From Candidatus Thorarchaeota archaeon (lineage in GTDB: Archaea > Asgardarchaeota > Thorarchaeia > Thorarchaeales > Thorarchaeaceae), in assembly GCA_004376265.1 (NCBI GenBank), contig SOKL01000325.1, positions 1 through 43,681 of the forward strand: a DNA stretch of 43,681 nt, in the 5' to 3' direction. Shown here in pieces: positions 1 to 43,681 of the stretch (positions within the stretch are counted from its first letter, which is position 1; the number at the start of each line of letters is the position of its first letter). The notes beneath the pieces were generated by a model. The model had not been told where the DNA came from and ran no database searches. It saw nothing but the letters and a program-made list of their open reading frames with translations. Both the position numbers and the translations under genes were made by a program.

Positions 1-168
1 GGATACAGTATTGAACATCCATTATTAGCCAGCCCAATTCTGACTCTAAAGACAAAAAGACGACAAGCTAATGTTGTATTTCGGGAATCACTGGAGAAGA
101 TGCTTGCCCGAACTGAGGAATTTCGCAAGAAGTTCAAGCAAGCGGTGTCAGATCACAGTGTCGATTAG
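1..168 (+). CDS. C-terminal end of an unidentified protein (partial)
   Basis: An open frame runs from the first base of the window to a TAG at 166-168 and gives 55 residues. The tail is strongly basic and helical in character (a run ending in ...EEFRKKFKQAV...), as in the last helix of a nucleic-acid- or protein-binding domain. The start and most of the gene are outside the window, and I do not recognise the family. It lies 32 bases before the RNase III-like gene on the same strand, so it may be the first visible member of the information-processing operon. Confidence 0.55.
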   Translation, partial: GYSIEHPLLASPILTLKTKRRQANVVFRESLEKMLARTEEFRKKFKQAVSDHSVD

Positions 169-200
169 TCCTGACATTAGCCCTTGGGAGGTCCCTTCAG

Positions 201-611
201 ATGTGGGAAGCTTTTGTTCATCATGAATCCGTAGAGTCAATCATGAACGATAAGGGTCTGGCGAAAGTGGGGGACAATTTAATTAATTTCATCTATTCTC
301 TGGCAAAATCTGTTGTTCTTGGACAGACGACCGGTGAGAAAGTAAGAGACAGTGTACTTGCAAGAGCTATTCGTGCAACAGATGTATACAACCATATTTC
401 TCGCAGAACAGACGCAGGAAGAGCAGCCGACGCTTACGAGGCTATTATGGCCTATCTATGGATGACTGGAAAAATCACCATCCAACAAGCCGTAGAATCT
501 CTTACAAATACACTTCACATTGATTCCAAAACTAATAGAAAGAAAGAGGGAGAGGTAGCAGCACTATCGTTCCAGTATCTATTAGAACAACATATTGACT
601 CGTTACCTTAG
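201..611 (+). CDS. Archaeal ribonuclease III-like protein
   Basis: The 136-residue protein resembles the single-domain archaeal RNase III-type family. Near residues 18-33 it has LAKVGDNLINFIYSLA, which matches the RNase III signature (LGD...). Near residues 71-84 it has ADAYEAIMAYLW, matching the second acidic motif (D..E A) of the endonuclease fold, so both metal-binding motifs appear present. No double-stranded RNA-binding domain follows, so binding would rely on dimerisation. The expected role is cleavage of structured RNA. A strong GGAGGT site at 187-192 precedes the ATG. It is followed at 70 bases by the transcription factor TFS. Family assignment is by eye; a helical protein of unrelated function is the main alternative. 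Confidence 0.72.
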   Translation: MWEAFVHHESVESIMNDKGLAKVGDNLINFIYSLAKSVVLGQTTGEKVRDSVLARAIRATDVYNHISRRTDAGRAADAYEAIMAYLWMTGKITIQQAVESLTNTLHIDSKTNRKKEGEVAALSFQYLLEQHIDSLP

Positions 612-680
612 ATCGTTAATTTGGTTGTTGTCATAACGCTTAATTGAACTCGGCACAAACAACGAAGAAGTTGATACTCA

Positions 681-1004
681 ATGGAATTCTGTGACAAATG
701 CGGTTCAATGATGGTTCCATCTACCCAAGATGATGGTACACGAGTTTTGAAATGCCGTAGTTGCGATTTTACAAAGAAAATCAAAGGAAGACTAACTGTT
801 TCTCAGAAACTCAAGAAAACACCTCGCGACAAAATAATCGTTGTAGATGATGATTCTATTCCTATGCCCGTCACAAGAGCCTCTTGTCCCAAATGTAACA
901 ACAACGATGCTTACTACTGGACAGTCCAAACAAGACGAGGAGATGAAGGCGCTACAGAGTTTTATAGATGCACAAAGTGTAAGCACACCTGGCGTCGGTA
1001 CTGA
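681..1004 (+). CDS. tfs: Transcription factor S (TFS, archaeal TFIIS-like RNA cleavage factor)
   Basis: This 107-residue protein has the two zinc ribbons of TFS. The N-terminal ribbon uses CDKCG (residues 4-8) and CRSC (25-28); the C-terminal one uses CPKC (70-73) and CTKC (98-101). Between the last two Cys pairs lies QTRRGDEGAT, equivalent to the catalytic hairpin (RSADE-type) of TFS/TFIIS; the Asp-Glu pair that enters the polymerase active site is kept. TFS rescues backtracked RNA polymerase by stimulating transcript cleavage. The length is normal for the family. It sits directly upstream of an OB-fold gene and PCNA, a common archaeal arrangement. Rpo9 is the closest alternative but lacks the DE hairpin. 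Confidence 0.93.
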   Translation: MEFCDKCGSMMVPSTQDDGTRVLKCRSCDFTKKIKGRLTVSQKLKKTPRDKIIVVDDDSIPMPVTRASCPKCNNNDAYYWTVQTRRGDEGATEFYRCTKCKHTWRRY

Positions 1005-1084
1005 CATATTTATAGCCCTCGAATCGTAGCACCCTGTGCAACTTATGCCCAACTCCTCATACTAACACAAATGGTGTAAAAATC

Positions 1085-1456
1085 TTGGCTGAAGAGAAGA
1101 GCTATTCCCGTCGCAAACCGTCCAAACTCATGAGAATACGAGATCTATCCGCAAAGATAACCGAACCAGTTAGAATAATGGGGATAGTTGTCGATTCTAG
1201 TCCTGGTTCCGCAGTTATTCAGGATATATTTGATGATGTAAAAAAGGCTAAGAAAATTCAGGTCAGCGTGGAAGGAACACTGGAGATTAAACACAAATAC
1301 ATGTTAATCGGAGAAGTGACCGAAAAGAAGATCGAAGGTGGTAAAGAACTAAGATTGAATGCCACCATCGCTCACAATATCGACACATTTGATATTGCAC
1401 TTTACAAAGAAGCTCTAGAAATGGAGGAACAGGTTACACGTTCAATGATTGGCTAG
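1085..1456 (+). CDS. Small OB-fold protein, possible single-stranded DNA-binding factor
   Basis: A 123-residue protein with a basic N-terminal 20 residues followed by a beta-rich region (residues 22-105) that reads like an OB-fold: ITEPVRIMGIVVDS, a VIQDIFDD turn, IQVSVEG, YMLIGEV and a final strand. OB folds of this kind occur in RPA-like and tRNA-anticodon-binding proteins. The start is TTG; the ATG at 1071 is followed at once by a stop codon, so no longer form is possible. Position between TFS and PCNA in a replication operon suggests a role in DNA binding at the fork, but this is inference from context. I cannot assign it to a named RPA subunit. Confidence 0.7.
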   Translation: MAEEKSYSRRKPSKLMRIRDLSAKITEPVRIMGIVVDSSPGSAVIQDIFDDVKKAKKIQVSVEGTLEIKHKYMLIGEVTEKKIEGGKELRLNATIAHNIDTFDIALYKEALEMEEQVTRSMIG

Positions 1457-1566
1457 GTCTTCTTATTGATTTGATAGTAATAAAGAATCAAGTCAATTCA
1501 CTGAGAGGTACATTTTAAATCAAAAACTCATTCAGAGAACCTAGTTCAAATGCTGGAGATAATTGT

Positions 1567-2334
1567 ATGTTTCACGCAACACTTGATAGTACTAAGACTT
1601 GGAAGCAAATTATAGACTCTTTAGCGACGCTTCTTACAGAGGCACACTTTCGTGTGTCTGAATCAGGAATATCACTACGTCAACTAGACTCTTCTAAAGC
1701 CGCTATGGTTGATTTGGCCCTTCCCTCTGATATCTTCCAAGAGTACTCGTGCAAAGGTGAGCATGATATCTGCTTGGGTATTGATGAGCTTACCAAAATC
1801 AGTAAACGTATGGCAGGAGATGAGCATCTCGAATTCAACCTTGATGAAGAAGAGAATCGATTTGAGATCAAAATGGTTGGTCAAGCGGATAGAATGTTTA
1901 AATTGCAACTATTGAGACCTCCTGAAGACCAGACGAAGAAACCTGGAATTGAATTCGAAGCAAAAGCTGAGATGTTAGCCGACACCTTCAAGCAAGCAAT
2001 CAAAGATATTGCGGTTGTTTCCAGCCACGTAAAGATCAGTGCAGAATCTGACAAGCTCACATTTTCAGGTGAAGGGGACACAGGTGAAGCCAATGTTTCT
2101 CTGACAACAAAAGGTGATGCACCAGCACTCTTCCAATTGGAAGTTTCAGGAAAATCTGTCGCTATGTATGCGCTTAACTATTTGACCGAAATATCAAAAG
2201 CGATTGCAAGTGACAGTCTGATGCTTCAGTTCACATCCAACAAACCACTGCTCTTGGAGTATTCCATTGCAGAGGCAGGAAGTATAAGCTTCGTTCTAGC
2301 ACCACGTGTGGAACGCAGGGCGGACCGTGGATAG
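1567..2334 (+). CDS. pcn: DNA polymerase sliding clamp PCNA
   Basis: The 255-residue product has the length and sequence character of archaeal PCNA. It opens with MFHATLDSTKTWKQIIDSL, keeps the LRQLDSSKAAMVDLALP region of domain one, the acidic interdomain connecting loop (LRPPEDQTKKPGIEF, about residues 117-131), and a C-terminal LLLEYSIAEAGSISFVLAPR, which is the usual end carrying the PIP-box-binding groove. PCNA forms a trimeric ring that tethers polymerase, FEN1 and ligase. A TATA-like TTTTAAAT lies at 1513-1520, so it may have its own promoter. It is followed after four bases by primase. The last six residues are charged and vary in the family. Confidence 0.97.
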   Translation: MFHATLDSTKTWKQIIDSLATLLTEAHFRVSESGISLRQLDSSKAAMVDLALPSDIFQEYSCKGEHDICLGIDELTKISKRMAGDEHLEFNLDEEENRFEIKMVGQADRMFKLQLLRPPEDQTKKPGIEFEAKAEMLADTFKQAIKDIAVVSSHVKISAESDKLTFSGEGDTGEANVSLTTKGDAPALFQLEVSGKSVAMYALNYLTEISKAIASDSLMLQFTSNKPLLLEYSIAEAGSISFVLAPRVERRADRG

Positions 2335-2338
2335 AAAC

Positions 2339-3727
2339 ATGTCGAAACAGAATCAGAGTTTCACAAGTACAGTCTTGAAACTGCGATTCATGTTCCATGA
2401 ATACTACAAATCCAATCCCGATTCCGTTGACACTCCAGAAAAGATTCACACCAAAGAGTTTGGTATTCAGAGTTGGGAACACAATTGGTTCTGCCCTAAA
2501 AGACGCACTCGTGATGAATCAGGACATGAAACATCATATGGTTGTGGTCAATCAGGAAAATCCTTCGAACCAGTCACAAAATGTCCCAAATGTGAATCAC
2601 CAGAGATTCAAACAACAATGTGGAAGCGACACGTTGGTTATCTTAATCATGACGAGCTCTTGAAGGCTCTCATGGCTATAGCACCCCACAGTATCTACCA
2701 TTCTGCCGCATTTTACGAGATTCCCGTGGCTCGTCATATGAACGAAAAAGAATGGATTGGTGCAGAACTTGTATTCGATATAGACGCTGACCATTTAGAT
2801 ATCCCTTGTGCCAAAGACCATGACGTGTGGAGATGCAATACAGATAGTTGTCATAAAACAGGTACAGGACCAGCTCCAGATAGTTGTCCCGACTGTGCTG
2901 GTAAGAGCTTCAGGACAAGAAAGTGGGTCTGTGAAAAATGTCTTGAGGAGGCAAAGAAGCACACAGTGAAGCTATACGATGATTTCCTCGTCAATGACTT
3001 TGGATTTGACCCCAGTACAATACAACTCAATTATAGTGGTAATAGAGGGTATCATGTCCGGGTTCACGATCCCCGCGTTTACTTACTTGATTCGAATAGC
3101 CGAATCCAGATTGTACATTATATCATGGGTCTAGGTCTCAACACGGAGAAAGTAATCGTTTCGCAAGGAAGAGTGAACAGAATCCCAGATCGTTCTTTTC
3201 CAGGGTGGTCTGGAAAAATGGCAGATGCAATAATCGAGTTTGTACGGAATATTGACGCATACTCTGGAACTGAACGATGGGTCAAACCTCTCAGAGAAGG
3301 GAAGATTGCAGCTCTGGACGGTCTTCTCAGGAAACCTCCCATTTTGAGTAAAGAAGCCAAATCTATTGGATTGAAATCTTGGCAAGAAATCGCTGAAAAA
3401 GCAGCTGAGTTCTATGGAGGTGAGATTGACCGTCCTGTGACACATGACATCCATAGAGTCATCCGATTAATTGGTAGTCTAAATGGAAAGACTGGATTCA
3501 CGGTTCCGGAAGTGACGCGTGATCAGCTGAATGATTTCAATCCATTTAGAGATGCTATTGCATTCGATAACGGACATATGAAGGTCAAATTTCTATATAG
3601 TAATCCAGGAGTTCCACGTTTCAAGATTGGTGACGAAGACTATGGACCATTCCATGGTGAATCTGTTGAGTTACCATCGGCCGCAGCAGCATTCGTCCTG
3701 TGCAAAGGAGTTGCTACCATTGAGTGA
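2339..3727 (+). CDS. priS: DNA primase small (catalytic) subunit PriS with extra zinc ribbons
   Basis: The 462-residue protein carries the archaeal/eukaryotic primase core: ELVFDIDADHLD near residues 143-154 with the two metal-binding aspartates, and YSGNRGYHVRVHDP near 233-246, the nucleotide-binding strand. It makes RNA or DNA primers with PriL, which is not in the window. At 462 residues it is longer than the usual 330-420. Extra length comes from a Cys-rich insert at about residues 51-86 (C...C...CPKC) after the EFGI segment, and a second C..C...C..C segment at about 165-190 that lies inside the normal zinc motif (CxxxH ... CEKC, 156-200). I chose ATG 2339, four bases after the pcn stop; a longer form starting at 2306 would overlap pcn. 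Confidence 0.95.
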   Translation: MSKQNQSFTSTVLKLRFMFHEYYKSNPDSVDTPEKIHTKEFGIQSWEHNWFCPKRRTRDESGHETSYGCGQSGKSFEPVTKCPKCESPEIQTTMWKRHVGYLNHDELLKALMAIAPHSIYHSAAFYEIPVARHMNEKEWIGAELVFDIDADHLDIPCAKDHDVWRCNTDSCHKTGTGPAPDSCPDCAGKSFRTRKWVCEKCLEEAKKHTVKLYDDFLVNDFGFDPSTIQLNYSGNRGYHVRVHDPRVYLLDSNSRIQIVHYIMGLGLNTEKVIVSQGRVNRIPDRSFPGWSGKMADAIIEFVRNIDAYSGTERWVKPLREGKIAALDGLLRKPPILSKEAKSIGLKSWQEIAEKAAEFYGGEIDRPVTHDIHRVIRLIGSLNGKTGFTVPEVTRDQLNDFNPFRDAIAFDNGHMKVKFLYSNPGVPRFKIGDEDYGPFHGESVELPSAAAAFVLCKGVATIE

Positions 3728-4340
3728 TTTAGAATATACTGACATAGAAACCACCTGGAAAAATGAGCTTGAGAACGAAGGGCTCCAAGATTTAGGTGAC
3801 CTCCGACTAAGTAAAATGGTATCATATCTTTCCGGTGTGCGTTTAGCATTAGCATCTATTGATGCCGAAGAACGCATCCAAGCGGACATCATGACACAAG
3901 AGGCACTGAATATTGAGTTCATGCTAGAGGATCTTCTCAAACTCAGAAAGCAGAAGATTTTGAAATCTGCAATATCCGAACAGCGACCCCGAGGTGACAT
4001 GACCCTTTCTGAGGAAGAATTCTATAACCGATTTCAGAGAGCTCTTGACGGTCATACTGAGTTTATCAAAGAATCTTTGGCTGGATCCCCTTCACCGACA
4101 AAGAAAAAGAAGAAAAAAGTCACCAAGAAGGAAGTATCTGAACCATCTTTTGATTCTGACGTTATTGACTATGTAACAGTCAGGTTTGTACGTGCCATTG
4201 AAGAGTCTTTCATGGGACTTGATGAAAAGACGTATGGGCCCTTCAAGAAAGAAGATATCGTAATGATTCCAGCAGCCAATGCAAGTCTTTGGCTACGAGA
4301 TGGTACTGTGGTTCGTTTCATTCTGGAGGAGGATAAGTGA
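3720..4340 (+). CDS. GINS complex subunit, Gins51 type
   Basis: The predicted 206-residue protein has an N-terminal helical A domain (about residues 1-115), a lysine-rich linker (KKKKKKVTKKE) and a C-terminal beta-rich B domain starting near VTVRFVRAIEESFMG, with YGPFKKEDIVMIP and a final ALSLWLRDGT-like strand. A followed by B is the Sld5/Psf1 order seen in archaeal Gins51. GINS links Cdc45/RecJ-like factors to the MCM helicase and to primase. The frame overlaps the end of priS. The best start is TTG 3720, nine bases after AAAGGAG (3704-3710); it overlaps the priS stop. Clustering with pcn and priS supports the assignment. Confidence 0.88.
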   Translation: MSDLEYTDIETTWKNELENEGLQDLGDLRLSKMVSYLSGVRLALASIDAEERIQADIMTQEALNIEFMLEDLLKLRKQKILKSAISEQRPRGDMTLSEEEFYNRFQRALDGHTEFIKESLAGSPSPTKKKKKKVTKKEVSEPSFDSDVIDYVTVRFVRAIEESFMGLDEKTYGPFKKEDIVMIPAANASLWLRDGTVVRFILEEDK

Positions 4341-4627
4341 TGACAAAGGAAGCCATTGTTACAGAGCTTGCATCGATAATTGATTCTATCGAAGAAACAA
4401 GAACCAGACTAGGTATGGATTATGACAAGTTCCAAATTGCTCTCACAAACACACTTCGTCTTTTGAGTGACACTAGTCCCACACTTGTTAGACTAAAAGG
4501 TGATACAGAAGATCTCAAAGGATATCTGGTCAAAACAAGCACAGAGATTAGACAAACTGTATTGCAACCGTTTGATCAAATAAAAACAAGAATGGAAAAA
4601 GTACTAGGCTTGATTAAAGCTACTTAG
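4340..4627 (+). CDS. Small helical protein of unknown function downstream of GINS
   Basis: A 95-residue, almost entirely helical protein with heptad-like spacing of Leu/Ile (for example SIIDSIEETRTRLG and MEKVLGLIKAT), suggesting a coiled coil. There are no cysteines or enzyme motifs. Its ATG overlaps the TGA of the GINS gene by one base, so the two are translationally coupled, and a partner role in the replisome is conceivable. I do not recognise the family. A GTG three bases upstream is an alternative start. Confidence 0.65.
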   Translation: MTKEAIVTELASIIDSIEETRTRLGMDYDKFQIALTNTLRLLSDTSPTLVRLKGDTEDLKGYLVKTSTEIRQTVLQPFDQIKTRMEKVLGLIKAT

Positions 4628-4667
4628 TACAGAAAATCCTAAGTGTCCGTTGAACATTATTGCAACC

Positions 4668-4856
4668 ATGTCATTTTCCCGTTCATGGCTCTTCTTCATA
4701 ATTGGTGTCTTGTGTGTTGTTCTAGCTGCATCTGGAGTTATACTTAATCTCCCAAGCTCTTGGGGTCTGCTTGAGATAACTCTGTATATGGGTTTCGTCA
4801 CACTTGGAGTGGTTGGTATTTTACGCTTAATATATTTCAGAGGATTAGAAGATTAG
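4668..4856 (+). CDS. Small membrane protein, two transmembrane helices
   Basis: The 62-residue product begins with SFSRS, then a hydrophobic helix (about residues 8-27, rich in Phe, Ile and Val), a short polar turn (NLPSSWG) and a second helix (about 33-54), ending in a charged tail. It has no other recognisable motif. It is the last gene before a T-run terminator and is about 40 bases after the helical protein. An upstream TTG at 4650 would add six residues. Function unknown. Confidence 0.55.
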   Translation: MSFSRSWLFFIIGVLCVVLAASGVILNLPSSWGLLEITLYMGFVTLGVVGILRLIYFRGLED

Positions 4857-4881
4857 CCTTCCGGGCATTTTTTTGGCTAAT
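4852..4881 (+). terminator. T-run terminator with flanking inverted repeat
   Basis: ATTAGCC (4852-4858) and GGCTAAT (4875-4881) form a perfect 7-bp inverted repeat around a loop that contains CCGGGC and seven consecutive T (4868-4874). Archaeal RNA polymerase terminates at T-runs, and this lies just after the last gene of the replication-type operon and before the Hdr operon promoter. Confidence 0.65.
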
Positions 4882-4885
4882 ATGT

Positions 4886-4900
4886 CGAAACTTTTAATAT
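4886..4900 (+). promoter_or_regulatory. TATA-like promoter for the Hdr operon
   Basis: CGAAAC followed by TTTTAATAT (4892-4900) resembles a BRE/TATA pair and lies about 45 bases before the first possible hdrC start. It follows directly on the terminator, so the redox operon likely has independent transcription. Confidence 0.45.
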
Positions 4901-4945
4901 GGGTCACAGAATCGCTCAGGCATCTGCTGAAAGCAAACTAAGCTT

Positions 4946-5500
4946 ATGGTGCGTATTATGGCTGAACCTGATGAACCAGTTGGACCCCCAATCACATTGG
5001 TTAACCCAATTGATATGTCGAAACTTGACACAAAGTTTCGTGAAGAAATCCAAAGTATGCCAAATGGTGAGGAACTATCCGCCTGTTTTGCGTGCTCGAC
5101 CTGTACGGCAGCATGTCCTATTGCCAACATCTGGGAGTATAAACCTCATCAATTGATTCGAATGATATTATTAGGTATGCGAGAAGAAGTGCTCTCTTCA
5201 GATGAAATCTGGCTCTGTTTGACTTGTTTTCAGTGCCAAGAACGATGTCCACAAAAAGTGCGGGTCACTGACATCTTCTTTGACTGTAAGAACTTAGCTG
5301 CTGAAGATGGGAAAGTACCTCCCAATATTGTTGGTCTTGGTAAAGAATTGCTGGAGAAAGGTCAGCTATACATAGTCACTGCTGATTGGGAACGTGAGGA
5401 TATGGGTCTCGAACCAGAAGTACCTGGTCTTTTGGTTGACCCAGTGAAGAAAATTCTGACGGAAACTCGAACGAAAAAGCTCGTGGAGGGTGGTGAGTAA
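4946..5500 (+). CDS. hdrC: Heterodisulfide reductase subunit C-like protein (HdrC)
   Basis: The 184-residue protein has two classical [4Fe-4S] motifs: CFACSTCTAACP (about residues 48-59) and CLTCFQCQERCP (about 91-102), with the HdrC-type spacing and the following VRVTDIFFD...NLA helix. HdrC is a small cytoplasmic iron-sulfur protein that passes electrons between HdrA and HdrB. It starts the operon hdrC-hdrB-hdrA1-hdrA2. An alternative start at ATG 4958 is slightly better placed behind GGTG (4948-4951). There is no membrane segment, so this is the soluble type rather than HdrE-linked. Confidence 0.92.
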   Translation: MVRIMAEPDEPVGPPITLVNPIDMSKLDTKFREEIQSMPNGEELSACFACSTCTAACPIANIWEYKPHQLIRMILLGMREEVLSSDEIWLCLTCFQCQERCPQKVRVTDIFFDCKNLAAEDGKVPPNIVGLGKELLEKGQLYIVTADWEREDMGLEPEVPGLLVDPVKKILTETRTKKLVEGGE

Positions 5501-5501
5501 G

Positions 5502-6368
5502 GTGCCAGTATACAACTTGTACATGGGTTGTAGCGTACCTGCAAATTATCCAAACTATGAAGCAGCTACGATTAAAGTTGCAGAAGCATTCGACATGCAG
5601 CTAGAATACATGGATGGTGTTGCTTGCTGTGGAAGTCCTAACCTTCGTGCAATAGACTATATGGGATGGCTTACTGTAAATGCGCGAACCTTGGCAATTG
5701 CAGAAAAGAATGGCCATGATATTGTCACACCTTGTAATGGTTGCTTTGCATCACTCAAAGACGTATACCACTTTCTCAAACATGATGATGCCTATAGGAA
5801 AAAGGTCAATGCTGTTCTAAAGAAAGAAAGCCTTGAGTTCAAGGGCACCATAACCCCTCGTCATTTTGTAGAAGCACTGTATACGGATATCGGTGTTGAA
5901 GAGATAAAAAAGAAGATCGTAAAACCTCTGGATGGGGTAGGAATCGCAATTCACTATGGTTGTCATGTTCTGCGACCTGTTGATGTGACTGAATTCAAAC
6001 CTGAATATCTAGACGCGTTAGTAGAGGTTACTGGTGCTTCAGTAATAGAATACCCACTTTGGAAGCAATGCTGTGGGGCGACAGTCTTACCAGTTAACGA
6101 ATCTTTGGCTATACGTTTAGCACGTGACAAGCTGAAGTCGATGAAAGAATACGGTGCAGTGTTTATCACAGTAGTCTGCCCTGCTTGTGGAAATCAGCTC
6201 GATTTGCAACAGCTCGGTTTGAAAGAGTCGTATGGTGAGGAATATAATTTACCAGTGATTCTGTACCCTCAGATTCTTGGACTTGCCTTAGGAATGAATG
6301 AGGAAGAAGTTGGACTTAGTATGAACAGGGTTCCGGCAGACCCGATTCTTAATCATTTGACTAGCTGA
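5502..6368 (+). CDS. hdrB: Heterodisulfide reductase subunit B-like protein (HdrB)
   Basis: The 288-residue product has both CCG domains: YMGCS (near residue 7), ACCGS (about 43) and PCNGC (about 78), then YGCH (about 154), QCCGA (about 192) and CPACG (about 229). In HdrB these cysteines hold the two noncubane [4Fe-4S] clusters that reduce disulfides; all appear present, so the subunit should be catalytic. The true substrate need not be CoM-S-S-CoB, as nothing here indicates methanogenesis. I chose GTG 5502 behind GGTGA (5492-5496); GTG at 5490 and 5493 are alternatives that overlap hdrC. Confidence 0.92.
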   Translation: MPVYNLYMGCSVPANYPNYEAATIKVAEAFDMQLEYMDGVACCGSPNLRAIDYMGWLTVNARTLAIAEKNGHDIVTPCNGCFASLKDVYHFLKHDDAYRKKVNAVLKKESLEFKGTITPRHFVEALYTDIGVEEIKKKIVKPLDGVGIAIHYGCHVLRPVDVTEFKPEYLDALVEVTGASVIEYPLWKQCCGATVLPVNESLAIRLARDKLKSMKEYGAVFITVVCPACGNQLDLQQLGLKESYGEEYNLPVILYPQILGLALGMNEEEVGLSMNRVPADPILNHLTS

Positions 6369-6381
6369 GGTGAATGAAGGA

Positions 6382-7632
6382 GTGTCCAAACCGGTTCTCA
6401 TCATCGGAGCTGGCGTTGCAGGGATGACAGCCGCCGTTGAGCTAGCAGACTCTGGAATGCAAACAATTCTTGTCGAGCGTTTGTCCACAGTAGGTGGTAA
6501 TGCACTTGACCTTTACAAAGCATTTCCAACAGACGACTGTTTCTATTGTTTTGAGGGAAATCGTAGGCGTCCTGGAATACGCAAATGTTTCTACAGAAGT
6601 GCACTAACTGACCAACCCAATATTGACCTAAAGATGAACAGTGAGGTTGACGAAATATCAGGCACTCCCGGTCAGTTTTCAGTGAAGCTCAAAGTTGGTG
6701 CTCAATATGTAGATCCAATGAGATGTACAATGTGTGGTTTGTGTATAGAGAAGTCGGATGCTTTTCGTCTATTATCACCACAATGTCAACCCCAGGCTGT
6801 CGTCTATGACCCTTCAAAGCAGGATGATGGTGCTAAACAAGCTGAAGAAGAATGCCCAACAAAAGCAATTGACCTGAGTGCCCAATCCACTGAAGAAACA
6901 ATCAAAGCGTCAGATATCGTCATTGCTACTGGCTATCATGAAATGCAGCCAACAAATGTGGATGAGTATAGTTATGGAAAACATCCCAATATTGTGACCC
7001 AACTTGAACTGGCACAGATACTCGACCCGCTTGGAAAATCTGGTGGTTCGCTCGTGAGACCGTCTGATGGAAAACCTGCAAAACGTGTATTGATGGTTCA
7101 ATGTGTGGGAAGTCGAGATGAGAATTACTACCCCTATTGTTCAAAGATATGTTGTATCTTTGCTCTCAAGCATGCAAACATTGTCACACAGGAAAGAAAT
7201 GCTACTCAAGTCAGCGTTGTATACATGGATATTCGGACATATGATAGATATGAGAGGTACTACAGAGAATCTCGAGAATCAGGAGTGGAATTCGTTCGCG
7301 GACGGGTTTCTCTTATTACACCCCGTGAAGATAACACTCTAGACATTGTTGTCTATGATTCATTGCTAGACAAGTATCTCAAATTCTCAGTTGACCTCTT
7401 TGTGCTATCATCGGCTCTAGAACCTCCAGCTGATAGTAACAAGATTATCGAAAACTTGGGACTAAAGTCTGTAAGCGGCTTTATTGGTGCTGCAGATCCC
7501 GCCTCAGAGAATGAAGTTGTAGTTGGTGACCATGTATACGCATGTGGTACCGCTTTGGGTCCAGCAGAGATTCCCGAAAGCGTTACACAAGCACGTGCAG
7601 TAGTTTCCAAAATACTACAAAGCAGGAAGTGA
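6382..7632 (+). CDS. HdrA-like FAD/iron-sulfur subunit, short form (HdrA1)
   Basis: This 416-residue flavoprotein starts with a Rossmann motif (LIIGAGVAGMTAAVEL) and keeps HdrA marks: VGGNA, FPTDDCFYC, an inserted iron-sulfur site (CTMCGLC ... ECPTKAI, about residues 115-162), VQCVGSRDE and CSKICCIFALKH. It lacks the N-terminal CxCG domain and the C-terminal ferredoxin of full HdrA, so it resembles QmoA or the short partner of a split HdrA. It probably pairs with the following larger HdrA2; the two share many motifs and likely arose by duplication. The start GTG 6382 follows GAGGTGA (6367-6373); GTG 6370 is possible. FAD binding and electron transfer are inferred from family. Confidence 0.88.
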   Translation: MSKPVLIIGAGVAGMTAAVELADSGMQTILVERLSTVGGNALDLYKAFPTDDCFYCFEGNRRRPGIRKCFYRSALTDQPNIDLKMNSEVDEISGTPGQFSVKLKVGAQYVDPMRCTMCGLCIEKSDAFRLLSPQCQPQAVVYDPSKQDDGAKQAEEECPTKAIDLSAQSTEETIKASDIVIATGYHEMQPTNVDEYSYGKHPNIVTQLELAQILDPLGKSGGSLVRPSDGKPAKRVLMVQCVGSRDENYYPYCSKICCIFALKHANIVTQERNATQVSVVYMDIRTYDRYERYYRESRESGVEFVRGRVSLITPREDNTLDIVVYDSLLDKYLKFSVDLFVLSSALEPPADSNKIIENLGLKSVSGFIGAADPASENEVVVGDHVYACGTALGPAEIPESVTQARAVVSKILQSRK

Positions 7633-7641
7633 AACTGATAG

Positions 7642-9807
7642 ATGGATGACAGTAAATCAGCAGTACTCATCTGCACTTGTGGGAAACAACTCCAGCTGAA
7701 ATACGATTCTTTGGAAAATGACGTTGGAAAGATGAACCTAGCATCATCTGTGACTGTTCATGACTTGGTCTGTCAAGAAGATGGTCTTACAAAGATAGCT
7801 GAATTGCTTAAGGCCAACAACCGTCATCTTGTAGTTGCTGCATGTACCAGCCAGAAGATACAACCCCGAATCAATCAGTATCTAAACTCAAAGGGAATAG
7901 ATGATTCACAGATACAGTATGTGAATATCCGTGAACATTCAGCTTGGGTCCACAAGGAAATTGACGAGGCAAGTCAGAAATCAACAGACATGATCCGTGG
8001 TGCATTAGCAAGGTCCTCGAAATCACATCCCTTTGCATTAGAAAAGAAAGAGGTGCCCAATCATGTCACAGTCATTGGGGGTGGAATTGCTGGCATAGAG
8101 TCGGCTCTTAGTCTCTCGAATCTGGGCTATAAGATTACGCTGCTAGAGATTGCAGAAGTCCTCGGAGGTCATGTAAAGGATCTTCCAGTTGTGGCTCCCA
8201 CCAGAAAATCGGGGAGAGAGATACTCAACGGTCGATTAGAAGCACTCCAGAGTGACGATAACATCACAATAATGACCAAGACCAGAGTCAAGTTTGTCAC
8301 TGGGGAAATGGGTGATTTCACAATTCATTACGCCTCGGATGATGAAGAAGAGCTAACCCTACCAACTTCTGGTATTGTTTTAGCGACAGGGTTTAAGGAG
8401 TTCAAACCTGTAACCATGGAAGAATATCGCTATGGCAAGAATCCCGATGTACTCACGCAGTTTGAACTATCGTGTATCCTGTCTGAAGGTAAACTGGCTA
8501 AACCCTCTGATGGAGAATCAGTGAAAGAAGTTGTAATGGTTCAGTGTGTGGGGAGCCGATCTGAGGATTACAAGAGGGACTGTAGCAAGCTCTGCTGTAC
8601 TTTTGCCATCGATAACTCGCTTGAGATTCTGGAAAAGGTTCCAGATGCAAATGTGCGGATAGTGTACATGGATATCCGTGTACCATTTGAAAATGAGATG
8701 ATCTACAAAGAGTCCCGAGAGAAAGGTGTTGACTATATCCGTGGTCGGGTGAGTATGACCTGGGAATATGAGGGTCAGACTTTCGTTCAAATCTATGACT
8801 CTCTGTTGAACAAGTATCTTGAGATACCTGTAGACCTACTTGTTCTCTCATCTGCTATACTGCCACCTGATGGAGTTTCCGAGCTTTCAGAAACTTTGGG
8901 CTATGCTGTTGAAGAAGATGGACATGTGAAAGAGCTCTATGGAAAACTAAGGCGAAACGAGACCCGTCGGCGGGGAGTTGTAGCAGCTGGAGGTGTCACA
9001 AGACCACAGTTTGTCTTCGAGGCTGTCACAGACGCACAAGCTGGAGCACTCATCCTTCACAATGAACTACAGGGAGGAAATATCGAGTCTGTAGCACGTG
9101 GAGCAGTGTTAGATGTGGATGACTGCGTTGGGTGTAGTCTTTGTGCTCAACAGTGTCCCCGTGGCGTACCTCTTATGGTTGAGCAGACTGAGGTGGAGGA
9201 AGTCGATGAAGACCAAAAGATTCTCTTCAAGGCCGCTCTTGATATATTAAACTGCCATTGTTGTGGAGTCTGTCAAAGCCTTTGTCCATCTGGAGCAATC
9301 AATCTCAATGTTCTTTCAAATGATCAGCTCTGGGCTGAAATCGATGCGTTGCTTGAAGGTGCAGGTCCAGAATATCCCATCACTCTCTGTTTCTATTGTG
9401 AAGAATGCTCCGTTTCAACGATTGATATCGTTGGAACTCAAAAGATGGAGTATCCTGCAAGCACTCGTTTCATTCCTGTTCCATGTGCAGGCCGAGTGAG
9501 CATCATAGATATTCTAAAGGGCTTTGAAAATGGAGCCAGCACAGTCATGATTGCCGCCTGTGAAAAGGATCGTTGCCATATTGGAGGAACTGGGAATGAG
9601 ATTGCACAAGTACAGGTAGACGTGGCTCAAGACATACTGAACGCCATTGGTTGGAAAGGTCAGCGAATAGATATGTTCAGGATGTTCAGTGCGGAACCAC
9701 AACGATTCACTAATGCAATCAATGAGATGGTGAAGCGTGCCAAAAAGTTAGGACCGACACCAGTCCATAAAGGAACTGCTGGCAAGTGGATGGAGGTGAG
9801 CGAGTGA
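7642..9807 (+). CDS. hdrA: HdrA-MvhD fusion, flavoprotein with ferredoxin and delta-subunit domains (HdrA2)
   Basis: A 721-residue fusion. Residues 1-130 hold the N-terminal HdrA domain (ICTCG near residue 11, AACTSQK near 73). An FAD-binding Rossmann motif (VIGGGIAGIESA) lies near 143. VQCVGSRSE and CSKLCCTFA follow near 300-320. A two-cluster ferredoxin occupies about 494-550 (CVGCSLCAQQCP and CHCCGVCQSLCPSGAI). The last ~140 residues (from about 580) form an MvhD domain with CFYCEECS, PCAGR, CEKDRCHIGG and a C-terminal motif. In methanogens MvhD is a separate protein that feeds electrons from hydrogenase or formate dehydrogenase into HdrA. Fusion suggests direct input from another donor. 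It overlaps the next gene by a GTGA junction. Confidence 0.92.
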   Translation: MDDSKSAVLICTCGKQLQLKYDSLENDVGKMNLASSVTVHDLVCQEDGLTKIAELLKANNRHLVVAACTSQKIQPRINQYLNSKGIDDSQIQYVNIREHSAWVHKEIDEASQKSTDMIRGALARSSKSHPFALEKKEVPNHVTVIGGGIAGIESALSLSNLGYKITLLEIAEVLGGHVKDLPVVAPTRKSGREILNGRLEALQSDDNITIMTKTRVKFVTGEMGDFTIHYASDDEEELTLPTSGIVLATGFKEFKPVTMEEYRYGKNPDVLTQFELSCILSEGKLAKPSDGESVKEVVMVQCVGSRSEDYKRDCSKLCCTFAIDNSLEILEKVPDANVRIVYMDIRVPFENEMIYKESREKGVDYIRGRVSMTWEYEGQTFVQIYDSLLNKYLEIPVDLLVLSSAILPPDGVSELSETLGYAVEEDGHVKELYGKLRRNETRRRGVVAAGGVTRPQFVFEAVTDAQAGALILHNELQGGNIESVARGAVLDVDDCVGCSLCAQQCPRGVPLMVEQTEVEEVDEDQKILFKAALDILNCHCCGVCQSLCPSGAINLNVLSNDQLWAEIDALLEGAGPEYPITLCFYCEECSVSTIDIVGTQKMEYPASTRFIPVPCAGRVSIIDILKGFENGASTVMIAACEKDRCHIGGTGNEIAQVQVDVAQDILNAIGWKGQRIDMFRMFSAEPQRFTNAINEMVKRAKKLGPTPVHKGTAGKWMEVSE

Positions 9808-12065
9808 GTCATTCTACATCTGAGAAGACCATTGCGCCAAAGAGACAACGTATGTTGGATATGGTCCTAGCACTAGGTGGTCTCAAAGAAGAGTCTGCAA
9901 TTCCATTAGGTAAAGTCAAGGAAGAACTAGAAAATCTAAAGACCAAGCTAGCACCCCTTACTGATTCAATTCTCGCGTTTCCTGACTCTTATTTTGGAGA
10001 ATTCCTTCAAGCCTTTGAGAAAGCTAATCTAACATCTGAAATTAATGACAAAGGTATTCTCCAAGAGGCAATATCTAATCTCGAACAATCTCGGTCAATT
10101 ACTGAATCTGAATCTTTGAAGGGTCTACTCGAACTACTTTCGGACACTCTTTCCAAAATGACAGTAGTAGAAGAAACCCAAGTCAGTATAGACGTTGACA
10201 TGGGAGCTATCCTCTCCATAATATCGGATTTGACATCTGAGATTGAGTTGGTTATTATTCAATTCGAGGAGACTTCCAAAGCAGAGGCTGAATCCGCCAG
10301 TTCTGAACTAGTCACTCTGATTGACGCCCTCAAAGAAGCAACAGAGAAAACAGAAACTGACCCAGACCTTGCTTTAGCTGAATTTCAAAAAATAGGCACA
10401 AAGACTCGATACGGTTCCGGCCTGAGAACAACAGCACAGGTAAAGAGAGGAAAACGAGAGGAACGAATAGATGATGTCCGTTTTTCAAAGCTTGTCAAAG
10501 AGAACATCCTCAACGAAGTGCATCGTGGCATAATCATGTTCATTCTTGGGAAGATGGGTTCAAAGACTGTTGTTCAGGCAGGAGAACTCATGAACATTTC
10601 ACCCCAGATTGTGCAGAATGCACTCGTGACAATGATTCAGAGAGGAGAGATAGAGATGGTCAGCCTTGAGGGTGACGCACCTGTCTTCTCAAAAATGCTT
10701 ACAGAAACTCCAAACTCAACTCTAGTCCTGAAGAGGATTGTTCAACAAGTTCGTGGAATGACAAAGTCTTTGGAAGATGATGAGGTCAATACTGCGAGTT
10801 CATCACTTGAAAAATTACAAACACTGCATGAACGGCTACAGATACTTGGAACTTATGATGAAACAGCGCTCTCTGAAAGTCTGAACAAGCTGAGAGAAAC
10901 AGTTGATAGTGCCACCGAAGCTCTACTTTCTTCGCAGACATCTGATGATGCAGAGAATCTCAGACTTCTGGTTTCTGCAGGGCTTGAAGCCTTTGCTAGA
11001 TTCCGGTTGAAAATCACTCTAGAGAAAGGTCCCAATCTTGTATCGGGAACAAATGTCTACGGAGAGAAATTGGATCCTGAAGTCTATCAAACTATGATGG
11101 ACACCTATCTTGAGAATGAACTTGAGAGAGGCACAATTTTGATTCTGATTCGAGAACTTGGAGCACTGGCTGTTAAGGACCTTGGTGAAAGGACTAGTAT
11201 CCCTCCAGACAGAATTCTCAGACATCTCCTCAGAATGAAACGCGACGAGCTCCTTACAACAGCCGGGGAGAGTCATGGCTACATACTCTATGATGTACCG
11301 AGAACCCCCTCTGAGGCAGAAATCATTGTTCAGACAGAATGCAGTCTTGCCCTCCAACTCTCCGAGGCAAAAGCTGAGCTTGTAAGAATTCTTGGTGATT
11401 TCAATGCCCAAGACATTGGTAAGCTAGCCACTTCATTGGAAACTTTCGCTAGAGCTCGTGACAAATTGGTCACAATCAAAGTAGGTGGCGCCATTGTTGA
11501 TGAGTCTGCCCTCATAGAAGTGGAGAATAAGATACAATCTGCAGTCATGCTTGCTTATCGGACTCGTGCCAAAATCCCAAGCACAAGACCAAAAGTGACT
11601 CTTGAAGACCTTGTAGATGTAGATGTACCATCGGTATTAGATGAGTACAAGAGTCAAATGGGTTACGCACCCCTTCTAGGCTTTGGTACAGTGAACTGGG
11701 AACACTCGAAATGTCTTGGTTGCAAGTCTTGTGAACTCGTCTGCCCCGAAGATGCAATAGAGCTAAAACCACGGATTGAGATATCAAACTTCTTTGAAAC
11801 CTCCGATGAGGCATTAGCCGAACTACCAACAAACCGTTCCTTATTCTACAAAACTCTACAGAATCTTGCCACAGTGAAACCATCGAAGGATATCCAGCTA
11901 AAGAAAGAAGCCCCTGGATTTGGTAGTGTCGAAGTTGATCTCTGGCTTTGTGTGGCATGTCGTACTTGTGTTAGACGATGTCCTGGGCCCGAGAGAGGTG
12001 CTTTAGAATTGGAATTGAAGTGGAACTTACCTGAGGTTGTGAAGCATATCACATCAACTCCTTAG
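9804..12065 (+). CDS. Large protein with two winged-helix-like regions and a C-terminal split 2[4Fe-4S] ferredoxin
   Basis: The 753-residue protein has no single family I can name. Residues 1-225 are long acidic helices, probably coiled coil. A winged-helix-like region (about 228-290: GIIMFILGKMGSKTV, then a recognition-helix-like MNISPQIVQNALVTMIQRGEI) recurs at about 436-500 (RGTILILIRELGALAVKDLGERTSIP...RHLLRMKRDEL), each followed by more helices. The C-terminus has two cluster motifs, CLGCKSCELVCP (637-648) and CVACRTCVRRCP (716-727), about 70 residues apart. I infer an iron-sulfur electron carrier or redox-sensing scaffold of the Hdr complex. GTG 9804 overlaps the hdrA2 stop and follows GGAGGTGA (9792-9799). 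Its placement inside the operon argues for a structural partner rather than a free regulator. Confidence 0.8.
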   Translation: MSHSTSEKTIAPKRQRMLDMVLALGGLKEESAIPLGKVKEELENLKTKLAPLTDSILAFPDSYFGEFLQAFEKANLTSEINDKGILQEAISNLEQSRSITESESLKGLLELLSDTLSKMTVVEETQVSIDVDMGAILSIISDLTSEIELVIIQFEETSKAEAESASSELVTLIDALKEATEKTETDPDLALAEFQKIGTKTRYGSGLRTTAQVKRGKREERIDDVRFSKLVKENILNEVHRGIIMFILGKMGSKTVVQAGELMNISPQIVQNALVTMIQRGEIEMVSLEGDAPVFSKMLTETPNSTLVLKRIVQQVRGMTKSLEDDEVNTASSSLEKLQTLHERLQILGTYDETALSESLNKLRETVDSATEALLSSQTSDDAENLRLLVSAGLEAFARFRLKITLEKGPNLVSGTNVYGEKLDPEVYQTMMDTYLENELERGTILILIRELGALAVKDLGERTSIPPDRILRHLLRMKRDELLTTAGESHGYILYDVPRTPSEAEIIVQTECSLALQLSEAKAELVRILGDFNAQDIGKLATSLETFARARDKLVTIKVGGAIVDESALIEVENKIQSAVMLAYRTRAKIPSTRPKVTLEDLVDVDVPSVLDEYKSQMGYAPLLGFGTVNWEHSKCLGCKSCELVCPEDAIELKPRIEISNFFETSDEALAELPTNRSLFYKTLQNLATVKPSKDIQLKKEAPGFGSVEVDLWLCVACRTCVRRCPGPERGALELELKWNLPEVVKHITSTP

Positions 12066-12125
12066 CAACTGACTTATACAACATAGTTAGTTGATAGGAA
12101 CTGCACAAACCTACGAGGGACCATA

Positions 12126-13325
12126 ATGATTGACTTTAGGTTTACCAATGACCAAGTTGAGCTTCAGAACAAAACGAGAAAATTCGCTCAGGAATACATG
12201 ATTCCCTATGCACATTATTATGATAAGAGTGGAGAATTCCCCCTTCCCATTATTCAGAAATGTTGGGAAGAAGGACTAATGAACCTCTCTATTCCAAAAG
12301 AGTATGGAGGTCCAGAGCTAGGATCAATTGAACAATGCATTGTTGTTGAAGAGATGGCCGCTGGTTGTGCAGGCATGACCACAAGCATTTACGTCAACTC
12401 ATTGGGTGTAGAACCCATTCTACTTGCAGGAACTGATGAACAGAAAGAGAAGTATCTTCGACCCCTTATTGAAGAACTCAAATTTGTCAGTTTCGCGTGT
12501 TCAGAACCAGGAATGGGCTCAGACGTAGCTGGAATTCAGACACGCGTGAAGAAAGATGGAAGCAACTACGTGTTGAACGGGTCGAAGTTTTGGATTACCA
12601 ATGCACCGCATGCTGATTATTTCACGGTCTTTGCTAGTTTCGATCCGAGCAAGAGACACAAAGCACTTTGCGCTTTCATTGTTGATGCTGACACTCCTGG
12701 AGTCAAGATTGGGCGTCCTGTTGAAAAAATGGGACATCGAGCATCTACTACGTCATCCATTATGTTTCGTGATGTAAAAGTACCAGAAGAGAACATTCTG
12801 GGCGATGAAGGAAAAGGCTTTGGTATAGCAATGCAGACCTTCGCAATGACACGTCCCTCTATCGCAGCTTTTGCAACAGGACTTGCACGTGCCGCAATGG
12901 AGTACGCACGAAACTATGTCAACAAACGAGAAGTGTTCACAGAGAAGTTGCGAGAGTTTGAGGTGATCCAGTTCAAGCTTGCTGAGATGTTTATGAAAAT
13001 TGAAGCATCAAGAGCACTCTATCTAAAGGCTGCATGGACTGCAGACAATGCTGGTGATGCAACAATCCCAGCGAGTGTAGCCAAGGCATTTGCTACAGAT
13101 GTTGCTATGGAAACCGCAAGTGAAGCTCTCCAAATTCATGGGGGATATGGATACATTGACCAATACCCACTTGAGAAGCTGTTCAGAGATGCCAAACTTT
13201 ACCAGATATATGAGGGTACAAGTGAGGTCCAGCGTCTAATACTTGGCCGTCATGTGCTTGATAGATATGAACCCGCAATGGAAAAATTACCAAAATGGTA
13301 TAACAAAAAACCTCCAGATTTCTGA
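12126..13325 (+). CDS. Acyl-CoA dehydrogenase
   Basis: The 399-residue flavoenzyme matches the acyl-CoA dehydrogenase family end to end: an N-terminal helical domain, FACSEPGMGSDVAG (about 124-137) in the middle beta domain, WITNAP near 151, the SIAAFATGLARAAMEYA helix, and QIHGGYGYIDQYPLEKLFRDAK, which contacts FAD. The motif YEGTSEVQRLILGRHVL holds the catalytic base position (Glu about 363). It oxidises an acyl-CoA to the enoyl-CoA and would pass electrons to a flavin/Fe-S acceptor. No etfAB genes are visible, and the gene sits 60 bases behind the Hdr/ferredoxin genes, so the Hdr complex is the likely acceptor (inference). Substrate chain length cannot be read. Confidence 0.93.
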   Translation: MIDFRFTNDQVELQNKTRKFAQEYMIPYAHYYDKSGEFPLPIIQKCWEEGLMNLSIPKEYGGPELGSIEQCIVVEEMAAGCAGMTTSIYVNSLGVEPILLAGTDEQKEKYLRPLIEELKFVSFACSEPGMGSDVAGIQTRVKKDGSNYVLNGSKFWITNAPHADYFTVFASFDPSKRHKALCAFIVDADTPGVKIGRPVEKMGHRASTTSSIMFRDVKVPEENILGDEGKGFGIAMQTFAMTRPSIAAFATGLARAAMEYARNYVNKREVFTEKLREFEVIQFKLAEMFMKIEASRALYLKAAWTADNAGDATIPASVAKAFATDVAMETASEALQIHGGYGYIDQYPLEKLFRDAKLYQIYEGTSEVQRLILGRHVLDRYEPAMEKLPKWYNKKPPDF

Positions 13326-13345
13326 GATATTATGGAGATTTAGCG

Positions 13346-13714
13346 ATGATTGTTAAAAAACTGAAAGACCTCGAAGAAATCGTTGGACTTGATGACACAA
13401 TAATTCGAGAGATGCTGAATCCCAAACATGACAAGACATCTCTCCATCTTGGGTACAGTCTAGCCCATGCAATTCTCTCAACAAAGAAAGCATCACTACC
13501 TCATAGATTCAAGTCTGCCTCAGAGGTGTATTATATTCTCAAAGGTGAAGGCTTGATGCATATTGACAACGAAACTGAAAGAGTAGGTTCTGGAGATACG
13601 ATCTACATTCCACCTCAGGCAGTCCAATACATTGAGAATACAGGTAATGACAATCTCGAGTTCCTATGTATCGTTTTCCCAGAGTGGGAACCCGATGCTG
13701 AGGAACTCGTCTAA
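13346..13714 (+). CDS. Cupin-domain protein
   Basis: A 122-residue single-domain cupin. Residues 55-75 (HRFKSASEVYYILKGEG) and 88-110 (GDTIYIPPQAVQYIENTG) match cupin motifs 1 and 2. Motif 1 has H-x5-E spacing, and motif 2 has Gln where a metal-binding His is usual, so the metal site may be weak or absent. It follows the acyl-CoA dehydrogenase by 20 bases on the same strand, so it is probably the last gene of the redox operon. Function is unknown; small-molecule binding or isomerase roles are both possible. Confidence 0.8.
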   Translation: MIVKKLKDLEEIVGLDDTIIREMLNPKHDKTSLHLGYSLAHAILSTKKASLPHRFKSASEVYYILKGEGLMHIDNETERVGSGDTIYIPPQAVQYIENTGNDNLEFLCIVFPEWEPDAEELV

Positions 13715-14155
13715 TGTGAAGATAGACGGCGCATCATTACCCAAAACGCGGGAAAGCCACTCAAGTCTTCAATCCGACAGTGGTACGATTTCTCTCACCC
13801 GAAAGAGCTTTCTTTTTCGTGTCTAATATTATCGAACTTATACTTCGACACTCAGCTCGACCGCTTGCCAACCTGCCCTAGTGTTGTGTTTATCGCAGGA
13901 TTATTATTGGTTGGGTTCATAATCTTGCTCAACACAAAGAGCCCAGACTCTGGCATATGGCGCCTCTTGAGTGGCTTAACTATAGTAAAGTAGCAATCAC
14001 TAATAAAACCTGAGTTATCTGCACAAATCCTTGTTATGTTTTCAAAATAATCATAATGTGAAGATAGATCATTATTCCTAATGCGTCACATGCACACAAG
14101 AAGATTCATGAATCCAATCTTCTACAATAATGTATCATAGTTGGAGGGTTTTGAA
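13715..14155 (+). other. 441-base gap after the redox operon
   Basis: I see no convincing gene. The stretch holds a short hairpin with T-run near 13801-13816 and an AT-rich second half that probably contains the promoter of the next gene. A 15-base string TAATGTGAAGATAGA occurs at the end of the cupin gene (13713-13727) and again at 14055-14069; this could be chance or a remnant of duplication. Confidence 0.4.
13801..13816 (+). terminator. Hairpin and T-run terminator
   Basis: GAAA-GAGC-TTTC forms a small hairpin at 13801-13812 and runs directly into five T (to 13816). It lies about 90 bases after the cupin stop, a sensible end for the Hdr operon. Confidence 0.45.
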
Positions 14156-14761
14156 ATGGCTGAAGGAAGTTTCAAAGCAATTGCCATTGGGACACTTTTG
14201 GTAGTAGCAATATCTTCCACAGCGTTCTTCTACATCTCCTCTCTTTCTAATGATTCAGACATTACAAATTCATTGGATATAGCATCTTTAAGAATAAGTG
14301 GAAATTCCACGGACATACTATATCCCGAACTCATGGATGCTTCTTTTGTCTTTCAAGAAGGCAATTGGATAATTAGTGCAAGTTTTGTTGACGACTCAGA
14401 AGGTTGGGAAAATCCAGAAATCTATGACAGAGAATTCTCAGTGACCCCAGAAGAGGTCGAGATAATCAATCTGAGTCTTCATGAGGGATTGAATGGTACA
14501 CATCCCTTAGAGATCTCACCTTCTGTGTTATTAGAGTCCAATCCACACATTGGATTTGACATTGAAATCACTTACACTGATGGCTCTTGGATATATATCA
14601 CAACTTTCCAAACGGCCGAAGGACACATTATAACAAACAGTGGTACAGACACTATCGACAATAACCTGTTGAGTGGGACTGTTTTACAGCCGGTATCAGC
14701 ACTAGATAGTTTTGTGACAGCTATTCACGCTTTATTTTCTAATCACCTAGATATGGCATAA
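14156..14761 (+). CDS. Membrane-anchored extracellular protein of unknown function
   Basis: The 201-residue protein has one N-terminal hydrophobic helix (about residues 6-27: FKAIAIGTLLVVAISS then AFFYIS) that looks like a signal anchor. The rest is acidic, Ser/Thr/Asn-rich and beta-like, with several N-x-S/T sequons (NST, NLS, NGT), as in secreted archaeal proteins. No cysteines or known domains are visible. ATG 14156 follows GGAGGG (14143-14148), which settles the start. It stands alone between two intergenic regions. Confidence 0.7.
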   Translation: MAEGSFKAIAIGTLLVVAISSTAFFYISSLSNDSDITNSLDIASLRISGNSTDILYPELMDASFVFQEGNWIISASFVDDSEGWENPEIYDREFSVTPEEVEIINLSLHEGLNGTHPLEISPSVLLESNPHIGFDIEITYTDGSWIYITTFQTAEGHIITNSGTDTIDNNLLSGTVLQPVSALDSFVTAIHALFSNHLDMA

Positions 14762-14816
14762 GAATACAGGATTTGACTGTTATAGAGAAAGTTCACTCAA
14801 CCTCTTCTGAAACCTG

Positions 14817-14843
14817 ACACAGGTCGGTGCATGCATCCGAACA
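14817..14843 (+). repeat. Palindromic repeat, copy 1 (upstream of the HhH gene)
   Basis: This copy contains TCGGTGCATGCATCCGA, an imperfect palindrome with TCGG/CCGA arms around TGCATGCA. The 27 bases from 14817 are identical to copy 2, and the similarity extends loosely about 12 bases upstream. It lies about 60-80 bases before the TTG start of the HhH protein and about 20 bases upstream of an AT-rich TATA candidate. Confidence 0.75.
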
Positions 14844-14901
14844 AATAATTAGAAATAGATTTATTGCAGCCGTCTGATATGGATGTTAGGGGGGACTGTT
14901 A

Positions 14902-15711
14902 TTGAATCAAGATTTGGTACGAAATATCTCTAAACTCGGTAGAAGATATTTCAAGGATTACCTTGCTAAAAAAACCCCACGACCATCATCTCTCAGAAAA
15001 CATTGGTGGAAATCATACAATTTTCTAGCAGGTGTTATCTTTTATCAAGGACGCTCCAATTCACTTTCAACAATAATTAAAGATCTCGCTAAAAACTCAA
15101 TACAAGATTATTTTGATACCAAATCTTCTTCTGGCATCACAAATGCATCAGATGATGATATCACTGAAGCACGATTTGCTTTTCAAAACTCAGAAATCAA
15201 TGGAAAAACCTACAAGAGACTAACAGATGTTGAGATGCTTTTTGGTGTCATGGATAAAAAAGGTATTATAACGAAAAAAGGAGTCATCCATATACTGAGA
15301 GATATTCCTAAAGGAAATATCATAGATTATTCGATTCGTAGCATAATCCAAGGGAATGTATCATCATTGTATGACAAATTCCATTCAGTGAAAAGCATCG
15401 CCCATAAAATTACATCAATGTATCTTCGTGATCTGGTTGATTTATTCTATGATGAAGTAGGAAAATCTGCTGAAATTCGCACTAGAGTCGGTCAGAGTTA
15501 TCTCCAACCTATAGATGTCTGGGTTAGAAGGGTTTCTGGAAAAGCAGGAATAATTGTCACGGGCAGTAAACCATTATCTCAAGCCCAAACCATAGTTGAT
15601 GCGTGCAGACAAGTATCTAGATCTAGAAGATTTGCATTAAGATATAATCAAGGAGCTTGGTGGCTAGGAGAACATTCGTTGGACTTGGCCCTTGAATATC
15701 TTGCAGAATAA
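14902..15711 (+). CDS. Probable helix-hairpin-helix DNA glycosylase-like protein
   Basis: The 269-residue basic protein is mostly helical. YNFLAGVIFYQGRSN (about 39-53) resembles the LI..ILSQQT helix of the HhH-GPD family. FHSVKSIAHKITSMYLRDLV (from about 161) resembles the hairpin region of Nth/OGG enzymes. YLQPIDVWVRRV (about 199-210) resembles the VDTHV.RV motif carrying the catalytic aspartate. The glycine-rich hairpin itself (LPGVG) is not well kept and no iron-sulfur cysteines follow. A role in base excision is therefore inference. The TTG start follows GGGGGA (14890-14895). The gene is bracketed by copies of a palindromic repeat, and its AT-rich codon use differs from most neighbours, so transfer is possible. 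Confidence 0.6.
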   Translation: MNQDLVRNISKLGRRYFKDYLAKKTPRPSSLRKHWWKSYNFLAGVIFYQGRSNSLSTIIKDLAKNSIQDYFDTKSSSGITNASDDDITEARFAFQNSEINGKTYKRLTDVEMLFGVMDKKGIITKKGVIHILRDIPKGNIIDYSIRSIIQGNVSSLYDKFHSVKSIAHKITSMYLRDLVDLFYDEVGKSAEIRTRVGQSYLQPIDVWVRRVSGKAGIIVTGSKPLSQAQTIVDACRQVSRSRRFALRYNQGAWWLGEHSLDLALEYLAE

Positions 15712-15739
15712 TCGAGATATGAATGTTTTCTAAAACTTA

Positions 15740-15766
15740 ACACAGGTCGGTGCATGCATCCGAACA
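15740..15766 (+). repeat. Palindromic repeat, copy 2 (downstream of the HhH gene)
   Basis: Identical over 27 bases to copy 1 and preceded by a similar TTCTaAAACtTaACAC string. It starts 29 bases after the stop codon of the HhH protein gene. Its last bases (CCGAACACAT) are shared with copy 3. Confidence 0.75.
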
Positions 15767-15800
15767 CATCAATCTTAGGCTGTATCTGGTACTTCAATGG

Positions 15801-15823
15801 TCGGTGCATGCAGCCGAACACAT
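15801..15823 (+). repeat. Palindromic repeat, copy 3 (upstream of the mvhD-like gene)
   Basis: TCGGTGCATGCAGCCGA, one base different from copies 1 and 2, followed by ACACAT as in copy 2. It lies about 30 bases upstream of a TATA-like GATTATAT (15852-15859), a position that suits an activator site for the mvhD-like gene. Confidence 0.7.
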
Positions 15824-15910
15824 GTATTTGTCATAATATCTGCACATCTGAAAGATTATATGTCACATTTATTTCTGCGGTCTAACAAGGCTCTTGGATG
15901 GACAATTGAT

Positions 15911-16321
15911 ATGCCGCCAAAAGACATGAATCTCATAATTCTGGGTTGTATGCAATGCATGTACGCTGCATCGGACCTTGCGGGAACGATGAAGCTGCAG
16001 TACGATATCGCGAGCAGGATAATCAGAATGCCTTGTACTGCTAGACTGGACATCAACTTCATTCTCAAGGCACTACAAGAAGGGGCTGATGGGGTTCTTG
16101 TCATTGGGTGTCACCCAGGTGATTGTGCATATAAGACTGGAAATTTGGGAGCTGAGCGGCGAGTTAGGTTTGCTAGAAAATTAGTCGGTCAACTTGGCCT
16201 GAATGAAGACAGAGTGAAGATGGTCTTTGTAAGTGCTGCAGAGGGTGACAAGTTTGCGGCTGAGATTAACCAGTTTGCTGATGAAATAAGAGAGATCGGA
16301 CCTAACCCAATCAGACTGTGA
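15911..16321 (+). CDS. Stand-alone MvhD/FlpD-like iron-sulfur protein
   Basis: The 136-residue protein matches the MvhD domain: LGCMQCMYAASD (about residues 11-22), MPCTARLD (about 40), GCHPGDCAYKTGN (about 66-78) and the C-terminal RVKMVFVSAAEGDKFA...F. These cysteines bind a [2Fe-2S] cluster in methanogen hydrogenase complexes, where MvhD passes electrons to HdrA. It may supply an alternative input to the Hdr complex encoded at 5-12 kb, which already has one fused MvhD domain. ATG 15911 lies about 55 bases after a TATA-like sequence; longer forms from 15860 or 15797 are possible but their N-termini do not look like the family. A decayed second copy lies 500 bases downstream. Confidence 0.85.
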   Translation: MPPKDMNLIILGCMQCMYAASDLAGTMKLQYDIASRIIRMPCTARLDINFILKALQEGADGVLVIGCHPGDCAYKTGNLGAERRVRFARKLVGQLGLNEDRVKMVFVSAAEGDKFAAEINQFADEIREIGPNPIRL

Positions 16322-16407
16322 TGTTATTGAAGATTAGTATTGATGATTACTTTCTAAGCGCAGTTTGTATAAGCCTACAAGCTGAGTGAATACAGGGGAA
16401 ATCGTTC

Positions 16408-16731
16408 ATGTCAAGGAAGGGTGAATATGGCGATACTACACAGCGATGTGCCTTCTGTGGAAAGCCTGAAGTCAGCTGGTTCTGGAGCATCAGCTCCCCC
16501 CTCAAAAACCGACATTACTGTTCTCTAGAGTGCTCAGCAAGAGACAATCAATCCGTGAATCTTGTATGCAGTTTCTGTGTTCTGCCAGTGAGCATACTAC
16601 TAAGTGCTGGTCTTGTCCTTGCTCTCATCTCATGGAGCGAAATCGATGGAGTCTATCTTATAACATGCGGGATTGTACTGTTATTCCAGATTCTCATTTT
16701 CTATACTGTGTATATAGGTCGTAGACCTTGA
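16408..16731 (+). CDS. Small membrane protein with N-terminal zinc-binding motif
   Basis: The 107-residue protein starts with a short basic tail, then CAFCGKPE (about 14-21) and YCSLEC (about 37-42), a treble-clef-like cysteine arrangement, and two hydrophobic helices (about 53-74 and 80-101) that end in a basic IGRRP tail. It is likely a membrane protein with a cytoplasmic zinc finger. The ATG is preceded by AGGGGA. Function unknown. It lies between the mvhD-like gene and its decayed copy. Confidence 0.6.
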   Translation: MSRKGEYGDTTQRCAFCGKPEVSWFWSISSPLKNRHYCSLECSARDNQSVNLVCSFCVLPVSILLSAGLVLALISWSEIDGVYLITCGIVLLFQILIFYTVYIGRRP

Positions 16732-16817
16732 AAACCGCACTATGATTCCCATTCAAGAATGATACATGATCTTCTAGGATATGATACAAGGGAATCACTT
16801 ACTTGTCATTATGAAGT

Positions 16818-16933
16818 TCGGACTTAGGAGCAACCGGCGTCAAATGTCAGCTTAAGTTGATAAGTTCGCAGCATAGGTCAACCAGTTCGCAGATGAGATT
16901 CGAGAGATTGGATCAAAACCAATTCGATTGTGA
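16818..16933 (+). pseudogene. Decayed fragment of an mvhD-like gene
   Basis: The last part reads DKFAA, a TAG stop, then VNQFADEIREIGSKPIRL and TGA (16859-16933), which matches the end of the intact MvhD-like protein (DKFAAEINQFADEIREIG..PIRL). Just upstream, GTCAGC (16845-16850) matches the VSA codons, and TTAGGAGCaacCGGCG (about 16823-16838) matches the DNA for LGAERR of the intact copy. About 20 codons between these blocks are missing. So this is the 3' remnant of a second gene copy with an internal deletion and at least one stop. There is nothing recognisable of the 5' half in 16732-16817. Confidence 0.75.
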
Positions 16934-17051
16934 TGACCTATTCATAGTCGATTAATATTACAAATTAGGGAATGCAAAGCGGCCCCCAACACTAACCATT
17001 AAGAGGAGGTTGTTTTGACACACTAAATCATACATTGGTCAGTGATAGAGG

Positions 17052-18371
17052 GTGGACGAGGGTTCTAAGGAAAGCAGTTGGCTGATAATCAGAGAACCTA
17101 TAATCCGTAATGTATTCATTTTGATATTAGCTCTTGGATTTGTAGGAGGGTTACTCAGGTTCCTGTTTCCATTCCAGATTCTCAATCTTGGAGGAACGGA
17201 AACTATCATTGCATTGGGGAGCTCACTGTCTTCTATTGGGCAAGTCATCGGACTGATCCTGTTGAGTAGACTCTTCTCGAGCCAAAGAGTTGGGCTAATT
17301 GTTAGTGGTGTTTTATTCACATTCTTCATTTTGGCAACAGGATTCTCTACAACTGCTGAACTGCTTCTCTACTCAAGGATTGTTGAGGGAGCAGGAGCAG
17401 GACTCTTGGCCATTATAATCATTCGGATTTCTTCAGGTTTTGAGGAATGTCGTGGGGAATCAGTGGGAACATTATTGGCAGGAGTATTCCTGGGTTCTGC
17501 ACTTGGTCAGGGGTCAGCGGGAATAGTTATCGGACAACTTGAGGTTATGTATTCAATGACTCAGACAGAGGCAATCATGTTTCTTGGAGTTGTAGTGTCG
17601 GTTGTCTTCGTTCTGCTTCTTATCCTATTGATTCCCTTCATCCGGGAGATTGATACCATTTGTGTAAGCACCTCGGATAGAAATCATGGTCACAGCCATA
17701 CCAGATTGCTCTTACGGTCATTGAGGTCAAAGAATCTCGTTATTCTCCTAGCTATCTACATCCTCTACGACTTCTCACATGGGATTTACACGCCTGGGCT
17801 CTCCATCATGATTAACAATAACGGTATACCAATCGATCAAATTGGATTAGGATTTCTTGTCGGTGATGCTGTGTGGGGTGCTTCTCAGCTGTATACTGGA
17901 AAACTGGTTGATAGAACGGGAAGTTTGGCTCCTCTAGCACTCAGTCTGGTTGCAAAAGGAAGTATAGTTATTTTCTATCCATATGCAGCTTCATTCATGA
18001 TTCTTACATCCCTCTTGGCTATGGCCGGACTGTCAGAAGGATTTCTTGAGCCTGCAAGAAATGATGCAGCTATGGAGTTTACACCTACAACAACAACAGA
18101 CCATAACCATAAGCACTATTTCTTGGGACACGCTCCGGGTAATCCGTTTTCTATTTCAAGTCATGATCATGAACACATACATGAAACAGGTTCTGATGAG
18201 ATTGTATCTATTCTTCAGACCTTGGGTATTCTTGGCTTTGCTGTGGGATCAAGTGGTGGTGGGTGGTTATTGACTCAAGGTTTGACATTAATCGATCTTG
18301 TTTTCATAGGAGGAGTTTTTCTTATCATTGCAGGAATTCTGTCTGGTGGGCTACGACAGTCTCGTGACTGA
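17052..18371 (+). CDS. Major facilitator superfamily transporter with histidine-rich loops
   Basis: The 439-residue protein has about twelve hydrophobic segments and reads as an MFS carrier (SSIGQVIGLILLSRLFSSQR after helix 2; GKLVDRTGSLAPLA in the second half). The central loop (about 207-216) contains DRNHGHSHTR. A second loop (about 346-374) contains DHNHKHYFLGHAP and SHDHEHIHE. Such His runs are typical of zinc, nickel or cobalt transporters, so metal export or sensing is a reasonable inference, though plain MFS drug carriers are the alternative. The GTG start directly follows GATAGAGG. It stands as a single gene after the mvhD remnant. Confidence 0.82.
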   Translation: MDEGSKESSWLIIREPIIRNVFILILALGFVGGLLRFLFPFQILNLGGTETIIALGSSLSSIGQVIGLILLSRLFSSQRVGLIVSGVLFTFFILATGFSTTAELLLYSRIVEGAGAGLLAIIIIRISSGFEECRGESVGTLLAGVFLGSALGQGSAGIVIGQLEVMYSMTQTEAIMFLGVVVSVVFVLLLILLIPFIREIDTICVSTSDRNHGHSHTRLLLRSLRSKNLVILLAIYILYDFSHGIYTPGLSIMINNNGIPIDQIGLGFLVGDAVWGASQLYTGKLVDRTGSLAPLALSLVAKGSIVIFYPYAASFMILTSLLAMAGLSEGFLEPARNDAAMEFTPTTTTDHNHKHYFLGHAPGNPFSISSHDHEHIHETGSDEIVSILQTLGILGFAVGSSGGGWLLTQGLTLIDLVFIGGVFLIIAGILSGGLRQSRD

Positions 18372-18601
18372 TATCATAGATTTAGTCCAAACCCTGCCGG
18401 ATGCAATCAGTTCATATGAGAATAGGAACTAGAAATGGTAACAAAAGGATGAATCTGAATAAGCTTGTCAGTTAGAGTAGGTCGAGGGGAACCTGAAAAT
18501 ATTACCTACTAGAATAGAGTTGCAACCTGTATCTCATTTATTACTGAATCAGCAATAGTCAGAATTGAATAAGAAAGAAGAAAGAAGGGGCATTAAGAAA
18601 A

Positions 18602-19420
18602 ATGGCAAAGAGCCCAAGACAAAGAAACACATTGAAAGACAGAGTTCGAAGAGCATTCAAACACAATGAACTCTGTATAATTGCATTTGACGCATTAGAA
18701 AGTGACATTGAGGTACAGACAGTACTGGAAGATAGCAATCGTATGGCAATAGATCGGATGGGGTATTCTGACCACGGTCATATTCACTCGCTGATAGTAT
18801 CACTTAACGGAATCAAGCTTCTGAGGGAGCTTGGAAAAGGAATTCAAACCTCAATAGTCAAGGAAGACACAGGTACTATCAAAGACTCTGAGTTGGTTGT
18901 GCTGTTAGGATGTTATCTTCATGACATAGGAATGGTCGTTGGCCGTCCCAATCATGACGAGTTCTCAGTGATAATAGCTATGCCAATTTTAGATAGGATT
19001 TTAGCTAAGGTCTATCCGAAAGACAGACACAAACAAGTACACATCAGAGGACATGTTATGCATGCTATCTATTGTCATGACAAAGTAGCAGTTCCGATGA
19101 CTGTTGAAGCTGGAGTGGTAGGCATTGCTGACGCCCTAGATATGACAAAAGGTCGAGCTAGGATTCCCTTTGAAGCGGGAAGTGTGAATATCCACTCAGC
19201 CTCTGCGATGGCAATAGAGCATGTAAAAATTCGAAAAGGCGAATTAAAGACGGTGAGAATCGATGTCACTATGAATAACGCATCAGGAATCTTTCAGATA
19301 CAAGAACTACTTGAAGAGAAAATCCGTAACGCAAAATCATTGATTGATCACATAGAGCTTTACGCAATTATGTCTCCAATGGAAGATAAAATCATAGAAG
19401 AAGAGCTCAGAGTACTCTAG
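18602..19420 (+). CDS. HD-domain metal-dependent phosphohydrolase
   Basis: The 272-residue protein carries an HD domain: DHGHIHSL (about 57-64) gives the first His, LHDIGM (about 107-112) the HD pair, then GHVMHAIYCHD (about 148-158) and GIADALDMTKGR (about 173-184) the later metal ligands. These point to a phosphohydrolase acting on a nucleotide or phosphoester, probably with Mn or Fe. The C-terminal 70 residues are a mixed alpha/beta region (VRIDVTMNNASGIFQIQELLEEKI) seen in related archaeal HD proteins. Substrate cannot be read. A JAMM protease follows after 35 bases, so they are likely one operon. Confidence 0.88.
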   Translation: MAKSPRQRNTLKDRVRRAFKHNELCIIAFDALESDIEVQTVLEDSNRMAIDRMGYSDHGHIHSLIVSLNGIKLLRELGKGIQTSIVKEDTGTIKDSELVVLLGCYLHDIGMVVGRPNHDEFSVIIAMPILDRILAKVYPKDRHKQVHIRGHVMHAIYCHDKVAVPMTVEAGVVGIADALDMTKGRARIPFEAGSVNIHSASAMAIEHVKIRKGELKTVRIDVTMNNASGIFQIQELLEEKIRNAKSLIDHIELYAIMSPMEDKIIEEELRVL

Positions 19421-19455
19421 GTCCAAGAAACCTCATATTAACGGAGGATTAACTA

Positions 19456-19872
19456 ATGCAGTATAAACTGCATCTGTCTATTGAAAACTTACATAAGCTT
19501 CACGAGCATGCTGAAGCAAATCTTCCCACTGAGGCTGCAGCGTTCTTGTTTGGTGACATATCAGAGCATTCTATAACTGTTGATTACATCGAGTTGGTTC
19601 TAAACGAATCTACTTCGAGCATTACAACTTTCAAAGTGAATCCTGAAGAACAATATCGGCTCTTAGTAGAGGCTGAAGAACGCAATGAGGAGCTTGTATG
19701 TATATTCCATTCACATCCAGCACCTCCCTTCCCGTCCACCACTGACCGTCAAAATATGAAACTCAATCCTGTTGTGTGGTTGATTGCTTCTAAAGAAAAT
19801 GGAAATTGGGAGAGTCGAGCCTTTCTGATGGTGAATGACGACGTGGAAGAAGTAATGTTGATTCTATGTTAG
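19456..19872 (+). CDS. JAMM (MPN+) family metalloprotease
   Basis: The 138-residue protein shows a complete JAMM zinc site: Glu in TEAAAFLFG (about 26-34), HSHPAPPF (about 85-92) and STTD (about 94-97), in the order E...HxHP...SxxD. Single-domain archaeal JAMM proteins of this size remove ubiquitin-like SAMP proteins or their conjugates; in Asgard archaea related enzymes act in ubiquitin systems. No ubiquitin-like or E1/E2 gene is in the window, so the target is unknown. GGAGG (19443-19447) precedes the ATG. Its stop overlaps the stop of the convergent pop5 gene. Confidence 0.88.
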   Translation: MQYKLHLSIENLHKLHEHAEANLPTEAAAFLFGDISEHSITVDYIELVLNESTSSITTFKVNPEEQYRLLVEAEERNEELVCIFHSHPAPPFPSTTDRQNMKLNPVVWLIASKENGNWESRAFLMVNDDVEEVMLILC

Positions 19873-20180
19873 CGTCGAAGCCCTTTGATTGTTCCCGAAG
19901 TCCGTTTTGGTTCGAACGAAACCAAACTCTTCCCAATTGATCCAATCAAGACTGCAGAAGTAATCACTTTCTCCAAGGAGGATAGAGTGCACTGCAGAAC
20001 ACCTTCACCTTTTTCTTGGTCAAAGCTCACCAGATATAATTTAGAATCTGCTGCACTAATCTCTCCATAGAGCGATAACAAATTTTTCCATATTGCATTA
20101 CTGAGCTGCTTTTCATCATCAATAGTAGGTCCATCACTATGAAGGTGGAATGACAGATAACGTCTACGACTCTTTTTCAT
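19869..20180 (-). CDS. rnp2: RNase P protein component 2 (Pop5)
   Basis: The 103-residue protein begins MKKSRRRYLSFHLHSDGP, the usual Pop5 N-terminal strand, and keeps the alpha/beta fold with KLYLVSFDQEKGEGVLQC and a terminal SVLIGSIG-like strand. Pop5 pairs with Rpp30 to activate the catalytic RNA of RNase P in tRNA 5' processing. It overlaps rpp30 by four bases and ends the operon eL15, COG1325-type protein, Rpp30, Pop5, a conserved archaeal order. Confidence 0.88.
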   Translation of the reverse strand: MKKSRRRYLSFHLHSDGPTIDDEKQLSNAIWKNLLSLYGEISAADSKLYLVSFDQEKGEGVLQCTLSSLEKVITSAVLIGSIGKSLVSFEPKRTSGTIKGLRR

Positions 20181-20869
20181 TCATTACCACCTCTTTGAAT
20201 TATCTCGACCCCCTCACCAACAAATTCTGGACTGAGTCTTCTTTGATTCCTTTCCAGAATCTCAAACGGAGTCTTACAAACAACAATTTCAGCAAACTTG
20301 GAGTCCATTCCAATTAGTGATCCAATGTGTCGCATTGCCATGGCTGAACGCATATGCATTGGATGATTGGCTCCACTAGAGAGAACAACTGACATTCCTG
20401 CATCAGTTGCAGTTTCTACCGTTTCTCGAAAAGCTTTGATTATCTTTGATCGATTTAATCCAACCGAGTTTAGAATTGGTGCAAACTGTATCTCAAGACA
20501 AGTACCAGAAGCTGCTGCAAGACGAGCAGTCGAGTCACGAAAACGGTGTTTCAAAGATGGTTTAAGCGTAAGTAAATCAACTCTCTTGTCCTCAGCAGCC
20601 CAATTTACTATCTCAATTGTGGTCAGTGGAACAGCTACAATCATTGACTGCTTTCTTACATTTGCAATCTGTTTCTTGAAGGAGTTCAAACCCCGTCCGG
20701 ACATATCAGTTCTCTTTAGTATAGAGAAACCATTCTCCAACTCAATTATTGGACCGCCCTCAATACCCTGTGCTGTGAATCCAGTGAGACCGATTCTTGA
20801 TGCCATCTCAATGAACGAATCTAGACCATTGGGATCTGAAACGTACACCCCAACATCAATTGACGACAC
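20177..20869 (-). CDS. rnp3: RNase P protein component 3 (Rpp30)
   Basis: The 230-residue protein has the TIM-barrel-like pattern of archaeal Rpp30: IDVGVYVSD at the start, VAVPLTTIEIVNWAAEDKRVDLLTLKP (a strand-helix unit, about 78-104), LEIQFAPIL near 124-132 and VVLSSGANHPMHMRSAMAM near 159-178. It partners Pop5 in RNase P. Start and stop overlap the neighbours (ATGA-type junctions on both sides), showing tight coupling. The gene is of normal length. Confidence 0.9.
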   Translation of the reverse strand: MSSIDVGVYVSDPNGLDSFIEMASRIGLTGFTAQGIEGGPIIELENGFSILKRTDMSGRGLNSFKKQIANVRKQSMIVAVPLTTIEIVNWAAEDKRVDLLTLKPSLKHRFRDSTARLAAASGTCLEIQFAPILNSVGLNRSKIIKAFRETVETATDAGMSVVLSSGANHPMHMRSAMAMRHIGSLIGMDSKFAEIVVCKTPFEILERNQRRLSPEFVGEGVEIIQRGGNE

Positions 20870-21333
20870 TAGTCAACTCCTCCAACCGCTTGAAGACGTT
20901 TCTCAAGCATAATCTTTGCATCTTCCTGTCTACACTTTGGATATTGTTTGATGTCTATTCTAACACTGATTACATCAGGTCCATCAGCCAATGCTATCTT
21001 ACCCAGAAACGCCGCCTGCTTATCAATCCTGAGAAAGAATAGACAGTTCACATTCAACCGGCGCAAGAGTGAATTTTGTACACGCCTGCGGTCTCGCTCA
21101 TCAAAACTACTGAAGATATAATCTAGAGTAGCCTCACACCAAGTCTTCTTTCCGAGCTTGGCTACAACTATTTTCATATCATCGCCTGAATGACCCTCTA
21201 CATCAGTAATGTTCAATTCAACATCTTTTCGAAATTCTTCAGGAATGAGATTGAGAATTGCAGTTTCAACTCTTTCTGGTAGCTCGGTCGCTCGGGAGTA
21301 TGCTCGTGCTTTTATCTTTGCAACGAACGTCAT
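20869..21333 (-). CDS. RNA-binding protein of the archaeal exosome-linked family (COG1325 type)
   Basis: The 154-residue protein matches the archaeal family usually found between eL15 and Rpp30: it begins with a beta strand (FVAKIKARAYSRATE), has VELNITDVEGHSGDD (about 38-52), and a second half with FFLRIDKQAAFLGKIALADGPDVISVRIDI (about 100-129). It is thought to bind RNA and is often listed as an exosome-associated protein, but its biochemical role is not well known. Genomic position is the main support. Confidence 0.82.
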   Translation of the reverse strand: MTFVAKIKARAYSRATELPERVETAILNLIPEEFRKDVELNITDVEGHSGDDMKIVVAKLGKKTWCEATLDYIFSSFDERDRRRVQNSLLRRLNVNCLFFLRIDKQAAFLGKIALADGPDVISVRIDIKQYPKCRQEDAKIMLEKRLQAVGGVD

Positions 21334-21358
21334 GATTTACCCCACAGACACGTTTAAA

Positions 21359-21943
21359 CTACTTGCCAACGTTGCCCTTGGCACCAAGAGATGGTCGAAT
21401 CTTTTCAGCACCGCGACCCTTCTTGCGTAGACCTCTGCTTCGTTTGCCAGCAGAAGTGAGTCCTCTATTTTCTCTACCTTTCTGGACTGAATCACAAATC
21501 CAGTTAATGTTGGGGTCGTTGAATATTACTGCATGATCTGGATCCACCAGAATGACTTCATGCCACACCCATTTGTGATCTGAACCAATCCAGTAGGAGT
21601 TTAGTACTCGTAGGTTGGGGAATTTCCTACCCACACGCTCCTCAGCAATCCAGCGTCGAGATTTCTGTGGTGTGAATTTTGAAACACCCATGCGCTTTGG
21701 TTTTCGGCCCATCTTTGGTCTAGGCCTTTCACGAGGTCCACGACCTATTTTGATTCTGACAACTATGTACCCTTGTTTCGCCTTGTAACCAAGTGATCGT
21801 GCCCTCCCAAGACGTGTGGGACGTTCAAGTCGTACTATACTTCCCTGCTTTCTCCACACTATCATTCTGCTTCTGACTAAATCAGAACGCTCTTGCTGAC
21901 CTTCTAACCAAGTGTCATTCATATGCTTGTATGCCGTTGGCAT
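21359..21943 (-). CDS. rpl15e: Large-subunit ribosomal protein eL15
   Basis: The 194-residue basic protein matches eL15: MPTAYKHMNDTW at the start, RLGRARSLGYKAKQGYIVVR (about 43-62), a basic PRPKMGRKPKRMG stretch, AEERVGRKFPNLRVLNSYW, and a terminal GLTSAGKRSRGLRKKGRG. It binds 23S rRNA near the peptide exit tunnel. It leads a four-gene operon with RNase P genes, tying ribosome and tRNA maturation. A leader of about 125 bases with two hairpins precedes the ATG. Confidence 0.96.
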   Translation of the reverse strand: MPTAYKHMNDTWLEGQQERSDLVRSRMIVWRKQGSIVRLERPTRLGRARSLGYKAKQGYIVVRIKIGRGPRERPRPKMGRKPKRMGVSKFTPQKSRRWIAEERVGRKFPNLRVLNSYWIGSDHKWVWHEVILVDPDHAVIFNDPNINWICDSVQKGRENRGLTSAGKRSRGLRKKGRGAEKIRPSLGAKGNVGK

Positions 21944-21983
21944 TTTTTCCCCATCCCTTGCAGTTATCTAATTCGCTTTGTTT

Positions 21984-22027
21984 GTGGTTCAGCCCTTTTG
22001 GGCCACATCCCGTGCGGACGCATCCGC
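21984..22027 (-). promoter_or_regulatory. Structured leader of the eL15 operon
   Basis: Between serA and eL15 the minus-strand leader contains two good hairpins: GCGGA-TGCG-TCCGC (22014-22027) and GTGGCCC-AAAA-GGGC with a CCAC partner (21984-22006). A TATA-like CCTTTAAGC lies at 22092-22100, placing transcription start near 22070. Autogenous control by eL15 is possible but not shown. Confidence 0.4.
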
Positions 22028-22122
22028 CAACACAAAGGAAATGGTAAGGTTCTGGAATGTATCCGAAACCTATGCGTCACCGAGGATATTCGCTTAAAGG
22101 TGTAACGCTCTAGCTCTTGATC

Positions 22123-23034
22123 CTATTTCAGACCGGCTATGACCTTATCCGCAGTCAATTCGCCCACTCTTATTTGGGCTTCTTTTGTAGAAGACGATAA
22201 ATGTGGTGTAGCTACAAGTTGAGGATGTTTGACAAGTTCCCACTCAAGAGGTGGTTCTTTCTCAAAGACATCTAGAGCAGCACCTGCTATTTCACCATCA
22301 TTGAGCGCATTGAGTAAAGCTCTCTCATCTACGACGCCACCACGAGCAGTATTCACTAAGAAAGCGGTCTTCTTCATTAGGGCGAATTCCTTTGATCCAA
22401 TCATCCCCTTTGTCTGAGGAAGTAAAGGTACATGCAGCGAGATATAATCAGAATTCTCAATCAAATCATTGAGATTGGATCTCTTTACGCCCATTTGGTT
22501 ACATAATTCATCGATGTCTATTACATCGTAAACCAAGACTTCCATATCAAAAGCTTTGGCTCTTTTTGCCACTTCACAGCCAATCCTACCAAAGCCAATT
22601 ATTCCCAAGGTCTTATTCCAAAGCTCTGTGCCAGTGTATTTTTTCTTCTCCCAACGCTCGTCTTTCATAGAACTGTCAGCTTGAGTGACATTTCTAGCCA
22701 TCGAAAACAATAGTGAGAAGACCATCTCTGCGACGGATACTGTCGGTGCCTCAGGAGTGTTCTGAACTACAACTCCTTTATTCTTTGCAGCTTCCTGATC
22801 GACATTATCTAATCCAACACCTGCTCTGACTACGAGTTTCAATTTATCAGCGGCCTCTATGACATCTCTTGTTATTTTAGTGGCACTTCTGACGACGACA
22901 CAATCAAAGCCTTTGATCTGTTCTTCAATCGGTTCATCTATCTCCTTATTTCTAATTACTACTTCCAGTCCTGCGGCCTTTATCTTAGCCACAGCAGACT
23001 CTGCAATTGCATCAGCTACAAGTACGCGTTCCAT
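22123..23034 (-). CDS. serA: D-3-phosphoglycerate dehydrogenase-type 2-hydroxyacid dehydrogenase
   Basis: The 303-residue enzyme has the NAD-binding GFGRIGCEVAKRAKAF motif (about 146-161) and the catalytic set of the family: VRAGVGLDNVD with the substrate Arg region nearby (Arg about 231 in NTARGGVVDE), Glu in ...DVFEKEPP, and His in ATPHLSSST (about 279). It likely oxidises 3-phosphoglycerate in serine synthesis. The C-terminal ACT regulatory domain of long SerA forms is absent; short forms like this also include other hydroxyacid dehydrogenases. I chose ATG 23034, preceded by GAGGG, over the longer frame that adds a basic 23-residue leader. Confidence 0.85.
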   Translation of the reverse strand: MERVLVADAIAESAVAKIKAAGLEVVIRNKEIDEPIEEQIKGFDCVVVRSATKITRDVIEAADKLKLVVRAGVGLDNVDQEAAKNKGVVVQNTPEAPTVSVAEMVFSLLFSMARNVTQADSSMKDERWEKKKYTGTELWNKTLGIIGFGRIGCEVAKRAKAFDMEVLVYDVIDIDELCNQMGVKRSNLNDLIENSDYISLHVPLLPQTKGMIGSKEFALMKKTAFLVNTARGGVVDERALLNALNDGEIAGAALDVFEKEPPLEWELVKHPQLVATPHLSSSTKEAQIRVGELTADKVIAGLK

Positions 23035-23264
23035 TAGGAATACCCTCTTGGTTCTCTGAGCTGTGCGCGTTCTACATCTTCTTAAATTATACGACTCCGA
23101 CATAACCTGTTTCTAGCTACAACAGCAAGAAACTTCTGTGTTCCGCCCCTCTCTTGCCAGTGTCACCACCTCTCGAGATCCAATGGACATCAAGATTAGC
23201 AGGAGCATTGTCAACTATCATCAGGATGGGATCCCTCCTGAAGACCTGGCCTCTTTCTTCTGCC

Positions 23265-23549
23265 CTATACTGTATCATCACTCACAGCGACAGTTAGATT
23301 TTCCACAGTTCTTGCCACGGCAGGGTCATCATCACTCTCACCAGTCTCATCACTGATACTGGCAAGGTCCGACTGGACAAAGTGTACGGCCGCGGACTCT
23401 CTAGAACCTGATGACTGTTCTTTTTCAGAGAGTAAGGACTTCCCTTTGGAAGACTTCCTTCGGGCTTTCGGTGGCGCACGTCGAACCTTGTCCAAGGTCC
23501 TAGTCCACATACCTAGTCCTATCATAATATTCAATATTGATACGAGCAT
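23265..23549 (-). CDS. Hypothetical protein, weakly supported
   Basis: An open frame of 94 residues with a short hydrophobic start (LVSILNIMIGLGMW), a basic stretch (RRAPPKARRKSSKGK) and an acidic Ser-rich tail. No Shine-Dalgarno site precedes it and I recognise no family. Codon composition is not clearly coding. If it is not a gene, 23035-23734 is a 700-base gap that holds only AT-rich DNA and the promoters of serA and the flavin reductase gene. An opposite-strand frame beginning at 23138 is equally unsupported. Confidence 0.3.
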   Translation of the reverse strand: MLVSILNIMIGLGMWTRTLDKVRRAPPKARRKSSKGKSLLSEKEQSSGSRESAAVHFVQSDLASISDETGESDDDPAVARTVENLTVAVSDDTV

Positions 23550-23734
23550 ATGAACTCATACAATTGGTTTGTTTGGGCTGTATGAAAGAGTGTTAGAGTA
23601 GTAGATTTGCCGTAGCGTGAACATTCTTCATGTAGTGAACATATGATAGTGTGTTTCAATCTCGTTGCGGAATGAATTCAAAATCATTTTCTTGACCCGA
23701 CATTTTCTTAACAGGGTTTGTCAGTGAGCTCAGT

Positions 23735-24271
23735 ATGAAACGATTAATGAATCCCTCAACATCGTTGGCACCCTGTCCTGTTGTTCTGTTGAGTGTCGCG
23801 GGAGAGGATAGACCGAATATAATCACTTTGTCTTGGGTAGCAAATGTATGCAGTAATCCGCCGACAATCGTTGCGGGAATAAGACCTGAACGTCATAGCT
23901 ACGAACTTGTCAAGAAAGCCCAAGAGTTTGTTCTCAATATTCCATCGATTAATGAACTCGAAGGAACAGAATTTGCAGGTACAAAGTCTGGAAGGGATTA
24001 TGACAAATTTGCTGAGTGTGGTTTTACTCCTGAGCCAGCCTCAAAGGTCAATGCGCCTATGATTAAGGAGTGTCCAATCAATATCGAATGCAAGACCACA
24101 CAGGTCGTTCCCTTAGGTGCACATCATCTTTTCATAGCAGAAGTTGTTGCAGTTCACATAGATGAATCCGCTCTAAATGAGAGAGGTCGTTTCGACCCCA
24201 CAAAGGTATCTCTGTTCACCTACTTGCCCTTAAACGGACAATATTGGTCACTTGGTAAACACATTCCCTAA
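23735..24271 (+). CDS. Flavin reductase family protein
   Basis: The 178-residue protein matches the flavin reductase-like (FMN-binding split barrel) family: CPVVLLSVAGEDRPNIITLSWVANVCSNPP (about 14-43), RHSYELVKKAQEFVLNIPS (about 52-70), then GRDYDKFAECGFT and a C-terminal LFIAEVVAVH strand. Members bind FMN and reduce flavin or transfer electrons to a partner. The conserved SxxxxxPP and flavin-binding Asn/Ser positions are visible. It is a single gene with nearby promoter DNA; it converges with the hypothetical gene at 24277-24708. Confidence 0.88.
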   Translation: MKRLMNPSTSLAPCPVVLLSVAGEDRPNIITLSWVANVCSNPPTIVAGIRPERHSYELVKKAQEFVLNIPSINELEGTEFAGTKSGRDYDKFAECGFTPEPASKVNAPMIKECPINIECKTTQVVPLGAHHLFIAEVVAVHIDESALNERGRFDPTKVSLFTYLPLNGQYWSLGKHIP

Positions 24272-24276
24272 TTCAA

Positions 24277-24708
24277 CTATGGGCTCTGAACTGGTATTTC
24301 AATAGATTCTTCCTCTTCATCAAATGGAATCGGTGGTTTGAGGTATTTCACTGAAAAGTTTTGATTTGATTCGCGAATGATCCATGCACCTGTTGGCACA
24401 TGTGATTCTTTCAGGAAGATATCAAAAGTGATCCCTGGGAACTCTACTACAATGGGTTGATGACCGAGTAGAACGAATAATCCAGTTGCTTCAAATGCCT
24501 CCTCTAGTGTTTCCATTTTTGCCAAGACCGGGACCCAGTCTTCACCATCCCATTTGAGGAATGGCCAAGCTTTCTTCGGGGGCCACTCCCCTTTCCTGAC
24601 CAGAATATACTCGTTGTCGTAGCGTTTGTAAATAGTGGGGAAATGGCGGCATCTTACAAGAAATATTCCTGCTTCTTTAGCATCAATCAAGGTTGTGAAA
24701 ATTTCCAA
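24277..24708 (-). CDS. Hypothetical protein, unknown family
   Basis: A 143-residue protein with a mixed alpha/beta sequence, many aromatic and Pro residues (WPPKKAWPFLKWDGEDWVP about 42-60) and an acidic end (FDEEEESIEIPVQ). No metal- or nucleotide-binding motif is evident. Its length, normal amino-acid mix and the convergent tail with the flavin reductase gene support it being real. It may be a small archaeal-specific protein. Confidence 0.6.
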   Translation of the reverse strand: MEIFTTLIDAKEAGIFLVRCRHFPTIYKRYDNEYILVRKGEWPPKKAWPFLKWDGEDWVPVLAKMETLEEAFEATGLFVLLGHQPIVVEFPGITFDIFLKESHVPTGAWIIRESNQNFSVKYLKPPIPFDEEEESIEIPVQSP

Positions 24709-24891
24709 TTATATCACCCTAGTAGTCTTCTTTCCAATACTACGTGGGGTTAACATCTGAGAGCACACACTACAAATGCATTGCTTGAGAAGAACCTAAA
24801 ACATGATGAAACAACATCAATAGAGTGATTTGATGGAGCTCAGATATTACGAGCATAAAAGGCAACGACTTGTACAGAAACCATCATTACA

Positions 24892-26109
24892 CTACTTGGA
24901 ACCCTTTGCACTCACGATTTTTATGACATCTCGGTCCTTTAACTCGTGTTTGTCAGAGATTCGCATCTTGGTTCGAGCATCTATCCCATGAATGAATGAC
25001 TCCATCAAGTCAGTATGAATGTGTCCTGCAAATTCCTTAGCATTTGTTCCCTCTGGAACAAGATATACATCTGGAAGTACATTGCCATCACTATCAGTGA
25101 GTGAATTTGCGTCATGAACAGGATACACTGTAATCATGTGCAGGAAGTCAAATACAGCTCTGTTCAGTATGTTTTGAACTCCCGCACCTCCAAACTTCTT
25201 CAAAATGTGCTCTTTTATCTTCTCCAATTGAGCTAGTTCATTCTCATTCAGACTATCTGGGGTGAGAATCTGAAAATCATCATCCCCAGGAATGTATTTG
25301 ATCACTCCTTTTTGCTCCAGGTTTTTCAGAACCTGCTCAGCAAGAGCACTCACAGGTACAACAAGATAGTCTGGAAACTCTTCCTTCAGACGTTTCAAGT
25401 TGTCCTCTGCATTGGGTCTATCTATTTTATTTGCTGCAATTATGATGGGTTTTGCAATCTTTTGCAAGGTCTGCACGAAAGCTCTCGTTTCCTCATCAGT
25501 CCATTTGTCAACAGATTCCGCCTTGAGATCTGAGGCTCTGATTGCCTTGAGAATATGGACTCTTGTTATCTTCAGACCTGACAACTTTTCCAAAAGCAGT
25601 TCCTCAAGTTTCGCTCCCTCTGACCTAACCCGTCCTGTAATCCGTCGCCAGTCTTTCTGGATTAGTCCAAGCATCCACTCAACTAGTTCTTCCTCAAGAA
25701 ACCTCACGTCATCGACAGGGTCGTAACTTCCTGCATCAACTTCTTGCCCTTCTGCATCAAGGGCTCCACTAGCATCAACAATATGGATGAGAACATCTAC
25801 TTGTCTGAGATCATCAAGGAACTGATTTCCCATTCCTTTGCCTTCATGAGCTCCAGGAACCAATCCTGCTACATCAATCAATTTTATTGGTACCAGACGA
25901 ACTCGTTCAATACAAATTGAGTTCTGTGGATTGTCTTCCACATCGAAATCTGCGCAAGCACACGCGGTCCGGACGTGTGTCACACCTACGTTGGCTTCGA
26001 TTGTTGTGAAGGGATAACTTCCCACCTTGAAATCGGTCATACATGCCGCGTTTGTAAACGAAGTCTTTCCACACGATGGCTTACCAACAATCCCAACACT
26101 AAATCCCAT
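24892..26109 (-). CDS. YchF/Obg-family GTPase (ATPase) with TGS domain
   Basis: The 405-residue protein has GKPSCGKTS (P-loop, about 8-16), YPFTTIEANVG (switch I, 33-43), DVAGLVPGAHEGKGMGN (about 81-97) and NKID (about 228-231). The C-terminal 80 residues match a TGS domain (VYPVHDANSL, DVYLVPEGTNAKEFAGHIHTD). Archaeal YchF-type proteins bind ribosomes or tRNA-related factors and hydrolyse ATP or GTP. It is monocistronic with a promoter upstream of 26110 and lies head to head with the DUF134 gene. Confidence 0.9.
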   Translation of the reverse strand: MGFSVGIVGKPSCGKTSFTNAACMTDFKVGSYPFTTIEANVGVTHVRTACACADFDVEDNPQNSICIERVRLVPIKLIDVAGLVPGAHEGKGMGNQFLDDLRQVDVLIHIVDASGALDAEGQEVDAGSYDPVDDVRFLEEELVEWMLGLIQKDWRRITGRVRSEGAKLEELLLEKLSGLKITRVHILKAIRASDLKAESVDKWTDEETRAFVQTLQKIAKPIIIAANKIDRPNAEDNLKRLKEEFPDYLVVPVSALAEQVLKNLEQKGVIKYIPGDDDFQILTPDSLNENELAQLEKIKEHILKKFGGAGVQNILNRAVFDFLHMITVYPVHDANSLTDSDGNVLPDVYLVPEGTNAKEFAGHIHTDLMESFIHGIDARTKMRISDKHELKDRDVIKIVSAKGSK

Positions 26110-26255
26110 GGTATGTCACTTCCTGAAACCTAGTTTCTTATGTTCCTCACCTAAAGATAAAACTTCACTCCAACCTATATCTATCAAAAAAGACTCAGTG
26201 AAATTATTTAACAAACGTAATAAGAAAGCTCACCAATATCTATGTGGGGATATAA

Positions 26256-26567
26256 TTGCATAGACGAAGAAGAGGAGGCCGTGGTAGGTTCCCAATCCAA
26301 CCAAGAATCGGGCGTAAACCCTTAGCCGAAAGTATGACCCCTGAACCACGAAGTGTACGTGAACCTATCTACATTGATTTGGCGGAAGCTGAAGCATTGA
26401 GGTTAGTGGACTTGGAAGGCATGTATCAGGAGCAGGCAGGTGTTTCGATGCAGGTGAGCCGAGGAACTATTTGGCGTCTACTAGCCAGCGCCAGAGAAAA
26501 GGTGACACGGTCAATATTCGAGGGTCGATCTCTGGTGGTCGGCCTTCAAAATGAAAATGAGACCTGA
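26256..26567 (+). CDS. DUF134-type DNA-binding protein
   Basis: The 103-residue protein has a basic N-terminus (HRRRRGGRGRFPIQPRIG) followed by a helix-turn-helix region: EPIYIDLAEAEALRLVDLEGMYQEQAGVSM then SRGTIWRLLASAREKVT, as in the DUF134 family of predicted regulators (the sigma-70-like wHTH). The start is TTG at 26256. A TATA-like TTATTTAAC lies about 50 bases upstream. A near-perfect 33-base dyad (26590-26622) follows the stop codon. Confidence 0.83.
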   Translation: MHRRRRGGRGRFPIQPRIGRKPLAESMTPEPRSVREPIYIDLAEAEALRLVDLEGMYQEQAGVSMQVSRGTIWRLLASAREKVTRSIFEGRSLVVGLQNENET

Positions 26568-26589
26568 CAGTCCAACGAGTCAGAAATTT

Positions 26590-26622
26590 ACAAACGGTCA
26601 TCCATCATGCATGGCCGTTTGT
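26590..26622 (+). terminator. Near-perfect 33-base dyad after the DUF134 gene
   Basis: ACAAACGGTCATCCAT (26590-26605) and ATGCATGGCCGTTTGT (26607-26622) are inverted repeats of 16 bases with two mismatches around one central base. The RNA would fold into a long hairpin followed by a short TTAAG. It could end the DUF134 transcript or be a protein-binding site. Confidence 0.5.
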
Positions 26623-26760
26623 TAAGTATGTGAAATACTGTCTAGCATCCCTCCCCTTCCACTGCACCGTCTTCCAGTTCTAGGTATTACTAACAATTTA
26701 GAATGGCAAAAGAGTCCATGAGAATAAGCCCTCTGGGACATCGTCATACGCGATGCCCGC

Positions 26761-26767
26761 TTATATA
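26761..26767 (+). promoter_or_regulatory. TATA box of a probably leaderless gene
   Basis: TTATATA at 26761-26767 lies 24 bases before the ATG at 26788, which suits a leaderless archaeal transcript. Just upstream, GGGaCATCG and CGATGCCC (26735-26758) form a hairpin or operator-like dyad. Confidence 0.6.
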
Positions 26768-26787
26768 GAGAATATGGAATCAACTAC

Positions 26788-27216
26788 ATGGAGAGGATTA
26801 CGATTCAACTGGACATGCCTACCCGGATTGAACCTATCGGTAACTACGTGATCAGACGCCCTGGTATCCCCAAATGGTGGGACCCCGTGGCCCGACCACA
26901 CGTTGCAGTGATTATGAGGGATCCCATTAATGGCGGAGATATCAAGTACTTCCTCTCAAAATGCGGTGAGAAAGACAGTAAAGGACGCACGGCTCTTGAT
27001 GTGGCTGATATCGATAGTCTCCCTAAAGGAACACTCCTTGAGGTAAAGTACAGTGCTATCAAGGCCAACCTATACAAAATGGAGATGGTTGGAGCCGTAC
27101 CCTGTTGGCGATGGATTAACCGTATTCAGGGCCTCCAAAGTTTTGAGTCTGAATCACTTGACTGGAACTACCGCGTTGACAGTTCTCTTGAACAGAACGG
27201 TTATGCGTTAGCCTAA
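26788..27216 (+). CDS. Hypothetical protein, unknown family
   Basis: A 142-residue soluble protein with no clear domain. It contains WWDP, a KYFLSKCGEKDSKGRTALDV segment (about 52-71) and a VPCWRWINRIQGLQ aromatic stretch (about 109-122); the sequence is mixed beta and loop. The strong TATA box and normal composition support a real gene. Function is not apparent. Confidence 0.65.
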   Translation: MERITIQLDMPTRIEPIGNYVIRRPGIPKWWDPVARPHVAVIMRDPINGGDIKYFLSKCGEKDSKGRTALDVADIDSLPKGTLLEVKYSAIKANLYKMEMVGAVPCWRWINRIQGLQSFESESLDWNYRVDSSLEQNGYALA

Positions 27217-27317
27217 GTTTGGACAATCTCCTCACATAGTAAGTGAGATACCATCTACTCACATATTGGCTCTCCTTTTTATGCTAGATACACATCGTCT
27301 AACTAGAGGAAGATGTG

Positions 27318-28508
27318 ATGGAACCATTTGAACTTATGAAAGGTGTATATTGGGTTGGCGCGTTAGACTATCACATTCGAAACTTTCACGGTTTTAGTTA
27401 TACAACGCACCATGGCACAACCTACAACGCATATCTAGTAGTTGGAAAGAAAGTGGCATTGGTTGATTCCGTGATGGGATCTTTTAGAGATGAAATGCTT
27501 GCGAGAATTTCCAGCGTGATCGCCCCGCAAAAAATCGATTACATGATATCAAACCACACAGAGATGGACCACTCAGGTACAACACCTGAAATTCTCAAAA
27601 TGGCTCCAGATGCTAAACTAATCTGTACGCCCAAAGCTGTTGACCAACTCAAGAAGCACTATGACGATGGTTGGAACATTCAAACAGTAAAGACGGGTGA
27701 CGAATTAGATCTGGGAGGAAAGACGCTCCGATTCTATGAAGCTCCGATGCTTCATTGGCCTGAGTCTATGTTCACGTATTATGTAGAAGAACAGCTCTTG
27801 CTACCAAACGATGCCTTTGGCCAACACTTCGCCACAGAACAACGCTTTGCAGACGAAGTTGATCAATATGTTCTCTGGCGGGAAGCTGAGAAATACTACG
27901 CAAACATTCTCTGGCCACTGAGCAGGATGGTCCGCAAGAAGATCGAAGAGGTTGTTGAACTGGGTCTTCCAATCAAGATGATAGCACCTTCACACGGTCT
28001 GATTTGGCGTAAAGACCCGCTTCAGATTGTTACTCGATATCTTGAATGGGCCAAGGGTGAGAGAATCCAAGATAAAGTGATAATCACCTGGGACACAATG
28101 TGGGAAAGCACTACAAAGATGGCACGTGCAATAGCAGAAGGTGTTCACAGCGAGGGGTTGGAACCTATCTTGAAACTCATTCCCCATAGTGACCGCTACG
28201 ATATAATGGCGGACCTATTGGAGGCAAGAGGCATTCTTGTTGGAAGTTCTACTATGCACAATGATATTCTGCCCAATGTTGCGTCTGTTCTCTCTGACCT
28301 TGAGATGCTAAAGCCTGTCGGGAAAAAATGCGCAGCTTTTGGATCCTATGGCTGGGGAGGAGGAGCTGTGAAGAAGATTCAGGAGTCTTTAGAAAAGGGG
28401 AAGATGGACATAATCATGGAACCCTTCACGGTGAAGTGGGTGCCTGACAGTGATGAACTTGGTCAGGCCTACAATTTTGGAAAGGAGTTCGCAAAAAAGG
28501 TGAAGTAG
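27318..28508 (+). CDS. fprA: A-type flavoprotein (flavodiiron protein, FprA-like)
   Basis: The 396-residue protein has the diiron site of flavodiiron enzymes: NHTEMDHSG (about residues 78-86), LHWPE (about 143-147), NDAFG (about 162-166) and SHGLIWRKDP (about 223-232). The C-terminal half is a flavodoxin domain (TWDTMWESTTKMARAIAEG, ... SSTMHNDILPNV, ... AFGSYGWGGGAVK) that binds FMN. Such enzymes reduce O2 to water or NO to N2O and protect anaerobes from oxygen. The start ATG 27318 follows GAGGAAG; a GTG three bases upstream is an alternative. The donor could be rubredoxin or F420H2; neither is in view. Confidence 0.95.
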   Translation: MEPFELMKGVYWVGALDYHIRNFHGFSYTTHHGTTYNAYLVVGKKVALVDSVMGSFRDEMLARISSVIAPQKIDYMISNHTEMDHSGTTPEILKMAPDAKLICTPKAVDQLKKHYDDGWNIQTVKTGDELDLGGKTLRFYEAPMLHWPESMFTYYVEEQLLLPNDAFGQHFATEQRFADEVDQYVLWREAEKYYANILWPLSRMVRKKIEEVVELGLPIKMIAPSHGLIWRKDPLQIVTRYLEWAKGERIQDKVIITWDTMWESTTKMARAIAEGVHSEGLEPILKLIPHSDRYDIMADLLEARGILVGSSTMHNDILPNVASVLSDLEMLKPVGKKCAAFGSYGWGGGAVKKIQESLEKGKMDIIMEPFTVKWVPDSDELGQAYNFGKEFAKKVK

Positions 28509-28526
28509 GCAAGTCCTACGAATAAC

Positions 28527-28533
28527 TTTAAAA
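28527..28533 (+). promoter_or_regulatory. TATA-like box of the tRNA gene
   Basis: TTTAAAA lies about 30 bases before the first base of the tRNA and after a GC-poor stretch, matching archaeal promoter spacing. Confidence 0.5.
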
Positions 28534-28561
28534 CTCGGTCCAGCAAATCTAGCTTTGCAAT

Positions 28562-28737
28562 AGCGGGTTGGGGAAGCCAGTCCTACTCGGATTCGTCCGG
28601 GTACGGGCAAAGCCTATCCCGCGGGGCTCATAAAAGCGGAAACGCTTGAGTTCCGTCTTCGGGAAACCCCGAGATCGGATGTTCAAAAAGCTGTGCAGGG
28701 TCATCCTGTCGGCTGGGATTTCATCCACCCGCTACCA
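28562..28737 (+). tRNA. Initiator tRNA-Met (CAT) with three apparent introns, CCA encoded
   Basis: The ends AGCGGGT and ACCCGCT pair fully, followed by ACCA (CCA at 28735-28737). D stem is GGGA (28571-28574) with TCCC (28617-28620). Anticodon stem CGGGG (28622-28626) pairs with CCCCG (28667-28671), with CAT at 28629-28631. T stem GGATG (28677-28681) pairs with CATCC (28722-28726). Every stem is perfect, but about 31 extra bases sit in the D loop, 33 after position 37 and 33 in the T loop. A1-T72 and the three G-C pairs in the anticodon stem mark an initiator tRNA. The D-loop exon ends can be joined as AGCCAG/GCCTA, which restores the GG of the loop. Bulge-helix-bulge boundaries are estimates. 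T-rich DNA follows. Confidence 0.85.
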
Positions 28738-28780
28738 CTTCTTTTCCCGACACACTGATTAGATAACTCTTCAGTAGTGA

Positions 28781-29605
28781 ATGTTTGTGGTTTTAATGAC
28801 TGGAGAGGAAGGATTAGAGTTAGTCTTCTTGGGAACTGGTGCGGCACTCACACTCCCCTCATTCTTTTGTACATGTGCTACCTGCGAGGACGCGAGAAAG
28901 AATCCAGAGAATCGTAGAACAAGGTCTGCAGTGGCTCTTCTAGGGAAGGAAATAACACTCATTGATGTGGGTCCAGATATTGAACATCAAATGGAACGCG
29001 AAGGAATAAGAACAGTAGACAATATTTTCGTCACACATTGGCACTATGATCATATCGGTGGACTTCTGGGTTTAGGTGAACCTGTAAGCATCAGCAAGTG
29101 GGGCATCATCAATCTCTACGGTACAGAGGATGTCACTGAACGAATTGAACGTGAATATGGCTGGCTAAAGAACTGGTTCAATCTTCACACAATCAAGGTT
29201 GGGGACACGATTCAAATAAGTGATGCATCATGGAAGGTTGTCAAGACTAATCACACTCAACATAGTGTGGGGTTCGTTGTAAACGCTAGGACTAAGTTTG
29301 CTTATTTGGTGGATGGTATTGTACCACCTCCTGAAACAGTCAACGAACTAATGGGACTAGACCTGTTAATAACCGAGGGAACGATGGACTTCTTAGATGA
29401 GGAGTGGCATAACTTCAAACTTGATGATGCTGTTGCGTTTTGGAGGCAGACAGGAATTCCAGAGTGCATTCTCACACATGTCAGTTGCCATGGATGGGAA
29501 AATGAGAAACTTGTAGCGGGGATGACTCCTGATGAAAGAAGTGACTACGTAAGTGATCATCTGGGTCTTAAGATTGCGTATGATGGAATGCGTATTTCCT
29601 TGTAG
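28781..29605 (+). CDS. Metallo-beta-lactamase-fold hydrolase (PhnP-like)
   Basis: The 274-residue protein has the HxHxDH zinc motif (THWHYDHIGG, about 84-93), LIDVGPD near 59-65, and later His ligands (NHTQHS near 156-161, LTHVSCHG near 235-242). A CTCATC cluster at about 30-35 fits the extra zinc-binding motif of PhnP-like phosphodiesterases. It likely cleaves a cyclic or small phosphodiester; substrate unknown. Two starts, ATG 28781 and ATG 28796, are equally possible. It lies just after the tRNA gene. Confidence 0.83.
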   Translation: MFVVLMTGEEGLELVFLGTGAALTLPSFFCTCATCEDARKNPENRRTRSAVALLGKEITLIDVGPDIEHQMEREGIRTVDNIFVTHWHYDHIGGLLGLGEPVSISKWGIINLYGTEDVTERIEREYGWLKNWFNLHTIKVGDTIQISDASWKVVKTNHTQHSVGFVVNARTKFAYLVDGIVPPPETVNELMGLDLLITEGTMDFLDEEWHNFKLDDAVAFWRQTGIPECILTHVSCHGWENEKLVAGMTPDERSDYVSDHLGLKIAYDGMRISL

Positions 29606-29717
29606 AACACCTAAGCAACGAATCCTACCCTCTACCACTTAACGGGTGCTATTCTTCTACTAATCTAATCGTCGAACGCGTCATATGAAAACTAAATTAC
29701 TTACTGGTCCATCAAAA

Positions 29718-30596
29718 TCAATCAACATCAAGAGGAATCTCTATTCGAAACACCGCGCCAACGTCACTAGTGTCTTTCTGTAGTAGTGTCATTGAGCCAC
29801 CGTAGCTCTGAACAATCTTTCTGCTCAAATGGAGTCCAAGACCTCCTCCTGTGGTTGATGCGCTTTCTTCAAATAAAATAGGCAAAATCTCAGACGCTAC
29901 CCCAGGACCATTGTCTGCAATATCAATTTGACAGTATTTTTCACACTTTGACAGAGTAATCGTGACCTCTGGGTGCTCTCCTGCATGTCTCGCACTGTTC
30001 TTCAGAAGATTGTGAAATACCAGTGGCAGAAGAGGCATGTTCGTAATCTCGACGTTGTCCATGTCTTCAAATGAGTGAACCGCTACTATTAGTCCTGCAT
30101 GAGCCTTCATTGCTAGTTCGGAAACTCCATCTAGGAGCGAACCAATCGAATTTGTCTTTCCTCGGGATCCTAATGAAAGCGAGAGGACTTGGTCCATTCG
30201 CTCTGCACTGGCAACTACAGTACTAATTGATTGACCAAATTCGTCGTCACCTTGTACGAGCATAGCTGCAAGTTCTGCGTTGTATACAATTGCTTGGATA
30301 TCGTTTTTCAAATCGTGGCGCATAATGCGAGTGTATATTTCTAGCTCAGTGTTCGAAGACCTGAGAGCGCGCTCAATCTTCATTTGTCGACCCATTAAGA
30401 TGCTTACTACAATTCCGAAGATAATCCACTGGGTAACAAAGGTTAGTCCTTCCAGAATATGCGCTGGATCAGGAGTTAGCAACATTTCTAGAAAGGCATG
30501 CCCTTGAAAAATTATTGAATGGAAGAAAACAGCAATGACATAACTTGCTACACCTAACAGTGCCGCTAGCACGATTACATAATATGGACGCTTCAC
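29718..30596 (-). CDS. Membrane-bound sensor histidine kinase
   Basis: The 292-residue protein has two N-terminal hydrophobic helices (about residues 5-25 and 49-69), then a histidine-kinase core: MRHDLKNDIQAI (phospho-acceptor His, about 93), FHNLLKNSARHAG (N box, about 196-208), DIADNGPG (G1, about 227-234) and TTGGGLGLHLSRKI (G2, about 248-261). All ATP-binding motifs look intact. It has no PAS or receiver domain and no response regulator gene is nearby, so it is an orphan. The signal is unknown; the N-terminal helices may sense membrane state. Confidence 0.9.
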   Translation of the reverse strand: MKRPYYVIVLAALLGVASYVIAVFFHSIIFQGHAFLEMLLTPDPAHILEGLTFVTQWIIFGIVVSILMGRQMKIERALRSSNTELEIYTRIMRHDLKNDIQAIVYNAELAAMLVQGDDEFGQSISTVVASAERMDQVLSLSLGSRGKTNSIGSLLDGVSELAMKAHAGLIVAVHSFEDMDNVEITNMPLLPLVFHNLLKNSARHAGEHPEVTITLSKCEKYCQIDIADNGPGVASEILPILFEESASTTGGGLGLHLSRKIVQSYGGSMTLLQKDTSDVGAVFRIEIPLDVD

Positions 30597-30865
30597 TGAA
30601 TAATCCCTCTTGATTTTGGCAACTCATTGTGAATGGATATTTGAGCCATCTAGGACTACTAGAATGCTACAGCGTGTGGACGCAAACAATGCTAATATAT
30701 CTTATTGGGAAAAATAGAATAAATAGTTCAAGTTGCTTATTCCCTCTAGTTTCTGACCGGATATAAGTAATCGGAGTAGTGAGCTGAACAAATTCTAGGC
30801 CAGTCCTGGAACTAACCATATGAAGAAGAACAACCCGTTCCCACTTTTTTCCTTTCAATCAGAAT

Positions 30866-31237
30866 CTACTTTCTATAGTAGTAAAGCAACGATAGAAAGT
30901 ATATCACAAGCGATGACATCCATGGCACAAAAATCAGACCAGTGGCTATCTGGAGTGTAATCTCCCCAATCTGAAAAAGGAAGACAATACTCAACGGGAG
31001 GAGAATCATGAGATAGACAAAGACATTTCGTGCAGCGAGGTTCATTAGCTGAGAGAACCGTTCATCTTGGAAGCGTTGTAAGTAGGTAGCTCCAAGAACA
31101 CCACCAACCATACCCCCGATAGCTCCCATGTAGCTACTCAAGGAGGTCAAGCCTAAAACCCAGATTATTACAAATACAATTGCTACAATTACCACAGCGC
31201 TCAGAGCTGCTAATATACTACGATTCATTTTCATCAC
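30866..31237 (-). CDS. Four-helix membrane protein paired with a HTH regulator
   Basis: The 123-residue protein has about four hydrophobic segments: LAALSAVVIVAIVFVIIWVL, the Gly-rich YMGAIGGMVGGVLGATYLQ, YLMILLPLSIVFLFQIG and LIFVPWMSSLVIYFLSLLYYY, and ends in YYRK. Its ATG overlaps the end of the HTH gene by 20 bases, so the two are co-translated. Similar pairs of small HTH plus a DUF2178-like membrane protein are common in archaea; the function is not known. Confidence 0.7.
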   Translation of the reverse strand: MMKMNRSILAALSAVVIVAIVFVIIWVLGLTSLSSYMGAIGGMVGGVLGATYLQRFQDERFSQLMNLAARNVFVYLMILLPLSIVFLFQIGEITLQIATGLIFVPWMSSLVIYFLSLLYYYRK

Positions 31238-31454
31238 TCACAAACTCAAATATGTCATCAATCTTTACTCCGAACAGATTTGCGAGCTTGAATGCAAGTG
31301 TAAGGGATGGGTTATATGATCCCTTTTCCATTGAGATGATTGTCTGCCTTGTTACTCCAAGACGCTTCGCGAGACCCTCTTGAGTCCATATTTCAGACTT
31401 ATTTGACTCCTTCATTCTAGATTCGCGTAGTTCTCGCAGTCTATTCACAATCAT
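31218..31454 (-). CDS. Xre-type helix-turn-helix transcriptional regulator
   Basis: The 78-residue protein has a clear HTH: WTQEGLAKRLGVTRQTIISMEKGSYNPSL (about 23-51), typical of the Cro/CI-type (YozG-like) family. ATG 31454 is chosen; a TTG nine bases upstream is also possible. Two 16-base palindromes lie at 31475-31506 over the promoter, so it is most likely autoregulated as a dimer. It is the first gene of the pair with the four-helix membrane protein. Confidence 0.9.
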   Translation of the reverse strand: MIVNRLRELRESRMKESNKSEIWTQEGLAKRLGVTRQTIISMEKGSYNPSLTLAFKLANLFGVKIDDIFEFVSDENES

Positions 31455-31474
31455 TTTGACCAACCTGTTAAAAT

Positions 31475-31506
31475 GTAAAGTATATTTTACGTAAAGTAAA
31501 CTTTAC
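31475..31506. promoter_or_regulatory. Tandem 16-base palindromes, probable operator of the HTH gene
   Basis: GTAAAGTATATTTTAC (31475-31490) and GTAAAGTAAACTTTAC (31491-31506) abut exactly; both have GTAAA/TTTAC ends and the second is a perfect dyad. A TATA-like TTATAT for the minus strand lies at 31507-31512, so a bound repressor would cover the transcription start. Confidence 0.75.
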
Positions 31507-31616
31507 ATATAAGGTTTTAGTTTCGTGAGTTAAATATGAGCTGAAAAGGAGAAACTCAACCACAATCATGTGACACACACACATTGTTGTGTGATTCAAA
31601 ATGGAGTAACTACACA

Positions 31617-31874
31617 ATGATGTTACAAGTGGCACTTCTCGTGGGAATCTATGCTATTTGGATTGTCCTTCTCGTGAATGCAATGGTTTCAAGTGAGGAG
31701 ATCTCGTTGACGGTGGCCACGTTACCATTCATTGTGACATTCCCAATCGCGCTCATCCTTGCTGCATGGATAGAGATCTACGTCCCAGGAGTATTCCTTG
31801 CAGATATAGTGCTCACAATGATAATTGGTGTTCTGTTATTTGTTAGGTGGGTAATGGCTATTGTTGGTGAATGA
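31617..31874 (+). CDS. Small membrane protein, three hydrophobic helices
   Basis: The 85-residue product is nearly all hydrophobic: helices at about 2-23, 30-52 and 58-80, with WIEIYVPG between the last two. No other motif. Its stop lies five bases from the eS31 stop on the other strand. It may respond to the divergent HTH gene, since its promoter region adjoins the operator. Function unknown. Confidence 0.5.
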   Translation: MMLQVALLVGIYAIWIVLLVNAMVSSEEISLTVATLPFIVTFPIALILAAWIEIYVPGVFLADIVLTMIIGVLLFVRWVMAIVGE

Positions 31875-31878
31875 CCAA

Positions 31879-32043
31879 CTACTTACTCTTGCGTTTGAAT
31901 TCGGTGTATCCACAACGACCACATGAAAAACGATCGCTATGTTCAGCCATGAAGGTGCCTTTCTCACAACGGGGGCAGGTCTTCTTGGTCCGAGTGATAT
32001 TCCCTGACTTGTCAACCTTGTACATGTCTTGCGCCTTTGTCAT
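31879..32043 (-). CDS. rps27ae: Small-subunit ribosomal protein eS31 (S27ae)
   Basis: A 54-residue protein too small for a routine ORF cutoff. It has four cysteines as CPRC (about 23-26) and CGRC (about 41-44) that bind zinc, within the S27ae pattern ([20 protein letters not shown]...YTEFKRK). Its ATG immediately follows the eS24 stop, matching the order eS24, eS31 in archaeal genomes. It belongs to the 30S head. Confidence 0.92.
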
Positions 32044-32394
32044 CTAAGACTCACCCTCTGACTTTTCCTCAGATTTCTTCTCTGGTTTTTCCTCAGACTT
32101 CTTCTCTGGCTTTTCCTCAGCCTTGTGTCTCTTGACAATATGGTCAAGCTCTATTCGTTTCATCTGTTCTGAATCAGAGTAGATTCTGGCTGACCCCTCG
32201 GTTATTCCAGCGCCGAACTTGGTGTTAAGACTCTTGATTATCACATTGTCTTTGTCTGCATCAAACTGTGCAATAATTTTCGCACGGATATCAGCCCGAC
32301 TTGGAGTTCCTGCTCCAGAATGGTCAACCCTAAAGTCGACTTCCTTTCTCGCAAGAGGTTTGTTCTCCTGTTCTCTTAGAATTTCGATTTTCAT
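32044..32394 (-). CDS. rps24e: Small-subunit ribosomal protein eS24 with acidic/lysine-rich tail
   Basis: The 116-residue protein keeps the eS24 core: MKIEILREQENKPLARKEVDF, GTPSRADIRAKIIAQF (about 30-45), VIIKSLNTKFGAGITEGSARIY (about 51-72) and the MKRIELDHIVKRH end. A tail of repeated EEKPEKKS units follows (about 2.5 copies of an eight-residue repeat), which is not part of the usual core. It precedes eS31 with no gap. ATG 32394 is preferred over GTG 32403. Confidence 0.94.
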   Translation of the reverse strand: MKIEILREQENKPLARKEVDFRVDHSGAGTPSRADIRAKIIAQFDADKDNVIIKSLNTKFGAGITEGSARIYSDSEQMKRIELDHIVKRHKAEEKPEKKSEEKPEKKSEEKSEGES

Positions 32395-32490
32395 TGGTAT
32401 CACTTACCGAAAGTCAGACCGTATCCGGCTTGGGTAAACCGTTCGACTTGAGGTTGTCTAATAAAGCTTTCACCACTGACACGAAAATAC

Positions 32491-32703
32491 CTAGCGCACC
32501 TTCAGTGCATATTTCCCAGGTTTGTCAATATTGAGTCGTGATGCAACATAAGATGAATTTCTAGGGTCTTCACGTTTGTTCCGACCTGGAAGAATCACAA
32601 CTATTCCGGTGTACGAAGTAGAGAGATTTGTACTCTTGCAATTAGGGCACATATTCTCTATAGTGAGGAAATGACAGGCTCGACAGGCTTTAGGTTTGGC
32701 TAT
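32491..32703 (-). CDS. spt4: Transcription elongation factor Spt4 with non-standard start codon
   Basis: The 70-residue product matches archaeal Spt4 (RpoE''): KACRACHFLTIENMCPNC with four zinc cysteines (7, 10, 19, 22), then TGIVVILPGR and a final LNIDKPGKYALKVR. The expected archaeal start is M-A-K-P..., but the codon here is ATA (32703-32701), preceded by CTG (32706-32704). No ATG, GTG or TTG is in frame before the upstream stop. AAAGGAG lies 6-9 bases away, a good ribosome site. Spt4 joins Spt5 to increase polymerase processivity. Its place between Rpo7 and eS24 is the normal one. Confidence 0.88.
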   Translation of the reverse strand: MAKPKACRACHFLTIENMCPNCKSTNLSTSYTGIVVILPGRNKREDPRNSSYVASRLNIDKPGKYALKVR

Positions 32704-32720
32704 CAGTATCCACTCCTTTA

Positions 32721-33320
32721 CTATTTCTTCTTCTTCTTCTTATCTTTCTTAGTTTCCCCACGGGCAGCCTTCACATCATCCTCAATCCATGAGCGACTAG
32801 GTCCGATTTTGCCTAGAAATGGCTGTCTCATTGTGAGGCCGAGTTTTCCAGACTTGTTACCGGATTCAAAGCTTATCGACGTGACTCTAGCTCGAACCAT
32901 ATCTCCTTCCGCCAGAGTTCTTCCAGTTTCTTTTCCCAATAGTGTATTTCCTTTCGAGTCCTGGGTAATGAAGTCGTCACAGATCTGACTGACGTGACAG
33001 AGTCCATCAAGGGGTCCCATTCGAATGAAAGCTCCAAAATCCATGAGTTCGACAACATTGCCCTCAACGAGTTCGTGTCGCAGTGGCTTGAACACAAGCA
33101 CGCGATAGGAAACTGCATGATAAGTTGCACCATCGCCTGGCATCAGACGTCCATGACCAATCTCATCAATCCCGATGACTGCAATCATCAGACCTATATC
33201 CCTGTCCAGAACATTCTCGTGCTGCTTTCGCAGGTGCAACAAGGCAGCATCTTCTATTGGGGAACCAAACTGAGCTGGTGGAATTCGCACTACATCTTTT
33301 ACTGTCACTATGCTGTACAA
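32721..33320 (-). CDS. rpo7: RNA polymerase subunit Rpo7 (RpoE', Rpb7)
   Basis: The 199-residue protein begins MYSIVTVKDVVRIPPAQFG, the Rpb7 N-terminal RNP-like region, and has an S1 domain (LVEGNVVELMDFGAFIRMGPLDGLCHVSQI, about 83-112). The tail is a lysine-rich run (KKDKKKKKK). Rpo7 with Rpo4 forms the polymerase stalk. TTG start. It is followed directly by spt4, which supports the call. Confidence 0.95.
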   Translation of the reverse strand: MYSIVTVKDVVRIPPAQFGSPIEDAALLHLRKQHENVLDRDIGLMIAVIGIDEIGHGRLMPGDGATYHAVSYRVLVFKPLRHELVEGNVVELMDFGAFIRMGPLDGLCHVSQICDDFITQDSKGNTLLGKETGRTLAEGDMVRARVTSISFESGNKSGKLGLTMRQPFLGKIGPSRSWIEDDVKAARGETKKDKKKKKK

Positions 33321-33449
33321 CTATTGACACTCCTTGCCTAGCAGGACGAGTTTCTTCAGAACAATCAGACTCGGGAACTATTCTGAGGTCTAAACCCGAC
33401 GGCTCAGCGCAGATTCGCTTTGTAAAACATAAAAACGTTGTGACACGGT

Positions 33450-33854
33450 TCAAAATACAGAACCTTCGAGTGCGAGGTACTTTTTACCTCTGAGTAATAG
33501 AACTGGCATTCCTTGCGAAGTTGCTCTCTCTCTAAGTTCTCGGTCATTTGTTGCCAGAACACCATCCACAGACTTGGTATATTTCAAGAGCTGATCATCT
33601 ACGGGTGTGCCTTTCAGTGATGAGTCAGCTGTTACAATTGTGCATCTTTCTGCTAAATCTAGTGCAACTCTGAATATACGCGCCTCTGTTCTACTTGCCC
33701 TCTCAAGCTTTGATTTGATCTCTTCTATAACCGAATCTAACAGAACAAACTCCACTCTTCTTTCCAGAACTCGCTCTGCCTCAGAAAAGACATCCACTCC
33801 GAATTGTGCTGGGATTGTGAGGAAGTTTGTATCGAGTATCAACGGAATTGGCAT
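33450..33854 (-). CDS. PIN-domain ribonuclease-like protein (Fcf1/Utp24 type)
   Basis: The 134-residue protein has PIN acidic motifs: LILDTNFL (Asp about 7), a conserved Glu in DSVIEEIKSKLE, SVDGVLATNDRELRERA (Asp about 98, Asp about 105). Archaeal members next to aIF2-gamma match Fcf1-type endonucleases of rRNA processing, though the exact target is unknown. ATG 33854 follows GGTGA; a longer frame would overlap the aIF2-gamma gene. It is downstream of aIF2-gamma and upstream of Rpo7 in the same operon. Confidence 0.83.
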   Translation of the reverse strand: MPIPLILDTNFLTIPAQFGVDVFSEAERVLERRVEFVLLDSVIEEIKSKLERASRTEARIFRVALDLAERCTIVTADSSLKGTPVDDQLLKYTKSVDGVLATNDRELRERATSQGMPVLLLRGKKYLALEGSVF

Positions 33855-33876
33855 AGTTTTCACCGAGAGTGGTCGT

Positions 33877-35118
33877 CTAAATCTCAGCATAGCCTATTAA
33901 TCGCCACTTGTTTTCCACTCTGCGTCCTATAGCAATTCGCTGACCTTTTTCAGCAACCACGGGTCGTTTGAGAGTCAATTCAATCTCGTCACCATGAAGT
34001 CTGGTGATAACACCTACTGTTGGAGCAGTTCCCAACACAAGCATCATAGGTTCGTTAAGACGGAGGTTCTCTACTTGCTTCTTTGATTCAATTCCAACAA
34101 CACGCTGCATGAGAGTGGGTTTGATCATAAGTTTATCAAAGATCTTAGGCATTTTTCCAACTTTGCCAACTACATTGCCAACAAGCCGATCTGCACGTGT
34201 TGACGCAGGATCAAGGGCAGTTCCCACACCGATGAGCCCTCCGGGATAAGCTTCTTGAAGTGAGTTACCACTACCAGACAAGAGGCTTACAACCTTCGCC
34301 TTGATAGGTTTGAATCCTTTCTCACCTTTCGCACCGGGAGATATCTCAATCTCATCCCCGAGGCTTAGTTTTCCTTGAACAATAGAACCACCTACAACAC
34401 CACCCTGCATATCATCTGGTAATGTACCGGGTCTGTTTATGTCAAAAGAACGGGCAACGAACATTTTGGGTACAGCTTCATCATTTCTTTCTGGAGTCGG
34501 AATTATTTCCTCAATTGTCTGAATGAGTTGATCCGTATTGGCTCCAAATATTGCGGAAACTGGAACAATTGGTGCATCCTCTGCAGTTGTCCCCTTGACA
34601 AAGTCCTTGATCTGTTGATAGTGCTCTAATGCTTGTTCTTTGGTCACAAGCTCAATCTTGTTCTGAACAATGATGATGTTCTTCACACCTATAATCTCAA
34701 GCGCCCGTAGATGCTCAGAGGTCTGAGGCATCGGACAAGGTTCGTTAGCAGCAATCACCAGAATTGCTCCATCCATCAGACTAGCTCCACTTAGACAAGT
34801 TGCCATCAGTGATTCGTGACCAGGACTGTCGACAAATGAGATTTCCCTAAGAATCTCCAATTCTCCTTTACACTTACTACACTTGCCCTCTTTTGCCAGG
34901 TGTGATGTAGTATATGCTTCGGGTTCTGGACATTTCTTACATTTCATCAGAGTGGTTGCAGCATATCCAAGTCTAATCGAAATACCTCTTCTTATCTCAT
35001 CAGAGTGGCGATCGGTCCATTCCCCTGTGAGATAGGAAACAAGTGTAGTCTTGCCATGGTCGACATGACCCAGTGTTCCTATGCTGATTTCTGACTGTCC
35101 CTCGTACTTTCTGGTCAC
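33877..35118 (-). CDS. eif2g: Translation initiation factor aIF2 gamma subunit
   Basis: The 413-residue GTPase has GHVDHGKTTL (about 17-26), RRGISIRLGYA (switch I), a zinc knuckle CKKC...CSKC (about 60-82), FVDSPGHESLM (about 94-104) and NKIE (about 152-155, the usual aIF2-gamma form of NKxD), followed by beta-barrel domains (GGVVGGSIVQGKLSLGDEIEISPG). It carries initiator tRNA to the ribosome with alpha and beta subunits, which are not here. Notably the initiator tRNA gene is in the same window. It follows eS6 by about 110 bases. Confidence 0.97.
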   Translation of the reverse strand: MTRKYEGQSEISIGTLGHVDHGKTTLVSYLTGEWTDRHSDEIRRGISIRLGYAATTLMKCKKCPEPEAYTTSHLAKEGKCSKCKGELEILREISFVDSPGHESLMATCLSGASLMDGAILVIAANEPCPMPQTSEHLRALEIIGVKNIIIVQNKIELVTKEQALEHYQQIKDFVKGTTAEDAPIVPVSAIFGANTDQLIQTIEEIIPTPERNDEAVPKMFVARSFDINRPGTLPDDMQGGVVGGSIVQGKLSLGDEIEISPGAKGEKGFKPIKAKVVSLLSGSGNSLQEAYPGGLIGVGTALDPASTRADRLVGNVVGKVGKMPKIFDKLMIKPTLMQRVVGIESKKQVENLRLNEPMMLVLGTAPTVGVITRLHGDEIELTLKRPVVAEKGQRIAIGRRVENKWRLIGYAEI

Positions 35119-35226
35119 CTAATCTTCACTTCCAGCTTCTAGGGTGTTAGTCACTCTCTTCACGTTGCACATATGAAGGCTATGGTTTGTTCGACCCATT
35201 AACTACGATCCGGGAGAAGATGACCC

Positions 35227-35610
35227 TTATGCGGCCTTCATAATGAGTTCTTCGAGGGGTGTAGTACCTTTTTCCTCTATTCTCATATTAACCTGTGATA
35301 TATCAGGGCTGAGCTCTCTTCCGCGGACAGTCTTTCTTTTTGCAGTCCCTTTTCTCTGGGGTCTAAAGCCGGGAGTACCATGTATCAAAACACGTTTCTT
35401 ACCACTTCCATGAACATCAGGTCGAATTGGGAATCCAGAAGTATCGCTTCCTCCAGTGATCTTCAACTTGTATCCAGGAAGGCCTAGAACATCTCCCTCA
35501 ACAATTTCGCCAACAGTTTTGCCCGCAAGAGCATTTGTCTTGGCATCATCTAACTCATACTGGATGGCTTTTCCAGTTTCTGGATCTGATATCACAAGTT
35601 TGTATGGCAA
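35227..35610 (-). CDS. rps6e: Small-subunit ribosomal protein eS6
   Basis: The 127-residue protein has the eS6 core: VISDPETGKAIQYEL, LPGYKLKITGGSDTSGFPIRPDVHG (about 44-68), KKRVLIHGTPGFRP and KGTAKRKTVRG. It starts with TTG and leads the operon to aIF2-gamma. The phosphorylated C-terminal tail of eukaryotic eS6 is absent, as expected in archaea. Confidence 0.95.
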   Translation of the reverse strand: MPYKLVISDPETGKAIQYELDDAKTNALAGKTVGEIVEGDVLGLPGYKLKITGGSDTSGFPIRPDVHGSGKKRVLIHGTPGFRPQRKGTAKRKTVRGRELSPDISQVNMRIEEKGTTPLEELIMKAA

Positions 35611-35809
35611 TTATTGCTTCGCCTGCCTGGAATGGTGGTATGAGTCCCATAGGACTCCAGCAGTAGCGAAATTGACTCACTTTATGAGGATTGCGGTCGG
35701 ACCTTGCCACTTCGCTACAATCGACACTCGTTGAACTTATTCCTCGTACATAACCATTATAACACGTATACCTCATCTGCGCGCTACAGACCCCTCGGAT
35801 TGACATTTT

Positions 35810-36976
35810 ATGGATCCATTGACTGCATTTGCACTCATCGGTATAATCTGGCTTGTGATATATTTCATTGCACAGTATATCGGTGTGGAAAAGCTCCAGA
35901 AGAGGGGTATAGACGCTGGTATGCCATTCTTCTTCATGTGGCGGACTCAACGTCTGAATGCATTTCTAACAAGGATGGGCAAGAAGCTTCCTCGCGTTTT
36001 CTTCAATATCGGTATTGTTGTAGGCTTTGGAGGAATGATTTTTGCCTTCTGGATGTTTGGTGATAACCTCATCAAATTCTTTGTGGAACCTGCAGCTGCT
36101 GGAGGAGTTGTGCCAATAATCCCTGGTATAACAATCACAGGACTTCCCCTAGTATACCTGTTAATTGCCTTGGCAGTCACCCTCCTCACCCACGAATTCG
36201 CTCATGGTTTAGCCTCTTCTAAAGATAACATCACGATAAAGAGCTCAGGACTGTTAGCCTTCTTGGTCTTATTTGGAGCCTTCGTTGAACCTAAAGAGGA
36301 GGAATTCGAGAAGGCAACTCCTCAAGCTAGAATGCGGCTGCTCGCTGCCGGATCCTTTGCGAACTTTGCGTGGGGCTTTGTATTTTTCATTATCCTGCTT
36401 AATTTCAATCCAATGGTATCAATTGCCTATAATCCCCCCAGTGGTGCATTCATCTATGATCTTGAAGCTGAGAGCCCAGCTGCTGAAGCTCTTGATGTGG
36501 GTGCCGTTATCATTGGACTCAATGATACAACAATTTCAAACTGGACTGCTGTCAGTGTATTCATGGCCGATGCTTCAGCAGGTTCTCAATTGGTAATACA
36601 TACTCTCGAAGGGGATGTAACTATAATATTAGCAGCCAGCGAGCTCAATGCGTCAAGAGGATATATGGGCGTGTTCGGAGCTGACTACTGGGAACCCAAA
36701 CCCGGCTGGGATCTATTCCTCACACCTATGTTCGTATTCCATCTAAATCAAGTAATCTTCTGGTGTTACCTGATACTACTATCAGTCGCCCTGTTCAACC
36801 TACTTCCAATCCCTCCACTTGATGGAGACAAGCTACTATCCAATGGTCTCAGTCTTATCATTAAGGATGAGAAGAAGATCAAGTACATCATGTGGCCTTT
36901 GCGAATCGCTGCACTTGTAATTGTGGTACTTAGTATAGTTTTGAGCCTATGGATGGGTAAGGGACTGTTCGGATGA
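35810..36976 (+). CDS. M50-family membrane metalloprotease (site-2 protease-like)
   Basis: The 388-residue integral membrane protein has about six helices. LLTHEFAHGLAS (about 125-136) holds the HExxH zinc site and LLPIPPLDGDK (about 336-346) holds the second motif with the Asp ligand (LDG). A PDZ-like domain fills the middle (about 210-285: SPAAEALDVGAVIIGLNDTTIS). It likely cleaves transmembrane segments of signalling proteins. ATG 35810 is preceded by AT-rich DNA with a probable promoter. It is divergent from eS6. Confidence 0.92.
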   Translation: MDPLTAFALIGIIWLVIYFIAQYIGVEKLQKRGIDAGMPFFFMWRTQRLNAFLTRMGKKLPRVFFNIGIVVGFGGMIFAFWMFGDNLIKFFVEPAAAGGVVPIIPGITITGLPLVYLLIALAVTLLTHEFAHGLASSKDNITIKSSGLLAFLVLFGAFVEPKEEEFEKATPQARMRLLAAGSFANFAWGFVFFIILLNFNPMVSIAYNPPSGAFIYDLEAESPAAEALDVGAVIIGLNDTTISNWTAVSVFMADASAGSQLVIHTLEGDVTIILAASELNASRGYMGVFGADYWEPKPGWDLFLTPMFVFHLNQVIFWCYLILLSVALFNLLPIPPLDGDKLLSNGLSLIIKDEKKIKYIMWPLRIAALVIVVLSIVLSLWMGKGLFG

Positions 36977-37036
36977 CCATTTTCGGTTCTTGTGGGACCT
37001 AAAAAGGTATGAACTTACATGATAATCCGATGAAAG

Positions 37037-37459
37037 ATGATGACCCATCAGATTGGAACAAAACAAGAGGTAAGAGAAAGAGCCAGAAAAGCACTAGCTG
37101 ATTACCTAACGATGTTTATTCCTGGTTCATGGAAAGAACCCCTCTCCAAGCTGAAGCTACTACTTCAAGCAAATGGTGATGTGGACTGGGAAGCACTCAA
37201 GGGTTATGCCCTGATGATTTTCGACGAACAGCGTCTGTCAGAAGACAGAGTCGAATGTCTAGCCAGAGTAGAACGCCTTAGCGAAACATTCAAGGAAATT
37301 CATAGTATTTTATCTCCTGCAGAGTGGCACAAGACAGTTGATGATATCATTCATGCCGCTAATTTCAGGACTAGTAAGGCAGCTCTTCATTTCAAACGAG
37401 TCCCGACCGTGGATGATCTCAAAGGGAAAGAGAAGAAGGATGTCAAAACTAAGACTTGA
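37037..37459 (+). CDS. Hypothetical helical protein
   Basis: The 140-residue protein is mostly helical with a run of charged heptads (RERARKALADYLTMF, DRVECLARVERLSETFKEIHSIL) and a lysine-rich tail (KGKEKKDVKTKT). No domain is recognised. It follows the M50 protease after 60 bases on the same strand and could be co-transcribed. Confidence 0.6.
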   Translation: MMTHQIGTKQEVRERARKALADYLTMFIPGSWKEPLSKLKLLLQANGDVDWEALKGYALMIFDEQRLSEDRVECLARVERLSETFKEIHSILSPAEWHKTVDDIIHAANFRTSKAALHFKRVPTVDDLKGKEKKDVKTKT

Positions 37460-37571
37460 ATCACATATGAAAGGTGCATGTGAATATTGTACGAGTTCAA
37501 AAGACTCTTTCGCCACAAATATGGGAGTGAACTCAACACAAAATAGGTTTTAGACTTATATTCGTCAGGTG

Positions 37572-39341
37572 ATGTTAATGGGCCGCTCCAATGGTTCAAT
37601 AATCAGCGTGAAGGTCCCGATTCGTTGGGACGCCATGACTGAGAAACAGAAGATTCGACTCTCCCGGATTACAGGCAGAGATACAAGAGTCATCAAGGCG
37701 TATCTTGGAGTGATTGAGCGTCATGAACCTGACCTGCTCACTGGAAAGAGGAAGAACAGGATTCATGCAGGTAAGTTGGATGAGTACACCCTCACTGCAA
37801 CAAGAGGAAACGCGTCTAGAGTATCTGTTCCTCATGGCTTCAAGGCTCGTTTTCCCAACCTCTCTGTGAATGAGTTTCAAGAGTGTCGAGATACTGCCAT
37901 TGCAATGTGGAAAAGTTATCTAGAACGTGGAGGTGCAAGACCACTACATTCTAAGAAATACACAACTCGAAAGATTCCCCGCTTTGCGTTCAAACAACGG
38001 TTCAAATTTCTTTATACTCCTCATCAAACAATCAAGCATTGGCTGGCACTACGAGACTCCCTTGATTCTGCACTAAAAGGAAAACGGGTCCATGACAAGA
38101 TCTTGATTCCTCTCTCTGTTTCATCATATCATCTCAACAAGATGAGAGAAGGTGATTTGAAGACAGTGCGCATCTTCAAAGATGGTTCTCGAAAGTGGTG
38201 GACCATCTTCACTGTGACCCTTAACACAGACAGCATCGAAACAAATGGCAAACCTCCAGCAGTCTTATCGATTGACCTTGGGATTAAGAAGGCAGCGTGT
38301 AGTGTGCTCTTGACTCAGAAAGGATACAAGCAGGTCCGCTACTGGTTACAGAAAGACAAACTCCCTCAGATGCAACGTTATGACCAGATGATTGCCTCTC
38401 TTCAAAGGAAGAAGGAGGACCATATCGCGCAAGGAAAGGATCCAAGTGGTGTCACAAAGGGACTTCGAGTACTCAGGTCCCGACGTTCAAATCTCAGCAA
38501 GGAGTATGACAAGAAGCTTGTCAAGGACATCACGAAGCACATTTTTGAATTGATTCAGCACTTCAATCTCTATGTTTCAATCGGGCAACTCAGAGGAATC
38601 AGGAATATCGCCCGAAGAGGGAACTACAAGGGACGAGCTTATCGGGGGATGATCCACAGGTGGTCTTTTGCACGAGTCAGAGAGATGTTGTCACATAAGC
38701 TTGCCGCACTCGGATTTGATGTGAAGAAGTTCTTAGCTGTACCGGAGCATTGGACATCAATCAAATGTCACAAATGCGGAAAAAAAGGAATTAGACCCAA
38801 ACAGAATCTCTTCATCTGTTCCTGTGGATATCGAGCCAACGCGGACCTGAATGGCGCTATCAACATTGGTAGGCGTCTTATCATGCTCATTCCTCACCTG
38901 AGAGATGAGAATACAGGACTAGGAATGTGGTTGCTCCCAAGGGAGAAGACCACTCCGAAAGCCCGGAAGAGCTCCGGCTCTAAACGGAAGTCTTCACTCC
39001 CTCAGAAACCGCTAGCTTCGTTTGAAGGGGAGTCCGTGGCTGACTGCATCGACCAGACCACACTTGTGTTGTCTGAGAGTGGTGAAGACCCCGCCATGGT
39101 AAATACTGTGGAAGATCCATCTGCCACTGTGAAGAATAGCAATCACAGTACACAAATGCAGTGGAAAGAAGCCAAGCACCAACAGCGGAGCAATACTCCG
39201 ATGATGTTGGACAAAGCTCACATCACTGTGTCAAACTCAGGTCTGACGCAAGCTGGTGACAGCAGTCGTGAGAAGGGTGGAACACAGAAGTTTCTTTGCG
39301 TGAGTTCAGTCACAAACAGAAGAATTAGGTCATATCTTTAA
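37572..39341 (+). CDS. TnpB-like (IS200/IS605) protein with altered RuvC-II motif and long C-terminal tail
   Basis: The 589-residue protein shows TnpB features: a helical/WED-like N-half, RuvC-I VLSIDLGIKKAA (about 231-242), RuvC-II region YVSIGQLRGIRN (about 332-343), zinc motif CHKCGKKG ... CSCGYRANADLNGAINI (about 398-432) with RuvC-III Asp. In typical TnpB the second motif is a (V/I)xExL form with a catalytic Glu; here it is IGQL, so the Glu appears replaced. About 150 residues follow RuvC-III, rich in Ser, Lys and Gln, where the guide-RNA scaffold is usually encoded in the DNA. There is no tnpA nearby. Start is uncertain (ATG 37572 or 37578). Confidence 0.85.
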   Translation: MLMGRSNGSIISVKVPIRWDAMTEKQKIRLSRITGRDTRVIKAYLGVIERHEPDLLTGKRKNRIHAGKLDEYTLTATRGNASRVSVPHGFKARFPNLSVNEFQECRDTAIAMWKSYLERGGARPLHSKKYTTRKIPRFAFKQRFKFLYTPHQTIKHWLALRDSLDSALKGKRVHDKILIPLSVSSYHLNKMREGDLKTVRIFKDGSRKWWTIFTVTLNTDSIETNGKPPAVLSIDLGIKKAACSVLLTQKGYKQVRYWLQKDKLPQMQRYDQMIASLQRKKEDHIAQGKDPSGVTKGLRVLRSRRSNLSKEYDKKLVKDITKHIFELIQHFNLYVSIGQLRGIRNIARRGNYKGRAYRGMIHRWSFARVREMLSHKLAALGFDVKKFLAVPEHWTSIKCHKCGKKGIRPKQNLFICSCGYRANADLNGAINIGRRLIMLIPHLRDENTGLGMWLLPREKTTPKARKSSGSKRKSSLPQKPLASFEGESVADCIDQTTLVLSESGEDPAMVNTVEDPSATVKNSNHSTQMQWKEAKHQQRSNTPMMLDKAHITVSNSGLTQAGDSSREKGGTQKFLCVSSVTNRRIRSYL

Positions 39342-39390
39342 CTGAAATTCCCATGACATTAACTTTAACTTGAAATCCCGTGACGTTGAC
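39337..39390 (+). repeat. Tandem 27-base imperfect repeat
   Basis: Two adjacent copies begin TTTAACT at 39337 and 39364. They differ by a few substitutions and one-base indels and share TTTAACT, GAAAT, CCC and TGAC. The first overlaps the stop of the TnpB-like gene; the second ends 17 bases before the ttuA start. They may be the right end of the element or an operator for ttuA. Confidence 0.65.
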
Positions 39391-39407
39391 ATCTTGGAGT
39401 TGCCGAG

Positions 39408-40334
39408 ATGCAATCCGGATGTTCAAAATGTGGTAAACCTGCAGTATATCTCCGAAGATATACTTCAGAAAGATTGTGCGATTCATGCTTAGTCCAGACC
39501 ACGTTAGATAGAGTCCGAAGGACAATCAATCGTCACAAGATGCTTGAAGATGAGGATAGGATTGCTGTTGCTATATCTGGCGGGAAAGATAGTGCAGTTC
39601 TTCTTGATATCCTTCGTAAAATAGAGAGTAATTTCCCCAAATCTGAAATCATTCCTGTGATCATTGATGAGGGAATTCATGGATATAGGAATGAGGCTCT
39701 AGAAGCAGCTCGAGAACTGACTAAGTCCTTTGACCTCGATCTTGAGATATTCTCATTCAATGATTTAATCGGTCACTCGCTAGATGAAATAGTAGAAATG
39801 CGGAATGAGAGGTCTCTGGGTGTGTGCTCATACTGCGGAGTCTTTCGAAGACGTGCACTGAATGCGGCGGCACAGCAACTCGAGGCTGATGTGATAGCAA
39901 CTGGTCATAATCTCGATGATGAGGCTCAGACAGTCTTGATGAACATCATGCGAGGAGATAGCCGGAGGATTGCAAGAACAAATGTTCCGCGCAGTAGGTC
40001 TTTAGAGGGCCTTGTCCCACGAATCAAACCAATAGCCAAGATTTCGGAGAGAGATATCGTAGCATACGCACATCATCTTGAATTAGTTTATCATGATGCT
40101 CCATGTCCATATGCAGGAGAGGCTTATCGAAACGACTTGAGATTGTTCTTGAATGAAATGGAACACAAGCGACCTGGTACTCTTCTTGCAGTTCTACGTT
40201 CAGCTGAAACCATGACTGCTGCATTTCTAGACAGTCCTTCTACTTGGAAACCGATGACGTGTGAGAGTTGCACCATGCCTTCTTCAACCAAATTATGTAA
40301 AGCATGTGAAATGCTTGAAGAGTTAGGGGGATGA
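39408..40334 (+). CDS. ttuA: tRNA 2-thiolation enzyme of the TtuA/NcsA family
   Basis: The 308-residue protein has an N-terminal zinc ribbon (CSKCGKP, CDSC about 5-27), the PP-loop AISGGKDSAVLLD (about 55-67), VCSYCGVFRRRALN (about 136-149) with the conserved Cys pair, TGHNLDDEAQT (about 164-174), and a C-terminal zinc motif CESCTMPSSTKLCKAC. These fit archaeal NcsA/TtuA, which adds sulfur to U54 or wobble U34 in tRNA using an [Fe-S] cluster and a SAMP-like sulfur carrier. The gene is preceded by a tandem repeat and followed by a nucleotidyltransferase gene. Confidence 0.92.
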   Translation: MQSGCSKCGKPAVYLRRYTSERLCDSCLVQTTLDRVRRTINRHKMLEDEDRIAVAISGGKDSAVLLDILRKIESNFPKSEIIPVIIDEGIHGYRNEALEAARELTKSFDLDLEIFSFNDLIGHSLDEIVEMRNERSLGVCSYCGVFRRRALNAAAQQLEADVIATGHNLDDEAQTVLMNIMRGDSRRIARTNVPRSRSLEGLVPRIKPIAKISERDIVAYAHHLELVYHDAPCPYAGEAYRNDLRLFLNEMEHKRPGTLLAVLRSAETMTAAFLDSPSTWKPMTCESCTMPSSTKLCKACEMLEELGG

Positions 40335-40341
40335 ACCTAGA

Positions 40342-41049
40342 GTGGCCAAGAAACCCGAAATGCTACATGATCTCAGGCAAGTCCAATACGATCAGGATCA
40401 TTGGAACCATCTAAGTGCTTTGAGAACCAATGCGCTTGAAATAGTCAATTCAATCAAATCGATAGCTGTTAACCCGTATGTGTATGGATCTGTTGCTCGA
40501 GGTGACATCAGCAAGTCTTCTGATATTGATATCATTGTACCTCGCCAAGTGTCAAGCTACAAGTTAGAGCTCGTATTGGGACACCCCCTGAAGAGAGAGC
40601 TAGTCCAAGCCACACCATCAATGGTACTCAAGGGTCATATTCATCTACCTGAGAACATAGTTGTGACATTTCCACTGTTCAAAATGATGTCAAGGGAAGA
40701 AGAGTTCTACCGCTGGGGTGGAATAATCGATAACATTGGTTTGGAGAACAATGTACGAGTACTTGGTGTTGACAAACGTTTAATTCTCATAGAGCCAACA
40801 GATGATGGACATAGTGAGTACGGAGTCATAGGACACGAATCTGAAATAGTCAAGAGGCTCGATGTTAGTATTGGAATTGCTGAGGAACGTGTGAGAGTTT
40901 TATCGCGTCGTGATAGTGTTGGAAGAACAGGTGTCTACCTTACAAGAACACTCAACGAGGATGAGAGTTTTGAGGAAGTAGCAAAGAAACTCCAAGATAG
41001 CGACCCAGCACTACGACGTACGATTGAACGTCGAGAGGGTAAGAGGTGA
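40342..41049 (+). CDS. Predicted nucleotidyltransferase
   Basis: The 235-residue protein has the minimal nucleotidyltransferase signature YGSVARGDISKSSDIDIIV (about 47-65), in which the DxD aspartates (DIDI) bind metal. It lacks a clear partner HEPN domain, and the rest resembles archaeal conserved proteins of the same type, with an N-terminal helix and a C-terminal helical region. It lies seven bases after ttuA; GTG start is preceded by GGGGG. The substrate is unknown. It overlaps the region of the next gene's start. Confidence 0.8.
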   Translation: MAKKPEMLHDLRQVQYDQDHWNHLSALRTNALEIVNSIKSIAVNPYVYGSVARGDISKSSDIDIIVPRQVSSYKLELVLGHPLKRELVQATPSMVLKGHIHLPENIVVTFPLFKMMSREEEFYRWGGIIDNIGLENNVRVLGVDKRLILIEPTDDGHSEYGVIGHESEIVKRLDVSIGIAEERVRVLSRRDSVGRTGVYLTRTLNEDESFEEVAKKLQDSDPALRRTIERREGKR

Positions 41050-41053
41050 CGCA

Positions 41054-42163
41054 TTGAATCGTAAAATCACCGAGCTTGAGTGTGACTCACTCCTCATTGG
41101 TGAACTCCCTGATGGTTGCAGACTCTGTGCAAAGGGGTCTAAGATGGTTTTATTCGTAACGGGTCTTTGTGACAGTTCATGTTACTATTGTCCCATATCA
41201 CAGAATAAGGCTGGACATGATGTTGTTTTTGCTGACGAAATGCCTGTATCTGACGAAACTGACATTCTTTTTGAAACAAAGGCAATACAGGCTGAGGGCG
41301 CTGGGATAAGTGGTGGTGATCCGCTCTGTCAATTGGAACGAACTCTGGAGTACATACAGTTATTGAAGAGAGAACGTGGACCGGATTTTCACATCCATCT
41401 CTATACAAGTCAGACAGATATCAGTGAAGTTGATCTTCAGCGACTGAAAACTGCAGGGCTCGATGAGATACGGTTCCACCCGCAGACAAGTGATTGGTCT
41501 GGAATTCAACGAGCGATTCAGGTAGGATTTGTTGTGGGAATTGAGGTTCCTAGTTTACCGGGAAAACATGATGATCTTATTGAGTTGACCAGAAGGGCCG
41601 AAGAGATAGGAGTTTCCTTTCTTAACATCAACGAACTAGAAGCCAGTGAAACCAATTTTGACAAATTGGTATCACTAGGAATGAAACTGACCAGCATGGA
41701 TGGTGCAAGCATAAAGGGAAGTGCATCTACAGCACGGAAGGTCCTAGATTGGTCCAAAGACAATCTTCGGAATCTCTCTGTGCACTTCTGTTCAGCCCGT
41801 TTCAAAGACTCAGTTCAAATGAGAAACAGGCTTGAACGCAGACTTGAACAAACTATACGTGAGTTAGAAGAACGTGATGATTCTGATCCCCTATTGATAC
41901 TTGGTATTGTAAGAGCACCTCATGGAAGTCTGCTATCATCATCTGAGCTGGAATCTATATACCAAATATTGGAAACTCAATTTAGTGTTCCCATTAACCT
42001 TCTCAATCTAGATGAAGAACGAAAACGGATCGAAATAGCTCCATGGGTGTTAGAAGAAATTGCAGAAACGCTCAGAAACACCATTACAAACATCGTTGAG
42101 ATTGGTATCGCTTTCGAGTATCCAACCTGGGATCGTCTGCAGACTATGTTCAATCCGCTCTGA
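41054..42163 (+). CDS. Radical SAM protein, related to archaeal COG2108-type
   Basis: The 369-residue protein has the radical SAM triad CDSSCYYCP (about 39-47), the GGD motif in GISGGDPLC (about 84-92) and a TIM-barrel-like continuation (IHLYTSQTD, IRFHPQTSD, VGIEVPSLPG). An early CRLCAKGSK site (about 20-28) hints at an additional metal-binding Cys pair. Members resemble pyruvate formate-lyase activating enzymes, but the substrate is unknown. The start TTG 41054 lies four bases after GAGGTGA (41043-41049), which also covers the stop of the previous gene; a TTG at 41024 is possible. It ends one base before pelA on the other strand. Confidence 0.88.
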   Translation: MNRKITELECDSLLIGELPDGCRLCAKGSKMVLFVTGLCDSSCYYCPISQNKAGHDVVFADEMPVSDETDILFETKAIQAEGAGISGGDPLCQLERTLEYIQLLKRERGPDFHIHLYTSQTDISEVDLQRLKTAGLDEIRFHPQTSDWSGIQRAIQVGFVVGIEVPSLPGKHDDLIELTRRAEEIGVSFLNINELEASETNFDKLVSLGMKLTSMDGASIKGSASTARKVLDWSKDNLRNLSVHFCSARFKDSVQMRNRLERRLEQTIRELEERDDSDPLLILGIVRAPHGSLLSSSELESIYQILETQFSVPINLLNLDEERKRIEIAPWVLEEIAETLRNTITNIVEIGIAFEYPTWDRLQTMFNPL

Positions 42164-43252
42164 TTATTGAGTAATCCTGAATCGTAATATCGCCCCTATA
42201 CCTCCGAGGCGATGCAATTGATCCCCAGCGGGATGGTCAGTAGAAACCACGTGAAACTTACCTCTGGTCTTCTCAGTCTTTCTGATCAACGCATCCATCC
42301 AACGACGTGCTCCATCGGTACCCTCTCTGAGTTTCTTATCAGTAATCAAGAGTTCTTCTACTGCTCCATAGTCCACAGCATTTGAAACCTCATCATTCCC
42401 ATATGCACCAAGACCATCATCCTTTGAAATATGCTCAATCAGCTTTTCGACAAGTTGGGTTTCAGTTTCTACTTTCAGCTTGATTACTGCCTTTGAGATG
42501 ATGCCACGAAAGAGAATTTCCTTTGCTCCAGGAAGTCCTATAGAATTAGCACTCTCTACTACAACTGGAGGTAAATCCTTGAGTTTGGCTGCAACTAAAT
42601 AATCTCGGAAGTGATCCTTTACAAATCCTGGTCCTGCGATGACAATCAATCCAAATTCATGTTGTTCAATCTGAGAACGAAGAGCAAGAACTGTGTCTGA
42701 GAAGAACTCCTTCATAGTGGCATCGTATGACTTCTGATCTCCCCTTTTTCTGGATATGCTTGTGCGAATGCGTACAGCTTCTCGAATCCCAAAATCCGCA
42801 GCTAGAAACATTTCCGCAGTCCCATCCTCTATAGTGACTATCAGGCACATGGGACGTAGTTGTGTCTTGGATGCTTCTTTGAGTCTATCTAGCATAAAAC
42901 CAGGCCAGTGCTCTTTGACCACAGTCAGAGTGTCACCCGTTTCGACATTTATTGTGTGATAAGAACCGATGTTGACCAAATCGCTAGGACCCTCGAGAAT
43001 TTTTCCCTTTATCCGCACTCTGTTTGAAAATGTGTGAAAAGAAACATCCTCAACCTCGAGTTTCAGAATCATAACTTTTCTGACACTCTCCTGTTTTCTC
43101 CTATCTTCATCACCCACCCTTACTCGACGAGAGGTTCGTGAGATGATGATATCGCTAGGTCCAACTACATTGTAAAGATGCCAAAGATCATCTAGAATTT
43201 CAATCTTTAGCACAATCTTGCCTTCTTTGAGGACCCGCTTTACGATTTTCAA
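42164..43252 (-). CDS. pelA: Ribosome-rescue factor aPelota
   Basis: The 362-residue protein is a full-length Pelota: N-terminal Sm-like domain (LKIEILDDLWHLYNVV), central release-factor-like domain with LIVIAGPGFVKDHF (about 204-217) and lacking the GGQ of true release factors, and a C-terminal domain (LITDKKLREGTDGA). With aABCE1 and Hbs1/aEF1A it splits stalled ribosomes. It follows a LonB-like gene by 27 bases on the same strand and converges with the radical SAM gene. Confidence 0.95.
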   Translation of the reverse strand: MKIVKRVLKEGKIVLKIEILDDLWHLYNVVGPSDIIISRTSRRVRVGDEDRRKQESVRKVMILKLEVEDVSFHTFSNRVRIKGKILEGPSDLVNIGSYHTINVETGDTLTVVKEHWPGFMLDRLKEASKTQLRPMCLIVTIEDGTAEMFLAADFGIREAVRIRTSISRKRGDQKSYDATMKEFFSDTVLALRSQIEQHEFGLIVIAGPGFVKDHFRDYLVAAKLKDLPPVVVESANSIGLPGAKEILFRGIISKAVIKLKVETETQLVEKLIEHISKDDGLGAYGNDEVSNAVDYGAVEELLITDKKLREGTDGARRWMDALIRKTEKTRGKFHVVSTDHPAGDQLHRLGGIGAILRFRITQ

Positions 43253-43279
43253 GATGCCACCTTCGGTCTGCAGTGTGTG

Positions 43280-43681
43280 TCAGAAGAAATAGTCTCTGCT
43301 AATCGATGACTCAGATGATTTTTGTCCAAGATAGTATGGATTTTCATCATTGATACCTTTGCTCAGAACATTTGCTCGCTGTACATGGTCTGGCATAACG
43401 AGATCGTGGTTATCCTGTACTGCTAGGTCTCCTGCAATCCTTATGAGACCGCCTAATTCGCGCAACCGTAAGGTAAAGGAGTTCTTTTTATTATCAATTC
43501 GAAATGCCATCTCTTCTGCTACGTCTAGGACAATCTTCACTGACTCTACCGTCAAGTGTGGAATCCGACCATCCTCTTCCACAGTCTGTGATACAAATCT
43601 CACTATGCCATTGGTGGTCTTTGGACTCTTTTCAGTCCAAGAAGACAACATTACTTCGTAACCATATCCACGAATTCGTGA
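43280..43681 (-). CDS. LonB-like AAA+ protein, C-terminal part, lacking the protease domain (partial)
   Basis: The visible 133 residues match the lid end of the archaeal LonB AAA+ domain: RIRGYGYEV, ...GIVRFVSQTVEEDGRIPHLT, LTLRLRELGG-like (FTLRLRELGGLIRIAGDLA) and VMPDHVQRA. In LonB a proteolytic S16 domain follows this point. Here the chain continues for only about 24 residues (ENPYYLGQKSSESS...RDYFF) and stops. Only 27 bases separate it from pelA, so no protease domain is encoded downstream. The N-terminal part is beyond the window. It may be an ATPase-only LonB relative or a truncated gene. Confidence 0.8.
   Translation of the reverse strand, partial: SRIRGYGYEVMLSSWTEKSPKTTNGIVRFVSQTVEEDGRIPHLTVESVKIVLDVAEEMAFRIDNKKNSFTLRLRELGGLIRIAGDLAVQDNHDLVMPDHVQRANVLSKGINDENPYYLGQKSSESSISRDYFF

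Follow-up and report, generated by a model that had tools for sequence, protein, structure and literature searches.

Hdr complexes have a central place in the energy conservation of anaerobic archaea, and several of them occur in Asgard archaea. Fusions of HdrA to MvhD and multiple copies of HdrA have been described in Asgard archaea in a study whose text makes no mention of helix-turn-helix domains (PMC11237513). In methane-metabolizing archaea GltD is inserted in HdrA (Type III); use of NAD(P)H has been predicted for this form and two insertion events have been inferred (PMC12054007).

The locus analysed here lies in a window of 43,681 nt (the whole stretch of DNA that was analysed) and encodes, directly after HdrA2/MvhD, a protein that combines an N-terminal helical domain, two winged helices and a dicluster ferredoxin in one chain. 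The GltD-type NAD(P)H cassette of Type III HdrA recurs in six orthologues of this protein, where it is found in the winged-helix–ferredoxin partner and not in HdrA; the protein of the window lacks the cassette. A literature search, with subscription journals outside its scope, found no work linking MvhD or HdrA to a winged helix in Asgard archaea; the sole paper in which these terms occur together concerns Methanothermobacter (PMC3087415). We class the studied protein as a novel accessory Hdr subunit; the literature searched yielded no description of it. Our preferred interpretation, to which we assign a probability of about 0.74, is that it is a stoichiometric wiring or docking subunit of a cytosolic Thorarchaeota Hdr complex whose genes lie with that of an acyl-CoA dehydrogenase, and that its winged helices serve as protein connectors.

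The gene and its operon

The host genome comprises 3.0 Mb in 393 contigs, and its nearest named relatives are Thorarchaeota MAGs. The open frame of the studied gene was confirmed (Table 1). It starts with GTG, which is preceded by the Shine–Dalgarno-like sequence GGAGGTGA with a gap of 4 nt, and it shares 4 nt with the end of hdrA2/mvhD (a GTGA overlap, the stop of the latter ending at 9807). Upstream, the hdrB-like subunit also matches TIGR03288 (E = 1.1e-82; 277.6 bits, under the cut-off of 345), and the FlpD match in the HdrA2/MvhD protein covers residues 582–704 (E = 1.6e-31). The short HdrA-like flavoprotein is without the C-terminal ferredoxin and the MvhD part. The short HdrA and the long HdrA2 thus look complementary, with ferredoxin and MvhD only on the long one; HdrA domains with complementary losses have been reported in ANME-1 (PMC9012536).

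Table 1. Positions in the window of the Hdr operon genes and of the parts of the studied protein.
Feature	Position	Strand	Basis or remark
hdrC-like subunit, 184 aa, two CxxCxxCxxxC motifs	4946..5500	+	TIGR03290, E = 6.6e-29 (below cut-off); Fer4_8
hdrB-like subunit, 292 aa, two CCG domains	5490..6368	+	PF02754, E = 8.4e-29
Short HdrA-like flavoprotein, 420 aa	6370..7632	+	NF040770 (HdrA2), model positions 138–556 of 777, E = 4.2e-88
HdrA2 with C-terminal dicluster ferredoxin and fused MvhD/FlpD, 721 aa	7642..9807	+	NF040770, E = 5.7e-136
Shine–Dalgarno-like GGAGGTGA	9792..9799	+	Inside 3' end of hdrA2/mvhD; read directly
Studied gene, putative Hdr subunit with two winged helices and dicluster ferredoxin	9804..12065	+	753 aa
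N-terminal helical domain, residues 13–120	9840..10163	+	Alignment, profile search, AlphaFold helices
TRYG motif, residues 201–204	10404..10415	+	Fixed GltD-cassette site in six orthologues; no cassette here
Winged helix 1, residues 224–297	10473..10694	+	AlphaFold; MarR_2, E = 1e-4 (below cut-off); profile matches to Hdr-cluster winged helices
Winged helix 2 with N-terminal extension, residues 386–500 (winged helix 425–498)	10959..11303	+	AlphaFold domain model, Foldseek, domain alignments
Dicluster ferredoxin domain, residues 610–750	11631..12053	+	Fer4_7, E = 3.6e-9; homology to Hdr-cluster ferredoxins
Predicted [4Fe-4S] motif 1, C637-x2-C640-x2-C643-x3-C647	11712..11744	+	Invariant in 23 and 30 sequences
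Predicted [4Fe-4S] motif 2, C716-x2-C719-x2-C722-x3-C726	11949..11981	+	Invariant in 23 and 30 sequences
Acyl-CoA dehydrogenase, 399 aa	12126..13325	+	PF00441, E = 4.4e-49; next gene

Full-length orthologues with 52–77% identity are present in most of the searched genomes from its own genus and family. The gene also occurs in 38 named loci, all labelled Thorarchaeota save two labelled just 'archaeon' and one labelled Lokiarchaeota. The order hdrC–hdrB–hdrA–hdrA2/mvhD–studied gene–acyl-CoA dehydrogenase is usual in most of these, the hdrC-like gene being part of the operon in orthologous loci as well and the acyl-CoA dehydrogenase adjoining the studied gene in nearly all of them. The clear exceptions to the gene order are contigs that are cut short and the loci L087 and L068. 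The start codon lies at the identical 4-nt overlap with hdrA2/mvhD in 33 of 34 orthologous loci, and the sole locus without it is L087, where another gene is inserted. The conserved order and overlap argue for a translationally coupled, stoichiometric partner of Hdr, as a sequence-only reading of this locus had proposed from the GTGA overlap. The gene is fixed in the hdr operon and its start overlaps the preceding hdr gene, which is what we would expect of an Hdr subunit.

The two exceptional loci merit a brief description. In L087, from one Thorarchaeon, the gene between hdrA2/mvhD and the studied gene (7611–9182, − strand) encodes a 523-aa protein that consists of numerous helix-turn-helix-like matches, Sigma70_r4 and HTH_38 among them. 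In L068 / L173 (G036) the studied gene and the acyl-CoA dehydrogenase are kept and the upstream hdrA2/mvhD is a 120-aa remnant, the result of either a rearrangement or an assembly error.

Architecture of the protein and the fold of the repeats

The sequence-only reading had described two helix-turn-helix-like regions, long acidic helices and two terminal [4Fe-4S] motifs in an order known from no family, and this description holds up well. Neither Pfam nor NCBIfam contains a model that spans the full architecture. Searches of the same collections found neither an HdrA core nor, in the form present in the window, a GltD domain, and the Pfam search found no FlpD (PF02662) domain. A full-length AlphaFold model (monomer, 30-sequence alignment, mean pLDDT of 69.7) shows the N-terminal helical domain followed by a winged helix at 224–297, long helices and a helix-turn-helix region at 425–490; the C-terminal ferredoxin part is poorly modelled (pLDDT of about 30–67). 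The acidic stretches, residues 128–201 (net charge −12) and 303–385 (net charge −7), are predicted to be helical. The N-terminal domain is also kept in the cassette variants described below.

The first winged helix has the expected elements in the full-length model (helices 224–250, 256–263 and 267–279, strands 283–289 and 292–297). A domain model of residues 386–504, calculated with an alignment that included both repeats, gave a clear winged helix with a core pLDDT of 92–96, so that the structure prediction and fold search suggested by the earlier reading as a check returned winged helices for the repeats. With the domain model, nearly all of the top Foldseek matches are winged-helix proteins of the Z-alpha, SmtB and MarR types (probability near 1, but E ≥ 0.003). 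The best matches of the full-length search, RPC62 among them, are winged-helix or helical proteins with E > 0.01 and are uninformative beyond the fold. PDB sequence matches of the winged-helix domain profile are mainly transcription factors.

Profiles of the two repeats (residues 200–305 and 386–505) match each other in orthologues with domain E values of 2e-6 to 5e-5 and, in the reverse direction, of 2.4e-7 and 2.7e-5. These reciprocal matches indicate that the duplication is real; together with the AlphaFold structure, they rule out a chance repeat.

A winged-helix domain associated with Hdr clusters

Both repeat profiles also match proteins of ∼115–121 aa and the C-termini (∼110 aa) of MvhD proteins in other Asgard families, with domain E values down to 6e-14. 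One MvhD fusion is 33% identical to repeat 2 over 92 aa (E = 4e-14), with NVYGEK in common, and its winged helix scores above the cut-off of Pfam HTH_5. With a profile built from eleven such domains, matches at E ≤ 1e-4 were obtained in 142 of 196 Asgard genomes. Among the domains outside the studied family, all 40 of the gene neighbourhoods examined lie near Hdr genes (26 MvhD fusions, one HdrA–MvhD fusion and 13 stand-alone proteins), although these came from strong matches, so that specificity may be lower among the weaker matches in the 142 genomes. The repeats of the window fit this domain in profile similarity, in the residues R401, E439 and R442 and in the helical N-terminal extension. 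By these comparisons, both repeats are members of a single Hdr-associated winged-helix domain family, which is defined in this analysis.

The relatives differ in how the domain is deployed. The MvhD/FlpD (PF02662) proteins with a C-terminal winged helix (for example L046:13124–13897 and L047:6260–7066) also adjoin HdrA and share the NVYGEK and E..ER motifs with the studied protein, whereas the latter carries the winged helix in two copies, linked to a dicluster ferredoxin and an N-terminal helical domain. The stand-alone proteins of ∼115–121 aa (for example L045:3618–3992 and L050:8429–8794) are homologous to both repeats and mostly adjacent to hdrA or mvhD but, unlike the studied protein, consist of a single domain without Fe–S motifs.

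The ferredoxin part

The eight cysteines of the two CxxCxxCxxxC motifs (637/640/643/647 and 716/719/722/726) are invariant in both the 23-sequence and the 30-sequence alignment of orthologues, and from these motifs two [4Fe-4S] clusters are predicted. The motifs are separated by 68 residues, close to the roughly 70 originally estimated. A profile of this part matches stand-alone ferredoxins of ∼160 aa and MvhD–ferredoxin fusions of other Hdr clusters, which have a GFG-type motif ahead of each cluster motif and an inter-motif spacing of 65–71 residues; the studied protein has both features. The same motifs and spacing are found in the dicluster ferredoxins of L048 (7221–7703) and L049 (7990–8475) and in those fused to MvhD in L051, L052 and L053. 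The split that had been remarked upon thus exists but is not unusual for Hdr clusters, and a new ferredoxin type on account of it can be ruled out.

These Hdr-cluster ferredoxins are free-standing or joined to MvhD, whereas that of the studied protein is joined to winged helices. The studied protein is thus a union of modules which other Hdr operons encode individually or fused to MvhD.

Variants with a GltD cassette

Six orthologues (L088, L089, L091, L092, L093 and G116, the last at L135) carry a GltD-type cassette of 469 aa at one fixed site, immediately following the TR[YF]G motif. The cassette matches PRK12771 with E = 1.9e-145 and contains motifs for FAD (GAGPAG) and NAD(P) (GGGNAA) as well as Fe–S cysteines. 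Under the rule that GxGxxG denotes NAD and GxGxxA denotes NADP (PMC12054007), GGGNAA leans towards NADP(H) as the preferred cofactor. Both winged helices are retained in the G116 variant; the other five are without winged helix 1 and retain winged helix 2 and the ferredoxin. On the hdrA2/mvhD tree the distribution of the cassette needs two changes, compared with the two insertion events inferred for Type III HdrA.

Among the loci compared, the closest relatives of the cassette outside the family are found in HdrA-like proteins, mostly of ∼1126–1135 aa, from other Thorarchaeota Hdr clusters (∼54–59% identity). In three other Thorarchaeota loci (L132, L142 and L159), second Hdr clusters with GltD-bearing HdrA-like proteins of ∼1126–1132 aa also contain stand-alone winged-helix proteins of ∼115–124 aa.

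The variants bear on the question of whether the protein carries electrons at all. It could be a purely structural scaffold in which the clusters serve to stabilize the fold and have no part in physiological electron transfer, and its composition of mostly helical linkers and docking-type domains in the AlphaFold models would suit such a function. The cluster motifs are, however, invariant and homologous to those of free-standing Hdr-cluster ferredoxins, and six orthologues contain a redox flavoprotein cassette. We regard a purely structural function as very unlikely and favour a subunit that combines docking with electron transfer.

Protein connectors or DNA-binding domains

Winged helices mostly bind DNA, which counts against a docking role, and an ArsR-type regulator occurs in sulfur-oxidizing shdr clusters. 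One of the two functions put forward in the sequence-only reading was a redox-sensing regulator tethered to the complex. In the version considered here, the clusters would sense the redox state while the two winged helices bind the hdr promoter or other DNA. The fold is that of MarR and ArsR transcription regulators by AlphaFold and Foldseek, and ArsR, MarR, SmtB and Z-alpha proteins are neighbours in the structure and sequence searches. The recognition helix of repeat 2 is basic, with a mean charge of +3.5, compared with −0.2 in repeat 1 and about neutral in the MvhD fusions. Further, a AAACTTTTAATATGGG-type element upstream of hdrC (4887–4903, + strand) is conserved.

Other aspects of the data fit this function poorly. 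Across 70 aligned domains from all architectures, R401, E439 and R442 show no substitution; these residues map to helix 1 and the N-terminal extension, not to the recognition helix. The wing is net negative in all four domain groups. Homologue alignment had been suggested as a check on the cysteines and the recognition helices; the former are conserved, but the regional mean conservation of the winged-helix domain does not set the recognition helix apart from the remainder, and the protein-contact reading thus draws its support from the invariant positions, the charges and the fusions. The element upstream of hdrC resembles an archaeal TATA box, and the conservation there fits a TATA-type promoter; in an alignment of this region over seven near relatives, no operator-like palindrome was evident by eye. 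The 4-nt overlap with hdrA2/mvhD suits a subunit, the regulator-type architecture of the MarR/ArsR proteins is absent, and the fusions of the domain to electron-transfer proteins (MvhD and HdrA–MvhD) in other lineages are hard to reconcile with a transcription-factor role. A redox-sensing regulator was set aside as the main interpretation on the basis of the fusion partners, the conservation pattern and the lack of an evident operator, and is in our view highly improbable. Conservation and context point instead to protein contacts, favouring a winged-helix surface that binds other proteins.

An intermediate possibility is a moonlighting trigger enzyme, in which a genuine Hdr subunit would double as a DNA- or RNA-binding protein when in one of its redox states. 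The protein does contain both types of module, and a basic, conserved recognition helix has been kept by repeat 2 and not by repeat 1. No positive evidence for a nucleic-acid target emerged from the analysis, however, and five of the six GltD variants described above keep only one winged helix; we consider this dual function unlikely. The most far-reaching version, in which an Asgard Hdr complex has its own DNA-reading winged helices, with the basic, conserved recognition helix of repeat 2 as a candidate DNA-binding element, and passes its redox state directly to the genome as an electron-bifurcating trigger enzyme, is decidedly unlikely.

A model for the proposed docking subunit

In the docking interpretation, the studied subunit would sit on HdrA2/MvhD via its winged helices, which would seat the ferredoxin against HdrA2/MvhD and are most likely protein connectors rather than DNA readers. 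A scaffold with protein-binding helix-turn-helix folds was the other function put forward from the sequence, and it gains support from the occurrence of the same domain fused to or beside MvhD in other Asgard Hdr clusters. The two predicted [4Fe-4S] clusters would pass electrons between HdrA2/MvhD and a partner. The computations establish the family with its architecture, the domain relationships, the setting in Hdr clusters and the variants with their site, whereas the complex, the docking role, the direction of electron flow and the substrate are inferred. In the cassette-bearing orthologues this partner would be built in, with NAD(P)H as the likely electron donor or acceptor. The form in the window would depend on a separate partner, for which the adjoining acyl-CoA dehydrogenase, a free NAD(P)H oxidoreductase and a ferredoxin are candidates. 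A [NiFe]-hydrogenase was also considered as the electron partner; hydrogenase-like genes occur widely across the family, but none lies in the operon.

The adjoining acyl-CoA dehydrogenase suggests that acyl-CoA/enoyl-CoA chemistry may be coupled with ferredoxin and NAD(P)H. A search of 25 family genomes found ETF genes in 21, and the acyl-CoA dehydrogenase therefore does not have to rely on the Hdr complex. The proposal that Hdr replaces ETF for this enzyme, which predicted that ETF would be absent, fails on the same count.

The family would add a subunit previously undescribed in the literature searched to one Asgard Hdr complex, and the winged-helix domain itself, found in Hdr clusters wherever neighbourhoods were examined, would be another example of a DNA-binding fold that seems to have been turned into a docking module for a redox enzyme. 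The orthologues form a natural swap series (plain, cassette with two winged helices, and cassette with one) that predicts the electron entry point, and the electron partner of the Thorarchaeota Hdr–acyl-CoA dehydrogenase operon becomes directly testable.

Neighbouring genes

Two genes flanking the operon were noted. Between the GINS-side genes and hdrC, a 68-aa ORF (4650–4856, + strand) without a Pfam match apparently encodes two hydrophobic segments; counterparts are found at the matching place in about 25 Thorarchaeota loci (28 BLAST hits, a few of which are probably spurious). A second, stand-alone MvhD (15797–16321, + strand; FlpD, E = 1.1e-43) is encoded ∼2.5 kb downstream of the acyl-CoA dehydrogenase and is similarly placed in several relatives.
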